Below, piece by piece: positions 1 to 64,000 of a stretch of DNA of 64,000 bases. The stretch spans positions 1 through 64,000 of the forward strand of contig CADEGN010000006.1 of assembly GCA_902826865.1 (NCBI GenBank), written 5' to 3'. Source of the DNA: an uncultured Myxococcales bacterium (GTDB taxonomy: Bacteria; Myxococcota_A; Polyangia; Nannocystales; Nannocystaceae). The notes under the pieces are model-generated. The model saw nothing but the letters and a program-made list of their open reading frames with translations. It made no database searches and was not told where the DNA came from. Position numbers and translations under genes: made by a program. Position 1 is the first letter of the stretch, and every line of letters begins with the position of its first letter.

Positions 1-328
1 GCGCCACGTGCCGCCACCGATCGTGTGGTCGAGCTCACGGGCGTTGGCCGTCCGGGCCGGAGATCGGGCACGGACGGCTGAAGCGATTTGGCCGCGCGGT
101 TGCCCCTGCCCGGGTACCTATCGTGCGTAACCGATGTAAAGCGAGATACGATGGACCGCGTCTCCAGATGCCGGTGCCATTATCGCCCCAAGGATCTCAA
201 CCACACTTGCAGCAGAACACACGAGCGTGCGCACAGCCGCAAAACGCGCCCACGGGTCGCGTCGAGCAAGTTCCTGTTGACCTGGTTTCGTGGCTTCATC
301 AAAGTGGCCGCGAAGAGGGCGACTCGCG
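1..328. other. Left-edge region without a supported gene
   Basis: I see no convincing coding region here. One plus-strand frame is open from the window edge to a TGA at 79-81 and could be the last codons of a gene outside the window, but 26 codons are too few to tell. Overlapping short open frames on both strands between 88 and 414 have no recognisable content. The region precedes the plus-strand gene starting at 329. Confidence 0.4.
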
Positions 329-892
329 ATGGGTGTCGGCTGCGGAGACTGCCGAGAGATTGCGCGCGGAATCGTGATCGACGCGATCACGCATCCTGCG
401 GCGTCACGCGTTAATTTCTCGTTCGGCGCCCTACAGGTGACCCCGGGGTCCCTGGGACGCATCACCCAGATGATCCTCGACCGAAAGATCGACACCGTCG
501 CTGGCAATTTGCCCCCGGGCTGGGAGGCTGCGTACGTGGCCAAGCGGAACCTACTCGTCTTGACGAGCAACTCGAGCGAGCACGACGAGGTGGGCTATCC
601 AACGAGAGTCAGCGAAGCGGAGGCACTGGCCTACCTCGGCCAGACGGTCTATGCGATCGCCTACGCAGCGATCAGCACGGGGCAAAGCCCCGAGGCCATT
701 GCCGCCGGCGCGATGAGCAGCGAGCCGCTATTCAGCACATCAGCCCGGGTCGCACAACGGCTGGGCATGCTCACAGGCGGCCACGTCGTCGTGTTGCCGC
801 AACACATCGCCGAGATCGAACAGGCGGTCGTCCTCAAAACAATGTACCGCGATGTCGCCCTGAAGCACCTCGAGTGGGACGGCATTCGCTGA
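329..892 (+). CDS. Hypothetical protein
   Basis: A 187-residue protein that I do not recognise. The body is mixed and soluble-looking, with no signal peptide or membrane segment. It has an acidic stretch SSEHDE in the middle, then an alanine-rich segment EAEALAYLGQ that probably forms a helix. The ATG at 329 is preferred over one 39 bases upstream because GAGGG lies 9 bases before it. The following minus-strand gene ends at 1126, so the gene stands alone. The segment between residues 60 and 110 loosely recalls metallopeptidase-like effector domains, but no HExxH motif is present, so no function is proposed. Confidence 0.6.
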   Translation: MGVGCGDCREIARGIVIDAITHPAASRVNFSFGALQVTPGSLGRITQMILDRKIDTVAGNLPPGWEAAYVAKRNLLVLTSNSSEHDEVGYPTRVSEAEALAYLGQTVYAIAYAAISTGQSPEAIAAGAMSSEPLFSTSARVAQRLGMLTGGHVVVLPQHIAEIEQAVVLKTMYRDVALKHLEWDGIR

Positions 893-1125
893 TCCTGCGC
901 ACGCTGGCGAGGCTGTCCCGATCGCCGTGCTTACCAGTTTGATCACGGTTTGAAATCGCGATGCACGATCCCGGCTCGGTGCGCCTCCGCTAGTGTCCTG
1001 AGTCCGCGAGTTGCAAGAAAAATCACGCCGTGCGGCGACACGCTCGAGATCACCGATCCGCCTCGCTGCGGCGACCACCTTCTCCCAGTCCCCTCGCGAC
1101 TTCCGCTGTCCCGCCATCGAGGCGA

Positions 1126-2211
1126 TCAACGCAGATCGATCCGCCGCACCAATGCGTTCGACTGATCGGCGAGAAGCAGCGCGTCACCGTCGAGGGCGAT
1201 GCGCGCAAGATAGGCGAATTCGGCCCGCGCGCGCTGTCCGTCGCGGACGCCCTCGAGGCCGGTGCCCGCGAAACGCTCGATGATTCCGTTGGGTCCTACG
1301 CGTCGGGTGCAGAAGTTGGCGCGGTCGGCGATGTAGATCGAACCATCGTCGGCGATCGCGATGCCGTTCGGCTGATCGAGTTGGGCGGCGGTCGCCGGAC
1401 CGCCATCGCCGCGTGCGCCAAGGGTGCCATCGCCTGCGACGGTGCTGATGATCCCTTCGGGCGTTACGCGCCGAATCGCGCCATTGAATGTGTCGGCGAT
1501 GTAGAGATTGCCAGCGTCGTCGAGCTCGAGTGCCGTCGGCCACGATAGGCCCGCCGCGGTCGCGGGACCGCCGTCACCGCTGTACGCGGCGACGCCATTG
1601 CCCGCAACCGTGGTAACCACGCCATCTCGGATGAGGCGTACGCGGTTTGCCTTGCTATCGGACACGTAAATGGAATCGTCCGGGGCAACCACGATTCCGT
1701 CGAGTTGGATGAACATCGCATCCAAGGCTGGTCCGCCGTCCCCCTCGTTCCCAACCACGCCCACCTCACCCGAGCCCGCAACGACATGGATGATGCCGTC
1801 GTCGCCGAGCGTGATCACGCGAGCGTCGTGGTACGAGACGAACACGGGCCGTCCGTCGGCGAAAAAACCGAAATCGATCGGGTTCTCGAGGGGTGTTTTG
1901 AGGGCCGGTGACTCGGCCGACGCGATGGCATGAAACCCGCTACCGATGACGGTCTGCATCCGACCATCCTCGTCGATCCTTCGCAGTCGCTGGTTGTTGA
2001 AGTCCATGACCCAGACGAGGTCGTCGGGACCACGCCTGGCCGCAGAAACGAGAAAGAGATCGGTCTGTGCGGCCGCGAGCCCATCGTCGTTGAACCCTAA
2101 CTCGCTCGTTCCGGCGATCGTGCAGACGTACCCAGCTCGCTCGTCGCATGGCGGGTTGGCAGCATGACAAGCTGCCAGGAGGGTTGCCACGGTGCCAACA
2201 GACCGGATCAT
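1126..2211 (-). CDS. NHL-repeat beta-propeller lipoprotein
   Basis: A 361-residue predicted lipoprotein. The start MIRSVGTVATLLAAC gives a short signal peptide ending in a lipobox with Cys15. The rest is a chain of NHL-type repeats, each with a phrase like NGIAIADDGSIYIADR followed by RRV or RRI and then TVAG or a variant, as in six-bladed propellers. Such proteins are usually extracytoplasmic binding scaffolds; no catalytic residue can be named. The chosen ATG overlaps the stop codon of the upstream lipoprotein gene by 4 bases (ATGA at 2208-2211), so the two are probably translated together. An ATG 42 bases further upstream would destroy the signal peptide. Confidence 0.85.
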   Translation of the reverse strand: MIRSVGTVATLLAACHAANPPCDERAGYVCTIAGTSELGFNDDGLAAAQTDLFLVSAARRGPDDLVWVMDFNNQRLRRIDEDGRMQTVIGSGFHAIASAESPALKTPLENPIDFGFFADGRPVFVSYHDARVITLGDDGIIHVVAGSGEVGVVGNEGDGGPALDAMFIQLDGIVVAPDDSIYVSDSKANRVRLIRDGVVTTVAGNGVAAYSGDGGPATAAGLSWPTALELDDAGNLYIADTFNGAIRRVTPEGIISTVAGDGTLGARGDGGPATAAQLDQPNGIAIADDGSIYIADRANFCTRRVGPNGIIERFAGTGLEGVRDGQRARAEFAYLARIALDGDALLLADQSNALVRRIDLR

Positions 2212-2798
2212 CGGCCGCCCTTCGGGACCCGCTGGAGATCGAGAAGGTTCCACGAGTTCGCGCCATGGTTGTGAACGTGAAACTGGAGTTCCGTTCCTTT
2301 CGGGTGATCCCCGTCGATCACCACGTCGGCATTGATGGTGTCGTAGGAGCTTGGGATCGGCACATCAACCTCCCAGATGATCTCCCCGGCGAGGGCGATG
2401 CCAACGTAGCCCTCGCCCGGCGTTGGTGACTGCAGGACATCGTGCCAAGTGCGGATGCGAATCTCGTCGCCGGCGACGAGATCCGTGCGGGTGAGCTGTG
2501 CGACTGTCACGTCGTTGCACAGATCGGTCTTCACCTCGAACGATAGGCCGAACTCTTCGACACCCACGCCGCTCTCGTCACAGGGGGAGTCGGACGGGAG
2601 AACGGCGAAAAACACGTCGCGGGTCGGATCGGTCACGCGCTCCCACCCGTCGATGACCGCGAGCAGCACCGGATCGGAATCCTCCGACGGTGTATCCTCG
2701 CCGGCTGGACAGCCGGCGACCAGCAGCAGCGGCCAGGACCAGCGGATGCGGCGACGAATCGGCCAGCGGCGAGCGGGACGCACGACATCTAAACTCAT
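2208..2798 (-). CDS. Hypothetical lipoprotein
   Basis: A 196-residue predicted lipoprotein: an Arg-rich N-terminus, the hydrophobic core WPLLLVAGC with a lipobox Cys near residue 30, then an acidic linker (EDTPSEDSDP). The remainder is beta-rich, ending in a segment with HVHNHG; no known family is recognised. The start at 2798 places the signal peptide correctly. Its stop overlaps the ATG of the NHL-repeat lipoprotein by 4 bases, which makes this the first gene of a two-gene envelope operon. Its partner is a propeller scaffold, so a shared surface complex is possible but inferred only from position. Confidence 0.75.
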   Translation of the reverse strand: MSLDVVRPARRWPIRRRIRWSWPLLLVAGCPAGEDTPSEDSDPVLLAVIDGWERVTDPTRDVFFAVLPSDSPCDESGVGVEEFGLSFEVKTDLCNDVTVAQLTRTDLVAGDEIRIRTWHDVLQSPTPGEGYVGIALAGEIIWEVDVPIPSSYDTINADVVIDGDHPKGTELQFHVHNHGANSWNLLDLQRVPKGGR

Positions 2799-3026
2799 GA
2801 CCACGCGAGGCGCGCCGACGGCGACATCGTTCATTAAAGATGCCACGCGACGCCCAGATCCGCACGCGCAATGCGGACGTATTGCGGTTGGGATGGCCGC
2901 CGCCCTCGTCAGTTCGCGTGCCGCGGATTTCGGACCGCCATCGATGGGTCGCACGCCGCCGACGCCGACGCTGGCCTCCCGACAACGACGCGTCAGGGGA
3001 GCCGGATCGAGCTTCGTCCGCCAACG

Positions 3027-3863
3027 TCAGTCGATCGTTCCGAACACCCAGCGAAACCCAAGCTGGCGGAGTTTGTCCGTGACGCCTTCGCGCCCGGCGT
3101 TCCGGAACATCTGCTCAACCCGACCCCGAAGGCCGCTCTCAGGCGCCGTCGCCGTGGTCAGTGGATCGAAATCAGAAAGCTGCAGGACCACCTGAGGGAC
3201 GAAGCCCTGCCCTTCGGCGCGCTCGAGCAGTAGACGAATCGTCGGCAGCGGGAGCATGCGAAAGGTCGCGCTGCCGAGGACAAGCGCGCGCTGGGCCCCG
3301 AACGCGAGGCTTACGAGCGGCACTTCCAACACGCGCCCATCGCTGCCGGCGAGCTCGTAGCGACCCCGGGCTGCGTTCCCTGGCAGATCTTGCACGCGAT
3401 GCGACGAATCGATCGAGTACCCGGCCTCGCGCAGACCAGCACCGAACCAAGCCTCACATCCCTCCACCGCGTACTCAGGCGCACGGAACGCCTGCACCTC
3501 GGCGTCAGCTACATCCTGCAGGGCCTCTCGCCCGCGACGCGCGTCGCCGGCAAACCGATCAGGCCCGAGCCTCCCGACAGGCGTGCGCGAGAGGCCCTGA
3601 CATCCGAGCCCGTGGCGTTCTGCGAGCGCGCGCCACACGGCACGCGACACTTCCGCAGCGAGGCGGCCCTCCGCGAAGAACGTGGCGCGGATGTCGAGGT
3701 CGGCGAGCGCGTCGAGGGCGAGGCCGATCCGCCGCTCCACCAGTTCTGGATCGCCGGGTCCGACTTGGCCCAGGCGCTCACGATCGACGCGAGTTTCGTC
3801 TTCGAGCTGCACACTCAGAATCGCCGACGACCGGCCCCGTTGTGGTTCGGGAACTCTGCCCAT
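3027..3863 (-). CDS. Polysaccharide deacetylase-like protein (DUF3473 type), active site degraded
   Basis: A 278-residue protein with the layout of the XrtA/PEP-CTERM-type polysaccharide deacetylases (NodB fold plus DUF3473): an early SVQLED segment, TFFAEG at 61-66, AFRAPEY at 125-131, and a C-terminal segment ending near the RWVFGT strand. Active members have a catalytic Asp in the first motif (SVDVED) and two metal-binding His in SHG-xx-H. Here these read SVQLED (Gln19), CQG (Gln89) and LSR (Arg93). The catalytic base and both metal ligands therefore appear lost, while the rest of the fold is kept. The start at 3863 was chosen because the conserved domain begins soon after it. Most likely a sugar-binding pseudoenzyme; sequencing error is unlikely for three separate codons. 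Confidence 0.7.
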   Translation of the reverse strand: MGRVPEPQRGRSSAILSVQLEDETRVDRERLGQVGPGDPELVERRIGLALDALADLDIRATFFAEGRLAAEVSRAVWRALAERHGLGCQGLSRTPVGRLGPDRFAGDARRGREALQDVADAEVQAFRAPEYAVEGCEAWFGAGLREAGYSIDSSHRVQDLPGNAARGRYELAGSDGRVLEVPLVSLAFGAQRALVLGSATFRMLPLPTIRLLLERAEGQGFVPQVVLQLSDFDPLTTATAPESGLRGRVEQMFRNAGREGVTDKLRQLGFRWVFGTID

Positions 3864-4074
3864 GCGCGCGTTCGGAGATCCTACTTTCTTCCGGTTGGCG
3901 CGCCGCAAGCCCGCTAAACCGGCGCAGAACCGACGCGGAAGCCGGGTCCGGACGCCGACGACCGCGCCCCAGCTGCAAACGCGAGGTTGACCGCGCACCG
4001 GCCGCATCAGCCGTGCGGCGGGAGCCGTTCACGTCGCGCAGCGAACTCAGCGACGTTCGAGGTCGCGATCGCGG

Positions 4075-4836
4075 CTAGCGAGTGTGCGAATACGTCACAT
4101 CTGCGTCGAGCGCTCCCCCGCCTGGGCGACGTGGCGGTACCCGTCCGTGATATCCGGTGATCTCGCGCGTCGAACTATCGAACACCATGCGCATCGGTCG
4201 TACCATGACTCGAGTCAGCGGTCCGGTCGCCCTGAGCGTGACGGTCGTCGTGGCAGCCGTCGTATTCTGCTCGGTCATCCGCAACTCAAAGCGGTAGCTG
4301 CGTAGATCCTCAACCACGGCGAAGTGGACTATCAACGGGGATCCCGATGCGAGTTCCCGCCAATGGGCGCGCGCCCAACCGATCAGCGTTGGGCCGAACA
4401 CCAACGGGGTCCGGTTCCGCTCGAGGCGCGTGCGCGTCCGACCACGGCGCGTCCGCTCGAAAACCGCCCCTTCGGCGGTCATCGTCATCTTGCCCGTGAC
4501 ACCTCGCGTTCGATCCCACGCCCGCAGTCCCATCAGCCCGAACGCGTCATCGTGCGTGGCTTCGTGCACGAGCACGGGAACCGCGTCTGTCGGTGCAAAC
4601 GTGACATGCGTCGAGACGCGAGCTTCTCCAGCGTTGTGCTCCCATCGCTCGTAGCGGAAGATCGGCGGCGCGCTAGGCTTGCCGCGTGGGCGTACCTGAC
4701 CCTCGTAAACACGGGTCGCCCCGGGGCTAGGTCCCACCATCGGCGCAGAAGGCGGGCTAATCCGGCAGGCCCCGAGACCCCCCAGCAACGCCACGGCGGC
4801 AGCACCAAGGGGCCGAAACTGCAATTGCGTCGACAT
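4075..4836 (-). CDS. Hypothetical lipoprotein
   Basis: A 253-residue predicted lipoprotein with signal peptide MSTQLQFRPLGAAAVALLGGLGAC, so Cys24 would be the lipidated residue. The mature part begins with a Pro-rich stretch and continues as a beta-rich domain containing WERW-like and HEATHDD segments; I recognise no family. The HEATH stretch resembles a zinc-protease HExxH motif, but by itself it is weak evidence. Its ATG overlaps the ATG of the divergent AraC-type gene (CATG at 4834-4837), leaving no room for a conventional intergenic promoter, so one of the two starts may be elsewhere. Confidence 0.65.
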   Translation of the reverse strand: MSTQLQFRPLGAAAVALLGGLGACRISPPSAPMVGPSPGATRVYEGQVRPRGKPSAPPIFRYERWEHNAGEARVSTHVTFAPTDAVPVLVHEATHDDAFGLMGLRAWDRTRGVTGKMTMTAEGAVFERTRRGRTRTRLERNRTPLVFGPTLIGWARAHWRELASGSPLIVHFAVVEDLRSYRFELRMTEQNTTAATTTVTLRATGPLTRVMVRPMRMVFDSSTREITGYHGRVPPRRPGGGALDADVTYSHTR

Positions 4837-5953
4837 GCCCACAGCGTGCCGCTTGACCGCGTCGCCGCCACTATCCGAGCATGCCGATCGGTTGTCCGCG
4901 CGCGACACGGCGCCATCCGCCCTCTCCCCGCTCGATCCCGGGACGATCGAGGCGTGCAACGTACGACCCGCCGTCGAGACATCGTTGCACTTTGGCGCGA
5001 CGCCGGAGGAGATCGCCGCGCACACCGGACTGACCCTCAACGGACTCACCGCACGCGATGCGATCGTGTCCGCCGACGCGACCCATGCCCACATGGAGTT
5101 GATGTTCGCCAAGCCGCGCTTCGCGGAGTTCGTCGTGACGGCCGCACGCGCTCACACGCTGGCCAGCATGGGGGTCGTCGGCTTGGCGTGCAAAACCGCC
5201 TCGACCGTGGGCGAGGCACTGGCTTGCCACCGCCGCTTTGGCCACCTCACAAACCGGACCGCGAGCTACACGTCGCAGGTCGTGGGCCCACGCCTGGTGG
5301 TGGTGGAGCGGCGCCACGGTCCACCTCGCCTCGGCAGCCTGCTTATGTCTGACTATGCCATGCTGATCGCCGCACACATGCTTCGTGAGCAGGCTCCGAC
5401 CGCCGTCGTTTACGCGATGCATAGCCGCCGCACTGCGCTAGGCGACGACGAGCGCAGGGCGTTCGCCACGATCCTAGGGCCTGCCGAGATCCACACAGGA
5501 GCCGAATGTGCTGCACTTCATCTCGACCCCGCGATCGTGAACGAGCCAGTCATCTCCGCCGATCGCGACCTCGCCGACTACTTCGCCCAGGTCCTCGCGC
5601 GGGCAGATGCTGGCTCGCCGCGGGACGCGGGCGATGACCCGCTATGCCTGCGCGTGCGCGCGGCGATCCACGACGGCTTGATCCACGGGCCGCCGCCCGC
5701 AGGCGCGGTCGCGCGACGGCTTGGTCTGGGCCAACGCACGTTGCAGCGCCGCCTCGGCGAGATCGGCACGACCTACGCCGCTGAGCTCGAGAACACGCGG
5801 AAGTCCCTTGCCGAGGGCTACCTTCGGGATGCGACGTTGTCGCTAGCCGAGGTGGCCTATCTGCTTGGATACGATGAGCAACCGTCGTTCTTCCGCGCGT
5901 TCCGCCGTTGGCACGGCACCACACCGGGCGCTTGGCGACGACAACACGGCTAA
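4835..5953 (+). CDS. AraC-family transcriptional regulator
   Basis: A 372-residue AraC/XylS-type regulator. The N-terminal two thirds match the Arabinose_bd type effector/dimerisation domain (conserved run from about residue 50: VETSLHFGATPEE, then FAEFVVTAARAH). The last ~90 residues hold two helix-turn-helix motifs, including GAVARRLGLGQRTLQRRL and the signature SLAEVAYLLGYDEQPSFFRAFRRWHGTTP. The only ATG before the conserved domain is at 4835, which overlaps the start codon of the divergent lipoprotein gene; a TTG at 4892 is an alternative. It probably regulates itself and/or that neighbour, which is inference from divergence. Confidence 0.88.
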   Translation: MPTACRLTASPPLSEHADRLSARDTAPSALSPLDPGTIEACNVRPAVETSLHFGATPEEIAAHTGLTLNGLTARDAIVSADATHAHMELMFAKPRFAEFVVTAARAHTLASMGVVGLACKTASTVGEALACHRRFGHLTNRTASYTSQVVGPRLVVVERRHGPPRLGSLLMSDYAMLIAAHMLREQAPTAVVYAMHSRRTALGDDERRAFATILGPAEIHTGAECAALHLDPAIVNEPVISADRDLADYFAQVLARADAGSPRDAGDDPLCLRVRAAIHDGLIHGPPPAGAVARRLGLGQRTLQRRLGEIGTTYAAELENTRKSLAEGYLRDATLSLAEVAYLLGYDEQPSFFRAFRRWHGTTPGAWRRQHG

Positions 5954-5977
5954 AGCGCGCTCGGAAGCGGGCGCGCT
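5954..5977. terminator. Hairpin between convergent genes
   Basis: A perfect 7-bp GC stem (5954-5960 pairs with 5971-5977) with a 10-nt loop starts directly after the TAA of the AraC-type gene and lies just before the stop of the convergent glycosyltransferase gene. There is no T-tract, so a bidirectional terminator or mRNA 3-prime-end stabiliser is the likeliest reading. Confidence 0.4.
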
Positions 5978-5984
5978 AGACGGC

Positions 5985-7256
5985 CTATCTACCCGCTCTT
6001 TGGGGCCGCCTAGCTCGCCAACGGTCGACCACCCCCTCGATTTCCGCAAGGTAAGCATCGGCCAGTCGCTCACGATCAAAATGTTGCTCGACAAACGCAC
6101 GGCCGGCGCGGCCGCGCTGGGCCGCATCCGCGGGAGTCGCGATCGCGTGTTCGATCGCCTGAGCCATCGCTGCCACGTCCTCCGGCGCGACGACGTAGCC
6201 TGCCTCGGCACGCTCGACCAGGCGCCGAGCCTCACCGCCCACGGCCAGCAGCAGCGGGCGGGCGCATCCCATGATCTCGAACATCTTGGACGGCAGCACC
6301 GTCTCGAACAGCGGCGTGTCGCGCAACATCACCACCGGGAGATCGGCAGCGCCCAGGAGCGCGGGAATCCTTGCGCGCGGCAGCTGCCCAAGAAAGCGGA
6401 CGCGATCGAGCCCACGCGCGCGCGCCTCGGCCTCCAATTGAGCACGCTCGGCCCCCTCCCCGACCAGGAGAAACTCGATCGGGCGCGCGCGCAGCCGTTC
6501 GGCAACGTCAAGAAGCGTGCCCAGCCCGTGAGCCATGCCCAGCGTGCCGATATATGCAACGACGAAACGGTCGCCGACACCGAGCTCGGCGCGGACACGT
6601 GCGCGCTCTTCGGGTGTCGACGGAGTGAACAGGCGCAGGTCGACTCCGTTTTTGATCACGCGGATCTTCTCGGCCACAACTCCTTGCCGGCGCCAGATCT
6701 CGGCGAACGAATCGGTGACGCCCACGAGAAGATCGGCCGCGTCATACACGAAACGTTCGAGCCCGCGCAGCACGGTCACGGCGGGATGGGTCTCTGACAG
6801 CGCGCCGACCTCGACAATGCTCTGGGGCCATAGATCGCGGACCTCGAGCACGTACGGGATGCGCCAGCTTCGCGCGAGCACCCAGCCTGAGAGTGCGCAC
6901 AGAAACTGCGGAGACGTCGCCACAACCACATCCGCACAGCGAACCTCACGCGCAAATCCTCCGAGCAGCACCGACGAGCTCGCGAACGATCCATACGAAA
7001 TCGCGCGTTTCAGCACGCCCTTGTTCGGCGCCGCGTAGAGCCACGTCCGAAGCACCTCGACCCCACGCCATTGCTCGCGCATGCGCGCTTGGCCGCGGTA
7101 CTCGGGCGGGATCACCCCGGTCGGGTGATTGGGGAAGCCCGTAAGCACTGCGACCTCGTGGCCTCGCTCGGCCCAACGGCCGGCGAGCTCCGAGACGCGA
7201 GCTGCCGGTGCACCCATCTCCGGCGGGAAGTACTGCGACAGATAAAGGATCCGCAC
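5985..7256 (-). CDS. GT4 glycosyltransferase, WbuB-like
   Basis: A 423-residue GT-B fold glycosyltransferase. The N-terminal acceptor domain opens MRILYLSQYFPPEMGAPAAR, typical of WbuB-like enzymes that add sugars during O-antigen or exopolysaccharide synthesis at the cytoplasmic membrane. The second half carries the family-4 nucleotide-sugar site: KNGVDLRLF, AYIGTLGMAHGLGTLL, LLVGEGAE, and the catalytic-domain run LFETVLPSKMFEIMGCARPLL, where the acidic residue pair is ExxxxxxxE-like (Glu in LFETV and FEIMG). Length and start agree with the family. It is a monocistronic-looking gene, convergent with the AraC regulator. The sugar donor cannot be told from sequence. Confidence 0.9.
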   Translation of the reverse strand: MRILYLSQYFPPEMGAPAARVSELAGRWAERGHEVAVLTGFPNHPTGVIPPEYRGQARMREQWRGVEVLRTWLYAAPNKGVLKRAISYGSFASSSVLLGGFAREVRCADVVVATSPQFLCALSGWVLARSWRIPYVLEVRDLWPQSIVEVGALSETHPAVTVLRGLERFVYDAADLLVGVTDSFAEIWRRQGVVAEKIRVIKNGVDLRLFTPSTPEERARVRAELGVGDRFVVAYIGTLGMAHGLGTLLDVAERLRARPIEFLLVGEGAERAQLEAEARARGLDRVRFLGQLPRARIPALLGAADLPVVMLRDTPLFETVLPSKMFEIMGCARPLLLAVGGEARRLVERAEAGYVVAPEDVAAMAQAIEHAIATPADAAQRGRAGRAFVEQHFDRERLADAYLAEIEGVVDRWRARRPQRAGR

Positions 7257-7340
7257 CGCGCTGCCGCCGACCCTAGCGCGGATGTGACGTCGGCGCAGCA
7301 GTTCCGAGCACGTGACGTTCCGATATCATCGGCGCCCAGA

Positions 7341-8150
7341 ATGCTCGACGGCCGGCCCGACGAACCCACGCACCCCTTGCGGCTCGGTCGCGCGGACATC
7401 CGCTGCCGCTCGGCCGGGGCCTTTGGCGTAATCCTCGAGGGTCCGCTCGATCGCGAGTGCGCTCACCCGCGCGACTGGCTCCACGAACTACTCGCTGATA
7501 GCGATACGCGTGACGACCTATTCTCCTTGGTGGACACGGTTGGACTCGTCGTGTGCCTCAACGTTGCGACCGATCACCCGAGCTACCGGGCTGTGCGGGG
7601 TCGCTCAAGCCGCGGGCGATTGTCGCAAGGGGAGTACTATCACCACGACGGTTGTTCGAGTCTGATTCCGCCGCGCATCGTTGAGATCCGCTGCCCGCAT
7701 CAAGCGATCCGACGCCACACGCGGACCGCCATCGCACCGTTTCCCGACACGGTCGTTGCAATGCTGGAGGTGGTCCCCGACGGGCTTGGCGGTCGCCCGG
7801 AGGTCGAGGCCGCGCGGGAACTCGCGGCCCACGCGACCGAGCTTTCACGGGCGCAGTGGGACCGCATCCAGGGCGAGATAACCCGCCTCGTTCGTCACGC
7901 GCTCCCGCCCTCAGCGGCGCGCGCCTACTTCGATGCCGTGGACACGCGCGTCGGCGCCTACCGAGCGCCCTGGTCCTTCGGCGAGAGTCGACTCATCGCC
8001 AATCACAACCTCGGCCGTACGATGCAGCACCGCCGCGCCTACCTCGACGCGCCCGGATCGATCGCCAACGGTCACCTCGTGAAACGCTGGCCCGCCGAGG
8101 AGATCGACGCGCCGAACCGCGACGAGGATGGCAGCTGTTGCGCGCACTGA
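7341..8150 (+). CDS. Possible Fe(II)/2-oxoglutarate oxygenase-like protein
   Basis: A 269-residue protein of uncertain family. YYHHDGCS around residue 95 fits the HxD iron-binding motif of 2-oxoglutarate oxygenases, and the C-terminal stretch NHNLGRTMQHRRAY followed by LVKRW has a His and Arg in the order expected for the distal ligand and 2OG-binding Arg of TauD-like enzymes. The C-terminus ends SCCAH. An ATG at 7341 gives a protein starting MLDGRPDEP; upstream codons overlap the divergent glycosyltransferase and are unlikely. It could instead be an unrelated metal-binding protein; the oxygenase reading rests on motifs only. Confidence 0.5.
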   Translation: MLDGRPDEPTHPLRLGRADIRCRSAGAFGVILEGPLDRECAHPRDWLHELLADSDTRDDLFSLVDTVGLVVCLNVATDHPSYRAVRGRSSRGRLSQGEYYHHDGCSSLIPPRIVEIRCPHQAIRRHTRTAIAPFPDTVVAMLEVVPDGLGGRPEVEAARELAAHATELSRAQWDRIQGEITRLVRHALPPSAARAYFDAVDTRVGAYRAPWSFGESRLIANHNLGRTMQHRRAYLDAPGSIANGHLVKRWPAEEIDAPNRDEDGSCCAH

Positions 8151-8169
8151 CGGACTGGGCGACGAGCGC

Positions 8170-9270
8170 TCAGAGGTTTTGACCGAGCGTCACCAACTCG
8201 CGAACGAAGTGCGGGCGGATCCTCAGCAAGCTCTCCATCCGCGGCCTCGTGCGCCAGAGGATCATCTTGCCGTCGGGGGCGAGAACCTCCCCGGTGAGGC
8301 GGTCATCGTCATAAATGAGGTGCCTCGTTGAGCCCATCTGCCCCACTCGCGCCGCCTCGTCGGCATCTTCATCGTTGGCGATCTCTTGCTGGCGAGCCGG
8401 GGGCGGCTCTTTTGGCGGGGTACTCGCGGTCGGCGTGGGTGCGAGGAGCCAGGCGGTGAGGAGCGCGTGCGTCATGTCCGGACTCTTGGCCGGCTCATCG
8501 CGATCCCGTGATGGCGAGGATGCCGAAGCCGCGACGCTACTCGCGCTCGGGCTGACGGGCTGCAAACGGGGTTGCACGCTACGCAGCGGCGCATGGCCCC
8601 CAGAAAGAGCACCGATCAACGCGACGACAATCCATGGGCCGAGCAGGGCCGGCTTGGCGGGGAACAATCGACCCAACCATGCGAACACCGTGAAGCGATG
8701 GTGTGCGGCAAGCGCCGTCTCGAAGCGCCGACGCACGGCGCGGATCCTGGCGTAGGTCGTGTTGAGGTTGATACCGAGCCGGCTCGCGATCTCCGGCCCG
8801 CTCAAGCCGTGTATCTCGGAGAGCACGAACGTCTCGCGATGGGTCGTCCCGAGTTCGGCGATGAACTCGTCGAGGAACGCCGCAGCACGGACGAGCGCAA
8901 CCTCTTGCTCCGGTGTACGTACGGCCGCCGCATCGTGCTGAGCGAACGCGCGCGCGAGCCGAGAACGGCGGCGGAGGCTCCGCCGATGGGTCGAAGCCAC
9001 CTTGCGGGCCAGCCCCCACAGCCAGCCCGCAAGCGGGCGTGTGCGGTCGAATTCGTGGGCCCGACGCGCCAAGACGACGAACACATCCTGAACCGCGTCG
9101 TCGAGCGCCTCGTGCGGGACGCCATATCGGGTCAGGGCCTGCCGTACGAGCCGGGCCGCAGCGCCGGCCTCGAATTCCAACATACCCCGTCCAGGCACGT
9201 CGTCGTCGGGTTGGCCGGCTGCGTCGATTTCTGTGATCGAGGCCCTCACCCTACCGTCCACGCGGCGCAA
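8170..9270 (-). CDS. ECF sigma factor with C-terminal membrane anchor
   Basis: A 366-residue protein. Residues 40-100 are sigma region 2 (DAVQDVFVVLARR, GWLWGLARKVA) and 130-185 region 4 (HRETFVLSEIHGLSGPEIASRLGI, then an HTH ending YARIRAVRRR). Instead of ending there, as ECF sigma factors do (about 180-200 residues), it continues through a hydrophobic segment at 208-225 (LLGPWIVVALIGAL) into a 140-residue Ser/Pro-rich tail ending in a short domain (IYDDDRLTGEVLAPDG). This suggests a sigma factor tethered to the membrane with an extracytoplasmic sensor, so no separate anti-sigma gene is needed. It is divergent from the caspase-like gene with 58 bp between starts. Met30 is an alternative start. 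Confidence 0.85.
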   Translation of the reverse strand: MRRVDGRVRASITEIDAAGQPDDDVPGRGMLEFEAGAAARLVRQALTRYGVPHEALDDAVQDVFVVLARRAHEFDRTRPLAGWLWGLARKVASTHRRSLRRRSRLARAFAQHDAAAVRTPEQEVALVRAAAFLDEFIAELGTTHRETFVLSEIHGLSGPEIASRLGINLNTTYARIRAVRRRFETALAAHHRFTVFAWLGRLFPAKPALLGPWIVVALIGALSGGHAPLRSVQPRLQPVSPSASSVAASASSPSRDRDEPAKSPDMTHALLTAWLLAPTPTASTPPKEPPPARQQEIANDEDADEAARVGQMGSTRHLIYDDDRLTGEVLAPDGKMILWRTRPRMESLLRIRPHFVRELVTLGQNL

Positions 9271-9328
9271 GCTCTCTTGTTCCCGGACAAGCGCGCCGAC
9301 ACGCTGCGCCCTGGGGCATCATGGCGCC

Positions 9329-10363
9329 ATGGCCGTCGCCCACCATTGGCAACCCGAGCGCACCGTCGTTTTCGCCGTTGGTCTGCTCCAGTACGCCGAC
9401 CGCGCTCACTGGCCGCTTGCCGGCCGCCGCGACGACGTGTTCGTCGAGTCGCTCGCAGCCCGGGGCGTGCCGCGCGACCGCATCGTTTTCTTGCGCGACG
9501 CGGACGCGACCTGCGAAGGCTTCGAGTCGGGGCTGCAAAACCTCCTTGGCCGCGCCGGCCCGGGCGATCAGCTCATCCTCTACTACGCGGGTCATGGCGC
9601 TCGCGATCAGAACCACGGTCGTGGTGCATTCAAACTCCGCGACGCCCGACTGCCCGTGTCTGCCCTGTTCTCGGCGATCGAGCGCAACTTCCCGGGTGAG
9701 TTGGCGATCCTAACAGCCGACTGCTGCTACTCCGGATCGCTCGCGCTCGAGGCCCCGTTGCGCGCCGGTCGCGTTGCCTACGCCGCGCTCGGATCCTCAT
9801 TGTCGACCGAGACCTCGACCGGGGCATGGACGTTCACCAACTGCTGGATCGACGCGCTGCAGGGCAAGGTGCCGGTGGACATCGACGGCGACGGGATCCT
9901 CCGACTCGACGAACTCGCACGCCACGCCGAGCATCGCCTGTGCTTCCTCGACGGCCAGGTGTGCTCGTTCGCCGTGGCAGGCGGATTCCCATCGACATTC
10001 GTGCTCGGGCCGGCCACCCGCCGGACACACGCGCGCCAAGGCGAGTTGATCGAGGCCCGCGTGGATGGTTCGTGGCAACGCGCCGAAATTCTCGGCGAGC
10101 GCGGTCCGATGGTCGTCGTGCTTCTAGTCACTGGGCGGCGGGAGGTCGCCGTGCCTCCGGAAGAGCTCAGGCCGTGGCGCCCGCCCGAGCTGTCGATCGG
10201 AGTACAGGTCGCTGTGCGGAGCAGCAAGCGGACCTGGCCCGGGACTGTGCTGGCGGTGCGCAATGGAATGCATCTTGTGCGCTACGACGGATGGAACGAG
10301 GCATGGGACGAGTGGGTGTCCCCCGACCGTATCGAAGACCTGCTGGATCGTCCCCCCGTGTGA
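9329..10363 (+). CDS. Caspase-family protein with EF-hand loop and Tudor-like tail
   Basis: A 344-residue protein. The N-terminal ~240 residues form a C14 caspase/metacaspase-like peptidase: LILYYAGHGARD holds catalytic His89-Gly90 and TADCCYSGS the catalytic Cys133. Residues 184-195 (DIDGDGILRLDE) match a 12-residue EF-hand loop at positions 1, 3, 5, 6 and 12, so calcium dependence is plausible. The last ~100 residues contain two short beta-barrel-like repeats (EARVDGSWQRAEIL and VRYDGWNEAWDEWVSPDRI), the second typical of Tudor/chromo-barrel domains. The ATG at 9329 begins right before the conserved domain. The gene faces the membrane-anchored sigma factor; regulation by it is inference. 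Confidence 0.88.
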   Translation: MAVAHHWQPERTVVFAVGLLQYADRAHWPLAGRRDDVFVESLAARGVPRDRIVFLRDADATCEGFESGLQNLLGRAGPGDQLILYYAGHGARDQNHGRGAFKLRDARLPVSALFSAIERNFPGELAILTADCCYSGSLALEAPLRAGRVAYAALGSSLSTETSTGAWTFTNCWIDALQGKVPVDIDGDGILRLDELARHAEHRLCFLDGQVCSFAVAGGFPSTFVLGPATRRTHARQGELIEARVDGSWQRAEILGERGPMVVVLLVTGRREVAVPPEELRPWRPPELSIGVQVAVRSSKRTWPGTVLAVRNGMHLVRYDGWNEAWDEWVSPDRIEDLLDRPPV

Positions 10364-10447
10364 CTGCGCAGGTCCGTACGCACCGGCTAACCAGCCGACG
10401 CGAACGTCGCGATCACACCCAGGGCGCCAAGCACTACAATCGACGCG

Positions 10448-12115
10448 ATGTCGACTCGAGATCCCCTCGTCGCCTTGCCCACCCACGACGTCGCAAACGT
10501 GGCGCGCCCCCTCGAGGACTACGACATGTTCGCGAGCGACGCCGCGTTGCGCGAGGCCACCGCGCGTGAAGGTGGGTCTTGGGTGATGGAGCGGGCGGCC
10601 GCGCTCGGCCGCGTGCTCGGAACGGCCGAGGTACTCGGGCTCGGCACAGCCGCCAATCGCTTCGGCCCCGAACTCCGCAGTTTCGATCGCTTCGGCCGCC
10701 GCATCGACGAGGTCGATTTTCATCCGTCGTATCACCGTCTGATGCAGCTCGCGATCGAGGCCGGGATCCCGTCGGTGGCGTGGTCAGACCCGCGCCCGGG
10801 CGGGCACGTGGCCCACGCGGCCCTCACCTATCTGTTCACGCAAGCTGAGGCGGGCGTGCTCTGCCCGATGGCGATGACCTACGCCGCAGTTCCAGCCCTG
10901 CGGGCGCAGCCTGACGTCGCGGCAGAGTGGGTGCCGCGCATCACCGCTGCGAAGTATGACCCCCGCTGCGTCCCAGCCAGCGAGAAGGCGGGCGTTACCT
11001 TCGGGATGGCGATGACCGAGAAGCAAGGCGGCTCAGACGTGCGCGCGAACACCACGCGCGCACGGGCGCTTGGCAAGCCCGGACCCGGAGAGGCGTACGC
11101 GCTCACCGGGCACAAGTGGTTCTGTTCCGCGCCGATGTCCGATGCGTTTCTCACCCTCGCGCAGACCGAGCGTGGGCTGACATGTTTCTTGGTCCCGCGG
11201 TTTCGTCCAGATGGCACGCGCAACAATTTCTTTATCCAACGGCTCAAGGACAAGCTCGGGAACAAGTCGAATGCCTCGAGCGAGATCGAATACGCAGATA
11301 CCTGGGCGCAGATGATCGGCGAAGAAGGGCGAGGCGTCTCAACGATCATCGAGATGGTCCATCACACGCGGATCGGCGCCGCCGTCGGGCCTGCAGGCAT
11401 GATGCGCCACGCACTGGCCAATGCGATCAACCACTGTGATTCGCGAGCGGCGTTCGGCAAGCGCCTGATCGATCAGCCACTGATGCGGGTAGTCCTCGCG
11501 GATCTCGCCATCGAGGTTGAGGCAGCGACCACACTCGTCATGCGCGTCGCGCGAGCATTCGACGAGTCGACCCAGAGCGGCGAGGCCCGAGCGTTCGCCC
11601 GGCTGGCAACCGCCGCAACGAAATACTGGGTGAACAAGCGCGCACCCGGGGTCGTGGTGGAGGCACTCGAGTGCCACGGCGGTGCCGGTTACGTCGAAGA
11701 GTCCCCCATGCCGCGGCTGTACCGCGAAGCCCCACTCAACGGCATCTGGGAGGGTTCGGGGAACGTCATCTGCCTCGACGTCCTGCGCACGCTGCACCGC
11801 GAACCCCAATCGCTGGAGGCCGTCATGGCGGAGGTCCGCGGCGCCGTGGGCGAGCACAAACGGCTGGGGGAGCACGTGCGCCAACTTGAGCAGATGCTGA
11901 GCGCCGGCGAACTTGAGGCCCGCGCGCGCGAACTTGTCCAGGGTTTGGCGGTGGCACTGCAGGCAGCACTGCTCGTGCGTCACGCCCCGCCGGCCATCGC
12001 CGACGCGTTCTGCCGCACGCGGCTGGTGGGTGAGCCGCCCGCTGTGTACGGGAAGCTACCTATGGATGTTGACGTCGGCGCGATCATTGAGCGGGCGCGG
12101 GTACCCCTGGCGTAG
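10448..12115 (+). CDS. aidB: AidB-family acyl-CoA dehydrogenase
   Basis: A 555-residue flavoprotein of the AidB branch of acyl-CoA dehydrogenases. The signature MTEKQGGSDVRANTT near residue 190, the CPMAMTYAAVPALR segment, and ECHGGAGYVEESPMPRLYREAPLNGIWEGSGN near residue 420 match AidB, a protein of the adaptive response to DNA alkylation that binds FAD and DNA and has weak isovaleryl-CoA dehydrogenase activity. Length agrees with the family (about 540). The gene is followed 48 bp later by corA on the same strand; no ada or alkB gene is nearby, so an alkylation-response role is known for the family but not shown by context. Confidence 0.9.
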   Translation: MSTRDPLVALPTHDVANVARPLEDYDMFASDAALREATAREGGSWVMERAAALGRVLGTAEVLGLGTAANRFGPELRSFDRFGRRIDEVDFHPSYHRLMQLAIEAGIPSVAWSDPRPGGHVAHAALTYLFTQAEAGVLCPMAMTYAAVPALRAQPDVAAEWVPRITAAKYDPRCVPASEKAGVTFGMAMTEKQGGSDVRANTTRARALGKPGPGEAYALTGHKWFCSAPMSDAFLTLAQTERGLTCFLVPRFRPDGTRNNFFIQRLKDKLGNKSNASSEIEYADTWAQMIGEEGRGVSTIIEMVHHTRIGAAVGPAGMMRHALANAINHCDSRAAFGKRLIDQPLMRVVLADLAIEVEAATTLVMRVARAFDESTQSGEARAFARLATAATKYWVNKRAPGVVVEALECHGGAGYVEESPMPRLYREAPLNGIWEGSGNVICLDVLRTLHREPQSLEAVMAEVRGAVGEHKRLGEHVRQLEQMLSAGELEARARELVQGLAVALQAALLVRHAPPAIADAFCRTRLVGEPPAVYGKLPMDVDVGAIIERARVPLA

Positions 12116-12163
12116 TTGCCGATGTTTTGACGCCGCTTGCCGCTCGGCGCGACCATCGAGCCA

Positions 12164-13237
12164 GTGGCCAAAAAACGGCGCCATCACGCGCTGCGCCGGC
12201 GCAGGACATCCCTCGGAGCGACGCGCGTCCAAGTCGACCCGAACGCACCCAAGCCCGTCGTCTCGATCATCGGATACGGCCCCGCCGGCGTGGAGGAACA
12301 CTCGGGGTTCGACGTCAAGGTGGCGGCAGAGTTTCGACACCGGTGGGCCGTCACGTGGATCCACGTGATCGGTCTCGGGGACGCCAACATCCTGCATCAA
12401 CTGGCCGAGCTGTTCCACATCCACCCTTTGGCCCTCGCGGCGATCCCTCACAATCAGGAGCGACCCAAGGTCGAACGCTATGGCGAGACGCTGCACGTCG
12501 TCGTTCGCATCGTCGACAGCATTGGATCACCGGCGACCGAGCAGCTCAGCGTTTTCTGCGGTCCGAAGTTCGTGATCAGCTTCGAGGAACGCATGGGCGA
12601 CATCTTCGAGCCCCTTCGCGAGCGAATCCGCGAGCGCGGGCGCGTCTACGAACCGGCGAGCGACTTTCTGCTCTACGGGATCCTCGACGGGGCGATCGAT
12701 GCGTTCTTCCCGGTTGTCGAGACGATCAACGACGAGCTTGAGGACATCGAGGAGCTGATACCCCAGGCCAAGCCGCTGGCGTTGACTCCGCGTCTGCGCA
12801 CGGTGAAGCACCACTTGATCGAGTTACGTCGAGCACTTTGGCCGATGCGCGAGGTGATGGGGGCGCTCTCGACCCAGGACGCCGCACCGATCCGCCCGGA
12901 GACGCGCGCCTACCTACGCGACTGTCAGGACCACTGCGCGCAGCTCCTCGACATCATCGCGTCGAACCGAGAGCTAGCCACGGATCTCGCCGACCTCCAG
13001 CTTTCGGTCGCCGGTCAACGCCTCAACGAGGTGATGAAGGTCTTGACGATCATGGCGACGGTGTTCATCCCGCTCACGTTCATCTCGGGCATCTACGGCA
13101 TGAACTTTGACGCAAGCGTGTCACCGTTGAACATGCCCGAGCTGCGGTGGTATTGGGGGTACCCGTTCGCGCTCGGGATCATGCTGGCGACCGCGCTTGG
13201 GCTGCTCTATTTTTTCCGCCGCAAGGGCTGGCTTTAG
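12164..13237 (+). CDS. corA: CorA-type magnesium/cobalt transporter
   Basis: An inner-membrane divalent-cation channel of the CorA family. The C-terminus holds two membrane helices separated by the loop with the GMN selectivity motif (SGIYGMNFD) and the NMPEL element, followed by the basic end FFRRKGWL. The N-terminal ~270 residues form the cytosolic funnel (HPLALAAIPH near the start, long helix ETINDELEDIEE). About 357 residues, as usual. The N-terminus is Arg/Lys-rich. GTG at 12164 is chosen (VAKKRRH); a TTG at 12137 in the same frame would add 9 residues. The next gene starts 30 bp downstream on the same strand, but no functional link is evident. Confidence 0.92.
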   Translation: MAKKRRHHALRRRRTSLGATRVQVDPNAPKPVVSIIGYGPAGVEEHSGFDVKVAAEFRHRWAVTWIHVIGLGDANILHQLAELFHIHPLALAAIPHNQERPKVERYGETLHVVVRIVDSIGSPATEQLSVFCGPKFVISFEERMGDIFEPLRERIRERGRVYEPASDFLLYGILDGAIDAFFPVVETINDELEDIEELIPQAKPLALTPRLRTVKHHLIELRRALWPMREVMGALSTQDAAPIRPETRAYLRDCQDHCAQLLDIIASNRELATDLADLQLSVAGQRLNEVMKVLTIMATVFIPLTFISGIYGMNFDASVSPLNMPELRWYWGYPFALGIMLATALGLLYFFRRKGWL

Positions 13238-13267
13238 TTCGCCCTCCGCTCGCGCTACATTGGGTGG

Positions 13268-14404
13268 GTGAGCGCGATCTCCGACGGTTTGCTCGCGCAG
13301 TTGCGCGGCTTGCTCGGCGGCGCTGTTCATGGGCAGAACATCGCCGCCGGCATTCGCGTACGAGGAATCTCGGCCCAGCTGGGCTGGCTCGTCGATCTCG
13401 ACGTCGACGATGCGCCGCTCACCGTTGAGATCGTACCCATCGCCGCCGCCCGCGGGCACAAGGTGCACACGGTGCGTTTCGCTCTCGGCTACCGCACGCC
13501 AACCACCGTCGATTCCATCCGTGCCCTCGCAGCCACGCGCGCGCTTGCGCGGATCGTCGCCGAGCACGAGAGCGAGACGGATCAGCCGCCGATCTCGACG
13601 ACTCAACGCATCCGCGAGCTGACGAATGACGACGATGCGCTGGTGGCGGTTGACGGTCCGCTCCCCTACTACGCGCTCAACCCGTACATCGGCTGCACCA
13701 TCGGATGCCGGTTTTGCTACGCGCAGTCACGCCTGCAGCCGTTGCGGCTGAGAACCGGCGCATCGTTGACTCCCTGGGGTTCTTGGGTCGATGCACGCGT
13801 CGATCTTCCGGAGCGCCTTGCCGCCGAGCTCGCCAGCCGGCCGCCTCGACCGATCAAGTTCTCGCCAATCGTCGGCGACCCCTACCCGGCGATCGAGCGG
13901 CGACACCGGATCACGCGGCGCTGCCTTTGCGCAATCGCACTGGCATCGCCGGGTTGGACCGCATTTGTACTCACGCGTTCGGCGGCCGCCGCCGACGACC
14001 TCGAGACGATGAGTCAGGCGGGTCGGATCGCCCTGGGCGTATCGCTCCCCACGATCGACGATGAGGTTCGCGCGCACTTCGAGCCACGCGCCGCTAGCAT
14101 CGCGGAGCGGCTCGAACTACTCGCGCACGCCCGACGCAGGGGTGTTCCGACCTTCGCCGTCGTGCAGCCGATGCTTCCCGGCAGCCCCGACGCGCTCGCG
14201 GACGCGCTCGCACAGCACACGTCCCTGGGCGTCAGCCTCGATGTCCTGCGTGGGGAGGAGCAGGCCGGTCCGCTCTTTGATCCGCCGGCGTACGCGGCCG
14301 CGCGCGCCACCGCGTGGCAGGCCGAACGCGTCGAGGACCTCCGCAGCCGACTGCAGGCCCGCGGCACACCCATCTGGCAGGATCTTCCGGAGGCCAGCGG
14401 ATGA
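13268..14404 (+). CDS. Radical SAM protein (SplB/Rv2578c-like)
   Basis: A 378-residue radical SAM enzyme. The CxxxCxxC cluster motif is CTIGCRFC (Cys143, 147, 150), followed by YAQS. The following ~220 residues fit the TIM-barrel core, with KFSPIVGDPYPAIERRHRITRRCL typical of the spore photoproduct lyase-like/Rv2578c group, and GVSLPTIDDEVR. The group is mostly uncharacterised. The start is a GTG. The stop overlaps the ATG of the downstream flavoprotein by 4 bases (ATGA), so the two products are made together; a joint modification pathway is an inference from that coupling. Confidence 0.88.
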   Translation: MSAISDGLLAQLRGLLGGAVHGQNIAAGIRVRGISAQLGWLVDLDVDDAPLTVEIVPIAAARGHKVHTVRFALGYRTPTTVDSIRALAATRALARIVAEHESETDQPPISTTQRIRELTNDDDALVAVDGPLPYYALNPYIGCTIGCRFCYAQSRLQPLRLRTGASLTPWGSWVDARVDLPERLAAELASRPPRPIKFSPIVGDPYPAIERRHRITRRCLCAIALASPGWTAFVLTRSAAAADDLETMSQAGRIALGVSLPTIDDEVRAHFEPRAASIAERLELLAHARRRGVPTFAVVQPMLPGSPDALADALAQHTSLGVSLDVLRGEEQAGPLFDPPAYAAARATAWQAERVEDLRSRLQARGTPIWQDLPEASG

Positions 14405-16035
14405 ACGAGGTGGACGTCGTCGTGGTCGGTGGGGGTCCGGCTGGCAGCACCGCCGCTGCCACGGCCGCGCGTGCCGGACTGCGGGTGTTGTTGCTCGAAG
14501 CGGGGACCCATCCGCGCGCGCACGTTGGCGAGAGCCTGCTTCCCGGGATCATCCCGATCTTGGCCGAGATCGATGCCCTCGCGGCCGTTGAATCCGCGGG
14601 TTTTGTGCGCAAGACCGGCAGCACCCACTGGAATTGGGGAACGACGCCGCGATGGGACCTCTGGTTTGCCGACAGCGACGCATACAACCATGCCTGGCTC
14701 GTCGACCGCGCTAAGTTCGACGCGATCCTATTCGACGCGGCGCGGCGCGCGGGCGCCCAGGCCCACGAGCGCGCCGCGATGCGCGAAGTACTGCGCGAGG
14801 GCGACCGGGTTGTCGGCGCGCGCTGGCGTGACGGCAACGGTCGCACCACCGATACCCGCGCCGCGGTCGTCATCGACGCGACGGGACAGGCTGCCAGCGT
14901 GGCGCGGCACGCCTCACCCCGGCGGCCGATCTCGGGCCTGCAGCATCAGGCGTTGTGGGCCCATTTCGAGGGCGTGGGTCGTCTGCCACCGCCGCGCGCC
15001 GAGCAAGCCCTGTTCGTGGCCCGCGCGGCAGAGTGGTGGTGGCTGTTCCCACTGTCGCCCTCTCGCACGTCGATCGGTGTTGTCCAACTCGACAGCGACG
15101 CTCGACGCACCGCCCCCCGGCCCGACTTCGACGCCGGGCTCGCGGCCTGTACGGAGTTTGCCGACCTCACCAGGCACGCGCGCCGGGTGACCGAGATCCG
15201 TCGCGAGCGCGATTGGAGCTATCGCATGGATACGATCGCCGGGCCGGGTTGGATCGCAGTCGGCGACGCAGCGGGATTTATAGATCCGGTGCTCTCCACC
15301 GGCGTGATGCTCGCGATGCACTCCGGTTGGCATGCGGCACGCACGATCGCCGACGTCGTCCTTCGCGCACGGCCGGAGGAAGATGCGAGCGCGGCGTATT
15401 GCCAGCATCACCGCGGGATGTTTGACGACCTGCTTCGTGTCGTCCGCTTCTTCTATCAGCAGACCCTCGGACGCGACGACTACTTCTGGGAAAGCAAACG
15501 CATCTTGCTCCGCGCCGATACCGCGCTCCGGCCGCAGAAGGCGTTTGTGATCCTGACGTCGGGATTGGTGGCCAACCTCGCGCTCGCCGAAGCGGCGCAG
15601 ACGAGATCCGATCTCCAGCGCGCCCGCACAGAAGGCGACGCAACTGCGCTCAGCGGGCGCAATCCCACCCGCCTCGGCTTCTTGTGCCTCCATCTGCGCC
15701 GACCGCCGAGTGACGAGGGCGATCTGCTTGCTGACGGACCTGACCGTGGGCTATCTCTGTTCGTTCTCATTGAGCCACGCGATCCGGCCGCGCCAGCGTT
15801 GGCACGCACGCGCAACTTCGATCTCAACATCATGGCGCCACTCGCTGGAAGCGACCCCGTCCAGCTACCCGAGATCGCCCTCGTGATGAACACACTGCGC
15901 CAACACTTGACGGCCTGCGATCGCGAGCCCGACGAGTCACTCGCCGCGTTCTGGCAACGCGAGAGAGACGGGCTACTGAGCGTCTGTCACTCGCTGCCAG
16001 GCCAATTCGCTTTTGTGCGCGCGTTCGGCGAGTGA
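14401..16035 (+). CDS. FAD-dependent oxidoreductase, halogenase/monooxygenase-like
   Basis: A 544-residue flavoprotein. The N-terminus has the dinucleotide-binding motif VVVVGGGPAGST; a second FAD motif GWIAVGDAAGFIDPVLSTGV lies near residue 290, the pattern of flavin-dependent halogenases and geranylgeranyl-reductase-like enzymes. The tryptophan-halogenase WxWxIP signature is replaced by EWWWLFPL. The last ~130 residues form an extra domain not recognised. It overlaps the radical SAM gene by ATGA at 14401-14404. The substrate is unknown; a hydroxylase or reductase is as likely as a halogenase. The next gene is convergent. Confidence 0.85.
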   Translation: MNEVDVVVVGGGPAGSTAAATAARAGLRVLLLEAGTHPRAHVGESLLPGIIPILAEIDALAAVESAGFVRKTGSTHWNWGTTPRWDLWFADSDAYNHAWLVDRAKFDAILFDAARRAGAQAHERAAMREVLREGDRVVGARWRDGNGRTTDTRAAVVIDATGQAASVARHASPRRPISGLQHQALWAHFEGVGRLPPPRAEQALFVARAAEWWWLFPLSPSRTSIGVVQLDSDARRTAPRPDFDAGLAACTEFADLTRHARRVTEIRRERDWSYRMDTIAGPGWIAVGDAAGFIDPVLSTGVMLAMHSGWHAARTIADVVLRARPEEDASAAYCQHHRGMFDDLLRVVRFFYQQTLGRDDYFWESKRILLRADTALRPQKAFVILTSGLVANLALAEAAQTRSDLQRARTEGDATALSGRNPTRLGFLCLHLRRPPSDEGDLLADGPDRGLSLFVLIEPRDPAAPALARTRNFDLNIMAPLAGSDPVQLPEIALVMNTLRQHLTACDREPDESLAAFWQRERDGLLSVCHSLPGQFAFVRAFGE

Positions 16036-16061
16036 AGCGCGTTTCTTCAGGGAAGCGCTTC
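16034..16061. terminator. Bidirectional terminator candidate
   Basis: GAAGCGC at 16034-16040 pairs with GCGCTTC at 16055-16061. Inside it, TTC and GAA extend the stem after a 2-nt bulge, leaving a 6-nt loop. The hairpin spans the stop codons of the convergent flavoprotein and hypothetical genes. There is no T-run, so intrinsic termination is uncertain. Confidence 0.35.
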
Positions 16062-16904
16062 GAGCCAGAGCCGTTGGCTGTCGGTGCTCTGCCCGCGTGT
16101 CTCGACCCGGACCAGTCGCAATTTGGCACCGGCCTCAATGTCATCGTGGAGCTCACGAATCGCGTGGGCGTCATCTGCGTCCACGTGGCGGTTGCCGCCG
16201 GTGCTCGTCCGCTCCCAACCCGGACGAAGTGGGGCAACGAGCCGCGTGAGATCCACGTCGATGCAGTACGTGAACGTCTCGACATGCGTGTGCGCCGGCG
16301 TGTAAGCGTTGAGCATTTGCATGTCGCCGAGGCTCAGATGCAAGCCCAGGCTCTTGCTCGTCCACTGCGTGGCGCCGTACTGCCGATGGGCACGGGCAAG
16401 CGCGATCCCGTAGGCCTTCGTGATCGTGCCCAAGCCAGGGAGGGCCTCCTGGCTGGTCACGTAGTTGCACGACGACAGGTTGTGGCCAAACCACGCGCAC
16501 TCCTCGGCGCAACGGATCGCCACCCACATCGATAGCGGCACAAACACGTCGTCATGCTCGCTGGCGGAGACGCGATAGGCCTTGCGCAGATCGGGTCCGA
16601 GGTCACGCGCGGTGCGCCCGAATCCGAAAACAATCCCGGGAAACTCGCCGCAGTCGAACAGCACCCAGCGCGGCATCAACATGTCCTGCCCGCCGAACGA
16701 AAACGCATCGAGATAATGCAGGCCGTCGATCACATGGCGACTGCGCAGCCGTGTGGGGTCGAAAACGTGATCCGCCCGAATCGGCAACCCCAGCGGCGCC
16801 AGCTCGAGCGCGCCGTGGTTGCCCGGCCAGGTGACCAGGAACGGCGAGCACGTATCGACGATTGCGCGATAGCGAGGCGCGAGCTCATCGGGTCTCAGGT
16901 CCAC
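16047..16904 (-). CDS. Hypothetical protein downstream of argF
   Basis: A 285-residue soluble protein of unknown family, with many aromatic and His residues (RHVIDGLHYLDAFSFGGQDML, AEECAWFGHNLSSCNYV, YTPAHTHVETFTYCID). No signal peptide or membrane segment. The start is taken as GTG at 16904, which overlaps the argF stop codon by 10 bases; the longer open frame upstream runs inside argF in another frame and is discarded. The tight overlap suggests translation together with argF, but nothing in the sequence ties it to arginine metabolism. Confidence 0.65.
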   Translation of the reverse strand: MDLRPDELAPRYRAIVDTCSPFLVTWPGNHGALELAPLGLPIRADHVFDPTRLRSRHVIDGLHYLDAFSFGGQDMLMPRWVLFDCGEFPGIVFGFGRTARDLGPDLRKAYRVSASEHDDVFVPLSMWVAIRCAEECAWFGHNLSSCNYVTSQEALPGLGTITKAYGIALARAHRQYGATQWTSKSLGLHLSLGDMQMLNAYTPAHTHVETFTYCIDVDLTRLVAPLRPGWERTSTGGNRHVDADDAHAIRELHDDIEAGAKLRLVRVETRGQSTDSQRLWLEALP

Positions 16905-17833
16905 GACGCGCCTCCGAGCAATAGGAGTAGCACTGCCTTCTGCGCATGCAGGCGGTTCTCGGCTTGGTCGAACACAACCGACCACTTGCCGTCCATCACC
17001 TCTGCCGCCACTTCCTCGCCGCGGTGGGCGGGCAAGCAGTGCATGAACAGCGACTCGCGGCCGGTTGATTCGATCATTACTCGATCGATCGTGTAGCCGT
17101 GCAGTTTGGCGATGAGCTCCTTGGCCTGCTCCTCTTCGCCCATGCTCACCCAAGTGTCGGTGTAGAGCACGTCGGCGCCCTTGACCGCGACTTTGGGATC
17201 CACTTCCACGGCTACGCGGGTTCCCGCCGCGCGGGCATCCGCAAGCGCCCGCTCCAGCACACGGGGGTTCGGCCGCAGGTTATCGGGACAACACACCACC
17301 ACGTCCATGCCCGAGCGCGGACCAGCCAGCATCAGTGAATTCGAAACGTTGTTGGCAGCCCCGACGTAGACCAGCTTCTTGCCCTCCGTCGTTCCGAACT
17401 TCTCTTTGATCGTGAGCAAGTCGGCGAGCGCTTGGCACGGGTGGTACATGTCCGTCAGCGCATTGATGATCGGAATGCTCCCGTACTGTGCGAGGCCGTC
17501 GATCTGATCTTGCCCAAAGGTTCGGATCACGATGGCGTGGACAAACCTCGACATGACCTTGGCGGTGTCCTCCACCGTTTCCCCGCGGCCCATTTGCATC
17601 CCCGTGCCGCCCGAGGTCGATAGCGCGAGCGATTGCCCACCGAGCTGGTAGATCCCGACTTCGAAGGACACGCGAGTGCGGGTCGACTGTTTGGCGAAGA
17701 TCATGGCCACAGACTTGCCAGCGAGCTTGCTGGCGTACGCCGCGGGTGTGCGTTTGACGTCGGTCGCGAGGTCCAGGGTTCGCTTCACGTCGGCGGCGGA
17801 GAAGTCCATCAGGCTGCGGAGGTGTCGGGTCAT
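16895..17833 (-). CDS. argF: Ornithine carbamoyltransferase
   Basis: A 312-residue enzyme that makes citrulline from ornithine and carbamoyl phosphate in arginine synthesis. The carbamoyl-phosphate site STRTR is at 50-54, HPCQ at 131-134, and the ornithine-site motif HCLP at 265-268 within SLFMHCLPAHRGEE; the DxxxSMG element appears as DTWVSMGEE. Length is standard. The ATG at 17833 gives the normal N-terminus (MTRHLRSLMDFS). No other arg gene is in the window; a gene of unknown function overlaps its end. Catabolic and anabolic forms cannot be told apart by sequence alone. Confidence 0.95.
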   Translation of the reverse strand: MTRHLRSLMDFSAADVKRTLDLATDVKRTPAAYASKLAGKSVAMIFAKQSTRTRVSFEVGIYQLGGQSLALSTSGGTGMQMGRGETVEDTAKVMSRFVHAIVIRTFGQDQIDGLAQYGSIPIINALTDMYHPCQALADLLTIKEKFGTTEGKKLVYVGAANNVSNSLMLAGPRSGMDVVVCCPDNLRPNPRVLERALADARAAGTRVAVEVDPKVAVKGADVLYTDTWVSMGEEEQAKELIAKLHGYTIDRVMIESTGRESLFMHCLPAHRGEEVAAEVMDGKWSVVFDQAENRLHAQKAVLLLLLGGASWT

Positions 17834-17954
17834 GGCGATTGGATGCTGACCCCAAAGCCAGCGACTTGCCCAGAGGCCCACCGCAACCGCGGATCGTCGA
17901 GGCTGTGCGCTCGCGCACAGGGTCGCGCTACTCAACAACCGCGCGGCGACCGAC

Positions 17955-18569
17955 TCAGGACGGGGCGACGGATCCGTCGGTGGGCGCTGCCGCCGGAACC
18001 TCGACCGCCGCGGGCCCCGACCTCGCGTCCTCGCCGGCAGCGTCGACGGGCGTGTCGTCGCTCGACTCGACCGGGTCCGCGGGTGGCGGCTTGGGGAGCG
18101 ACGCCATCGGATCCACGTCTGCGCCGGACGTCGTGGTCCGAGAACGGACGGTGGACGCGTGGGTCGCTGAGGCTTTCGCGTCCGCGCCGCGGGCCGTCGA
18201 AGCACGCGAGGGCGCCGCGGATGCGCGCGCGCCACCCTGACGCGTGGAGCGACCACGGCGTTCCACCTTCGACTGCACGACTGCGCTTGGCGCATCCGCG
18301 CGCTCGATCGCCATCCGCACGTTTACCGCGCTGTCGGCCATCGCGGGCCGCATCGTCACCAACTCATCCGGATCGTTTGCGGTGAGTCGAACGACGGCAA
18401 CGACGCCGAGGAGTGTGACGAGACCCCCCGCGAGCGTAAGCAGCAGCCACTTGGTGCTCCCGTCGGGATGCAACCCGTGCGCGAGCGTCCCAGGACGCTC
18501 GGCCGCGAGATCGATCGTGGCCGAGAGATCGTCTTCGTCGCGCGGCGTCGTGTTCGGCTCGTCGGTCAT
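17955..18569 (-). CDS. Single-pass membrane protein with Ala/Ser/Thr-rich tail
   Basis: A 204-residue hypothetical protein. An acidic cytoplasmic N-terminus (about 38 residues) is followed by one membrane helix at about 41-62 (WLLLTLAGGLVTLLGVVAVV) and a long low-complexity Ala/Ser/Thr/Pro tail that also carries Arg clusters (VERRGRSTRQGG). This topology resembles the C-terminal half of myxobacterial kinase or zinc-ribbon adaptor proteins, but no catalytic domain is present. It lies 121 bp upstream of argF on the same strand and is divergent from the gene at 18749. Confidence 0.6.
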   Translation of the reverse strand: MTDEPNTTPRDEDDLSATIDLAAERPGTLAHGLHPDGSTKWLLLTLAGGLVTLLGVVAVVRLTANDPDELVTMRPAMADSAVNVRMAIERADAPSAVVQSKVERRGRSTRQGGARASAAPSRASTARGADAKASATHASTVRSRTTTSGADVDPMASLPKPPPADPVESSDDTPVDAAGEDARSGPAAVEVPAAAPTDGSVAPS

Positions 18570-18748
18570 CGGGTCCTAACTCGCTTGCGTGCGCAAACGA
18601 CGTTCGCGGGGCCGGGCCGCCCCAATCTAGCCTGGACAGCTCTTCTGTCAAGTAATACGCCCCGTGCTTCCCGACTGTTCCTCGCAGCGGGCGCGATGCC
18701 CGTCTCCTGTGGCGACGGTTCGTTTTCGCGTGGTACATCGAATGCACA

Positions 18749-19660
18749 ATGCCGCCAACATCGTGGATCCGCGGGCGGCTACGCCGCGTGGCGATCGTGC
18801 CAGTTCTCGCCAGCGTCGGCGCGACCATGCCCATCGCGCCAGTCCACTCGGCGCCGCCACAACTCAGCACGGAAGCGCCGCGCCCCGACGGACCGAGCGC
18901 GCGGGACGAGGCGCCGCCGCCTGCGACGCCTCCCGGTAACACAACCGCGGACGCGCAGCTGGGCGACGATGAGGTGGCGCTGGTCAACGGTGGCTTCCTT
19001 CGCGGCACTGTGATCGAGGCGATTCCCAACGAGCGCGTGGTGCTCGTCGATGGCAACGGGGTCCGCAGAGAGATCCCCTGGGAACAGGTGGCCGAAGTGC
19101 AACGTGGCAAGTACGCAGCAAGCCGATCGCGCGAGCCCGCCCCGGCCGCACCGCCAGCGACGCCCGCCCCGCCCGAGGATGGCCTTGGACGTCCACGAAT
19201 CCGCATCTCGCTGCTGCGTGATGCTTCGGTGAACCTCTACGAGGTCAGCGACGAGCTCGTCGCGAGTGGGTACGGTGGCTCGATCTACGGCATGAACTAC
19301 CGCAGCGTCTGCGCGGCGCCGTGCGCCAGGGTTGTCGATGGTACCCGCGGCCAGGACTTCTTCTTGGCCCGCAGCAACACCGGGGTGTGGACCGCATCTC
19401 GCCGATTCACCCTGGCCGATCGTCGCGGCGACGTGACGATCGAGGTCAAGCCCGGAAACAAGGCGATGCGGATCGCCGGCGCTGTGCTGACGGGGTTCGG
19501 CCTTGGTTTCGCGATCGGCGGCGGCATCCTCGCGATCCCGCGAACAACACGAACGCCGGGGCTGATCATGCTCGTGGCCGGGGTGCCGCTATTCTTCGCT
19601 GGGATCCCGATGATGATCCTCGGGCGCACCCGCTACCGCTTCCTCGGCGCGGACGGTTGA
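18749..19660 (+). CDS. Hypothetical membrane protein
   Basis: A 303-residue protein with an N-terminal signal peptide (about residues 1-35, ending APVHSA), a Pro/Ala-rich linker, and a small beta domain with NGGFLRGTVIE, then REIPWEQVAEVQRG, a pattern seen in other myxobacterial envelope proteins of unknown function. After a second Pro-rich linker comes a domain with four Cys-flanked residues (VCAAPCARVVDGT), then two hydrophobic helices near 232-290 connected by RTTRTPG. Likely in the inner membrane with the bulk outside. No function can be assigned. A strong hairpin follows it at 19706-19766. Confidence 0.65.
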   Translation: MPPTSWIRGRLRRVAIVPVLASVGATMPIAPVHSAPPQLSTEAPRPDGPSARDEAPPPATPPGNTTADAQLGDDEVALVNGGFLRGTVIEAIPNERVVLVDGNGVRREIPWEQVAEVQRGKYAASRSREPAPAAPPATPAPPEDGLGRPRIRISLLRDASVNLYEVSDELVASGYGGSIYGMNYRSVCAAPCARVVDGTRGQDFFLARSNTGVWTASRRFTLADRRGDVTIEVKPGNKAMRIAGAVLTGFGLGFAIGGGILAIPRTTRTPGLIMLVAGVPLFFAGIPMMILGRTRYRFLGADG

Positions 19661-19705
19661 CGACTCGCCGATTCGCGAAAATGCCCGCGCGCACTTCCGC
19701 GCCGT

Positions 19706-19766
19706 AGTCCCCTGGAAAGCCGATTCACGGCGTTCTCTTTGGCGTGAATCAGGTTTCCAGGGGACT
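19706..19766. repeat. Long inverted repeat (23-bp arms)
   Basis: The left arm 19706-19728 and right arm 19744-19766 pair at 21 of 23 positions around a 15-nt loop. This is far longer than a usual terminator stem, and there is no T-tract. It sits between the membrane protein and the VWA lipoprotein gene, both on the plus strand. It could be a factor-independent terminator, an mRNA-processing hairpin, or a relic of a small mobile repeat. Confidence 0.75.
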
Positions 19767-19881
19767 AGACCGCCCGCCGCGTTCACGCGTTCAACTCCAC
19801 ACCCACAATCCGCCTGCGACGCGCGGCCGAATGCCACGGCGCCGTCGCGGCGCCCGGTCTCCCGCGTCTTCGGAGTCTCAC

Positions 19882-21720
19882 ATGCCACGCCGCATCCTCG
19901 GAGTTCTTCACCTCGCCGCCTTCGCCATGTCGACCTTGCCCAGCTCCTCGGGCTGCACGCACAACTCCGACGCCGCCAGGCCCGATGCTTCGCCGCACAG
20001 TGCAAGTGCCCCGCAACAAAGCGACGGGAGCGGTCAACAGATCGCATCGAGTGTGCCGTCGAGTGATGCCCCGCCCCCGCCCAAGGACGGACACCAAGCC
20101 GCCGGAAGAGCTGAAGCGGTGGCCCAAGTCGAGAGCGCCGCGGCCGAACCTGAGGCCAGCCGGGAAACGGCCCGCGCGCGCATGCCATCATCGGCGAAGC
20201 CAACCAGCCCGGCATCGTTCCCTGGCCGTGTTGGGGCTCTGGGCGGCGCTGGGATGGGCGGTTGGAAGAAGGACAAGAGTGTGGCTTGGCCCACCGACGA
20301 CGTGAGCGGTGAGGACTATGCGCCGATCAGCGAGAACGCGTTTGTCGCAGTCGCGGATGATCCCCGTTCGACGTTCTCGATCGACGTCGACACGGCGTCG
20401 TATAGCAATGTCCGTCGCTTCCTCAACGATGGCAACCGTCCGCCCGTCGACGCTGTCCGCATCGAAGAACTCGTCAACTACTTCGACTACGACTACGACG
20501 CACCGACAGGCGCTGCCCCGTTCTCAGTCGACTCCGAGGTGAGCAGCTGCCCTTGGAACGACCAGCACTTGCTGGTCCACGTCGGCCTCCAGGGCAAGAA
20601 GATCGACCGTGCCGAGGTCCCGGCGCGCAACCTAGTGTTCCTCTTCGACGTGTCGGGCTCGATGGAGTCGCCTGACAAGCTTCCGCTGCTCAAGCGCGCG
20701 ATGTCGCTGCTCGTAGAAGATCTCCGCAAGCAGGACAGCGTGTCGATCGTGGTGTACGCAGGTGCGTCGGGCCTCGTGCTCGAGCCCACCAGCGACAAGG
20801 CGGAGATCCTTGCTGCACTAGAGCGACTGCAAGCTGGCGGATCGACCAACGGCGGCGCCGGTATCGAGCTGGCCTATCGCCTCGCCGAAAAGTCGTTCGT
20901 CCGGGGCGGCATCAACCGTGTCGTTCTCGCGACCGACGGCGACTTCAACGTTGGCACCACCAGCCAATCAGACCTGGTCTCGATGATCGAGAAGAAGCGC
21001 GAGTCGGGCGTGTTCCTGTCCGTGCTCGGGTTTGGCTCGGGCAACATCAAGGACTCGACGATGGAAATGCTCGCCGACAAAGGCAACGGCAACTACGCAT
21101 ACATCGACTCGCTGTCAGAGGCGCGTAAGGTCCTTGTCGAAGAAGGCGGATCGACCCTCGTCACGATCGCGAAGGACGTGAAGATCCAGGTCGAGTTCAA
21201 CCCCAAGGAAGTCGCCAACTACCGCCTCATCGGGTACGAGAACCGCAAACTCGCCCATACCGACTTCAACGACGACACCAAGGACGCAGGCGAAATCGGT
21301 GCCGGCCATTCGGTCACGGCGCTGTACGAGGTGGTGCCGGTTGGTAGCAAGGACGCCGCCGCGCCAGCGATCGACCCCCTGAAATACCAGGGCGATGCCG
21401 CGAAACCGAGCAAGGCGGCAGAGTCGGGCGAGCTCATGACGGTGAAGATCCGCTACAAGCAGCCCGACGGCGACAAGAGCGACCTGCTCAGCTTCGCAAT
21501 CACCGGCGACGATCGCACGCTCGACAAGACGTCGAACGACTTCCGGTTTTCAGCTGCGGTGGCCGAATTCGGCATGCTCCTGCGCGACAGCAAGTTCAAG
21601 GGCTCGGCTGACTGGAAAGATGTTGAGACCCTTGCCGAGGGCGCGCTGGGAAGCGATCCCAACGGGCGCCGCAGGGAGTTCTTGCGCATGGTCGCGCAGT
21701 TGAGCCGCGCCAAGGGCTGA
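19882..21720 (+). CDS. VWA-domain lipoprotein with DUF3520 (YfbK-like)
   Basis: A 612-residue predicted lipoprotein. The ATG at 19882 gives signal peptide MPRRILGVLHLAAFAMSTLPSSSGC. After a Ser/Ala/Pro-rich linker comes the VWF_N-type segment (FSIDVDTASYSNVRRFLNDG, then RIEELVNYFDYDY), a von Willebrand A domain with the metal-site motif DVSGSM near 256-261, and a C-terminal DUF3520 domain (NPKEVANYRLIGYENR ... FRFSAAVAEFGMLLR). This architecture matches the YfbK/YfbA-type surface lipoproteins, which are conserved but of unknown function; the VWA domain usually binds protein partners via a metal ion. It is the first gene of no evident operon; the next gene is convergent. Confidence 0.9.
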   Translation: MPRRILGVLHLAAFAMSTLPSSSGCTHNSDAARPDASPHSASAPQQSDGSGQQIASSVPSSDAPPPPKDGHQAAGRAEAVAQVESAAAEPEASRETARARMPSSAKPTSPASFPGRVGALGGAGMGGWKKDKSVAWPTDDVSGEDYAPISENAFVAVADDPRSTFSIDVDTASYSNVRRFLNDGNRPPVDAVRIEELVNYFDYDYDAPTGAAPFSVDSEVSSCPWNDQHLLVHVGLQGKKIDRAEVPARNLVFLFDVSGSMESPDKLPLLKRAMSLLVEDLRKQDSVSIVVYAGASGLVLEPTSDKAEILAALERLQAGGSTNGGAGIELAYRLAEKSFVRGGINRVVLATDGDFNVGTTSQSDLVSMIEKKRESGVFLSVLGFGSGNIKDSTMEMLADKGNGNYAYIDSLSEARKVLVEEGGSTLVTIAKDVKIQVEFNPKEVANYRLIGYENRKLAHTDFNDDTKDAGEIGAGHSVTALYEVVPVGSKDAAAPAIDPLKYQGDAAKPSKAAESGELMTVKIRYKQPDGDKSDLLSFAITGDDRTLDKTSNDFRFSAAVAEFGMLLRDSKFKGSADWKDVETLAEGALGSDPNGRRREFLRMVAQLSRAKG

Positions 21721-21741
21721 GTGGCAGGTACGCCGGGCGCG

Positions 21742-21787
21742 GCGCGGCGTGCCAGTGGGGCACCGCGCGGCGTGCCCGTGGGGCGCG
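21742..21787. repeat. Two tandem 23-bp GC-rich repeats
   Basis: Adjacent copies 21742-21764 and 21765-21787 share 19 of 23 bases. The first copy also contains GTGCC-N5-GGCAC, a short hairpin. They fill the gap between the convergent VWA and spermidine-synthase-like genes and may act in termination. Confidence 0.5.
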
Positions 21788-21805
21788 CCGCCGAGCCCTT
21801 TCCCG

Positions 21806-24022
21806 TTACAACGCTCGAGAACCAGCAGGTGGACGCAGCATCGACGCCGCGTAAAACACGGCGGCCACGACGAGCAGCCAACGGAAGCCGAGCGCCAGGG
21901 ACGCATACTCGGCGAGTCCCCCGAGGATCGAACCCGCGATGTTGGCAGCGATCGCGAGATCTGGTCGCATCGCGGAACGCAGCGACACCGCGAACACAAC
22001 CCCGGCAAAGAACATCGGCGCCAGCGCCAAGAGCGCAGCGATCGCACCGGCAAGTGCGACGTCTTCGCGCAAGAATCGATCAAACGGCACCAGCGCACCG
22101 ATCGCCAACATGACAAATAGCGCGGCGTAGTGCCGCCGAACGTCGACGTGTCGCGCCCGCATCGCGTAGATGTTCGCCGCCAGCACGATCAGGAGCACCG
22201 CGAAGAACACCGCAGCGTTCACTTCCCAAGTACTTCCGAAGACGAGCGCAAGATGAACGACCGCGCTGGTCTCAAGCAAGAGAAAGCTGGCGCCGAGGAA
22301 GAACATGCGCGGGTCGAACGCGAGGCGGCGCCCGGGCATCAACAGGTAGAGCAACACGAGCGCGCAGCCGGCCATCAAGACGATCGCGCGGATGTATAAC
22401 GCCGGGACCGACGGCTCGCGCACGTACAGAAACGGCCAGTCGTCGGAGGCGTGCGCGAGGGCCGGGGCCGGATCGACGGCGATCGGGCGCAACGCCACCG
22501 CGCCTTGGCGAGGATCCCCAGCGGTCGTGAAGCCGTTACGAGCGAGGCTGCGAGAATGCAGGGGATCGAGCCAGAACGCGCCATGTTCGGCGAATTCGCG
22601 CTCGATTCGCTCGGTGTGGCCAGCGATGATCACCGTCATCCCTTGGCCGAGCTGCGTGTCCTCGCCGATACGCTCGACGACCGGATACGACAGCACGAGC
22701 GGTCGCCGACCGAACGCTCGCTCGGCCATCTCGACAATGCGTTGGGCGATCCAACCCTGGCGAAAGTAGTTGTAGGACACAAATACGCCATCGTCGTCGA
22801 GAACGCGGGCGATCGCGGCAAACGCCTCCTCCGTGAAGAGGTAGCTCTCGAGGCGAATGCTGGAATAGCTGCTGTGAAGGATCAGCGAATCCACGACCGC
22901 GTAGGTGACCACGTCGTAGCGGCGCGTGGCGTTCTCGAGAAAGTGGCGCCCGTCGTCGAGATATGCGCTCACGCGCGGATCGGCATAGGGGCGGTTTGGG
23001 TGGTACTCGCGGCCGATGCTTTGAATCACCGGGTCGATTTCGACCGCATCGATGCGCTCGACTTCGTCGTGCAGAAGCGACCATGCGAGGTCGTTTCCGG
23101 ATCCGGCACCGATGACCAAGACATCCGCCGCGCGCCCGCCGGCATCGCGCATGAGCAGCTGAGCGAGGGCATACGGTGGTCCCGGTTGCTGCGCATCAGC
23201 CATGACCTGATGCGCCACGTTGCCCACCGCGATCGCGCCGGTGTGCGTCGAGTGCCTCACCTGGTAGTAGGGTGACCAGCGAACGTCACCGGCGCCGAGC
23301 CAAACGTGAAGCTGCGCCGATGTCAGCACCGTCGTCACCAGCAGCGCAGCCCCACGTCCCCGGGTGAGGATCCCGCGTCGCGCGAGTAGCCACCCGAAGA
23401 CCGAAAACGCAGCCGCAAACCACACCTCGGCCGGCAGCCCCAGCCACGAGACCAACGCAAAGCCCGCAACCCCGGCCAAACTGCCGGCGATGTTGAGCGC
23501 GTAGGCAACCAAGCGCTCAGGCTCGCCCTCAAACGCGCGACCGAGCACCCATCCGGGCCCCACGAACAACAACGCGACCACGACAAAGAACACCGCCACC
23601 AGCATCTCGAGTGGAACCACGAAGTCGGCCAGGTCGGTATCACGGGACTCGCTGCCGAAAAACACCACGCCACGATCGGGAACCGCGATGTCGACCGCGA
23701 AGCCCGAGTGGGTGGCGTACAGCCAGCTAACGCCCAGCGCGCCGACCACGGCGACGAACCCCAACATAGGCGCCCGAGCAAGCCAACGATCGTTGACCTC
23801 GCGCGCCCGTGCACACCCGATTGACACCCCGACAAACGCCGCGAACAACACGACGTTGGTGAAGAACTGGAGAAACACGACGTAGGCGGCGAACCACCGG
23901 ATGCACGCCAGCTCGAGAAACAACACGAGGAAGCCGACCCAAAACAGATCGCGACGGCCGTGGGCACGCGGGGATGAGCTCAACAAGGCACGGAGCAGCG
24001 TACCGAAAAAACCGGCTGACAA
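21806..24022 (-). CDS. Membrane-embedded spermidine synthase-like protein
   Basis: A protein of about 738 residues: a cluster of membrane helices at the N-terminus (FWVGFLVLFLELACIRWF onward), a central methyltransferase-like (PABS) domain, and a second cluster of helices at the C-terminus. The cofactor motif is VLVIGAGSGNDLAW, followed by AVEIDP and YLDDGRHFLE, as in spermidine synthases, but the substrate-binding Asp pair near VVDSLILHS is not clear, so polyamine synthesis is not certain. A fused membrane form of this family is common and uncharacterised. The start is uncertain: TTG at 24022 clears the divergent peroxiredoxin promoter; longer versions would run into its coding region. Confidence 0.75.
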   Translation of the reverse strand: MSAGFFGTLLRALLSSSPRAHGRRDLFWVGFLVLFLELACIRWFAAYVVFLQFFTNVVLFAAFVGVSIGCARAREVNDRWLARAPMLGFVAVVGALGVSWLYATHSGFAVDIAVPDRGVVFFGSESRDTDLADFVVPLEMLVAVFFVVVALLFVGPGWVLGRAFEGEPERLVAYALNIAGSLAGVAGFALVSWLGLPAEVWFAAAFSVFGWLLARRGILTRGRGAALLVTTVLTSAQLHVWLGAGDVRWSPYYQVRHSTHTGAIAVGNVAHQVMADAQQPGPPYALAQLLMRDAGGRAADVLVIGAGSGNDLAWSLLHDEVERIDAVEIDPVIQSIGREYHPNRPYADPRVSAYLDDGRHFLENATRRYDVVTYAVVDSLILHSSYSSIRLESYLFTEEAFAAIARVLDDDGVFVSYNYFRQGWIAQRIVEMAERAFGRRPLVLSYPVVERIGEDTQLGQGMTVIIAGHTERIEREFAEHGAFWLDPLHSRSLARNGFTTAGDPRQGAVALRPIAVDPAPALAHASDDWPFLYVREPSVPALYIRAIVLMAGCALVLLYLLMPGRRLAFDPRMFFLGASFLLLETSAVVHLALVFGSTWEVNAAVFFAVLLIVLAANIYAMRARHVDVRRHYAALFVMLAIGALVPFDRFLREDVALAGAIAALLALAPMFFAGVVFAVSLRSAMRPDLAIAANIAGSILGGLAEYASLALGFRWLLVVAAVFYAASMLRPPAGSRAL

Positions 24023-24079
24023 CCGTGTGTCGCGGGCTCGTTCTGAGCGTATGCTCCGCGGGCACCGGCACTGCCGGCA

Positions 24080-24084
24080 GGAGC
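24080..24084 (+). promoter_or_regulatory. Ribosome binding site of the peroxiredoxin gene
   Basis: GGAGC preceded by CA forms the run CAGGAGC, with AGGAG ending about 6 bases before the ATG at 24090. It is one of the clearest Shine-Dalgarno sequences in the window and fixes that start. Confidence 0.6.
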
Positions 24085-24089
24085 ACACC

Positions 24090-24725
24090 ATGGCAATTCG
24101 ACTCGGCGACACCGCCCCTGACTTCACTGCCCCCAGCACGGCCGGGGAGATCAAGTTTCACCAATGGCTCGGGACCAGCTGGGGCGTGCTGTTCTCGCAC
24201 CCCAAGGACTTCACTCCGGTGTGCACGACTGAGCTCGGCGCGGTCGCCAAGCTCAAGCCGGAATTCGACAAGCGCAACGTGAAGGTCATCGGTCTGTCGG
24301 TCGACTCGGTCGCCGACCACGACCGCTGGAAAGGAGACATCGAGGAGACGCAAGGCGTCGCGCTCAACTTCCCGCTTCTCGGCGATCCCGAGCGGAAGAT
24401 CTCGACTCTGTATGACATGATCCATCCCAACGCCAACGACACGCTGACCGTGCGCTCGGTGTTCATCATCGGGCCGGACAAGAAGGTGAAGTTGACGATC
24501 ACCTACCCGGCAAGCACTGGCCGCAACTTCGACGAGATCCTGCGTGTTATCGACTCGCTGCAGCTCACCGCGCGTCATAGCGTAGCGACGCCGGTGAACT
24601 GGCAGGACGGCCAAGACGTGATTATCGCCGCCAGTGTTTCAGACGAGGACGCAAAGAAGAAATTCCCCGACGGGTGGACGACCGTGAAGCCGTACCTCCG
24701 GGTGGTCAAGCAGCCGAAGGCATAG
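24090..24725 (+). CDS. 1-Cys peroxiredoxin (Prx6/AhpC-type)
   Basis: A 211-residue thiol peroxidase. PVCTTE holds the peroxidatic Cys45 (DFTPVCTTELG), preceded by FSHPKDFTP; the C-terminal region contains PNANDTLTVRSVFIIGPDKK and the typical Prx6-group extension ending PYLRVVKQPKA. These enzymes reduce hydrogen peroxide and organic hydroperoxides in the cytosol. The start has a good Shine-Dalgarno. The gene is divergent from the spermidine-synthase-like gene and convergent, with a 2-bp gap, to an ECF sigma factor gene. Confidence 0.93.
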   Translation: MAIRLGDTAPDFTAPSTAGEIKFHQWLGTSWGVLFSHPKDFTPVCTTELGAVAKLKPEFDKRNVKVIGLSVDSVADHDRWKGDIEETQGVALNFPLLGDPERKISTLYDMIHPNANDTLTVRSVFIIGPDKKVKLTITYPASTGRNFDEILRVIDSLQLTARHSVATPVNWQDGQDVIIAASVSDEDAKKKFPDGWTTVKPYLRVVKQPKA

Positions 24726-24727
24726 GC

Positions 24728-25345
24728 TCACTCTGATTCCTCGGGCGGCTTCGCCAGCTTGCGCAGCCGCTCCTTGACCCGCTCGAACCGCTTGCGCAAT
24801 GCGGCCGAGGCCTTCGCCAGATCGGCATCGCTGGTTTCAGCTTCGCCTTCGGTCATGACGCGCGCGATGTCTTGCCACGCGAGCTTGCGATCGATCCGGA
24901 GGATCAACAACGTGCGGTCGTCCGGATCTAACTGCTCGCGCAGCGCCGCGACCCGTGACTTCACCTCAGTGCGCAGGTGGATGAGGGTCGTGCTGCGGAC
25001 CGCGACCGCGAGTTCTTGGAGCTCGGGCGACTCCGAGAGCGGGACTTTGGGTCGGCGCCGCTCAGGATCGCGGGCCATTCGCGATAGCGCGTGGCGAGCG
25101 ACGGTGTATGCCCACGTTCGAAACGTCGATGCCCAGCGAAACCGTGGCAACCCGCGCCACACATCCTCACAGAACAGCGAGAACGCGTCGCCCGCATCAG
25201 CTTCGTTCTTGGTCATGGCCACGAAGTAGCCGAGGATTTCAGGCCCGAACGCCTTGAGCGCGAGGGTCACCGCCTCAGAATTCTGCCCGGCCTCGCTGAG
25301 GCTGCGAATCGTCTGCTCGGCTCGCTCGCGCGCGTCGAGATCCAT
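24728..25345 (-). CDS. ECF-type RNA polymerase sigma factor
   Basis: A 205-residue sigma factor. Region 2 is visible as EILGYFVAMTKNEADAGDAFSLFCEDVWRGL and FRTWAYTVARHALSRM. Region 4 is DDRTLLILRIDRKLAWQDIARVM, followed by an unusual long charged insertion (TEGEAETSDADLAKAS) before the recognition helix AALRKRFERVKERLRKL, similar to a subgroup in myxobacteria. The start at 25345 (MDLDARERAEQ) is preferred; an upstream in-frame ATG at 25411 adds an Arg-rich stretch. No anti-sigma gene is adjacent. Confidence 0.85.
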   Translation of the reverse strand: MDLDARERAEQTIRSLSEAGQNSEAVTLALKAFGPEILGYFVAMTKNEADAGDAFSLFCEDVWRGLPRFRWASTFRTWAYTVARHALSRMARDPERRRPKVPLSESPELQELAVAVRSTTLIHLRTEVKSRVAALREQLDPDDRTLLILRIDRKLAWQDIARVMTEGEAETSDADLAKASAALRKRFERVKERLRKLAKPPEESE

Positions 25346-25603
25346 AGTATCGACATCGTGCCGCAAGGATGCCTCGGCGCGCCAGCGAAGCGAGCCGTAC
25401 CTCCGCCCCACAAACCGGCCCGTGCGGGCAGCGCGATGCGAGATACACCCCTTGGCCGCGATTCGGGCGGAGGCTCGCGGCGCAGGGCCTTGCTTTCATG
25501 TTTGACCAACCGGGCGGGCGTCCGGGGTGCCGATCGCGCGAATTCCGGCGCGATTGCGGAGAGTTGAGCCGAGCACAACCGGATCGGGTCCACGTTGGCG
25601 ACA

Positions 25604-25819
25604 ATGCCCACGCCGATGAAGAGCACGGCCGAAGTCGTTCGCGTCAAACAGGCCTTTGCCTGGATCGAGGAGCAGCGTGCGATCCACCTCAAGGCGGTGG
25701 GACCGAAGGGCGAACCCGTGGAACTGACCGCCGAAGAGGCGCGAAGCTTGGCGGAGCGCCTTGGGAAACTGGCCGACACGTTGGAGGCCGTGCTTGGGCG
25801 TACGGACGACGACGAATAG
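25604..25819 (+). CDS. Small hypothetical protein
   Basis: A 71-residue acidic protein ending in TDDDE, mostly helical (AFAWIEEQRAIHLKA, EEARSLAERLGKLADTLEAVL). It ends 12 bp before the DUF1835 gene on the same strand and is probably cotranscribed with it. Start choice between ATG at 25604 and 25616 is open. No family recognised. Confidence 0.5.
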   Translation: MPTPMKSTAEVVRVKQAFAWIEEQRAIHLKAVGPKGEPVELTAEEARSLAERLGKLADTLEAVLGRTDDDE

Positions 25820-25831
25820 CGAAGCGGCGCG

Positions 25832-26812
25832 ATGGTGTTGCACGTCACCAATGGCGATCACGCCGCAGAGACGCTACGCCATAGCGGCGTCGGCGGGACG
25901 GTGCTTCCCTGGCGCGACGTCCTTCACGATGGCCCAGTCCCGCGTGGGACCGCGGCCGAGCTCCGCCACGTGCGCGCGCGGTTCATCGCCGCCTGCGCTT
26001 GGGCGCCCCAAGACGCCGTCGAGCGCGACTTCGCCGCCCGCGATGCCGCGTTGCTAGACGCAGCCGACGATGACTTGGTGCTGTGGTTTGAGGCGGATCT
26101 CTACGACCAGCTGCAGCTCGTGCAGGTGGTTGCCATGCTCGCCGACGCGGGGCGGGGTCCAGAGCGGGTTTCACTGGTGTGCATCGATCGGCACCCGAAG
26201 ATCCCGCGATTTGTCGGATTCGGTCAGCTCGGGCCGCGCGACTTTGCCGAGCTCCATGCCGGGCGAACCGCCATGGACGGTTCGCAATGGCGGTTGGCCG
26301 CGATCACGTGGGAGGCCTTTCGTGCGGATACGCCCGATCCGCTGGTGGAGCTATCCGCTGGTGATTGCTCCCCGCTGCCGTTTCTGAACGATGCCCTGAT
26401 CCGCATGCTCGAAGAGTACCCGTGGCATGAAGGCGGGCTGTCGCTCCTCGAGCGTCGAATCCTCGAGAGTATCGACGACGGCTTTGACAGTCCCGTCCAC
26501 GTGTTCCGCCGCGTCGCCGATCGCGAGGTGCGGCCGTATCTGGGAGACACCAGCTTTCTTCGCGTGCTCAACTCGCTCGCCGACGCGCGCGTTCCGCTGG
26601 TCGAGTATGTCGGCGACTGCCGCGGCCGACCGCTGGGCCAGCAGACACTCGCCTTGAGCGAAGGCGGGCGCCGGGCGCTCACAGGCTCCCACGATCACGT
26701 CGACGGCAGCGGCGTCGATCGCTGGGTCGGCGGTGTGCATCTCACCGGCGCGCCGGATTGGCGGTTCGACCCGCGATCGAGGCGCGTCACGTTGCGCTCC
26801 GACGTCGCGTGA
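25832..26812 (+). CDS. DUF1835 domain protein
   Basis: A 326-residue cytosolic protein. The N-terminus MVLHVTNGDHAAETLRHSGV followed by GTVLPWRDVLHDGPVP is the DUF1835 signature. The middle part (VLWFEADLYDQLQLVQVVAML) and the C-terminal winged-helix-like region (SLLERRILESIDDGF ... VFRRVADREVRPYLGDTSFLRVLNSL) match the usual two-part arrangement of this family. No biochemical function is known for it. It is 12 bp downstream of the small acidic protein. Confidence 0.85.
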   Translation: MVLHVTNGDHAAETLRHSGVGGTVLPWRDVLHDGPVPRGTAAELRHVRARFIAACAWAPQDAVERDFAARDAALLDAADDDLVLWFEADLYDQLQLVQVVAMLADAGRGPERVSLVCIDRHPKIPRFVGFGQLGPRDFAELHAGRTAMDGSQWRLAAITWEAFRADTPDPLVELSAGDCSPLPFLNDALIRMLEEYPWHEGGLSLLERRILESIDDGFDSPVHVFRRVADREVRPYLGDTSFLRVLNSLADARVPLVEYVGDCRGRPLGQQTLALSEGGRRALTGSHDHVDGSGVDRWVGGVHLTGAPDWRFDPRSRRVTLRSDVA

Positions 26813-26917
26813 CGCCGGCGCCGCGCGGTCCCCCGGCTCCCTTCATCCCGCCCGGCAGCCGTTCGTCTTGTGGTGCCTGGACAAGCTCGGGCGTCGGCCG
26901 TACAGTCCGGCCCCGTC

Positions 26918-28210
<1,293 letters not shown>

Positions 28211-28213
28211 CGC

Positions 28214-29809
28214 TCACGGCCAACAAGAGACATCGCCGGTCACCGAAGGCGGCTCGTTGTCGCCGATCACCGTGGTGTTGCCGTAGCCGAGCTGACCCTT
28301 GTCAGCCGCACCCCAACACCGCACCGCACCGCCAGTGATCCGTGCGCAGGTGTGATCCCGACCTGTGGCGACCGCGAGCGGACGACGCCCGTCGTTGGTG
28401 ATCATGACGTCCGCGAGCATGTCGGGCGTCGACGCGAATGTGCCCCCGAGATCGGTGGTGGCGCCGGTTCCAAGCTGACCGCTGCCAGCCTCGCCGAAGC
28501 AGCGAACACCTTGGCCACCCAGCAGAAGGCAGGTATGCGCGCGTCCGGCCGCGACCGCCTCCACCGGAGCGCCGACGTGCAAGATCGCATCGACCGGCGT
28601 TTCGTTGTCACCGATGTTCGCGCTAGAACCCGTCCCGAGCCGCCCAGCGGCGCCGGTGCCCCAGCAGGTCACGCGGCCGTCGTCGAGCAGCGCGCAACTG
28701 TGCAGCGCGCCCACACTGAGCGCGACCGCCGGTCCGGCGAGTTCGATCGGCGAGAGCTTGGCGGGGGTCTCGTCGTCGCCGACATCTTCCGACTGCGCAA
28801 AGCTGAGCCCAAGGCGGCCCGCTGCGCTATCGCCCCAACAGGTTACTCCGCCATCGTCGAGGAGCGCGCAGGTGTGTGCAGCGCCCGCGCCAACGTCGAC
28901 TACGCTCACAGACCCGAGATCCACCATCCCTGCCTGGGCGACGGTTTCATCGTCGCCGACCGCCTGAACGTTGCCGTAGCCAAGTCGACCGCTGTTGCCG
29001 ATACCCCAGCATGCAACCTTGCGATCCACATCGATCACCGCGCATGTGTGTTGCCCGTTGCTCGCAATCTTCACCGCCCGACCTGAACCGGGCAGCGGGA
29101 CATCACCGACGGAGGCGGGCGTCTCGTCGTCTCCGATGTCCTCCGTGACCGAAGGGCCGTATCCGAGACGGCCGCCCTCGGCGACGCCCCAGCAGCGCAC
29201 CCGACCGTCCACCAGCAGGGCGCACATGTGCGCCGTGCCGATCGCAATCTGCTTCACCGGTCCGCCGATGTCGATCGCGCCGTGATCGCTGGGAACATCG
29301 ATCGCGCCAACATCGTCGATGGACTGCAAACCAAGTCGTCCGCGCGTACCCTCACCCCAGCAGCGAACGGTGCCCTCATAGGAAAGCGCGCAGGTGTTGG
29401 CAGAGCCCGCGAAGATCGCCGCCGCACCCATTGACAACGTGCAGTCCGCATTGCAGCCGTCGTCGTTGACGTCATCGGCTTCGTCGCATGCCTCATCGTG
29501 GTCGACCACGCCGTCGCCGCAGAACCCAGCCGCCACACAAACATCTTCCACGCACACGAGGTTTTGTGCGCAGGTGCCGTTATCGCAGGGGCAGCCGAGT
29601 GCGCCAGCAAGGCACATCGCGCCTCCGGACGAGGTGTCTGCGCCGCTTCCATGACTGCTTTCGATTGTGGCTGTGGTTGTAACCGCGGCGCCGCTGGAAC
29701 CGGCGGCGGTCGTATCCTCGGCCACGCCTACGCCGCTCCCGGCGCCACCCGGATCGAACTTGCAGGCCGCCAAGGGCAAGGCGAGCAGACATCCAAAGAT
29801 CCGCGCCAT
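28214..29809 (-). CDS. RCC1-repeat lipoprotein with Cys-rich region
   Basis: A 531-residue predicted lipoprotein (MARIFGCLLALPLAAC). After a Ser/Thr/Gly linker (SSHGSGADTSSGG) comes a Cys-rich region, including GDGVVDHDEACDEADD-type and NDDGCNADC segments typical of the myxobacterial Cys-rich repeat. Six or more RCC1-like propeller repeats follow, each with a CALLDDGRVTCWGTGAAGRLG-like phrase. These make a 7-bladed beta-propeller surface protein; the partner is unknown. The ATG at 29809 starts the signal peptide exactly. The gene is convergent with the FKBP lipoprotein, with a 3-bp gap. Confidence 0.9.
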   Translation of the reverse strand: MARIFGCLLALPLAACKFDPGGAGSGVGVAEDTTAAGSSGAAVTTTATIESSHGSGADTSSGGAMCLAGALGCPCDNGTCAQNLVCVEDVCVAAGFCGDGVVDHDEACDEADDVNDDGCNADCTLSMGAAAIFAGSANTCALSYEGTVRCWGEGTRGRLGLQSIDDVGAIDVPSDHGAIDIGGPVKQIAIGTAHMCALLVDGRVRCWGVAEGGRLGYGPSVTEDIGDDETPASVGDVPLPGSGRAVKIASNGQHTCAVIDVDRKVACWGIGNSGRLGYGNVQAVGDDETVAQAGMVDLGSVSVVDVGAGAAHTCALLDDGGVTCWGDSAAGRLGLSFAQSEDVGDDETPAKLSPIELAGPAVALSVGALHSCALLDDGRVTCWGTGAAGRLGTGSSANIGDNETPVDAILHVGAPVEAVAAGRAHTCLLLGGQGVRCFGEAGSGQLGTGATTDLGGTFASTPDMLADVMITNDGRRPLAVATGRDHTCARITGGAVRCWGAADKGQLGYGNTTVIGDNEPPSVTGDVSCWP

Positions 29810-29911
29810 ATTCACCCACCAGCATAACGCGACGTGGCGTCCCTCGCCTGTTTTCCGCCGACGCAGCCTCCGCTTTCCCGGATCTGCATTTGCGGGGTAG
29901 GGTCCGCCGGC

Positions 29912-30409
29912 GTGCCCGACGATCGCGACCTGGAGATCGAGCTCGAGTTTCCGCTCGGCCGCCCGCGACCAGCGGGGGACACGGGCGCGGATATGGGCGC
30001 GGCTCGGCTCGTCATTCCGGCTCGCGATCTGCAATGGACGGCTGTGCGATCCCCCGGACCCGGCGGTCAGAACGTCAACAAGGTCGCCTCGAAGGTCGAC
30101 CTGCGGTTCGACGTCAACGCTTGCGAGAGCATCAGCGCTGCGATCAAGCAACGGCTCCGCGCCCTGCCGGGGGCGCGCTTCGATGCCGAAGGGCGCCTTG
30201 TGATCACGAGCACGGCTACGCGAAATCAGTCGCGCAACCTCGATGACGCGCGTGCCAAGCTGGCCGCGCTCGTGCGAGCTGCAGCGGTCGAACCGAAACG
30301 CCGGCGTAAGACCCGGCCGAGCACCGGTTCCAAGCGGCGTCGTCTCGACACGAAGCGCGCGCGAGCGTCGACCAAGGCGGCCCGCGGCCGGGTCGCTACC
30401 GACGACTGA
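29912..30409 (+). CDS. arfB: ArfB-type peptidyl-tRNA hydrolase (ribosome rescue)
   Basis: A release-factor-like protein of about 165 residues. RSPGPGGQNVNKVASKVDLRF carries the GGQ catalytic motif that hydrolyses peptidyl-tRNA on stalled ribosomes. The basic C-terminus (RRRKTRPSTGSKRRRL, TKRARASTKAARGR) fits the tail that enters the mRNA channel. It is longer than E. coli ArfB (140) because of its N-terminus. GTG at 29912 is the likely start; ATG at 29993 also precedes the conserved domain, and ATG at 29834 would add a Cys-rich segment not typical of the family. Confidence 0.88.
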   Translation: MPDDRDLEIELEFPLGRPRPAGDTGADMGAARLVIPARDLQWTAVRSPGPGGQNVNKVASKVDLRFDVNACESISAAIKQRLRALPGARFDAEGRLVITSTATRNQSRNLDDARAKLAALVRAAAVEPKRRRKTRPSTGSKRRRLDTKRARASTKAARGRVATDD

Positions 30410-30457
30410 AACCGCGTTTCGAAGCGGCCGGTGTTCATCGATCTGGATGCTCATTTT

Positions 30458-30486
30458 TTGAAGTGATTTCAGCGAGATTGGAAAAT
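30458..30486 (+). promoter_or_regulatory. Candidate sigma-70-like promoter for the ALDH-TetR pair
   Basis: TTGAAG (30458-30463) and GAAAAT (30481-30486) are spaced by 17 bases, inside an unusually AT-rich patch for this genome, 54 bp before the aldehyde dehydrogenase start. The -10 match is only partial. Confidence 0.3.
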
Positions 30487-30498
30487 GACCGTGAGTCA
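30486..30498. promoter_or_regulatory. Candidate operator palindrome
   Basis: TGAC-N5-GTCA, a short dyad overlapping the end of the candidate -10 element, is where a TetR-type repressor such as the one encoded two genes down could bind. The dyad is short, so it may be chance. Confidence 0.25.
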
Positions 30499-30539
30499 GT
30501 TATCCTCGAACCACGGCGACCTCGGAGGCGCTCCTCAAC

Positions 30540-31958
30540 ATGCCCGGATCTCCTGCTCCCCACCTGCGCGGCGCCACCAACCTCGACGCGCGCATTCGCG
30601 ACCTGGTCGCGCGCCAGCGCACCTACTTCGAAAGTGGGGCGACGTTCCCATTGCATTTCCGTGAGCAGCAGCTCGCGACCTTGTCCCAGGCTTTGCGCAA
30701 GCACGAGCGTCAGCTCCTCGACGCGCTCCACGACGATCTCCGCAAGAACGAGACCGAAGCCTACACGACCGAGATCGGGTTCCTCCACGCGGAGATCCGT
30801 CACACGCTCCGCCACGTCGCGAAGTGGATGCGACCCCACAACGCCTTCTCGCCGCTCGTGATCGCACCGTCACGGGGCGCACTGCATTACCAGCCCCTCG
30901 GGACCAACCTCATCCTCGCCGCGTGGAACTATCCCTTGCAGCTATCGCTTGCCCCGCTGATCGGGGCCATCGCCGCCGGAAACGTCGCGGTAGTCAAGCC
31001 TTCTGAGCTGGCCCCGGCAACATCGTCGGCGATCGCCGAACTCGTCTCCAACGCGTTCGCCGAAGAGTACGTCGCGTGCGTCGAGGGTGACGTCGTCACC
31101 TCACAGACGTTGCTGGCCCAGGCCTGGGACCACATCTTCTTTACCGGGAGCACCCAAGTCGGCCGCATCGTTGCACGAGCAGCCGCGGATCAACTGGCGC
31201 GCTGCACCCTCGAGCTCGGTGGCAAGAGCCCGGCGATCGTCATGCCGAGCGCCGATCTCGACGTGGCCGCCCGCCGCATCGTGTGGGGCAAATTCACCAA
31301 CGCCGGCCAGACCTGTGTCGCCCCGGACTACATGTTGATCCACGAGTCGATCCACGACACGATGATCGAGCGGATGGTTGCCGCGATCCGTAGGATGTAT
31401 GGCAGCGATCCGCGTCAGAGCCCCGATCTCGGCCGCATCGTCAACGACCGCCACTTCAGCCGTCTGCTGAGCCTGATCGACCGCGACAAGGTCGTCTTCG
31501 GCGGCGATCACGACGCCAGCGATCGCTATATCTCCCCCACCCTACTCGCCGGCGTGGACATGACCGACAAAATCATGGCCGATGAGATCTTCGGGCCAAT
31601 CCTGCCGATCATGCGTTTCTCGTCCCTCAAGGACGCGATCTCCATCGTCGGGCAGCGGCCCCATCCCCTCGCCCTGTACCTCTTCACGCGCGACAGCGAT
31701 GACGAGGCCTCCGTGATCGAACGTGTATCGTTCGGCGGCGGCTGCATCAACAATACGCTCGTGCACCTCGGCGATCCTAACCTCCCGTTCGGCGGTGTCG
31801 GGCCGAGCGGATTGGGCGCTTACCACGGGAAGTTCTCGTTCGAGACGTTCTCCCACCGCAAAGGCGTGGTTAAGACCGCCAACTTCCTCGATCCGGACGT
31901 CAAGTACCCACCGTACAATGCGAGCAAGCTTGGGGTCGTCCGCAAGCTCTTGGGCTAG
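30540..31958 (+). CDS. Aldehyde dehydrogenase (class 3, NAD(P)-dependent)
   Basis: A 472-residue ALDH. The catalytic Cys is in FTNAGQTCVAPDY, the general-base Glu in LELGGKSPAIV, and the cofactor region includes FFTGSTQVGR and AAWNYPLQL. Its short length and the C-terminal FSHRKGVVKTANFLDPDVKYPPY fit the ALDH3/YwdH-like group that oxidises medium- to long-chain aliphatic or aromatic aldehydes. It lies 7 bp upstream of a TetR-family gene on the same strand, so the pair is likely one transcript under that repressor's control. Confidence 0.93.
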   Translation: MPGSPAPHLRGATNLDARIRDLVARQRTYFESGATFPLHFREQQLATLSQALRKHERQLLDALHDDLRKNETEAYTTEIGFLHAEIRHTLRHVAKWMRPHNAFSPLVIAPSRGALHYQPLGTNLILAAWNYPLQLSLAPLIGAIAAGNVAVVKPSELAPATSSAIAELVSNAFAEEYVACVEGDVVTSQTLLAQAWDHIFFTGSTQVGRIVARAAADQLARCTLELGGKSPAIVMPSADLDVAARRIVWGKFTNAGQTCVAPDYMLIHESIHDTMIERMVAAIRRMYGSDPRQSPDLGRIVNDRHFSRLLSLIDRDKVVFGGDHDASDRYISPTLLAGVDMTDKIMADEIFGPILPIMRFSSLKDAISIVGQRPHPLALYLFTRDSDDEASVIERVSFGGGCINNTLVHLGDPNLPFGGVGPSGLGAYHGKFSFETFSHRKGVVKTANFLDPDVKYPPYNASKLGVVRKLLG

Positions 31959-31964
31959 GCGGCA

Positions 31965-32678
31965 ATGGCACGCAGTCGCCTCCGCGGGCCGGTGACATCG
32001 CGCGCGCGCAATGACGACGACAAGCTCGCTCGCCGCGAGATGATCCTGACGATCGCGGCCGAGTGCCTCGGCCGGCGGCAGTATGCGACCGTGACGATGG
32101 CGGAGATCGCAGAGCGCTGCGGGTTGGCCAAGGGCACGCTCTACCTTTACTTTCCGACCAAGGAGGCTTTGTTCCTCGCTGCGCTCGAGCGCGGATTGGT
32201 CGCGTGGTTCGCCGCGCTCGGCGACTCACTCGGTCGCGCCGGCAAGCTGGAGGCTCCAGAGTTCGCTCGGCTTATCGCGGCGAGTTTGGTCGCCCGTGAA
32301 AGCCTGGTGGACCTCCTCGCCCTGTTGCGCACAGTTCTCGAACAGAACATCGAGATCGAGATCGCCCTCTCCTTCAAGCGAACGCTGCGTGACAACATAG
32401 TTGCGGGTGGCAAAGTCGTCGAAGCTGCGCTGGACGGCCTGCGTCCCGGGGACGGGGTGCGCTTGCTACTGCGAACGCACGCGCTCGTGGTCGGGTTGCG
32501 CCAAATGGCCGACCCGCCGCCCGCCTTGCGGGAGCTTGTCGAGCGCGAGGACCTCGCCGAGCTTCGCGTGGATTTTGCCGCCGAGCTCGAGCGCACCATC
32601 TGTGAGATCGCCGCGGGCATGCTGTACTCCGCGCGCGTGGGTGGCATGGCGCGCCAAGTCGCGCAGGTGGGCGAGTAA
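31965..32678 (+). CDS. TetR-family transcriptional regulator
   Basis: A 237-residue TetR regulator. The N-terminal HTH domain is typical: ILTIAAECLGRRQYATVTMAEIAERCGLAKGTLYLYFPTKEALF. The C-terminal ligand-binding region is helical (LVDLLALLRTVLEQNIE ... LRQMADPPPALRELV). It begins 7 bp after the aldehyde dehydrogenase stop, so it likely controls that gene, perhaps in response to an aldehyde or fatty compound; the ligand is inference. A TGAC-N5-GTCA dyad upstream of the pair is a possible operator. Confidence 0.92.
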   Translation: MARSRLRGPVTSRARNDDDKLARREMILTIAAECLGRRQYATVTMAEIAERCGLAKGTLYLYFPTKEALFLAALERGLVAWFAALGDSLGRAGKLEAPEFARLIAASLVARESLVDLLALLRTVLEQNIEIEIALSFKRTLRDNIVAGGKVVEAALDGLRPGDGVRLLLRTHALVVGLRQMADPPPALRELVEREDLAELRVDFAAELERTICEIAAGMLYSARVGGMARQVAQVGE

Positions 32679-32832
32679 GTCGAAGCCGCCCCCGGTTCAC
32701 GGCTGCGGCAGGCGCGACCGACGCGTCGTCGCGGACGTGATCACGCCTACGCCGACGGCCGGGACGAGCACGACGACACGATTTGGCTCGCTGCCGGCGT
32801 GACATGCCGCCGGCGGTCGCTACTCGGAATGC

Positions 32833-34542
32833 GTGAAGGCGCCGCCCTCGCTCTCAAGCCTGCTGTTCGCCGTGTCGGCGTGTTACGTCGGCACATCTGG
32901 CGATTCCGCGCAGCTCGTCGATGGGGACACTGAAACCGGCAGCGACACCGCCAGCGATAGTGGATCTGACACGCCAGGGGCTGGGCCCGGCACACCCGCG
33001 GAGCTGCCCGGCGAACCCTCGACGGTCGTCCGGTTGCTGTCGCGTCGGGAGCTCGGAAACGCGATCGAAGCGTTGGTCGGCATTCGGCCGGACGCGCTCG
33101 ACCAGCTCCCCGCCGACAATACCGACCTCGGCTTCGATCGGATCGTCGAATCCCAGACGATCAGCTCGCTGCACGAGGACGCACACGCCGCGATCGCCGA
33201 TGAGATCTCCGCTCACCTCCTCAGCGAGGACCTTGCGGCGATCACTCCTGCGTGTGCCCCCGCCAGCGCATTGCCGAACGACGGGCCCGCGCTCGCAAGC
33301 GCGCGGCGGCCATGCGTAGCCGCGTTTGTCGACGTCCTGACGCCGCTGGCATTCCGGCGACCGATCGACGACGACGAGCGCACACAGCTGCTCGATCTCT
33401 ACGATGCCGCCGAGGGTTACCGTGACGGCGCTCGCCAGGTAATTCGCGCGATCTTCCGCAGCCCGAACTTTCTGTTTCTCATCGAGCACGGCACGGGGGC
33501 CGTGGCGAACGGAGCGATCGCCCTCACCGATCACGAGGTCGCGGCGCGGATCTCGTTCGCGCTATGCGAGACGGTTCCCGACACCGAACTGCGAGCCGCC
33601 GCGGACGCCGGAATGCTCGGCGATGCAGACGCGATCACCGCCCAAGCAGAACGCATGCTGCGATTGCCGTGCGCCCGGGAGACACTGCGGTCGTTCTGGA
33701 CCCAGTGGCTCCGCCTGGGTCGACTCGAAGGGATCAGCCGTGATGCGGCGCTCTACCCGGACTTCGATACCGCGACTGCGGACGCGATGCGACGCGAAAC
33801 CGAGGCATTCATCGATCACCTCCTGTGGACGGATCCGAGCGGCCTGCGCGAGGTATTTGTCGCCCGGTTTTCGATCCTTGATGCGCGCACCGGGCCGCTC
33901 TACGGCATCGACGGACTTGGTGACGAGCCGACCCGAACCGAGCTGCCCGAACAGCGTCGCGGCGTGCTGACACACCCGAGCGTACTCACAGTCACCAGCG
34001 ATACTGACGCGACCTCCCCGGTCAAACGCGGTGTGTTCGTCCTGCGCTCGCTCCTATGCCAAGCCCTGCCGCCAGTACCGACAGACATTGTGATTGAGGA
34101 ACCACCGCCAAGCGACGCCCAGACCACCCGCGAGCGCTGGGCCCAGCACTCGGCCGATCCCGCGTGCAGCTACTGCCATCGCATCCTCGACCCCGTCGGG
34201 TTCGCGATGGAGGACTTCGACGCCATCGGCCGCCACCGCGACGTCGAAAACGGTCGGCCGATCGACGCCCATGGCGGGATTCCGTCGCTCGGAGTCGACG
34301 ACGGAACGCTCGAGGGCGCCGCCGAGTTGTCGGAGCTCATCGCCGATCGCGAGGAGCTCCGCCGCTGCTTTGCCCGCCAGTGGACCCGGTTCGCACTGGG
34401 CCGCCGTGAGGCGCGGACCGACGAGCCAAGTCTCACAGCAATCGGCGATGTCGTGGCCGGCGACGGCTCCCTGCAGGAGGCCTTCGCCGCCCTCGCCGAC
34501 TCCCCGGCTTTCCGCCAACGCGCCATCGGAGACTCTCAATGA
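32833..34542 (+). CDS. DUF1592/DUF1588-type cytochrome-like lipoprotein
   Basis: A 569-residue predicted lipoprotein starting at a GTG (KAPPSLSSLLFAVSACY; lipobox ending at Cys). After the TETGSDTASDSGSDTP linker come the successive domains common in planctomycetes and myxobacteria: an N-terminal RRELGNAIEALVGI segment (DUF1587-like), LAFRRPIDDDERTQL, AVARISFALCETVPD-like DUF1592, and RRGVLTHPSVLTVTSDTDATSPVKRG ... CSYCHRILDPVGFAMEDFDAIG (DUF1588), ending with DUF1585. CSYCH fits a covalent haem site. The family is not characterised. Its stop overlaps the start of the DUF1552 gene by 4 bases. Confidence 0.9.
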   Translation: MKAPPSLSSLLFAVSACYVGTSGDSAQLVDGDTETGSDTASDSGSDTPGAGPGTPAELPGEPSTVVRLLSRRELGNAIEALVGIRPDALDQLPADNTDLGFDRIVESQTISSLHEDAHAAIADEISAHLLSEDLAAITPACAPASALPNDGPALASARRPCVAAFVDVLTPLAFRRPIDDDERTQLLDLYDAAEGYRDGARQVIRAIFRSPNFLFLIEHGTGAVANGAIALTDHEVAARISFALCETVPDTELRAAADAGMLGDADAITAQAERMLRLPCARETLRSFWTQWLRLGRLEGISRDAALYPDFDTATADAMRRETEAFIDHLLWTDPSGLREVFVARFSILDARTGPLYGIDGLGDEPTRTELPEQRRGVLTHPSVLTVTSDTDATSPVKRGVFVLRSLLCQALPPVPTDIVIEEPPPSDAQTTRERWAQHSADPACSYCHRILDPVGFAMEDFDAIGRHRDVENGRPIDAHGGIPSLGVDDGTLEGAAELSELIADREELRRCFARQWTRFALGRREARTDEPSLTAIGDVVAGDGSLQEAFAALADSPAFRQRAIGDSQ

Positions 34543-35876
34543 TCTACCCCCGGGCTAGCGCCAAGATGCGAGTCGGTCGCCGCAACTTCGCGCGTGGAGT
34601 CGGCGGATCGCTCCTCGCCTTGCCGTTCTTCGCCAGCCTCGCGCGGCGAGCACGTGGCGCCGATGCGCCACAGCGCATCGTGTTCGTGTACCTGCCCCAA
34701 AACGATGTCGCCGACGGGATGTTGCCAGCGTCTGGCGGTCCCTTCTCGCTTGCCGGCACCTACCTCGAACCCCTCGAACCGTTCGCGAACCGCGTGCTGG
34801 TGGCCTACGGCCTCCGTGGCGCGCACGGACACCACGGCGGCCACTCGGAGTGTCTGACCGGGTGGCCAAACCAGACCCCGGAGAGCTGGAAGCCCGCGAG
34901 TGGTCCGAGTATCGATCAGCTGATCGCCGCGCGTGTGGCCGACCAAACCCCGCTAGCCTCGTTGCAGCTGACGCTGCAGAACAAGGACATCGCCGGCCGC
35001 GACGACGGCACCATCTCGTGGACGGCGAGTGGACTCGCCGTTCCACCGATCCCCGATCCATACGTTGCATTCGCGAAGGTATTCGGCGACGGCGGAGTTG
35101 ATCCGACGAATACCGAGGAGCAGGATCGACTCCGCGCAATGAAGTTGCGCGTCGTCGACCAACTCCAGGCCGATCACGCCCGCCTCCGCGCACGCCTGGG
35201 CGCCGAAGACCGCCGACTGCTCGATCAACACCTGGCACTCCTCGACGAACAGGAGCAACACCTGCTCGACGACATACCGCTCAATTGCTCCACGGGCGGC
35301 GATCCACCGCCGGACACATCGCCCGAGGACTGGGATGCCGGGCATTGGCCCGACAAGTCTCCCCAGCAGATCAGCGTCCTGACGGGAGCATTGCGCTGTG
35401 ACGCGACACGCGTGGCATCGCTCATGCTCGGTTTCTCCGGTGAGACCAATCCGCATCCGTGGTCGGGCAACACGAAGGACTTCCACGACGTGGCCCACGG
35501 TTCGAACACCACCGAGGGTGCGCGCCTGTTCCAGGTGCGAACTTGGGAGTATGGGGAGGTCGCCCGGCTCGCCCAGGGCTTGGCCGACATCGCCGAGGGC
35601 GACGGTACGCTGCTCGATCACACGACCATCGTTTGTGTTCCGGAGCTCGGGCTCATCGCCGAGGGCGACGAGCAACACAGCCGTGAGGGCGAGTTGGGGG
35701 TGGGTTGCGTGATCCTCGGAAACGCAGGGGGATACCTTGCGACCGGGCGATCGGTGCACTTGGGCGGCGCGAGTTACCACCGGCTGTTGCTCACCCTGGT
35801 GCACGCGATGGGGTTCGAGGATGTCGACACCGTGGGAGCGCAGGGCACCTCGGTGCTTAGCGAACTACGGGCATGA
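34539..35876 (+). CDS. DUF1552 protein with Tat-type signal
   Basis: A 445-residue exported protein. The N-terminus contains VGRRNFARGVGGSLLALPFFASLARRA, a twin-arginine signal. The body has the DUF1552 features: YLPQNDVADGMLP, HGHHGGHSECLTGW, and DFHDVAHGSN, with several conserved His residues that suggest a metal site. DUF1552 and DUF1592 genes occur as a pair in many myxobacteria and planctomycetes. It overlaps both neighbours by ATGA (34539 and 35873), which makes this a three-gene, translationally coupled operon. Export through Tat suggests it folds with a cofactor in the cytoplasm. Confidence 0.9.
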   Translation: MIYPRASAKMRVGRRNFARGVGGSLLALPFFASLARRARGADAPQRIVFVYLPQNDVADGMLPASGGPFSLAGTYLEPLEPFANRVLVAYGLRGAHGHHGGHSECLTGWPNQTPESWKPASGPSIDQLIAARVADQTPLASLQLTLQNKDIAGRDDGTISWTASGLAVPPIPDPYVAFAKVFGDGGVDPTNTEEQDRLRAMKLRVVDQLQADHARLRARLGAEDRRLLDQHLALLDEQEQHLLDDIPLNCSTGGDPPPDTSPEDWDAGHWPDKSPQQISVLTGALRCDATRVASLMLGFSGETNPHPWSGNTKDFHDVAHGSNTTEGARLFQVRTWEYGEVARLAQGLADIAEGDGTLLDHTTIVCVPELGLIAEGDEQHSREGELGVGCVILGNAGGYLATGRSVHLGGASYHRLLLTLVHAMGFEDVDTVGAQGTSVLSELRA

Positions 35877-37252
35877 CCATGGTACGCGAACGGCTCGTTG
35901 CGCTTGCGTTGTTGGCGGCGTGTTCGCTGCCCGCGAATGACGGGCTGCAAGTTGGCGGCGACACGGACGTCGGCACAGGTGTGTCGTCCTTGGGCTCGTC
36001 GACCGGATCGGACGTGACAGGGGCGTGGACGACATGGACGCCCGTCTCGAGCACGGGCGGGGCCGACTCTGGCGAGCTCGGTGATTCCACCGGCGTCGAC
36101 CAGCCAGGTGATGGCCCGACGATCGTGTTCCCGCCGAGTGGCGCGACCGCTTCGCCCACCATCGTCGTGCGGGGTACCACGCCGCACGGCGGAGATGTCA
36201 CCGGCGTGACGGTGGGCGGCGTGGCCGCGATCTCCGACGACGGTTTTGCGACCTGGCATGCGGAAGTACCGCTGGCCCTCGGCGACAACGCCCTCGCCGC
36301 GAGCATTCAGGCCGGAGGCAGCGACGTTCTCGGCACTCAGACCGTGATCATCACGCGATTTCCGGACGACGCTGGGGTCCTTCGCGGGACCGGATTCGAG
36401 TGGACTGCCACCAACCTGCGCGGAATGGACGTCGATCCGATCTCCGGCGCGGTCCATTCCGCCGATACCAACTACGACGGCGTGCTCCGAATCGATCTCG
36501 CGTCTGGGGATCGCGACTGGGCGACCTGCTCCGAGTCGACGCCGGCGTGCGAAGGCCAGGGCGAGGGAGCTGAGATGAGCGACCCGGGGGATCTCGCGTT
36601 CGTCTCCGAGCGCGGTCAGGCCCTCGTACCCGATGGCGGCATGGTGGTGGCTGTCGACGTCGCGACCAAGGGCCGCGCGATCGTATCGGGCGCCGGGCTT
36701 GGCACGGGCCCAGCGATGGCGCGCGCGGCCCGAATCGCCTACGACCCCACAGATGACCGCGCGATCGTCCTCGACTGGGATGCGGCGCAAGTGCTGTCGA
36801 TCGACCTGGCCACCGGCAACCGCACCCTCGTGGCCAGTGCCAACCAGGGCAGCGGCGTCGCTGTCGACAGCTTCGTCCACATCGAAGGCGACTTCGCGCG
36901 CGGGCGTGCGGTGCTCACGCGGGCGTACTCCAATGACCTCTACGTGCTCGACTTGACGACCGGCGATCGCGACGTCCTCGACGGTGCCGGCGCTCCACTG
37001 GTCGAGCCCTCGGGCATCGTCATGGATCCAGCCAGCGACACACTGTTCGTCACGAGCGCCGGTGAAATCGTGGCCGTCGATCTCGCCAATGGAATGCGGA
37101 GGGTCGTCGCGAGCGGCGAGATGGGATCAGGACCCGCGCTCGACGAGATCCGAGCACTGGCGTTCGCGGGCGAGCTGTTGTTCGCTCGGATCAACGGAGC
37201 AATGCTGGCGATCGATCCGCTCGCCGGCCACAGGGTCTACCTTTCGAAGTGA
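35873..37252 (+). CDS. Beta-propeller lipoprotein, third gene of DUF1592/DUF1552 operon
   Basis: A 459-residue predicted lipoprotein (MTMVRERLVALALLAAC) with a long Ser/Thr/Gly/Asp linker. An Ig-like segment (PTIVFPPSGATASPTIVVRG) is followed by a propeller with repeats such as GVLRIDLASGDRDW, QVLSIDLATGNRTLV, DLYVLDLTTGDRDVL, EIVAVDLANGMRRVV. Its ATG overlaps the DUF1552 stop by 4 bases. It overlaps the convergent CRTAC1-like gene at its 3-prime end by 16 bases. Possible role: surface scaffold for the DUF1592/DUF1552 pair, from context only. Confidence 0.85.
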   Translation: MTMVRERLVALALLAACSLPANDGLQVGGDTDVGTGVSSLGSSTGSDVTGAWTTWTPVSSTGGADSGELGDSTGVDQPGDGPTIVFPPSGATASPTIVVRGTTPHGGDVTGVTVGGVAAISDDGFATWHAEVPLALGDNALAASIQAGGSDVLGTQTVIITRFPDDAGVLRGTGFEWTATNLRGMDVDPISGAVHSADTNYDGVLRIDLASGDRDWATCSESTPACEGQGEGAEMSDPGDLAFVSERGQALVPDGGMVVAVDVATKGRAIVSGAGLGTGPAMARAARIAYDPTDDRAIVLDWDAAQVLSIDLATGNRTLVASANQGSGVAVDSFVHIEGDFARGRAVLTRAYSNDLYVLDLTTGDRDVLDGAGAPLVEPSGIVMDPASDTLFVTSAGEIVAVDLANGMRRVVASGEMGSGPALDEIRALAFAGELLFARINGAMLAIDPLAGHRVYLSK

Positions 37253-39036
37253 TGTGTGCGACGCCGGCGTAAGAGCGCGACCACCACCAGCACGGCAATA
37301 GCCGCCGGTTTTCGATCGCTTGTGCAGCCGCAGCCATCTGCGTTGGCGTCATGGGAGCCCGCGGCACCCGTGCTGTCATCCGCCAGGCCGCCCGAGGTCA
37401 GGCCGACGCCGCCAGAGCTCGCCCCGTCACTCGCCGCCGAGGCCGCGCTCGTCGCTTGCGTATCTCCGCTCGACTCATCCGCGCCATCGCTACCGCTGGT
37501 CCCGTCGCCGGTACCCCCACCCGGAGGAACGATGACGCCGCGACCATCCTCGCCGATGCGCACCAAGCTACCGGCGGGGACGTCTTCGACCGTCACCAAT
37601 TTGAACGAGGGGTAAAAGTGAACGCTGACGTCGACGTTGTCATGCGAGCCGATGCCGAAGTGGCGTTCGCTCTCGTGGTGGGCGTAGTACGGCTGCTGAG
37701 CCTGCTTGTCGTAGATCGACAACTGGGCGTGGCCGATCAGCGAATCTTGCCCCGCCGGGTGCACCGAGATCTTCGCCGTCGGAGCCACCTTGCGTCCGGC
37801 GAGACCGACCGCGCGAACACGCACCCAGTTCCCCACCGCGAGGTCGTTTCGATATACGACCAGCTGACGCACGGGATAGATCTCTTCGTAGGCGACGAGG
37901 TCGAGATCACCGTCGTCATCGATGTCCCCGAATGCGAAACCGCCGTCGACACTGGACTCAGCGATGTCGGCGATCCCCCAGTCGTCGTTGGCGTACGCGA
38001 ATTGCCCGCCACCCGTGCCGCGCAGGATCTTGAGGTAATGCTTGCCGTCGACGACCAGTTCGACCAATCCGTCATGGTCGAGATCTACGGCCGTGGCCAG
38101 ACCCCAACTCGCGTACTCCGAGCCGCCCGAGTCGCCGCTCACGGCCCCGACCAGTTCCTCGAAGTGTGCGTCACCGTCGTTGAGCCAGACACGGTGCGGA
38201 AACGTCAGGTCGGTGTGGGTGATGAGATCGACGTCACCGTCCTGATCCACGTCGACGACGCCGGACACAACGCTGTTGTCGGCCGGGATCCCGGCGAGTT
38301 CGGTGATCTCCGCGAATGCGAGCCCGCCGTCATTGCGGAGGATCCGGGTCGCCCCAGGTGGATAGTCATAGCCGCCGGTGACCCACACCAAATCAGGATC
38401 GCCGTCCGCGTCGAGGTCAGCAGGCAGCAACGATGGCCATTCTTCGCCGAACATCTGCACCTGGCTATCGGTCTCGAAGGCTCCGGTCCCGTCGCCCAGA
38501 TCGATGCTCATGCCGTAGAAATGCCCGCGCAACCAGTCGACATCGCCGTCGGCATCGACGTCCGCGAGCACCTGCGCTCGCCCGGTGTTGCCCTCGCGCG
38601 TGATCTCTGTGGCCTCGAAACCCAGCATCCCGGGCGTCGAGGTGTTGAGCCACCACTGCGCGCCGCCATCGACGTAGGTGGCCGAGATGTCGACCATGCC
38701 ATCTTCGTTCACATCGGCGGCCAGCAACAACTCGGTCGGCGGAATCGTACCGGGGGCCGCAGTGAAGACGCCGGTGCCATCGTTGAGGGCCGCCAAAGAC
38801 CCGCCGCCGTGGCCCGACAGAAACAAGTCGAGATGGCCGTCACCGTCGAGATCGATGAGGTGCAAGCCAGACACCCACCAATCATCGGGTTGAGAGTCGC
38901 GCAGGGCCCCGACGCCGCTCTGCTCGGTGATGACGGTGAACGTACCGCCGGCATGGGCCAGCGTGGGCGCGGCGAGAACGACCAGACCGACGGCGTTGCG
39001 GATCCCGAAGGAGGAGATCATGGGAGCGGGTTCCAA
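37237..39036 (-). CDS. FG-GAP/ASPIC (CRTAC1-like) MYXO-CTERM surface protein
   Basis: A 599-residue exported protein. Signal peptide with cleavage near TLAHA-GG; then seven or so FG-GAP repeats with calcium-type loops (LIDLDGDGHLDLFLS, ADVNEDGMVDI, DIDDDGDLDLVAYEE), which form an integrin-like propeller; then an ASPIC/UnbV-type domain (WVRVRAVGLAGRKVAPTAKI ... HFGIGSHDNVDV). A Ser/Gly/Asp-rich spacer leads to the MYXO-CTERM tail: GCGCTSDRK, a hydrophobic stretch AAIAVLVVVALL and RRRR. The tail is a sorting/anchoring signal of myxobacteria, processed near Cys. Its 3-prime end overlaps the convergent propeller gene. Confidence 0.92.
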   Translation of the reverse strand: MEPAPMISSFGIRNAVGLVVLAAPTLAHAGGTFTVITEQSGVGALRDSQPDDWWVSGLHLIDLDGDGHLDLFLSGHGGGSLAALNDGTGVFTAAPGTIPPTELLLAADVNEDGMVDISATYVDGGAQWWLNTSTPGMLGFEATEITREGNTGRAQVLADVDADGDVDWLRGHFYGMSIDLGDGTGAFETDSQVQMFGEEWPSLLPADLDADGDPDLVWVTGGYDYPPGATRILRNDGGLAFAEITELAGIPADNSVVSGVVDVDQDGDVDLITHTDLTFPHRVWLNDGDAHFEELVGAVSGDSGGSEYASWGLATAVDLDHDGLVELVVDGKHYLKILRGTGGGQFAYANDDWGIADIAESSVDGGFAFGDIDDDGDLDLVAYEEIYPVRQLVVYRNDLAVGNWVRVRAVGLAGRKVAPTAKISVHPAGQDSLIGHAQLSIYDKQAQQPYYAHHESERHFGIGSHDNVDVSVHFYPSFKLVTVEDVPAGSLVRIGEDGRGVIVPPGGGTGDGTSGSDGADESSGDTQATSAASAASDGASSGGVGLTSGGLADDSTGAAGSHDANADGCGCTSDRKPAAIAVLVVVALLRRRRTHHFER

Positions 39037-39117
39037 GTAGCGGTCGCGCCCACGATGTCACGCGCGACCCGGCAGGATCTTTGTCGGCGGCTCCGTGCCG
39101 GCCGGGCCACCGGGAAC

Positions 39118-40023
39118 TCAGCGTCGCGCGGCCGCGCGCCGACTGCCGGCGTGACGCGCGAGCCAGCCCCAGCGGGCGACCGAACCGATCACGAGCGCAC
39201 TGCCCACCGCCAACGCCGACCAACCCACGACGTGGAGTCGGCGCGCGTGAGTTCGCCGGCCGGCAAACGCCGACTCGTCTGCGGCGTCCGCGGCATCGCG
39301 TTGCACGCGAATCGCTCCCACGAGCAGGCCGATCCCGATCGCCACGTTCGCGGCACCGAAACCCGCGAGTGCACCCGCGAGCGGGTCGCGGTGCCAGGGT
39401 CGCCGCGGCGAAACGGGCCGTACGGGCGCAGCCGGGATTGTGGCTGGCTCGACGCGGGGGCTCGGCGGGGCGTTGTTGCCCGTCTGACAGCGCTCGACCT
39501 GCTCGCCGGCGAACGCCCGCACCTCCGCCTTGATGTGCAAACGGTCGAGATCGGCAAGGGCCTTACGCGCCGCGTCACAGCGACCGGCGACGCGTTCCAC
39601 CTCGACAAGTGCGAGCGCCAGCTCTGGGACATCTACGAGATCGCGTTCGCGCTGCAGATCGGTCAGCACGCTGCGTGCCGCATCGACCTCACCGCTTCGC
39701 GCCAGCTCGAGCGCCTGCTCCCGCGCGCCGAGGATCGCTCGACACTCGGCGATTCCGAGCCGAGCCTGCTCAGCCGGAGCTGCCGGAGGATCAAGGGCGA
39801 GGTAGGCCGCGTACCCGTCCATCGCTGCCGCGCAGCGACCTCCGAGTCGGTCGGCCTGGGCCAGGCCATATACGAAACCGGGCCGGGGATCGATCGCTTG
39901 CGCCTCGCGCAGGGCAGCGGTGACTGCGTCGTAGTCCTCCTCGGTGAACGCCGCCTCGGCCCGAGCGGCGAGCTCGTCCACAGTCGGGGCAAAGACAGCA
40001 AGCGCGACGAGCAGGAACGTCAC
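39118..40023 (-). CDS. TPR-like membrane protein
   Basis: A 301-residue protein. A short N-terminal signal (MTFLLVALAVFA) is followed by a helical repeat region of TPR type (ELAARAEAAFTEEDYDAVTAALREAQAIDP, then GRCAAAMDGYAAYLALDPPA), a Pro-rich linker, and a hydrophobic helix pair near 215-290 (AGALAGFGAANVAIGIGLLVGAI; VGWSALAVGSALVIGSV). It begins 3 bp after the kinase gene on the same strand. Kinase plus TPR-membrane-protein pairs are common in myxobacteria, and the two likely act together, but the TPR partner is unknown. Confidence 0.8.
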   Translation of the reverse strand: MTFLLVALAVFAPTVDELAARAEAAFTEEDYDAVTAALREAQAIDPRPGFVYGLAQADRLGGRCAAAMDGYAAYLALDPPAAPAEQARLGIAECRAILGAREQALELARSGEVDAARSVLTDLQRERDLVDVPELALALVEVERVAGRCDAARKALADLDRLHIKAEVRAFAGEQVERCQTGNNAPPSPRVEPATIPAAPVRPVSPRRPWHRDPLAGALAGFGAANVAIGIGLLVGAIRVQRDAADAADESAFAGRRTHARRLHVVGWSALAVGSALVIGSVARWGWLARHAGSRRAAARR

Positions 40024-40026
40024 CGG

Positions 40027-41556
40027 TTAGCCGCCATCCGGAAACAGGGTGCGACGGGGTCGCCGCGGCGCCTCCGTCGATGGCGCCACAGTTGTTGCGG
40101 GCTCGCTGGGCTGCGATCGCGTCGTGACACGACGACGACGCGGGGCTTTGGTTGGTTGTGGCGGGTCGCGGTGTGGCGAAGTCCGCTCCTCCTTTGCTGC
40201 GGCGCTGGGGTCCGCAGGCAGCGCGGCCGCGACAGAACCCGCCTGCGACGCGGGAGCGAGAGGATCCGCCCGCGGCGCGGGTGCGACGGAATCAGCGTGC
40301 GACGGGGGAGCCGGAGAATCCGTCGTGAGCGCGCGCGTTGCCGCGGGAACGGCAGCCGACCCCGCCGCCTCCGGCATCCCCGATGCGACTGGCTCGGGCC
40401 CGTCGGCCTGCTGGGCATCGTCGGACGTGAGCGCATGCCCGACGACAACGCTCGTCGTCACACCACCAATGAGCAACGACGCGAATACTGGCCAGCGCCA
40501 ACTCCGACGCGTGATCCGACGCGTCGCCGCCGCGGCGTTTGCGAGCGTGTCGCCGGCTGGAGGTGGCAACGACGTCACGTCGTGCTCCAGCGCAGGATGC
40601 GGGCGCGCGCCCATCAGATCCTCAAGCGCCTCGCGCAGAGCGAGCGACGAGACCTCAATCCGTTCGTCCCGCGCGAAGGCCTCGAGTTCGCGCTGAATGC
40701 AGGCAGCATCGGGCTGACGAGCATCGCGCCGTGGGGAAAGCGCACGCACGACGATCCGCTCCAGCGCGTCTGGGTAGCCTGGCATCACCTCCGAAGGTCT
40801 TACGAACTCACCCTTGACGATCCGATTCATGACCGCGAAGTCGTTGTCGCCGCAAAACAAGCGATAGCCGGTGGTGACCTCAAACAGCAGGATGCCGAGG
40901 GCAAATACATCGCTGCGACGGTCGATCTCGAGTCCGTTGCACTGCTCGGGCGACATGTACCCGCGCTTGCCCTTGAGCGTACCGGTTTCGGTTGCCGTGG
41001 GGAGACTCGTCGCCTTGGCAATACCAAAATCGACGACCTTCACCACCCCGTCGAATCGAACCAAGACGTTCGATGGCGATACGTCGCGATGGACAACGCC
41101 AAGCGGCCGACCCTCGACATCGCGTGCTTCGTGCGCGTAGTGCAGCGCTTCGGCCACCGCGCGCAGGATCCCCAGGGCGCACCCGAGCGGGAGCGGCGAT
41201 CCGGCGTTGGCCGCCGCGCGCAGCACCTCCTGCAGGGACCAACCGTGGACATACTCGGTCACGAGGTACGGCTCGCCATCGCTCCAGCCAAAGTCGAGGA
41301 CGGCAGCGATGTTGGGGTGATCGAGACTCGTGGCGATCCGCGCCTCTTGTTGGAGCATCGCCACGAATGCAGCGTCATCTGCCATGTGCGAGGACACCAG
41401 CTTCACAGCGACCAGACGATCGGTGTCACCAACCCCATGCGCACGCGCGAGGTACACCTCCGCCATACCCCCACGACCGATCCGGCGCAGCAACGTGTAC
41501 TTGCCCAGCCGACGGCCCGCGCCGCGGTCGCCCGCTACCATTCGTACCTGGGCCAC
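40027..41556 (-). CDS. Membrane-anchored Ser/Thr protein kinase
   Basis: A 509-residue Hanks-type kinase. Residues 20-290 are the kinase domain: glycine loop IGRGGMAEVYLA, Lys52 in VAVKLV, HRDVSPSN at 156-163 with catalytic Asp158, DFG at 176-178, and SPEQ at 202-205. The activation segment (TGTLKGKRGYMSPEQ) has Thr residues for autophosphorylation. One membrane helix at about 354-376 leads to an Ala/Pro/Ser-rich tail of about 130 residues with repeated PADPLAPAS-like units, probably extracytoplasmic. The gene heads an operon with the TPR protein and is divergent from the LamG lipoprotein, across a promoter region with five 21-bp repeats. Confidence 0.95.
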   Translation of the reverse strand: MAQVRMVAGDRGAGRRLGKYTLLRRIGRGGMAEVYLARAHGVGDTDRLVAVKLVSSHMADDAAFVAMLQQEARIATSLDHPNIAAVLDFGWSDGEPYLVTEYVHGWSLQEVLRAAANAGSPLPLGCALGILRAVAEALHYAHEARDVEGRPLGVVHRDVSPSNVLVRFDGVVKVVDFGIAKATSLPTATETGTLKGKRGYMSPEQCNGLEIDRRSDVFALGILLFEVTTGYRLFCGDNDFAVMNRIVKGEFVRPSEVMPGYPDALERIVVRALSPRRDARQPDAACIQRELEAFARDERIEVSSLALREALEDLMGARPHPALEHDVTSLPPPAGDTLANAAAATRRITRRSWRWPVFASLLIGGVTTSVVVGHALTSDDAQQADGPEPVASGMPEAAGSAAVPAATRALTTDSPAPPSHADSVAPAPRADPLAPASQAGSVAAALPADPSAAAKEERTSPHRDPPQPTKAPRRRRVTTRSQPSEPATTVAPSTEAPRRPRRTLFPDGG

Positions 41557-41600
41557 GCCTTACCAGTCTACCCGGGCCCTACACGTCACTCAACCACGTT

Positions 41601-41705
41601 GGTGCCTGCCGCAGCGCGCTCGGTGCCTGCCGCAGCGCGCTTGGTGCCTGCCGCGGCGCGCCTGGTACATGCCGCAGCGCGCCTGGTGTATGCCGCAGCG
41701 CGTGC
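41601..41705. repeat. Five tandem 21-bp direct repeats in a divergent promoter region
   Basis: Units start at 41601, 41622, 41643, 41664 and 41685. The consensus is GGTGCCTGCCGCAGCGCGCYT; units 1-2 are almost identical and units 3-5 differ by 1-4 bases. The array fills the 201-bp gap between the kinase gene and the LamG lipoprotein gene. A 21-bp period is two helical turns, which would put a bound regulator on one face of the DNA. Confidence 0.8.
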
Positions 41706-41757
41706 CGCGACGCACGGCGCGACGATTTCTCGCGTCCGTGTAAGATCATCGGCGGGG

Positions 41758-43152
41758 ATGACGGCCGTCTGGGGCACGTGCGCGTTATTTGGCTTCGTCG
41801 CTGGCGTGACGGGTTGCCTGCCGCAGGTCGCCTTCGAGTGCGAGAACGCGTCGCAATGCTCGCGCATGACAGACGGTCAATGCGACGCCGGCAACTGCAC
41901 CTATCCTGACAGTCAGTGTGAACCACGCCGGCGCTACAGCGACTACGCCGATCCGGCGATCGCTGGCAAGTGCGTGCCGCCGACCGGCGGTACCACGTCG
42001 TCGAACACGACCACCAGCGAAAGCAGTGGGGAGACGCCGACCCCGAGCGGGTGGTGGGACTGCGGCTGGCGCCATCGTGCTCGCATCGCGTTCGCCGGCG
42101 CGCCTGGACCGGCGCTCGTCGACTTCACTGTGCTCGTCGCCATCGAGCACTCACAGCTGCCGGGCAGCTTCGCACCTTCTGGAATCGATCTGCGTTTCGT
42201 CGACGGCGATACCGTGCTCGCGCACGAAGTCGACCGCTTTGATCCCGCCGGCACATCGCGGGTTTGGGTGCGCGTACCCGAACTTCGAACGGGCGAAAAC
42301 GACGGCATCGACATGTACTGGGACAATCCGCAGGCGGACGCGCCGCCCCCGGCCATCGCCTGGGATGAGCACCACGTCGGCGTGTGGCACTTCGGCGACG
42401 ACGTCAACGACGCGTCGGCCACTGGTGCGCATGGCAGCGACGGTTCGAATGGACCGACCGCGGCCGTGATCGGTGACGGACGGGCCTTCGATTCCGCCGG
42501 GTCGGGCATCAACGTTGGCTCACCGGCACCACTCGACGATGTGTTTTCCGCCGGCGGCACGCTTCTCGCCTGGGTCCGCGTGGACGCACTGGCCGGGCCC
42601 GACGCGGCGCGGATCGCCGGCAAGTCGCGTACGGATCCGGGGCACGAAGGTTGGAAGTTCTACCTCGTCGACGAACCCACGAACGCCGCCGAGCCCAAGC
42701 GCTCCCTCGGCTTCCAGCGCGACGGTGAGCTCAACCCGGCCGCGTGGAGCGGACCGACCGACGCAATCGCGGTCGATGACGTCTGGCGCCTGCTCGCGGT
42801 GAGTCTCTGCGAAGATCTCGATACCTGCGGTTCGGTTTGCGCAGACGACTGCGGCGCCGACGACTGCACACCGGCAGCCGGTGTCCGCCCTCGCCTCTTC
42901 GTCAATGGCGAGCCTGTGGTCACCGTTGAGACGCGGGAGCTCGGGCCACCGCTGATTTCCGATGCCGGCGATGCGTTGATATTCGGCCGCGGCCCGGACG
43001 GCGGTGAAGGGCTCGTGGGCGGCCTAGACGAAGTTCGTATCTCTCGCACGGTGCGATGCGACTCGTGGATCCGCGCCGAGTATCTCTCTTCCACCGGCGC
43101 TCTCGCGCTCATCGGCGAGGCCGAGACGTCGGCGTGTATGGACGGACAATGA
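41758..43152 (+). CDS. DUF2341/LamG-fold lipoprotein
   Basis: A 464-residue predicted lipoprotein (MTAVWGTCALFGFVAGVTGC). A Cys-rich segment (CENASQCSRMTDGQCDAGNCTYPDSQC) and Ser/Thr linker are followed by a DUF2341 domain (WDCGWRHRARIAFAG ... AHEVDRFDPAGTSRVWVRVPEL) and a LamG/concanavalin-like domain (VGVWHFGDDVNDASATGAHG, GGTLLAWVRVDAL, GGLDEVRISRTVR). Such proteins bind carbohydrates or partner proteins at the surface. The ATG at 41758 is the first after the repeat array. The stop overlaps the start of an ECF sigma factor gene by ATGA, so envelope protein and sigma factor are made together. Confidence 0.88.
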   Translation: MTAVWGTCALFGFVAGVTGCLPQVAFECENASQCSRMTDGQCDAGNCTYPDSQCEPRRRYSDYADPAIAGKCVPPTGGTTSSNTTTSESSGETPTPSGWWDCGWRHRARIAFAGAPGPALVDFTVLVAIEHSQLPGSFAPSGIDLRFVDGDTVLAHEVDRFDPAGTSRVWVRVPELRTGENDGIDMYWDNPQADAPPPAIAWDEHHVGVWHFGDDVNDASATGAHGSDGSNGPTAAVIGDGRAFDSAGSGINVGSPAPLDDVFSAGGTLLAWVRVDALAGPDAARIAGKSRTDPGHEGWKFYLVDEPTNAAEPKRSLGFQRDGELNPAAWSGPTDAIAVDDVWRLLAVSLCEDLDTCGSVCADDCGADDCTPAAGVRPRLFVNGEPVVTVETRELGPPLISDAGDALIFGRGPDGGEGLVGGLDEVRISRTVRCDSWIRAEYLSSTGALALIGEAETSACMDGQ

Positions 43153-43760
43153 CCAGCGACCTCGAGCTTCTTGACGCGTGGATCGCCGGCGTTTCAGCCG
43201 CTGGCGACGCGCTTATGGCCCGACACCTGCCAGCGGTGCGACGCTTCTTCGACAGCAAAGTCCCCCACCTCGCGGAGGATCTCGCCCAGCGCACGCTCCT
43301 CGCATGCGTACAGGCGCGGGAGCGGTTCCGTCGCGACAGCACGTTTCGTGCGTACCTGTTCGGCATCGCCCGCCGGCAATTGCTTCTTCATCTGCGCGAG
43401 GGCACGCGCGCCGATGCACTGCAGAGTTTTGCCACCGCGGCTGGCCCTGACACCGTGGCGACACCAACCGGGTTGATCGCAGCACGCGAAGAGCAGCGCC
43501 TGATCCTGCGCGCGTTCGCCGATCTCAGCGAGGAGCAACAGACGGCCGTTCAGCTGTTCTATTGGGAGGAAATGTCCGTGGCCGAAATCGCCGAGGTGCT
43601 CGAGATCTCGGTCACCGCGGTCACGAGCAGGCTAAATCGTGCGCGTGACAGCATGCGACGGTGGGTAGAGGCGCTCGAGCTGCGCCCGGCCACCCGCGCT
43701 GCGCTGCTCGCGGACCTCGAGGGGTGGACGAAGTCTGTGGTGCCGCGCGGGCCCGCCTGA
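43149..43760 (+). CDS. ECF-type RNA polymerase sigma factor
   Basis: A 203-residue ECF sigma factor. Region 2 appears as LLDAWIAGVSAAGDALMARHLPAVRRFF and FRRDSTFRAYLFGIARRQLLLHL; region 4 as LSEEQQTAVQLFYWEEMSVAEIAEVLEISVTAVTSRLNRARDSMRR. The ATG overlaps the stop of the upstream LamG lipoprotein gene by 4 bases. No anti-sigma is adjacent. The gene ends 8 bp before the stop of the convergent haem-motif lipoprotein gene. It might be controlled by the repeat-containing promoter upstream of the lipoprotein. Confidence 0.9.
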   Translation: MTSDLELLDAWIAGVSAAGDALMARHLPAVRRFFDSKVPHLAEDLAQRTLLACVQARERFRRDSTFRAYLFGIARRQLLLHLREGTRADALQSFATAAGPDTVATPTGLIAAREEQRLILRAFADLSEEQQTAVQLFYWEEMSVAEIAEVLEISVTAVTSRLNRARDSMRRWVEALELRPATRAALLADLEGWTKSVVPRGPA

Positions 43761-43768
43761 GCCGACGA

Positions 43769-44470
43769 TCACTGCAACGGGAATGGCGTGCGCACGAAGT
43801 CCGCGCCGGTGGTGTGGCAGCCCACGCAGAGTGCTTCGCCAACATCGTCGGCGTAGATCGACGCACCGATAATCTCGTACCAGTACCAACTGTCGCCGTC
43901 AGGAGCTGCGGTGACTTTCACCATGACAGCCCAGCCGGTCAGCGACTCGCCGTCGTACAGCTCCTTGACCACCGCGGCACCCACCTCATGCGTGTCGACA
44001 CCGCCGGCGAGCGACGCGAAAAGCGATGCGTTCAAAAACGTGCGGACGCCTCCGCCGTGCGGACCCGCCGATGCATGCACACCCGACTCCGCGGCCCAGT
44101 CCGCGTAGTTCGCTGCCTCGAGCCACGGCAGCAAATCGGCGCCGCCCATCGGTGGCACCTCGTTCGCGTCGCCCGTCGTTCCCTCAGTCGCGCCCTCGGT
44201 CGCGCCCTCGCTCGCACCCTCGCTCGCGCCCTCGCTCGCGCCTTCGCCGGCACTCGAGCCATCGGCAGCTCCGTCGCTCGATCCGGTACCGCCATCGCCT
44301 GGCCCCTGCGCATCGTCGTTACCGGCCCCGCTGTCGCCCACGGAGGTGGTTCCTTGAGCGGTGCCACCCTCATCGCTGCTCCCAGGGCCGAACATCTCCG
44401 ACGAAGGTCCTTCACCGCAGGCCGATGTCATCCCCACCGTGACGAGGCAAACACGCAGAGTCGATCTCAT
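43769..44470 (-). CDS. Lipoprotein with single CxxCH motif
   Basis: A 233-residue predicted lipoprotein: MRSTLRVCLVTVGMTSAC, then a long Gly/Ser/Asp/Glu low-complexity linker that includes a GASEGASEGATEG repeat encoded by 12-bp units at 44181-44240. The C-terminal ~120 residues form a compact domain (LPWLEAANYADWAAESGVH ... WYWYEIIGASIYADD) ending with ALCVGCHTTGADFV, a covalent haem site close to the C-terminus, which resembles the cytochrome P460-like group. It may carry electrons in the envelope. The start is the first ATG, matching a lipobox of proper spacing. Confidence 0.75.
   Translation of the reverse strand: MRSTLRVCLVTVGMTSACGEGPSSEMFGPGSSDEGGTAQGTTSVGDSGAGNDDAQGPGDGGTGSSDGAADGSSAGEGASEGASEGASEGATEGATEGTTGDANEVPPMGGADLLPWLEAANYADWAAESGVHASAGPHGGGVRTFLNASLFASLAGGVDTHEVGAAVVKELYDGESLTGWAVMVKVTAAPDGDSWYWYEIIGASIYADDVGEALCVGCHTTGADFVRTPFPLQ
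44181..44240. repeat. 12-bp tandem repeat in lipoprotein linker
   Basis: Five consecutive 12-bp units (CCCTCGSTCGCR) encode the Gly-Ala-Ser/Thr-Glu linker of the haem-motif lipoprotein on the minus strand. Copy number may vary by slippage. Confidence 0.6.
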
Positions 44471-45101
44471 GCTGCCCGTTATGCCGGGAATCGGCGCCCG
44501 GTCACAGGCCCCGCCGCGACCGCGGCCCCGGCCGGAACGACCGCGGCCATGTTTGTGATCTGCATTTCTCCCGCGGCGGCCATCGCGGCGAGCTCCTGGT
44601 CAGCGAACGGCGGCTCGCCGCGCCAAGCATGGGCAAACGCCCATGCGAGTCGACGGCCGGGAACTTTTCACCGAACGTTCGGTGTCAGTGCACGGCGGAT
44701 TGGGCGCGCGATCCCGACTTGGTCGACTTCGCCGCACCCACGGCCTCGCTCAAGTGGTGCGCGACATGCGTGCGACCGACGAGTCCCAGTGCGATTGTTC
44801 GAGCTGCTTTGATCAAAAGAACGTGCCGCTCCGACTGTACGGACCATGGACCCCACCACTGCCCACGCGCCAACCGAATCCGACCCCGCGCCTGCTAGCC
44901 GCGCGGTCGAGCTTGGCGGCGTCGAGCGTGATCCGCCGACGGGGTCGCTGCCGCTCATGCCGCGAATCTCGTTGATCGCGACTTCAAGCCGGAACAGGTG
45001 ATGAGCTCGCGAATCATGAGTGCCAGATCGTAGGCATGAAAACTCTGTCACCCTGGCCACGACCCCGGTCCGCCGCCCGCGAACCCGCCCACGAGCCGTC
45101 T
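44471..45101. other. Intergenic region with a 16-bp palindrome, no supported gene
   Basis: No convincing gene lies here. A minus-strand stretch of about 61 codons ending at 44480, just before the haem-motif lipoprotein, has a protein-like composition but no usable start upstream and a TGA beyond it; it may be a relic. A short 50-codon frame from 44846 on the plus strand is not supported. A perfect 16-bp palindrome lies at 44669-44684. The region holds the divergent promoters of the haem-motif lipoprotein and the protease. Confidence 0.5.
44669..44684. promoter_or_regulatory. Perfect 16-bp palindrome, candidate operator
   Basis: CACCGAACGTTCGGTG reads the same on both strands, with no spacer. 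The core ACCGAACGTTCGGT is the kind of site bound by dimeric regulators such as TetR-family repressors. It lies in the 631-bp gap between divergent genes, about 200 bp from one start and 420 bp from the other. Confidence 0.45.
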
Positions 45102-47345
45102 ATGCACCCCAATCACCACGCGATCCAATCCTTCTTCCGCACCCGCAGAGCCGCCTTCGTCGCCGCACTCACAGCGTTCGTCGGCGGTCGGGCCGCAGCC
45201 GACGAATCTCAGCCCGTCGAGCCCGCGGCGATCATCGGGGGCGGGCCCGTGTCAGCGTGCGCGTGGCCATCGACCGTGTTCCTCGAGAACTGCACAGGCA
45301 CGCTCATCCACCCCGAGATCGTGATGTACGCCGCGCACTGCGGCGACACAGTTGAGCGCGTGTGGTTCGGCGAGGATATTTCCAGCGGCGGCATCGTCGG
45401 CGATGCCGGCTTCGAGGTCGACACCGAGTACTGCATCGTCAACCCTGCCTACGCAACCGAATTCCAGCTCGGTCCCTCGCGCGCGGCTGACTTCGCTTTC
45501 TGCAAGCTCGCGCGGCCCGTGACCGAGGTGCCCGTGGTACCGGCGTTGGTCGGCTGCGAAACCACGGCGCTGCTGCCCGGTACGCCGGTCACCCTTGTTG
45601 GCTATGGCGGCACGGATCAAGACACGTTCGGGGTGAAGTTCACGGTCGACACCGTGCTTCACTACATCGACGACTGGGGGGCGGCCGTGATCGGCGGTCA
45701 GGGTAAGAGCCCGTGCGCCGGCGACTCTGGCGGGCCAGCGTTCGTGCAGTTGTCCGACGGCAGCTGGCGCGCGTTCGCGATCGTTTCGGGGCCCAACGTC
45801 GGCAATTGCAGCGACGCGATGTGGTTCGCGACTTCGTTCGTCGCGATCCCGTTTATTGAGGCCCAAAGCGGCATCGATGTCACTCCATGCCACTTCTCCG
45901 ACGGCACCTGGAATCCGAGCCCCGCGTGCGGCGATTTCCCGCTCGCGCCCGCTGACGGCAGCGCAACTTCGTGGGCGGATGGCTGCGGCGGGGGACCCAC
46001 GCTCGATTGGGGTCAGGTCTGCGGCCCAGCGTTCGACGGATCCGAGGACCTGATCGCGCCGAGTGTGGCGATCACCTCGCCCGAGGATCGTAAACGCTTC
46101 GATCGCGAACCCGAGGCCGACGGCGTACAGCTTGCGATCACCGCGGACGGCAGCGACGCCATAAGCGGTCTGCGAACGATGGCGCTCCGGATCGATGGCA
46201 ACGACGTCGATCTCGGGCTGAAGATCAACCCGCCATGGTCGTGGAACGTGACGCTGCCACCCGGTGTCTGGGAGCTGCAGGTGCGCGCGACCGACTGGGC
46301 GGGCAACGAGGCGCTGTCGCCGAGCGTCGTGGTGGGCGTCGATGAGGATCCACCGCCGGCCCCCGAGCCGAGCACGTCGAGTGGGATTGTCGACGACTCG
46401 GGTGGCGGCTCTAGCACCACCGGGTTGGACTCGACGGGGGCTGGTGCAGGATCGAGTTCGAGCGCCGGCGGATCGAGCGAGTCGAGCGGGACACCGGAGC
46501 AGCGCGCCGATGATGACGGCGGCTGCGGATGCACGAGCGGCGGGCGCGGCGGTGGTTGGCTCGCGCTCGTCGGTTTGGTTGCGCTCGTGCGCCGACGCCG
46601 GGTCGCCCTGGCGCTCGCGCTCGGCTGCGCTTGCGCCGACACGCCCGGTGAGGAAGGCACGACGGGCACGACAGGCGCGAGCTCGGGTCCGAGCTCCACC
46701 GCCACGCAGACTTCGACGGGCGCCGTCGATGCATCCTCCACCGGTCCGGCGTCCGACTCCAGCTCCACGGGTGTTGTCGACAGCTCGTCCACCGGACCGG
46801 GATGCGAGCCAGGGACGGTCGACTGCCACTGCCTAACCGATTTCACCTGCAACGAGGGGCTGTCGTGCCACCTCGACGCGTGTGTGGCGTGCGCGACCGG
46901 GTCGTTCGCGTGTCCGTGTTCGTTCCCCAACGGTCCCGGCCAGCCCGGCGTCTGCGACGAAGGACTGCTTTGCTTCGGCGGGCTGTGTGCCACACCCGCG
47001 CCGTGCCCCTTCGTGATGGACGGCGAGTGCGACGAGCCGCAGGCCTTTGGCCCGTGCATGCCGTTCACGGACTTCTTCGACTGCTGCGCCGTCATGCCCG
47101 ACGTGTGCGAAGAAGAGGATCAGGGCGGCGGCTGCCCAGATGGCGCCGATCCGTTCGACTGCTGCGCCGTCATGCCCGGCGTATGCGAGGAGCGAAGCCA
47201 AGGCGGCGCGTGCCCGGATGGATCGGACCCCAACGATTGCGGCGTAAGCACCACCGGTGGCAACGAGAGCGGCGGGAGCTCCGGCGACAGCGGCGGCTCG
47301 ACCACCGGTAGCGGAACGTCGACCACCGGCGGCGCGACCCCGTGA
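45102..47345 (+). CDS. Trypsin-like protease with internal MYXO-CTERM tail, fused in frame to a lipoprotein
   Basis: A 747-residue open frame. After a signal peptide (RRAAFVAALTAFVGGRAAA-D) comes a chymotrypsin-fold protease: IIGGG start, AAHC (His79 in this numbering), AADFAF (Asp130) and CAGDSGGP (Ser209). A beta domain (APSVAITSPEDR ...) and Ser/Gly linker precede a complete MYXO-CTERM tail: GCGCTS, hydrophobic LALVGLVALV, RRRR. This tail should end the protein, yet the frame runs on without a stop into a lipoprotein-like signal (VALALALGCAC), Thr/Ser linker and Cys-rich region. Either a stop was lost, or a second gene starts inside it at GTG 46587. The start at 45102 is preferred; 45036 would add an Arg-rich stretch. 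Confidence 0.8.
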   Translation: MHPNHHAIQSFFRTRRAAFVAALTAFVGGRAAADESQPVEPAAIIGGGPVSACAWPSTVFLENCTGTLIHPEIVMYAAHCGDTVERVWFGEDISSGGIVGDAGFEVDTEYCIVNPAYATEFQLGPSRAADFAFCKLARPVTEVPVVPALVGCETTALLPGTPVTLVGYGGTDQDTFGVKFTVDTVLHYIDDWGAAVIGGQGKSPCAGDSGGPAFVQLSDGSWRAFAIVSGPNVGNCSDAMWFATSFVAIPFIEAQSGIDVTPCHFSDGTWNPSPACGDFPLAPADGSATSWADGCGGGPTLDWGQVCGPAFDGSEDLIAPSVAITSPEDRKRFDREPEADGVQLAITADGSDAISGLRTMALRIDGNDVDLGLKINPPWSWNVTLPPGVWELQVRATDWAGNEALSPSVVVGVDEDPPPAPEPSTSSGIVDDSGGGSSTTGLDSTGAGAGSSSSAGGSSESSGTPEQRADDDGGCGCTSGGRGGGWLALVGLVALVRRRRVALALALGCACADTPGEEGTTGTTGASSGPSSTATQTSTGAVDASSTGPASDSSSTGVVDSSSTGPGCEPGTVDCHCLTDFTCNEGLSCHLDACVACATGSFACPCSFPNGPGQPGVCDEGLLCFGGLCATPAPCPFVMDGECDEPQAFGPCMPFTDFFDCCAVMPDVCEEEDQGGGCPDGADPFDCCAVMPGVCEERSQGGACPDGSDPNDCGVSTTGGNESGGSSGDSGGSTTGSGTSTTGGATP
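46587..47345 (+). CDS. Putative lipoprotein nested in frame in the protease gene
   Basis: If translated from the GTG at 46587, the product would be 252 residues with a classic lipoprotein signal: Met-RRRR, VALALALG, then Cys. The same four Arg codons would serve as the end of the MYXO-CTERM tail and as the basic start of this signal. A Thr/Ser/Gly linker follows, then a Cys-rich part with repeats GTVDCHCLTDFTC, FACPCSFPNGPGQPG, and two FFDCCAVMPDVCEE-type units. No clear Shine-Dalgarno is seen in front. This is an alternative reading of the same bases as the protease entry; the linked form may be a true fusion. Confidence 0.4.
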   Translation: MRRRRVALALALGCACADTPGEEGTTGTTGASSGPSSTATQTSTGAVDASSTGPASDSSSTGVVDSSSTGPGCEPGTVDCHCLTDFTCNEGLSCHLDACVACATGSFACPCSFPNGPGQPGVCDEGLLCFGGLCATPAPCPFVMDGECDEPQAFGPCMPFTDFFDCCAVMPDVCEEEDQGGGCPDGADPFDCCAVMPGVCEERSQGGACPDGSDPNDCGVSTTGGNESGGSSGDSGGSTTGSGTSTTGGATP

Positions 47346-47550
47346 GCCGGGACGGGCACCCGGGCTTCGCAATCCCAAGCTCGTTCACCCGCTGGCGAAG
47401 CTCGGCGCAAAACTCGCAACGTTGAGATCCCGGGCTTCGGTGGCCCGTCTGCGCCCCGTTCCGCCGGGGGCAGTCACATCCGCCCGCGACGCGGCCTCCA
47501 TTCCTCGCGGTCCCACCGCGGACTGCGAAGACCGACGTCGAGCCGCCACC

Positions 47551-48378
47551 ATGCCACCACGCCGAGCAACGCACCGCTACTTCGCCTGTCCGCCGACGTT
47601 CTACGACGTCACCTACGCGATCAATCCGTGGATGGATCCCAGCGTTCCGGTCGACCGCGATCTCGCGTGGCGACAGTGGACTCGCGTCGTCGCACGGATG
47701 GACGAGCTCGGTGCGCGGCTGCACTTCATCGCGCCGAAGGCCGGCTGTCCCGACATGGTGTTCCTCGGCGACGCCGGCATCCTGTGTGGCTCGCGCTTCT
47801 TGTGCAGCCGCTTCCGCTTCCCCGAGCGCGAGCCCGAGTCCGCGCACTACCTCGAATCATTTCTGACGGTCGGCCAGGAGGTGATCACCCTCCCCGAGGG
47901 CGCTGTGCTCGAGGGGCTTGGCGACGTCTGCGTCCAGGGCGAACGGGCGATCCTCGGCTACGGCCCGCGCTCGAACGCAGCGGGGTTCGCCGCGCTCGGT
48001 CGGTTTGCGCCGTTTCTGCGGGTTATCGCCGAGGTGGAGCTACCCGACCCGCGTTTTTATCACCTCGCAACCGCCGTGGTGTTCCTCGACGACGACACCG
48101 TGATGTACGCGCCGCAGGGGCTGACGCCCGCCGGAGTCGCGGCCATCCGTGCCGCCGTGCCGCGCACGATCGCGGCCAGCGATCACGACGTGTTCGCGCA
48201 TCAGGCCTGCAACTGCATCGTGCTCGGCAAGCACGTACTCATCGATGGCTACAGCCAGCAGCTCCAAGCGGAGCTCGGCGAGCTCGGCTTCACGGTTGAG
48301 GCATTCCCCGCGTCAGAGCTGAAGAAAGGCGGAGGCTCAGTGCGCTGCCTCGTGCTCCCGGAGATCGGACCGTCGTGA
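47551..48378 (+). CDS. Dimethylarginine dimethylaminohydrolase (DDAH)/amidinotransferase family
   Basis: A 275-residue guanidine-modifying enzyme. The N-terminus (FYDVTYAINPWM) and MVFLGDAGIL, EGLGDV at 121-126, His171 in PRFYHLATAVV, and a C-terminal Cys266 in GGGSVRCLVLPE give the conserved Asp-His-Cys catalytic arrangement of this fold. DDAH turns dimethylarginine into citrulline and dimethylamine; an arginine deiminase-like activity is possible. ATG at 47551 follows a weak purine run. It overlaps the following acetyltransferase gene by 4 bases (GTGA). No arginine methyltransferase is nearby. Confidence 0.88.
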   Translation: MPPRRATHRYFACPPTFYDVTYAINPWMDPSVPVDRDLAWRQWTRVVARMDELGARLHFIAPKAGCPDMVFLGDAGILCGSRFLCSRFRFPEREPESAHYLESFLTVGQEVITLPEGAVLEGLGDVCVQGERAILGYGPRSNAAGFAALGRFAPFLRVIAEVELPDPRFYHLATAVVFLDDDTVMYAPQGLTPAGVAAIRAAVPRTIAASDHDVFAHQACNCIVLGKHVLIDGYSQQLQAELGELGFTVEAFPASELKKGGGSVRCLVLPEIGPS

Positions 48379-49139
48379 ATGCCGCGATGCCCACGATGGG
48401 ACCAGTTGCAGCGGCGACTGTTGTTCGCCGCGCGCACCCCGGTGACCTTGCGGCTCTGTTGCGCGTCGAGCGAGCTGCTTGGCCGGCCGGCGAACACATG
48501 CACGCCGACGCCGCAAAGTTCGTGTGCCGGATCGCCATCGGCGGAGTCTTCGTCGCGACCCGCGGGAACACGGTCATCGGATGCCTCAGCACATTCCGCC
48601 CGCGCTGGGCCAACGCGGACGCGCTCGACGAGATCATCGCCGACTGTCCGTCCGCGATGATCGGCCTGCCCGCAGCCGCGCGGTGGCGCGCTGCGTGTGC
48701 GCGCTGGCGGCTGCCGCATGACTGGCACGCGGCGACGGCGGACGGCACGCTCGCCGATGGCGCGCTCCATCGTGGCGACGGCGAGGTCGTGTTCGGCGTC
48801 GGCGTCGCGACCGACCCGCGCGCCCGTGGGACCCATGTCGCGCAAGCGCTGCTCGGGCATGCGCTCGACGACGCACGCGCGAGCGGAGCACGGTACTTTC
48901 TCGGCTATAGCCGATTGCCGCAGTATCACGCGTCGGTGTTGGGACTCGATGCGTATCTTCGATTGGGTCGGCCTGGTCCGACACCGCACGATTTCGGGCT
49001 ACGATTGCACTGGGCGGTTGGGGCGAAGCCCGCGAGCACACGCGAGGGGCGGTCGTGCTGGGTGGGGATTCCGGCGTCGATGCACGACGACCCCGAAAGC
49101 CGCGGCGCTGGCGTGCTGGTAGTGAACCCGCTCCGCTAG
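48375..49139 (+). CDS. GNAT-family acetyltransferase
   Basis: A 254-residue acetyltransferase. VVFGVGVATDPRARGTHVAQALLGHALDDARASGARYFLGYSRL is the acetyl-CoA-binding motif A region (RxxGxxxxLL-like pattern), preceded by a core VFVATRGNTVIGCL segment. The start is GTG at 48375, whose next two bases complete the DDAH stop (GTGA), so the two genes are coupled. The substrate is unknown; joint processing of an arginine-derived amine is a plausible guess only from coupling. Alternative ATG starts lie at 48387 and 48396. Confidence 0.8.
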   Translation: MNAAMPTMGPVAAATVVRRAHPGDLAALLRVERAAWPAGEHMHADAAKFVCRIAIGGVFVATRGNTVIGCLSTFRPRWANADALDEIIADCPSAMIGLPAAARWRAACARWRLPHDWHAATADGTLADGALHRGDGEVVFGVGVATDPRARGTHVAQALLGHALDDARASGARYFLGYSRLPQYHASVLGLDAYLRLGRPGPTPHDFGLRLHWAVGAKPASTREGRSCWVGIPASMHDDPESRGAGVLVVNPLR

Positions 49140-49162
49140 CCCTCGCCCTTCGCCGGAAGCGC

Positions 49163-49774
49163 CTAAGGATCGCCGAGCGTGCAGTCGGGCTCGGAGCCCA
49201 GGTTGAGCCTCGGTTTACCGGTGCCGTTGCGCTGCTCGGCAACGATGATCTGCGCCTCGGCGTGCGCCTTCGCGGTCAGCTTGCGCGCGGCCTCCATGGC
49301 GGCCTCGGCCTGCTTGGCCTCCGCCTCGAGTTGCTGCGTCTGCTCGAGCTCGGCGGCCTCCGCCTCGAGCTGATGCATTTCGACGAGCACGGCGACAAGC
49401 CTGTCGAGGGTCTCCGCGCGCCCATGCGCGAGCTTCGCGAGCTCGGGCCAGCGCGCGAAAGCCTCGGGGTAGGCGAGGAAGAGCCGATAGCGGTCACGCA
49501 CGACGGACCACGCGACTTCGGCTTCGGAGCTGGCGGTGGTCTCGGCCTGCCGGCGCGCGGCTATGGCGTCGTAGTCGGAGTTTGCGCCCTCGAAGACCCG
49601 CAGACCAGCGGCCTCTGCCTCGGCGGTCGTCGCCTCGCACGCGGTCGCCTGGTCCGGGGAGGTGAACAGCAGGCGAGCGAAGACGACGCTCATGGCCGAG
49701 GCCGCGCCGGCGGCCCCCAGCGCGCAGGCGGTGACGAGGGAGAGTGGTCGAGTGAACCTTGGGTAGCGAAGCAT
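49163..49774 (-). CDS. Hypothetical membrane/coiled-coil protein
   Basis: A 203-residue protein. A hydrophobic N-terminal segment (LSLVTACALGAAGAASAMSVVFARLLF) acts as signal or membrane anchor; the rest is almost fully helical, with a Glu/Ala/Gln-rich coiled coil (MHQLEAEAAELEQTQQLEAEAKQAEAAMEAARKL) near the C-terminus. No family recognised. It is divergent from the MglA-like gene 147 bp away; a joint role at the membrane is conjecture. The ATG at 49774 precedes the hydrophobic segment. Confidence 0.65.
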   Translation of the reverse strand: MLRYPRFTRPLSLVTACALGAAGAASAMSVVFARLLFTSPDQATACEATTAEAEAAGLRVFEGANSDYDAIAARRQAETTASSEAEVAWSVVRDRYRLFLAYPEAFARWPELAKLAHGRAETLDRLVAVLVEMHQLEAEAAELEQTQQLEAEAKQAEAAMEAARKLTAKAHAEAQIIVAEQRNGTGKPRLNLGSEPDCTLGDP

Positions 49775-49921
49775 GCGAAGCCCTGGTGACAGCGTCCCAC
49801 GGCGTGGAGCCGAGGCGGGTTCCCGCGCCGTCGCGGCCGGCCGCGCGGCCCGTAGGCGGGCGATCACGTCGACGAGCTGTCGGACCGCCGCGTGTCGCCA
49901 GCCATGAGACCCTGAACACCC

Positions 49922-50380
49922 ATGTCCGAGATCGACCACGACGCCCACCGCTGCCTGTACAAGATCGTGTTCCACGGTGCGCGCGGCAGCGACATCCACG
50001 CCTGCATGTCGGCCATCGCCCAGGCGAACGGCGCGACGCTCAATCCCACGTCGCCTGCCGAGAACGAGACAGCGACTCTCGAGCTCTCACTCGGCCAGGT
50101 GCGTGGCTATCAGACCGACTTCTTGCTGATGAGCGTGCCGACCGACGAGCCGTCGCGGCTGCTGGTGCTGAAGGGCGTAGATGCGGTGGTGTTCGTCGGC
50201 ACGCCGAGCGAGCCCGAAGCCGAGCAGCTTGCGCGCGCCGAGCTGGCGGCGCACCTGAGAGATCTGCTCGACGACGTATCGCGCGTACCGATCATCGATG
50301 CCGATCTCGCAGAAGGCGGCGCGATGGCGTCGTTCAAGGCGGCGGCAAAGGCTGCACTCACGATCGCACGCGATGGGTGA
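49922..50380 (+). CDS. MglA-like pseudo-GTPase
   Basis: A 152-residue protein whose length and many positions line up with the gliding GTPase MglA: KIVFHGARGSD for KIVYYGPGLCGKT, LSLGQVRGYQTDFLLMSVP for LSLGEIRGFKTRFHLYTVP, and RLLVLKGVDAVVFVGTPS for RKLILKGVDGVVFVADSQ; the C-terminal helix is MASFKAAAKAAL for FDTLKAVAKLVL. The Walker A Gly-Lys-Thr is absent (GSDIHA), the VPGQ of switch 2 is VPTD, and no NKxD guanine motif is seen, so nucleotide binding is unlikely. The alignment is from memory of the MglA sequence. A polarity or motility adaptor derived from MglA is the best guess. Confidence 0.75.
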   Translation: MSEIDHDAHRCLYKIVFHGARGSDIHACMSAIAQANGATLNPTSPAENETATLELSLGQVRGYQTDFLLMSVPTDEPSRLLVLKGVDAVVFVGTPSEPEAEQLARAELAAHLRDLLDDVSRVPIIDADLAEGGAMASFKAAAKAALTIARDG

Positions 50381-50474
50381 CGGGACTTATGCGACCAGAC
50401 GGGCTGTGAGGACGCACGCCACGCTTGTGGCGTCCGCCGTGAAGGCGTGGGCTTGCGTGTGCATGAGTCCGTGC

Positions 50475-51533
50475 ATGCGGCGGCAAGACGTGCGGACAGG
50501 CCTTTCGATGGGGTTGGCGGCATTCGTAGGATGCAGCACACCGGTTGCTGACGTCGGTGGCGTTTCGGAAGGACTCAGCAGCTCTGCGGGACCGGAGACG
50601 GGATCGACGGACACCGGGCAACCGCCAACCGAGGGAGGCACAGGCGCCGGAGCGGGCGTCGACTCGTCGACCGGGGACAGCGCGACGGGCTCCGGGCTGC
50701 CGGTGCTCGACGTCGGCGGCAACACGACGCCGCCCGACGGCTGTGCGAGCAGCGCCGCGTCGTTCATGTACCTGCTGAGCTCCGAACCGGAGGGCGGGAC
50801 CCCATCGTCGGATCTGTATCGACTCCGCCCGAGCGATCTCGAACTCGAGTTGATCGCCGCGCTCGACTGCGAAGGTGCGCACTCGGCGATGGCACTCACC
50901 ATCGACCGCACCGGCATGCTCTGGGCGATGACGGTGGATGACGACGGATACCGCAAGATCCACACCATCGATCCCGTGACCGGTGCGTGCTCGCCAACCG
51001 ACTTTGACGACCCGATCGAGGAACTTGTGTTCGTCAATACGTTGGCATTTGTTGCCGACGAGCCGGGCGGCGAGACGGAGTCGCTCTACCTCGGCGCGAA
51101 CCTCGGCGCATCGTTCGATCCCAATATCCCGCTGTCGCTCGAGCGAGTCGAGCTCACCACCATGGACATCGATCTTGTCGGCACCGCTGACCTCGCCCCA
51201 AATGGGGGCTACCAGATCGCCGATCTTTCCGGCACCGGTGACTCGCGACTGTTTGGGTTCTTCGCGGGAAATCCCGCGGTGATCGTGGAGTTCAACAATG
51301 ACGACGGCTCGTTCATCGAAGTGAACCCACTGGACTTCGGCGTCGGGTCGCCGTGGGCATTCGCGCAGTGGGCCGGCCGATTGTGGCTGTTCTCGTCCGC
51401 GGGCGATCCAGGCTCTGACATTCGCGCGTGGGACCCCGTGAGCAAGACCGTCGAAACGCTCCATCCGGGGATCGGAGTCGCGGTGGTCGGTGCCGCCGTT
51501 TCGACGTGCGCGCCCTTTCAGCCCGAAGGTTGA
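50475..51533 (+). CDS. Propeller-like lipoprotein
   Basis: A 352-residue predicted lipoprotein (MRRQDVRTGLSMGLAAFVGC), with a typical Ser/Gly/Thr linker (SSSAGPETGSTDTG) and a beta-propeller-like body with repeats such as LYRLRPSDLELELIAALDC, WAMTVDDDGYRKIHTIDPVTG and RLFGFFAGNPAVIVEFNNDDG, ending in a Cys (VSTCAPF). ATG at 50475 is preferred over 50463. It is 94 bp downstream of the MglA-like gene on the same strand. Ligand unknown. Confidence 0.8.
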   Translation: MRRQDVRTGLSMGLAAFVGCSTPVADVGGVSEGLSSSAGPETGSTDTGQPPTEGGTGAGAGVDSSTGDSATGSGLPVLDVGGNTTPPDGCASSAASFMYLLSSEPEGGTPSSDLYRLRPSDLELELIAALDCEGAHSAMALTIDRTGMLWAMTVDDDGYRKIHTIDPVTGACSPTDFDDPIEELVFVNTLAFVADEPGGETESLYLGANLGASFDPNIPLSLERVELTTMDIDLVGTADLAPNGGYQIADLSGTGDSRLFGFFAGNPAVIVEFNNDDGSFIEVNPLDFGVGSPWAFAQWAGRLWLFSSAGDPGSDIRAWDPVSKTVETLHPGIGVAVVGAAVSTCAPFQPEG

Positions 51534-51713
51534 ACGAGCAACCCGCGACTCGTGCGCTCGAGGTGCGTCGACCTGGCAGGGGCTGGGTCCGCCTGTTGTG
51601 AGCGGGCGCGGACACGCCGCTGCGCGTCGGTGAAGATCGTCGCCCGCGCGGCCAATCCCGCGCACCCGTGCGCGAACAGGAATCCCAGCGCCAGGTCACG
51701 CGACTACACCCCT

Positions 51714-52763
51714 GTGCACGAACACGATGGCGCTCGGTATCGGCTCGCCTCCGTCCTCAAGTTGGTACTCCTTGTCGCCGCAGGCGGCTGCGGTGAGGCA
51801 GAGATTACGGTCACTCTCAGCGGCATCCTCGCCGAAGATGACCTGGACCAGATCAGGGAGGAAAATGAAACCGACGCGGCCCGGTGCTCCGCGGCATGCG
51901 AGGACATGCTAACGGGAGGTGGCCTTTACACGGTGCTCTTCTGCACGGCCGACGCGTGCACGGTCGGCGATGCCCCGCCCAGCGAAGTCAGAACCCCGTG
52001 CAGGACGACTAGCGACCCGCCATGGGACCCGAAACACGAGGCAGTTCAAGTCACATGCGAGCTCCGCGATGAACTCGAGACCGAAGACGAAGACGAAGAC
52101 GATGGGTGCAGTTGGCTGGCGTGCGGTCGACGACCTCACGGACACCGCGAAGCAGCGGTACGCACCACCGACGATGTCGGTGAGTGGTTCGCCGCGGGTG
52201 CGTACCTCGAGCGCGCATCGGTCACGGCCTTCGACGAGCTTGCCGGGTGGCTCGAGCGCCACGACGCCCCCGCTGCGCTCGTCGAACGCTGTCGCGCCGC
52301 CGCACTCGACGAGATTAGGCATGCCGATTCGATGGCGGAGCTGGCCCGACAACGCGGCGCAGTCGTGCACGAGTGCGGGCCCGACGCCCCCGTTGAGGAT
52401 CTCGTCGCCGTCGCGATCCACAATGCAGTCGAGGGGTGCGTGCACGAGAGCTTCTCGGCGATCATCGCAGCCCACCAGGCTACACACGCGCGCGACGACT
52501 TTGGTCGCGGCACCTTCGCCGAGCTCGCCGCCGACGAGCTCCGCCATGGGCAGCTCGCCTGGGATCTCAACGTCTGGCTCCTCGGGCAGCTCGATGACGA
52601 CGGGCGGAGCGCTGTCGCGCTCGCGCAACGCAACGCGCTCGCCGCTCTGCCTGCTCGCGTCGCAGCGACCGCCCGCGTTACGCCCCGGGGGCTAGGGTGG
52701 CCGTCGCCGTCGCTCGCCTCGACCATGGCCAGGCGGTTCGCCGCACTCATGGCTGCGGCCTAG
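51714..52763 (+). CDS. Exported ferritin-like (four-helix, ExxH) lipoprotein
   Basis: A 349-residue predicted lipoprotein starting at GTG 51714 (VHEHDGARYRLASVLKLVLLVAAGGC). The N-terminal half has many Cys residues and an acidic stretch (ETEDEDEDD). The C-terminal ~190 residues form a ferritin-like helical bundle: Glu166 in YLERASV, E200xxH203 (DEIRHA), Glu240 and 245 in VEGCVHESF, and E275xxH278 (DELRHG). These are the ligands expected for a di-iron centre. Iron oxidation, peroxide use or storage at the cell surface are possible; the lipidated location is unusual for this fold. Confidence 0.8.
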   Translation: MHEHDGARYRLASVLKLVLLVAAGGCGEAEITVTLSGILAEDDLDQIREENETDAARCSAACEDMLTGGGLYTVLFCTADACTVGDAPPSEVRTPCRTTSDPPWDPKHEAVQVTCELRDELETEDEDEDDGCSWLACGRRPHGHREAAVRTTDDVGEWFAAGAYLERASVTAFDELAGWLERHDAPAALVERCRAAALDEIRHADSMAELARQRGAVVHECGPDAPVEDLVAVAIHNAVEGCVHESFSAIIAAHQATHARDDFGRGTFAELAADELRHGQLAWDLNVWLLGQLDDDGRSAVALAQRNALAALPARVAATARVTPRGLGWPSPSLASTMARRFAALMAAA

Positions 52764-52823
52764 TTCTTGAGGTGATGCTCCCCCTTCATGACAGCGAGGT
52801 TCTCGAAAGTTGTGCTCGGCGCA

Positions 52824-53423
52824 TCAGCGTAGCTGAGCGACGATGCTCTCGAGTGCTGTGAGACCGAACATGATCTTCTTCACGAACGAAGAATTGTGGG
52901 CGACGACGGTGAGTCGCGGGTGTTTCGACCAAAGCCTTCGTAGTCTTCGATCCAGCTCGAGTGCCTCGTCCATGGTTTCGATGCGCGTCGGGTTGCCGCC
53001 CTCGATCGAAGTTCCCCCGGCCGCGGCCGTCTCGAAGAAGATTACGGCATCATAGCGGGCCAGCTCTCGCTCCTCCGTGGTTCCGACCGCGTCGAAGTAG
53101 CCCTGCGAGTCGTGGGGCCAATAGGCAGCACCATCGATGGTGCCGCGGTCACACAGCAATATTCGATCGGGGTACAGCGCCGACTGAACGTCCTCAAGAT
53201 GGGTCTGCACGTGGAAGATCGCGCACTGGGCAGACTTGCGGGCGTGAAGCTCGGACGATCGAGGAAATCCTCCCGAGAACAGGAGTGTCGCCGCCTCGGG
53301 GACAACGACGACGCTTTCGCCGATCTCGCGGCGAAACAAGTCGGCCGCGGTGGTTTTCCCGCCGCCCGGGCCTCCGGTGAGGACGATGCGGCATCGTCCA
53401 TTGGGTACTGCAGGTGGTTCCAT
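52824..53423 (-). CDS. AAA_28-type ATPase
   Basis: A 199-residue P-loop NTPase. GGPGGGKTT near residues 17-25 is the Walker A motif; ILLCDRGTIDGAAYW in the middle and VVVPEAATLLFSGGFP are typical of the AAA_28/Ttd14-like family, which resembles small-molecule kinases. Function in bacteria is unknown; phosphoryl transfer on a nucleotide-like or lipid ligand is possible. The ATG at 53423 gives a standard N-terminus. It is 60 bp from the convergent ferritin-like gene. Confidence 0.85.
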   Translation of the reverse strand: MEPPAVPNGRCRIVLTGGPGGGKTTAADLFRREIGESVVVVPEAATLLFSGGFPRSSELHARKSAQCAIFHVQTHLEDVQSALYPDRILLCDRGTIDGAAYWPHDSQGYFDAVGTTEERELARYDAVIFFETAAAGGTSIEGGNPTRIETMDEALELDRRLRRLWSKHPRLTVVAHNSSFVKKIMFGLTALESIVAQLR

Positions 53424-53758
53424 TCGCCGAGCACCCTAGCAAATGGTGGCAGGCTGCGGCGATTTCGCCGTCAACCTCAGTGGCAAGATCCGCGACTTGA
53501 TCTTCCTCGCGGCGGTGCGGTCGAAATGCCGTGATCGTCTTGCTCCCTTGAACGTCCCGTCGCGATCGCCGTGGCCCTCCGGTTGAATCGGGGCGCGCCG
53601 CCATCGGTAAAGCGGGCGCGCGGGGCGCGGCGCTTCACCACGCAGAGGACCGTCGGTCATTGGTGGAGCGCCCTGCGTTGCGGCGGTCCCAATGCCCGTG
53701 GTGATCGTTCGATTGTCGCGTTCGTCTCCTCGAGGGTCCGCCGCACGAGGTCTCCATC
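53424..53758. other. Intergenic region without a supported gene
   Basis: A 335-bp gap between the divergent AAA_28 gene and the lipoprotein gene. Short open frames on both strands are Arg/Pro-rich shadows. It should hold both promoters; no clear -10/-35 pair was found. A Shine-Dalgarno for the lipoprotein lies at its right end. Confidence 0.5.
53747..53750 (+). promoter_or_regulatory. Ribosome binding site of the frameshifted lipoprotein gene
   Basis: GAGG lies 8 bases before the ATG at 53759. It supports translation starting at the lipoprotein signal peptide, rather than further down after the frame change. Confidence 0.55.
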
Positions 53759-55355
53759 ATGACGAAAGCGCGCCATATCGATTGCAGGCTTTGTCCTGTC
53801 CTCCTCGTCGCCATCACAGCGTCAGCCTGCGGGCCGGACCGGGGGGCATTTGCTGTCAACAGACGGTGGATCCAGCGGGGCCGATGCGCACTCGACCTCG
53901 AGCGCAAGCGAAGCAGAAACGACCGGCGACATGGTCACCGGGGACGCAACGACGGTGAGCCATTCAGACGACAGCTCCACCGGGGACGTTCCGGTTGTTC
54001 CGGAGGGTCCGTGGTGCGGCCGCACCGAGACTGAGGTGCGGATTCTCGAGGGGGCACCGTCAGGGGTCGCGCGGTTCGATTCGAGCGCCGGCCCCTTGGC
54101 CCATGCGGTGTGGTACGGCGAGACGTGGGTCCGGGCGGCCGCGTACGATGCTGAATCGGGTGCCTGGGGCGACACCGTCCTGCTGAGCGACGGCATCTCG
54201 GTCCACCCGTTTGGTCGGGCGGCTCCCGGCGGCGTTTCCGATTCCCTGGGCAACGCGTTCGTCATCCACGCGCTTTACAACGTAAAGGTCCGTGTCCTCG
54301 TCCATCGTCGCGATGTCGAAACTGGAGCCTGGGACCGGGCCGATCTCGACGGAACGTTTTCTCAACCTTTGCGCGTGGAGGTCAACTCGACCGATGACGG
54401 GCGCGCCGTTGCGCTGGTGGTCGACCTCGACGCCGCGCGGTACCCCATCTCTGCCCATTTCTACGACCCGATATCCGCTACGTGGTCGAAGCAGCATGCG
54501 CTTGGGACGTCGGAATACCCCGGGGTCAGTGTGCCTCTGAGCTGGCGCGTGGATCCAGCAACGGGCGACAGTGCCTACGTCATCGGCATGAACGCAACCG
54601 AAGCAACGCTCCTGCACCACAATGCCACCACCAACGAGTGGACGAGCGAGACGCTCGCCGACGTCGACTTCGCTACGCGCCCGGAGATCGTCGTGCTTCG
54701 GCCCGGCGAGTTTGCGCTGATGGTGCAGCAGAGCGACGAGTTGCTGGTGCGACGGTTCGTCCGCGGGGCATGGCAGGCCGGGGAAGTGATGGCTGCCAGC
54801 GCCTTCACGAACCCCGAGATCGCCGCCGCGCGCGACGGCCGGATCGCCGTTGGGTGGTTTGCCCCATCGTCCCGGCTGAAGCTGCGCGTGTTCGACCGCG
54901 GCATGGGATCCTGGTCGGCAGCCGAGGACATGAACCCCGAGCTCCAGACCGCGATGCAGGACTCCTCGGCCTCCGTCTTCTTGGCCCACGACGATGCCGG
55001 AGTCGGCGCGGCTTGGTCACAGATCGGAGTCGACGGAGAGGCCCGCAGCTACGCGCGACGCCGCGACAATAGCGGCGCGTGGGCGTCTTTGGGCCGGCTC
55101 GATGCGCCCGACGGAAAGCCCGCGAGCGTTTCGAGTCTTACCTCACTCGATGGCGGAGGCATGCAGGCCGTCTTCGCGCGTAGCCGCCTGTTCACGGACG
55201 CGCACTACTACGCCTGCGAGGTCCCGGGATCCGAATGGACGAATCCCACATTCATCGGCGACGACCTCTTCGCGACCCAAGAAGGACCCGACGGCGGGGT
55301 CATCGTCATCCGCGGCAAAGAGGGGGATGAGATGACCGCGCAGCTGTTTCACTAG
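53759..55355 (+). pseudogene. Lipoprotein gene with a frameshift in a G6 run
   Basis: Translation from the ATG at 53759 gives a good lipoprotein signal (MTKARHIDCRLCPVLLVAITASAC). Shortly after the Cys, this frame turns into Arg-rich nonsense. A second frame, open to 55355, begins at the same place with the expected Ser/Thr/Asp linker (LLSTDGGSSGADAHSTSS) and a 490-residue beta-rich body with propeller-like repeats (YDPISATWSKQHAL, RVFDRGMGSWSAAEDM). Removing one G from the run GGGGGG at 53841-53846 joins the two as CGPDRGHLLSTDGG. So either the run was miscounted, or the gene is off in this cell and could switch by slippage. If it is a sequencing error, this is an ordinary CDS of 532 residues. 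Confidence 0.8.
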
Positions 55356-55399
55356 TGTGGTGAGTCAGAGGCCATCCCTGGGTTGATCCGAACGATCGG

Positions 55400-56371
55400 C
55401 TACCAGACGTAACCGACCACGCCCTCGTCGAGCAACCCATAGTTTGCGAGGGCGGAAGCGTGTTCGGCGGCGCTGTTGGTGAAGAAATGGTCGCCGCTAC
55501 TCGGATTGAAGGAACGGTAGAGCGCGGTTGACCCAGGCAACCCCGACGTGCCGATGTAACCGAGCACGCCTTCGTTGTAGGGCAGCCCTTCACAACCCGG
55601 GTCGGTCGTGTAGTGGTGAAATCCACTCGCTTGGAAGCAACGATAAAAGGCCGTGGTCCCGACCTGGCTGGCGGCGTAGAGCCGGAAGAACGGTGAGGCC
55701 TCCTGCTGATAGCCGCAACAGAACCCTTCATTGGGATCGACCGAATAGAAGTGCTCGCCACGGCTCGGATGCCACCAGCGCGTGATCTCGACTTGGCAGG
55801 CGGCGACTCCATCGTCAACAGCCCCGTCGCAGTCGTCATCGACGATATTGCAGGTCTCGTCCTGCGGTTGTGGGGCATCGCATCCGGTCCAGCCGCCGGA
55901 CGTGCACACCTCGATGCCGGTGCCACACGCGTTGACGCAGGCCTGCGCGAGATCCTCGTCGGTAACACCGTCACAGTCGTCGTCGACGCCGTTGCACTGC
56001 TCTTCCGTGGGCGCAGCCGGAATACACGGGTTAGGGACCCCACCCACGCACGCGACGACAGTCGCTGCGCAGACCCCCGCACCGCAGGAGAGATCAGGCA
56101 GGCCGTTGTCGACCATACCGTCGTCATCATCGTCGAGCCCGTTACAAACCTCGTCCGCAGGTCCGTCCCCACTTGTGTCAACCGCGGACGACGATCCCTC
56201 GCCGTCGAGCGCTGTCCCAGTGTCCTGCCCGCCCTCCGACGACACGCCGGTCTCACTACCGCCGAGTGTCGCGATCCCAGAGCCACCTGTGGTTTCGACG
56301 CTCGCGACGCAGCTCCATGGCAACGCGATCGTCCAAACGACCCGCTGCAACCGCGCCGGTAGTTGCCCCAT
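55400..56371 (-). CDS. MopE-type repeat and DUF5648 surface lipoprotein
   Basis: A 323-residue predicted lipoprotein (MGQLPARLQRVVWTIALPWSC). The linker is Ser/Gly/Thr-rich; then come three calcium-type MopE repeats with CNGLDDDDDGMVD, CNGVDDDCDGVTDE and CNIVDDDCDGAVDD, separated by Cys-rich spacers. The C-terminal ~130 residues (RWWHPSRGEHFYSVDPNEGF ... FYRCFQASGFHHYTTDPGCE) match the DUF5648 beta-repeat domain often attached to secreted hydrolases and adhesins. Probably a surface binding protein. Met1 of a longer frame at 56410 is less likely. Confidence 0.85.
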   Translation of the reverse strand: MGQLPARLQRVVWTIALPWSCVASVETTGGSGIATLGGSETGVSSEGGQDTGTALDGEGSSSAVDTSGDGPADEVCNGLDDDDDGMVDNGLPDLSCGAGVCAATVVACVGGVPNPCIPAAPTEEQCNGVDDDCDGVTDEDLAQACVNACGTGIEVCTSGGWTGCDAPQPQDETCNIVDDDCDGAVDDGVAACQVEITRWWHPSRGEHFYSVDPNEGFCCGYQQEASPFFRLYAASQVGTTAFYRCFQASGFHHYTTDPGCEGLPYNEGVLGYIGTSGLPGSTALYRSFNPSSGDHFFTNSAAEHASALANYGLLDEGVVGYVW

Positions 56372-56518
56372 TGCAGTCCAATCGTAGACGGCCACCAATG
56401 CGGCAGGCAAGGACCAACGGTGGTGGGGTAGGACGCGGCCTGATGACGTCGTTTTCGATCTTTTGCGCAGCGGCCATGGGGCCTCGGCGCCTGGCCGCTT
56501 CGCTCGCAGCCAGGAGGG

Positions 56519-57991
56519 TCACTGTCCAAAGCCGGCCCGACGCTCCCACCCCTTCTTGATGCCCTCGGCGAGCATCTCGTCGGCAATCTTCATCGCCGCG
56601 GCCTCGTTTGGGGCGAGCCGCACCTCGCGCTGAAGCGGGTCTTTGCGACCTGCGCTGAAATCGGTGAACTGCACGACGTAGGCCGGGTACCCGAGCGCCC
56701 GATCGATCTCGTGCTTGTTGGTCTTCCACACGATCAGCTTCCGCACCGCAACTTCACCCTTGGCCGCCTTGGTGTAGACCTCGCGCCGAACGATCTCACT
56801 TTGCGGCAACACCAGGCGATCGGCGTGTCTGTCGATCCCAGCCACCAAACACCGCTCTTGCACTTGCGCCACGCGGACATCGACGGGATCGACGCGCTTG
56901 TCGTCACGCACGCGCAGTAACACCGGGTGCAAGATGCTAACACCGGGAAGCTCGCAGACGCGACGCCAGGCACCGCCTTGCCACTCGAGGATCATGCGAG
57001 AAATAGGGTCGCCGCTTGAATCCTCGCTTTGGATGTCGGTGACCTTGATCTCGACGACGAGCTCGGGGCGCACGTAGCGGTACAGGGCGCCGCGGTTGTT
57101 GGCGTAGCGGTAATTCGACTCGGCGTGCTGCGCCGAAAGCAAAGGCATGAGCGCCAGGCGTTGCTCGGTTGGCATGTTTCCGCACGACCCGATGACCTGC
57201 ATCTGGCCGTCCTCGCGCATCAGGCCCAGCAGCAGCGAGCCGACGCGATCGGGCCCCTCCGACGACGCGGTGTAGCCGAGGACTGCGGCGTCGATCGAGA
57301 TCGCCGGCTTGGCCTTGTAGATCGACTCGTCGCTGCCGCGGATCACAAGGCCTTCGCCCTTGCCGCCCTCGACCCATTCGGCGAAAAGCGCGGCCACGGC
57401 TTCGCCCCCGCTCACGACTTCGGTCTTCACGGCGCGCACCCGCTTGCCGCCCTCGAACAGCCGCGAGAGCGAAGCAAGACGTTCCGCATAGGCGGCGGCT
57501 TGCTCGGGACCATCGGCCGCGCCACCGCGCAACGAATCGAACGCCGCGAACGCCATGCGCTCGACTGCGGCCTTTTCCTCGCCACCCATCGCGTTCGCGA
57601 GATCGCCCACGCGAGGGCGGCCGCCTGTGCGCGCGGCATAGAGCTCGCCAGTCACGACGGTCCGCGCATGCGCCCGCGCGACCAAGGCACGCGCCTCGGC
57701 CAGCAACGGAAGGTTGCCCGACACCACGCGCCCCGAAGGCGCGGTGAGGAAAACGTCGCCGCCATCGAATATGAGAAACCACAACTCGCCGTCGACCTTG
57801 GGCGACACTCGCAGGGGACCCGCCGGCAATGACGTCAGCAGCTCGTCCTTCACGAGGGCGCGGTAGCGGCTCGCCACGCCGCGCTTGTAGCCGCGCAACA
57901 TCGTGACGAGCTCAGTGTCGAGCAAACTGCCGGCGGGGGAGTGCAGGCCTTGGCCGAGCGCGCGGGCCCCTTCGGTCGAAAACAAACTCAT
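56519..57991 (-). CDS. ATP-dependent polynucleotide ligase
   Basis: A 490-residue covalent nucleotidyltransferase. Motif I SPKVDGELW has the adenylated Lys65 (the usual last Arg of KxDGxR is Leu70); motif III TGELYA has Glu116, IIIa FAAFDS is at 148-153, IV EGLVIR at 213-218, and V IYKAKP at 224-229. The next domain (VGSLLLGLMREDGQMQVIGSCG) fits the OB fold, and a further ~130-residue domain follows. This is a DNA or RNA ligase, not the NAD-dependent type; no Ku or LigD partner is present. It is the last gene of a three-gene operon; its ATG overlaps the stop of the middle gene (57988-57991). The two partner proteins are of unknown family. Confidence 0.88.
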   Translation of the reverse strand: MSLFSTEGARALGQGLHSPAGSLLDTELVTMLRGYKRGVASRYRALVKDELLTSLPAGPLRVSPKVDGELWFLIFDGGDVFLTAPSGRVVSGNLPLLAEARALVARAHARTVVTGELYAARTGGRPRVGDLANAMGGEEKAAVERMAFAAFDSLRGGAADGPEQAAAYAERLASLSRLFEGGKRVRAVKTEVVSGGEAVAALFAEWVEGGKGEGLVIRGSDESIYKAKPAISIDAAVLGYTASSEGPDRVGSLLLGLMREDGQMQVIGSCGNMPTEQRLALMPLLSAQHAESNYRYANNRGALYRYVRPELVVEIKVTDIQSEDSSGDPISRMILEWQGGAWRRVCELPGVSILHPVLLRVRDDKRVDPVDVRVAQVQERCLVAGIDRHADRLVLPQSEIVRREVYTKAAKGEVAVRKLIVWKTNKHEIDRALGYPAYVVQFTDFSAGRKDPLQREVRLAPNEAAAMKIADEMLAEGIKKGWERRAGFGQ

Positions 57992-58680
57992 GTCGGCACC
58001 CTCAGCTCAAGGTTCGAGAGGTGAAGCAAGAGTTGATAGCGGGCGCCGTCGACCCTCCCCTCAAGAAAGCCGCGGTATGGCGTGCCGTTCTCTTGAAACA
58101 CAAGTGGATCACGGCCACGCGCCCCCGCTCCTAGCATGGCGAGCACGCCTTCGTCGGCGAGTTGCTTGGCCATCGCATAGAGGAAATCGTAGGTGAGCCC
58201 GTCAACATGGCGGATCGCGACCGTGCGGCGAAATGCGAACTTCGCGATGGCTTCGGGTTTGGCGATCTTCTTGCCGGCGATGCGGACCGCGTCGACCTCG
58301 TTGATGTTCCCCGGCGTATCAGCGGCCGGTTTGCGATCGCGTTCGGTGCCGTCGGGGCCGATGAGCACATCGACGACCTGCGGGGAGACGTGCATGACGT
58401 TACCGTCGGCCGACAGGTACACCGGGGTGGTGTCACCGATGAGCCGCCCGACCTGCTCGAGATCGATCTCAGGGTCGCCATCGATGATGGCTTGCGCGAG
58501 TTGGTCACCATGGGCGGCGAGCAACGGCGCGTGCAGACCCGGCTCGGTCGCAGCGAGGTAGCGCTGAAACACGACGGTCTTGCCCGGGACGCCGAGCTTG
58601 GGGCTTGGGATCTCGGGGATCGACTCGATCGCGATCGTGGCATCGCGACTGGCCTCGTTCATCAGGTGGATCTTACGCAT
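57988..58680 (-). CDS. Hypothetical protein, ligase operon (middle gene)
   Basis: A 230-residue soluble protein that I do not recognise. Its N-terminal half includes PVYLSADGNVMHVSPQVVDVLIGPDGTERDR, its C-terminal half KIAKPEAIAKFAFRRTVAIRHVDGLTYDFLYAMAKQLADEG and a beta-rich end (FLEGRVDGARYQLLLHLSNLEL). No nuclease, kinase or NTPase motif is visible. The stop overlaps the ligase ATG by 4 bases, so it is translated with the ligase; it starts 24 bp after the first gene of the operon. A substrate-recognition or end-processing role is possible by context only. Confidence 0.75.
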   Translation of the reverse strand: MRKIHLMNEASRDATIAIESIPEIPSPKLGVPGKTVVFQRYLAATEPGLHAPLLAAHGDQLAQAIIDGDPEIDLEQVGRLIGDTTPVYLSADGNVMHVSPQVVDVLIGPDGTERDRKPAADTPGNINEVDAVRIAGKKIAKPEAIAKFAFRRTVAIRHVDGLTYDFLYAMAKQLADEGVLAMLGAGARGRDPLVFQENGTPYRGFLEGRVDGARYQLLLHLSNLELRVPT

Positions 58681-58704
58681 GGTGAACTCCGCGGCGTCTC
58701 GCGA

Positions 58705-59307
58705 TCAGAACATCTCGAAGTCGAGATCGTCGTCGTCTTCGGGCGTGTCGAAGGTGGCTGTTGCGGGCAGTTCGAGCGCAGCCCACGACGAGACGGCTGG
58801 GCGCCCCACCAACGCGAAGTACCCGGTGTCGTTGGCAATGAGGATCGCGGTCTCGGCCTGAAAGTCCGGGCGGTAGTTGAACGTGAAACGAAACGCCGCG
58901 CCCCCACGCAGAAGCTCGGCGAGCCCGGGATCGAGTTGCTCCGGCTCGAGGACGTAGACCGTGCGCACCGCGAGATCGAGCACCTCCTCGGCGGCGATCG
59001 GGCCTTGCAAAGCCTGGGCAACACCGAGCGTCGACGGCACCTGCGACAGTGCGTTGCCCGCCTTGTCGAGCCCGACCAGCTCGCGATTAGGAATCCACGT
59101 GCCAACTTCGTCGAAGTAGCCTTGCGCCGTCATGCCAGCGCGGACGATCAATGCACCGTCCCGCGTGAGCTCGGCGCGTTGGCAGCGGCCGCCCTCGGGG
59201 TCGAGCGGTCGCCGCTCGCGGCGGCCGTAGAGCTTGGTGCGATCGAGCTTGTCCATCGCAAAGCTGGACTCGACTCCACCGAGCGTGACGACGATCGACT
59301 TGGCCAC
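58705..59307 (-). CDS. Hypothetical protein, ligase operon (first gene)
   Basis: A 200-residue protein, first of the ligase operon. It starts MAKSIVVTLGGVESSFAMDKLDRTKLYGRR and has conserved-looking patches (GRCQRAELTRDGALIVRAGMTAQGYFDEVG, VPSTLGVAQ, FRFTFNYRPDFQAETAILIANDTG) before a very acidic tail (TPEDDDDLDFEMF). It is neither exported nor membrane-bound. The acidic C-terminus could mimic DNA or bind a partner. No known family. Confidence 0.75.
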   Translation of the reverse strand: MAKSIVVTLGGVESSFAMDKLDRTKLYGRRERRPLDPEGGRCQRAELTRDGALIVRAGMTAQGYFDEVGTWIPNRELVGLDKAGNALSQVPSTLGVAQALQGPIAAEEVLDLAVRTVYVLEPEQLDPGLAELLRGGAAFRFTFNYRPDFQAETAILIANDTGYFALVGRPAVSSWAALELPATATFDTPEDDDDLDFEMF

Positions 59308-59598
59308 GCGGCATCTTGGGCCGAGCTTTTCGCGTCGGTCAAGAACGCTCGCATCGGGCGACGTGACGAACCGCAGTCACTCCAGCGGTCTGTACACAGC
59401 GGCAATGACCGACGCCACGTTGGGTGATAGCGCTCACGCGTCAATCTTTGCGGGACAGTGCACCCATGCGCGTTTCGGCGCATCTATTGGGCGGGCGCCC
59501 GCGAGGCGTACCCGAGCGAGAGTCACGGGCGGCCGAGGAAGGCGGGCGGCCTTACCTTGCCGCCAGCAGCGAGACCTCTGGCAGACAACTCCCGCGAC

Positions 59599-60225
59599 TC
59601 ACGCGTACGAGCGCCGTTTCGTATCGAGGACGAACGGATACCCGTTCTCATCCAAGAGATCGAGAAATTCGTTTAGCCCCTCGTCGCTGTTTCTCACCAG
59701 CCGATACTCGGCATCCGAGATCAGGTGCACGACAAGCGTTCGCACCCGGTGATCTTCGAGGGCCAGCTGATCGAATAGTTGCCGGTCAGTCCCATTGATC
59801 GATGGCAACAAAAGAAACGTCTTGAACTTGCCGAAGCTCAGCGGTGGCCTTGGCATCGGCACGGTGTGACCGTGGCCGAACCACGTCTTGTCTACAAAGG
59901 GCAGATTCGCCAACCAGCGAAGGTTTGCGAAATACTCGGAGTTCAAGTCGCGTACGTACCAGATCAACTCCGCCGCCAGCGACTCGTCGCCGTCCACGTT
60001 CGGACTTCGGTGCATGAGGCGGTCGCTCATCCCCGAAGTGACGAGCTGATAGCCTTCGTCGTCGTCAGACTCGTCATCGCACTCTTCGATGAAGTTGCGA
60101 CCGAACGCGTAGATGTCCACCGGGTGGGTGGTAGAGGGGTCTTTGTCGAGGTACTCGTCATCCCCCAACTCAGACCTCATGGCGGCAAGTCTGGCTTTGG
60201 CGCTGTTGCGTTTCACCGTTCGCAA
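59599..60225 (-). CDS. SUFU (suppressor of fused)-domain protein
   Basis: A 208-residue protein with an acidic insertion (EECDDESDDDEGYQL). WFGHGHTVPMPRPPLS, FKTFLLLPSINGTD and RVRTLVVHLISDAEYRLVRN ... GLNEFLDLL match the SUFU domain. In bacteria, this fold is best known as an immunity protein against polymorphic toxins. No toxin gene is adjacent: the neighbours are the ligase operon and a lipoprotein, so this may be an orphan immunity gene or have another role. The gene has one possible ATG at 60225; the first 30 residues are Arg/Lys-rich. Confidence 0.8.
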   Translation of the reverse strand: MRTVKRNSAKARLAAMRSELGDDEYLDKDPSTTHPVDIYAFGRNFIEECDDESDDDEGYQLVTSGMSDRLMHRSPNVDGDESLAAELIWYVRDLNSEYFANLRWLANLPFVDKTWFGHGHTVPMPRPPLSFGKFKTFLLLPSINGTDRQLFDQLALEDHRVRTLVVHLISDAEYRLVRNSDEGLNEFLDLLDENGYPFVLDTKRRSYA

Positions 60226-60404
60226 GTCCTCTCACGGCTGCGTGTCCCCGCATACCACGCGAACAGCCGTCGATTGATCCGCATGCGGGCGCAGTTTGCT
60301 GCACGGAAGTATGCGCGAATGCCCAAGTAAGCGGTGCGGCCCAGGGTGCAAGCCTGCACCGACCGCCGGCGGGAAACAACACGAGCGGGAAACGAGGGAT
60401 CTCG

Positions 60405-61184
60405 ATGACAGCGAAAATTGTGCTCACCTTGGCGATCGGCATCGGTGGATGCGCGGTGGAACGCGGCGACGACACCGAACCAGGAGACGGGATTTCGCCG
60501 CGTAGCTGGGAATGCGCGGGCCAGGACACGCAGGTCCGTTGCGAGCTCGCGAGCTCCGGCGAAACGGACGATCCGGCCGCATATGCCTGCGATGCAGGCG
60601 ATGAGGGGGCATTGTGCCCGCCCGGCACCATGACGGCCGAAATCGCTGAGTTCGTCGAGGATCTCGACGCCGTTGACGACTTCGCGGACCTGCCCTGGGC
60701 GTGTCTTCGCACCGGCGCCAACCAGCGCCACTGCGTCAAGGAACTCGCCCTCACCACACCAACCCCAGGGCCTCGACCGGGCGACGAGCCCGGACCCGCG
60801 GACGAGCCCGGACCGTCGGCGCCCGAGTCGGTCCCAGAGCCAGAGGTGCCGGGGGATTGCAACCCACTTTCGTGGGAACCCTACTTCTGCCAGCTCGCCA
60901 CGGCCCGCTACCGAGAACATGGCGTCAACATCACCTTCCCTTGTGGAATCTTTGACGCGCTGGCGACCTTCGAGTCCACGCTCCCTGGCGTGCCCACCGT
61001 CGTAAATGGCGATGAGACGCTTCCGAGCTGCCACGACGGGGAGTGGGGGATGCGTGATCAGGCATGGCTCGATGCTGTCGGCCATGGCTGCCTCACGCTC
61101 AGAGATCCTATCTTGGCGATGTGCCAACAAGCGGCGAACTACGCGCCCGAAAGTGGCGCCTGCCGTGCCACCGGTGCGTGGTAA
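60405..61184 (+). CDS. Cys-rich lipoprotein
   Basis: A 259-residue predicted lipoprotein (MTAKIVLTLAIGIGGC). It is Cys-rich, with a Pro/Gly/Glu-rich spacer (GPRPGDEPGPADEPGPS) in the middle. No domain is recognised. The downstream DUF1111 gene overlaps its end by about 11 bases, so the two are probably cotranscribed; the cysteine content and partner fit an exported oxidative or electron-transfer pair, but this is inference. Confidence 0.75.
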   Translation: MTAKIVLTLAIGIGGCAVERGDDTEPGDGISPRSWECAGQDTQVRCELASSGETDDPAAYACDAGDEGALCPPGTMTAEIAEFVEDLDAVDDFADLPWACLRTGANQRHCVKELALTTPTPGPRPGDEPGPADEPGPSAPESVPEPEVPGDCNPLSWEPYFCQLATARYREHGVNITFPCGIFDALATFESTLPGVPTVVNGDETLPSCHDGEWGMRDQAWLDAVGHGCLTLRDPILAMCQQAANYAPESGACRATGAW

Positions 61185-63381
61185 CAACGCAGCATCGGCG
61201 GCGTTGCAGCTCATCCTCGCAGGGTGCTCGATAGGATGCGGGCCCCCTGCCTCTACGAGCGAGATCCTGGCAGCGCTTGGCGACCCGATGCCCTGGGCGA
61301 GCGACGATGAACGTCGTCGTTTCGCCCAAGGGCGGACGGAGTTCGTCGCGCGCCGGGATACCGACGACGGGTTTGGTCCGTTGTACGACGCCGTCTCCTG
61401 TGTCGTTTGCCACGAGAAGCCGGTGCCCGGCGGCAGCGCGAGTCGCTACCGCAATACCTTCGTGGCAGTGATGCCCTCCCCCACCTTGGGCCTGACCGCG
61501 CAAAGGCAATTTTCCGTAGGCCCCACCGCGCGCGCGCCTGACATCTCAACGCTTGGGCTGCTCAGCCGCAATCCCATGCCCTTGTTCGGAGTCGGCGCGC
61601 TCGCCGAAGTCCCGGACTCCGAGATCCTGCGTAATCACGACCCCAACGATCGCGATGGCGATGGAATCAGCGGACGCGTCAATTTCGATCGCGGCTTCAT
61701 CGGGCGGCTCGGCAGCAAGGCTCAGAGTGCATCGCTCGACGACTTCACACGCGGGGCGTTGCTGGAGCACCTGGGATCCACGGCCTCCGCGGTTCCACCC
61801 GCCACCCAGGCCAACGACGCCATGTTGCCGCGCCCGATCTCGACAACGGACGAGGATTCGCGCGGCGATCCCGAGCTGGACAACGCCGCGCAGCGGAATC
61901 TCGCCACGTTCGTGCGGCTGCTCGCTGCGCCCATGCCAGACGTGGGCGTCGAGGATCATCGAGGCCGTCCGGCCTTCGATGCCTGCGATTGCGCGGCTTG
62001 TCATCGCGATGATCTCGTCGGCCCTTTTGGACCGGTACCCGCCTTCACCGACCTTCTCCTGCATGACCTCGGCCCCGACCTAGCCGACGGAATCGCGGTG
62101 GGCGAGGCCAGCGGAAGCGAGTTTCGTACCGCTCCGCTTTGGGGAGTGGCGGCATCGGGGCCGTATCTCCACGACGGGCGCGCCGATACCCTCGAGCAAG
62201 CGATCCTCTCCCACGACGGTGAGGCCGCCCGGTCACGCCGCTGCTTCGAGCGACTGCCAGCCGCGGAACGCAACGAGCTGATCGACTTCCTTGCCGCCCT
62301 CGGCGGCGGCGATTTCCGCAACGATGGTCTGCTGGCCCTCGATCCGCCGCCGTCGCGCCCGGGCGAGCTGGGCGGACCTCTCGCAGGCTTGTCGCAGGAG
62401 GATCTGCGTAGTTTCGAACGAGGGCGAGTCCTGTTCGATCGCGACTTCTCGATCGACGCTGGTCTCGGGCCCCTTTTCAACGGCGATAGTTGCCGCAGCT
62501 GCCACTTCGATGGAGCCATCGGTGGCGCAGGTCCGCGTGACGTCGATGTCCTGCGCGCGGCCGTCCAAACGGGAGACGCCACTGCGGTGCCAGCCCACAA
62601 CAACGTGGCGATGCGGCACGCGATCGACCTACAGCGCCCATCCGTCGCCGACGAGATCGACTGGTTCGAGCGGCGCCAAACCCCGGCGCTGTTCGGCCTG
62701 GGCCTCGTCGATGCGATCGCCGACGAAGACATTCTCGCGCTCGCCGATCCCGACGACCGCAATCACGACGGGATCCGCGGGCGCGCCAACGTGCTTCCCG
62801 ATGGGTCGATCGGGCGCTTCGGCTGGCGTGCCAGTGTGCCCACCCTGGGGGACTTTGTTCGACTCGCACTGGCGGACGAACTCGGACTCACAATCGCCGG
62901 TGCTCCGGCCGGATTCGGCCGCGAGATCGACCAGGACGATGTGCCTGACCCCGAGCTCACGGCCGCCGAGGTCGACGATTTGATCGTGTTTCTCACCGCG
63001 CTCGGACCACCCATCGCGGGCGAAGATGGCCCCGGCGAAGGTGCGTGCGCGTTCATGTCCGTCGGCTGCGACGGATGTCATCGCCCCCAGTTCACCACCA
63101 GGACCGGCGTCGCGTTCGCGCCCTTCGCCGACTTTCTTCTCCACGACGTGCTCGCGCCCGAAGACATGGTGCTTGTGGATCCGCTCGCTGGTCGTGGGTT
63201 CCGCACGCCCCCGCTCTGGGGTGTGGCCCACAGCGCTCCCTATTTTCATGACGGTCGCGCCGCGACCCTCGAAGAAGCGATCGCCGCCCACGCTGGTGAA
63301 GCCGAGGGGGCGCGTACGCGCTATGAGCAGCTGCCGGCGGCGACGAAGGCGGCGCTCATCGGATACCTACGCGGGTTGTGA
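61174..63381 (+). CDS. Tetra-haem double DUF1111 (di-haem oxidoreductase) lipoprotein
   Basis: A 735-residue predicted lipoprotein with two tandem copies of the DUF1111 domain (di-haem cytochrome c peroxidase/MauG-related oxidoreductase). Haem motifs are CVVCH (76-80) and CAACH (273-277) in the first copy and CRSCH (440-444) and CDGCH (632-636) in the second, so four haems are predicted. Each copy ends with the paired phrase FRTAPLWGVAASGPYLHDGRADTLEQAI / FRTPPLWGVAHSAPYFHDGRAATLEEAI. Start at GTG 61174 (RGNNAASAALQLILAGC) gives a lipoprotein signal; GTGs at 61153 and 61165 are alternatives. Located at the outer membrane, perhaps taking electrons from the upstream Cys-rich protein. Confidence 0.9.
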   Translation: MRGNNAASAALQLILAGCSIGCGPPASTSEILAALGDPMPWASDDERRRFAQGRTEFVARRDTDDGFGPLYDAVSCVVCHEKPVPGGSASRYRNTFVAVMPSPTLGLTAQRQFSVGPTARAPDISTLGLLSRNPMPLFGVGALAEVPDSEILRNHDPNDRDGDGISGRVNFDRGFIGRLGSKAQSASLDDFTRGALLEHLGSTASAVPPATQANDAMLPRPISTTDEDSRGDPELDNAAQRNLATFVRLLAAPMPDVGVEDHRGRPAFDACDCAACHRDDLVGPFGPVPAFTDLLLHDLGPDLADGIAVGEASGSEFRTAPLWGVAASGPYLHDGRADTLEQAILSHDGEAARSRRCFERLPAAERNELIDFLAALGGGDFRNDGLLALDPPPSRPGELGGPLAGLSQEDLRSFERGRVLFDRDFSIDAGLGPLFNGDSCRSCHFDGAIGGAGPRDVDVLRAAVQTGDATAVPAHNNVAMRHAIDLQRPSVADEIDWFERRQTPALFGLGLVDAIADEDILALADPDDRNHDGIRGRANVLPDGSIGRFGWRASVPTLGDFVRLALADELGLTIAGAPAGFGREIDQDDVPDPELTAAEVDDLIVFLTALGPPIAGEDGPGEGACAFMSVGCDGCHRPQFTTRTGVAFAPFADFLLHDVLAPEDMVLVDPLAGRGFRTPPLWGVAHSAPYFHDGRAATLEEAIAAHAGEAEGARTRYEQLPAATKAALIGYLRGL

Positions 63382-63486
63382 GCTGTTTCCTGCACGGACA
63401 CAGTGGGCGAGCTGCCAATCCCCTGTGAACAACGGCCCGCTTCGGCGCGGCCCGGCCAACCACCTCCGGAAAGCGAGATCCGTACC

Positions 63487-64000
63487 ATGCTGCACAAGCG
63501 TCTTTTGCTCGTCTCGGTCCTGTCGACCGCGTGCTACAGCGGCCCCAATGGCGGGGAAAACCACGAGCCCAGGGAGTTCGACGATTTGAAGCAAGAGTAC
63601 GACGCCAAGGCGCAGGACCTCGATCAGTGCCTCGGCGACTTCGATACTTGCGCGGCTGGGCTCACCGATGCGGCTGGCATCCTTGCCTGCTCCGACGCGT
63701 TGCAGACCTGCCTTGGCAGTGGGTTGCCAGGTGGCGGGTTGCCAGGTGGCGGGTTGCCAGGTGGCGGGAGCTCCGGTGGCGGGGGCTCGGGTGGCGGTAG
63801 TGACTCAGGTGGCGAGTCCGGTGGCGGCGACGACTGCCAGGCGCTGCTCGATGCATGCCTCGCCGATCCCTCCAACCTCGATCCGAGCTGCCTAACGGAC
63901 TTCCAGTCGTGCATGCAAGGCGAGACCGACAGTCAGCTCGGCGGGCTCTGCGATGACCTCGTGGGCCAGTGTCAGGCCGCCGGTTTGCCGGTCGATTGCT
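63487..64000 (+). CDS. Cys-rich lipoprotein, truncated by window end
   Basis: A partial lipoprotein starting MLHKRLLLVSVLSTAC, with lipobox Cys16. A Cys-spaced helical region (LDQCLGDFDTCAAGLTDAAGILACSD) leads to a Gly-rich linker made of LPGGG repeats (three identical 15-bp units at 63721-63765), then another Cys-rich part (DDCQALLDACLADPS, CLTDFQSCMQG). The reading frame is open to the right edge, so the C-terminus is missing. Likely an envelope protein; the function is unknown. Confidence 0.8.
   Translation, partial: MLHKRLLLVSVLSTACYSGPNGGENHEPREFDDLKQEYDAKAQDLDQCLGDFDTCAAGLTDAAGILACSDALQTCLGSGLPGGGLPGGGLPGGGSSGGGGSGGGSDSGGESGGGDDCQALLDACLADPSNLDPSCLTDFQSCMQGETDSQLGGLCDDLVGQCQAAGLPVDC
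63721..63765. repeat. Three perfect 15-bp repeats in lipoprotein linker
   Basis: Three identical copies of GGGTTGCCAGGTGGC encode a Leu-Pro-Gly-Gly-Gly linker. Their number may vary between strains by slippage, changing linker length by five residues per copy. Confidence 0.7.

Follow-up and report, generated by a model that had tools for sequence, protein, structure and literature searches.

A conserved three-gene operon of Myxococcota, encoding an ATP-dependent DNA ligase and two proteins with predicted Ku folds, as a probable sequence-cryptic NHEJ module

The Ku protein of bacteria (PF02735), which works with LigD in NHEJ, is described as a homodimer, and heterodimers have been speculated upon only among recognisable paralogues (PMC5124664, PMC7719229, PMC11936186, PMC12784961, PMC12784962), such as those of Streptomyces (PMC5124664). 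More than one Ku per bacterium is found in Streptomyces (KuA, KuB and KuC) and in Sinorhizobium (up to four). In eukaryotes, two distinct Ku-fold proteins, Ku70 and Ku80, are combined with an ATP-dependent DNA ligase, DNA ligase IV. Ku-like architecture is also found outside NHEJ in the human proteins INTS14 and M1AP (PMC11377751). In Deinococcus radiodurans, an unusual ATP-dependent ligase is encoded in an operon of three genes (DRB0098-DRB0100; PMC1997131); this ligase consists of the adenylation domain only and is accompanied by an HD phosphatase/kinase and a macro-like protein.

Here we describe a three-gene operon that shares features with each of these systems. It resembles bacterial Ku and LigD in the predicted Ku core fold and in having an ATP-dependent ligase of its own, with a profile match to the LigD/LigC ligase domain. 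However, the single homodimeric Ku is replaced by two different Ku-fold proteins, both missed by the Ku profile, the first of which bears an acidic tail, and the ligase has a WGR-like tail but neither the polymerase nor the phosphoesterase domain of LigD. As in the Ku70/Ku80-ligase IV system, two distinct Ku-fold proteins accompany an ATP-dependent DNA ligase, but the likeness of the pair is by predicted fold only, the two proteins are core-sized (200-230 aa) without vWA or SAP domains, and the ligase has no BRCT domain. The Streptomyces and Sinorhizobium paralogues, unlike these proteins, are recognisable Ku and are not constantly paired in one operon with a ligase. In contrast to the D. radiodurans operon, the partners are Ku-fold proteins by prediction and the ligase carries an OB fold and a putative WGR-like domain. 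A literature search, which reached few subscription papers, found no published description of this operon.

The window (the whole 64,000-nt stretch of DNA analysed) is the start of contig C6 in an 8.5 Mb genome, whose named relatives include Nannocystis (Nannocystaceae, Myxococcota). ORF analysis of the window identified three co-directional genes on the minus strand in the order first, middle and ligase (Table 1), the ligase being single-copy in the genome. The first gene lies 24 bp upstream of the middle gene, and the middle and ligase genes overlap by 4 bp (57988-57991), which confirms the layout proposed in an initial annotation made from the sequence alone. Promoter and terminator scans were uninformative. 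Directly upstream of the operon is a gene for a SUFU-domain protein (59602-60225, minus strand; Pfam E=1.7e-20), which is not conserved with the operon, and the other flank carries genes for an AAA_28 P-loop protein (52827-53423, minus strand) and a MopE-motif/DUF5648 protein (55403-56410, minus strand).

Table 1. Genes of the operon and features of their predicted products (window coordinates).
Feature	Position	Strand	Extent	Description	Basis
First gene	58705-59307	-	200 aa, GTG start	Predicted Ku fold (Ku-like subunit A)	ORF, AF2 model, Foldseek
Acidic disordered C-terminal tail of first protein	58708-58749	-	Residues 187-200	DTPEDDDDLDFEMF	Alignment, composition
Middle gene	57988-58680	-	230 aa, ATG start	Predicted Ku fold (Ku-like subunit B)	ORF, AF2 model, Foldseek
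Ligase gene	56519-57991	-	490 aa, ATG start	ATP-dependent DNA ligase	ORF, Pfam, PDB profile
Nucleotidyltransferase domain of ligase	57311-57844	-	Residues 50-227	Catalytic K65	DNA_ligase_A_M, PF01068
OB-fold domain of ligase	56897-57247	-	Residues 249-365		DNA_ligase_A_C, PF04679, E=8.4e-10
WGR-like C-terminal region of ligase	56546-56749	-	About residues 415-482	Match spans 454-482	hhalign

Sequence comparison did not connect the first and middle proteins with any family. Neither was matched in Pfam, NCBIfam, PHROGs or PADLOC, a Pfam search with all of their orthologues returned nothing, and a PDB sequence-profile search with their alignments gave nothing meaningful. The Ku profile (PF02735) matched neither protein nor any orthologue in any genome. 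When aligned with canonical Ku by hhalign, the first and middle proteins gave non-significant E-values of 0.064 and 0.2, and column-shuffled Ku profiles often scored as high as the real one; the positions of the best local matches were plausible, but we attach no importance to this. The same program aligned the two proteins with each other at E=4e-4, with a probability of only 33%. Profile searches also did not place the three proteins together in a described repair system.

The predicted structures gave a different answer. The two proteins were folded separately and without templates by AlphaFold2, and both models appear to adopt the Ku core fold, as judged by Foldseek against the PDB for both and against a viral library for the first. 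The model of the first protein (pLDDT 84.2, pTM 0.71; alignment of 42 orthologues) matched MtbKu (E=2.4e-4), B. subtilis Ku (E=3.5e-4) and then Ku70/80 in the PDB; ranks 1-37 were Ku or Ku-containing complexes, and an Integrator structure followed at rank 38. Against viral models it had only two significant matches, both of them phage Ku, namely a phage 'COG1273 Ku-homolog' (E=6.3e-6) and the Ku of mycobacteriophage Dylan (E=2.7e-4), the next match being at 0.57. The model of the middle protein (pLDDT 78.2, pTM 0.56; alignment of 43 orthologues) had 56 PDB matches at or below 1e-3, the best Ku reaching E=8.9e-6. Among the matches listed for it, 50 of 50 were Ku or Ku-containing complexes, headed by chains of human NHEJ complexes and of the Ku heterodimer. 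The TM-scores to Ku were about 0.36-0.50 with an rmsd of 7-12 Å, the subdomains not superposing as a rigid body. As the specificity for Ku is seen in two adjacent and mutually dissimilar proteins, a chance origin of this link is unlikely. The initial annotation had assigned the two proteins to no recognised family and had seen no Ku next to the ligase. The former statement holds for the sequence libraries but not for the predicted folds, and the latter is probably wrong in substance, since both partner models have the Ku fold; of the searches suggested there for the two partners, profiles found nothing and structure prediction gave Ku.

The very acidic end noticed earlier in the first gene product (PEDDDDLDFEMF) is real and conserved. 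It is of the DDDLDFEMF type, with a terminal Phe in 35 of the 42 orthologues and a DFEMF end in 24, and coincides with low pLDDT at residues 185-199 of the model. The C-terminal tip of SSB is similar to this tail in style, not in sequence. A docking peptide is a plausible candidate role for the DFEMF tail. Even without the tail, the core of the first protein has a net charge of about -9, compared with +2 for canonical Ku, while the bulk of the middle protein is slightly acidic. The acidity of the first protein calls for caution because it is unexpected in a subunit lining a DNA pore.

The ligase contains the motifs K65-V-D-G-E-L, G-E116-L, FAAFDS, EGLVIR and YKAKP. In the alignment of 39 orthologues, K65, D67 and E116 are kept in 90% or more of the sequences, and G68, D152, G214, R218 and K228 are invariant. 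Motif I has Leu in place of Arg, the family consensus being K-x-D-G-E-L-W. The motifs first read from the single sequence are conserved over the 39 orthologues, and the substitution is part of the family consensus. At one locus (L058; G078:C48:47612-48937), the motif I lysine region of the orthologous ligase is replaced by SPWTPGR; this ligase keeps the C-terminal domain and is, to judge from its sequence, apparently catalytically dead, and the genes have been retained in the lineage, which is a further reason for caution about the proposed function.

Searched against the PDB, the ligase family profile matched archaeal DNA ligases (E ~1e-15), human DNA ligase I and the ligase domain of M. tuberculosis LigD, and the NCBIfam LigD/LigC models also matched the ligase, well below their curated cut-offs. 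DNA_ligase_A_C was found in all 39 members (best E 2.1e-14) and RNA_ligase (PF09414) in 12 of the 39 (best E 1.7e-5), the RNA ligase profile fitting the family worse than the DNA ligase profile. RNA ligation, one of the functions initially considered, is disfavoured because the profile is of the DNA-ligase type, fitting archaeal/eukaryotic DNA ligases and LigD/LigC best, and because the partners resemble a binder of double-strand-break ends. By Pfam boundaries, about 125 residues extend past the OB fold, which bears out the extra C-terminal domain of about 130 residues noted before. hhalign aligned a WGR profile to this C-terminus with a probability of 72-76% and E 2-4e-5 over only 29 columns of its C-terminal half, compared with 0.2% for the reversed control; the Pfam WGR model (PF05406) gave no match at E<=1 in the 39 members. 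By these comparisons, the ligase is composed of a DNA-ligase core, an OB fold and a putative WGR-like C-terminal domain. The WGR domains of PARPs make DNA contacts. Pfam and NCBIfam detected no polymerase or 3'-phosphoesterase domain in the 490 aa ligase, and no conserved neighbour gene supplies one in divergent loci.

We searched 379 genomes of the phylum in six frames for the three proteins and found that the genes travel together. The first and middle proteins were each found in 51 genomes, 50 of which were shared; all 50 also have the ATP-dependent DNA ligase, with the three genes contiguous in 49, and full-length ligase orthologues occur in essentially the same genomes. The set spans some 46 genera. 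The first and middle genes were on one strand in 80/80 resolved loci (median gap 14 bp), as were the middle and ligase genes in 84/84 (median -4 bp), some loci coming from the same genome. The partners occurred in no genome without the ligase, except for one first gene (G189) whose contig ends 84 bp later, and a ligase found by itself (G321) starts 136 bp from a contig end. Members of one genus (L155, L156 and L157) have the first gene on another contig (G188) or have the middle and ligase genes with no first gene found (G373). No fourth gene was conserved across divergent loci, where the other shared ORFs either overlap the three or are lineage-specific.

The co-occurrence, near-perfect within the phylum, reaches a few Burkholderiales, Limnohabitans sp. 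2KL-1 and MAGs; among 200 genomes of this order, the set was present in one, the query genome itself. In the ligase tree, the Burkholderiales sequences group with a Myxococcota-side sequence (support 99/98), a topology consistent with horizontal transfer to Burkholderiales. The Burkholderiales loci (L067, L068, L069 and L070) have the operon in an island together with ankyrin-repeat proteins, an NAD-dependent DNA ligase, a TIR protein, a weakly SLATT-like protein, a DUF4132 protein and a WGR/LRV protein. The NAD-dependent ligase of this island has a BRCT domain and, in L069, a true WGR domain; some of the island proteins match PADLOC candidate families. All three genes are also carried by a 10.6 kb IMG/VR contig classed as viral (L145), which is probably a misclassified bacterial fragment, as its other genes are not clearly phage-like. 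The operon was not carried by reference plasmids and phages, and a further viral scan, made with the first protein, gave no match.

We compared the distribution of the operon with that of the classical NHEJ genes. Of the 379 genomes, 69 carried canonical Ku (PF02735), and none of the matches fell on the first or middle genes. The operon and canonical Ku occurred together in 7 genomes, against about 9.5 expected by chance, so the module does not depend on classical NHEJ. No canonical Ku was seen in 14 of 19 carrier genomes examined and no LigD polymerase domain in 12 of 20, though many of these are draft MAGs, in which single absences are weak. On another contig of the source genome, a canonical Ku is encoded near a LigD polymerase domain (C455:837-3995; G000, L097), which makes the three-gene module a second system there, and two end-joining systems may coexist in this organism. 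Tandem pairs of canonical PF02735 Ku genes were observed elsewhere in the phylum (G150:C105:219969-221250, G355:C10:24835-26122 and G071:C291:19497-20883), possibly another heterodimeric arrangement.

We propose an NHEJ-like function for this operon, although by sequence its partners fall outside PF02735 and its ligase is not LigD, and consider it likely that the operon is a self-contained, sequence-cryptic NHEJ module made of a heterodimeric Ku and its own ligase. Two clearly different Ku-fold proteins are predicted from adjacent genes that are kept together across some 46 genera, which suggests a heterodimer; the first and middle proteins would be divergent Ku-fold subunits, most likely pairing as a heterodimeric ring. 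This ring would thread onto broken double-stranded DNA ends and recruit the ATP-dependent ligase of the same operon, which would seal them. The ligase probably contacts DNA through its WGR-like C-terminal domain, and docking is a plausible role for the acidic DFEMF tail of the first subunit. As no nuclease or polymerase is linked to the operon, the module would act preferentially on ends that can be ligated directly or take processing enzymes from elsewhere. This scheme agrees with the nucleic-acid repair role that had been among the initial suggestions, and the three-gene linkage supports it.

The acidic or near neutral character of both subunits, together with the lack of a linked end-processing enzyme, also suits a Ku-like heterodimeric scaffold in the style of INTS13/INTS14, which would bring the ligase to nicks, replication ends, structured RNA or other nucleic acid with no end joining. 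We regard this reading as unlikely: human precedents exist in INTS14 and M1AP, and an Integrator structure does appear at rank 38 for the first protein, but the best structural matches are to Ku proteins that bind ends, those of bacteria and phages among them, and the enzyme encoded alongside is a DNA ligase, with which Ku naturally pairs.

Considerably less probable is an anti-phage or mobile-element defence module whose proteins recognise foreign DNA ends. PADLOC matches none of the three proteins, there is no effector within the operon, and a single, doubtful virus-classed contig carries it. The patchy distribution (about one seventh of genomes) and the horizontal transfer to Burkholderiales would be in keeping with defence, as would the island there with its TIR, SLATT-like, ankyrin, WGR and DUF4132 proteins, some of them PADLOC candidates, but this island is confined to one lineage and no defence neighbour is conserved in Myxococcota. 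Least credible is that the likeness to Ku arises artefactually when AlphaFold2 and Foldseek are applied to beta-barrels, and that the partners form a new family, unrelated to Ku, at the service of an RNA- or DNA-repair ligase. The modest TM-scores, the missing sequence-profile link and the low pTM of the middle protein speak for this reading. Against it, the two proteins, dissimilar as they are, each independently yield top lists made up of Ku alone, aligned over the full length; the significant viral matches are Ku only, the next E-value being more than three orders of magnitude higher; and generic barrels would also match OB, SH3 or other barrels.

With the cryptic NHEJ module as the preferred reading, we incline, on balance, to the broader view that the operon represents an unrecognised class of bacterial end joining, in which an obligately heterodimeric cryptic Ku acts with a WGR-tailed ligase independently of canonical Ku/LigD, as the prokaryotic equivalent of the Ku70/Ku80 split, whether by convergence or by ancestry. 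A two-subunit Ku encoded in an operon would be unexpected in bacteria. Surveys of NHEJ in bacteria depend on Ku being recognisable and, if this interpretation is true, have missed a whole system, which would be present in about one in seven of the genomes sampled from the phylum, mostly in those without canonical Ku. The origin of the Ku70/Ku80 heterodimer would then be open to study with small bacterial proteins, the operon would provide a compact three-protein end-joining kit, and the view of which bacteria can join broken ends would have to be revised.
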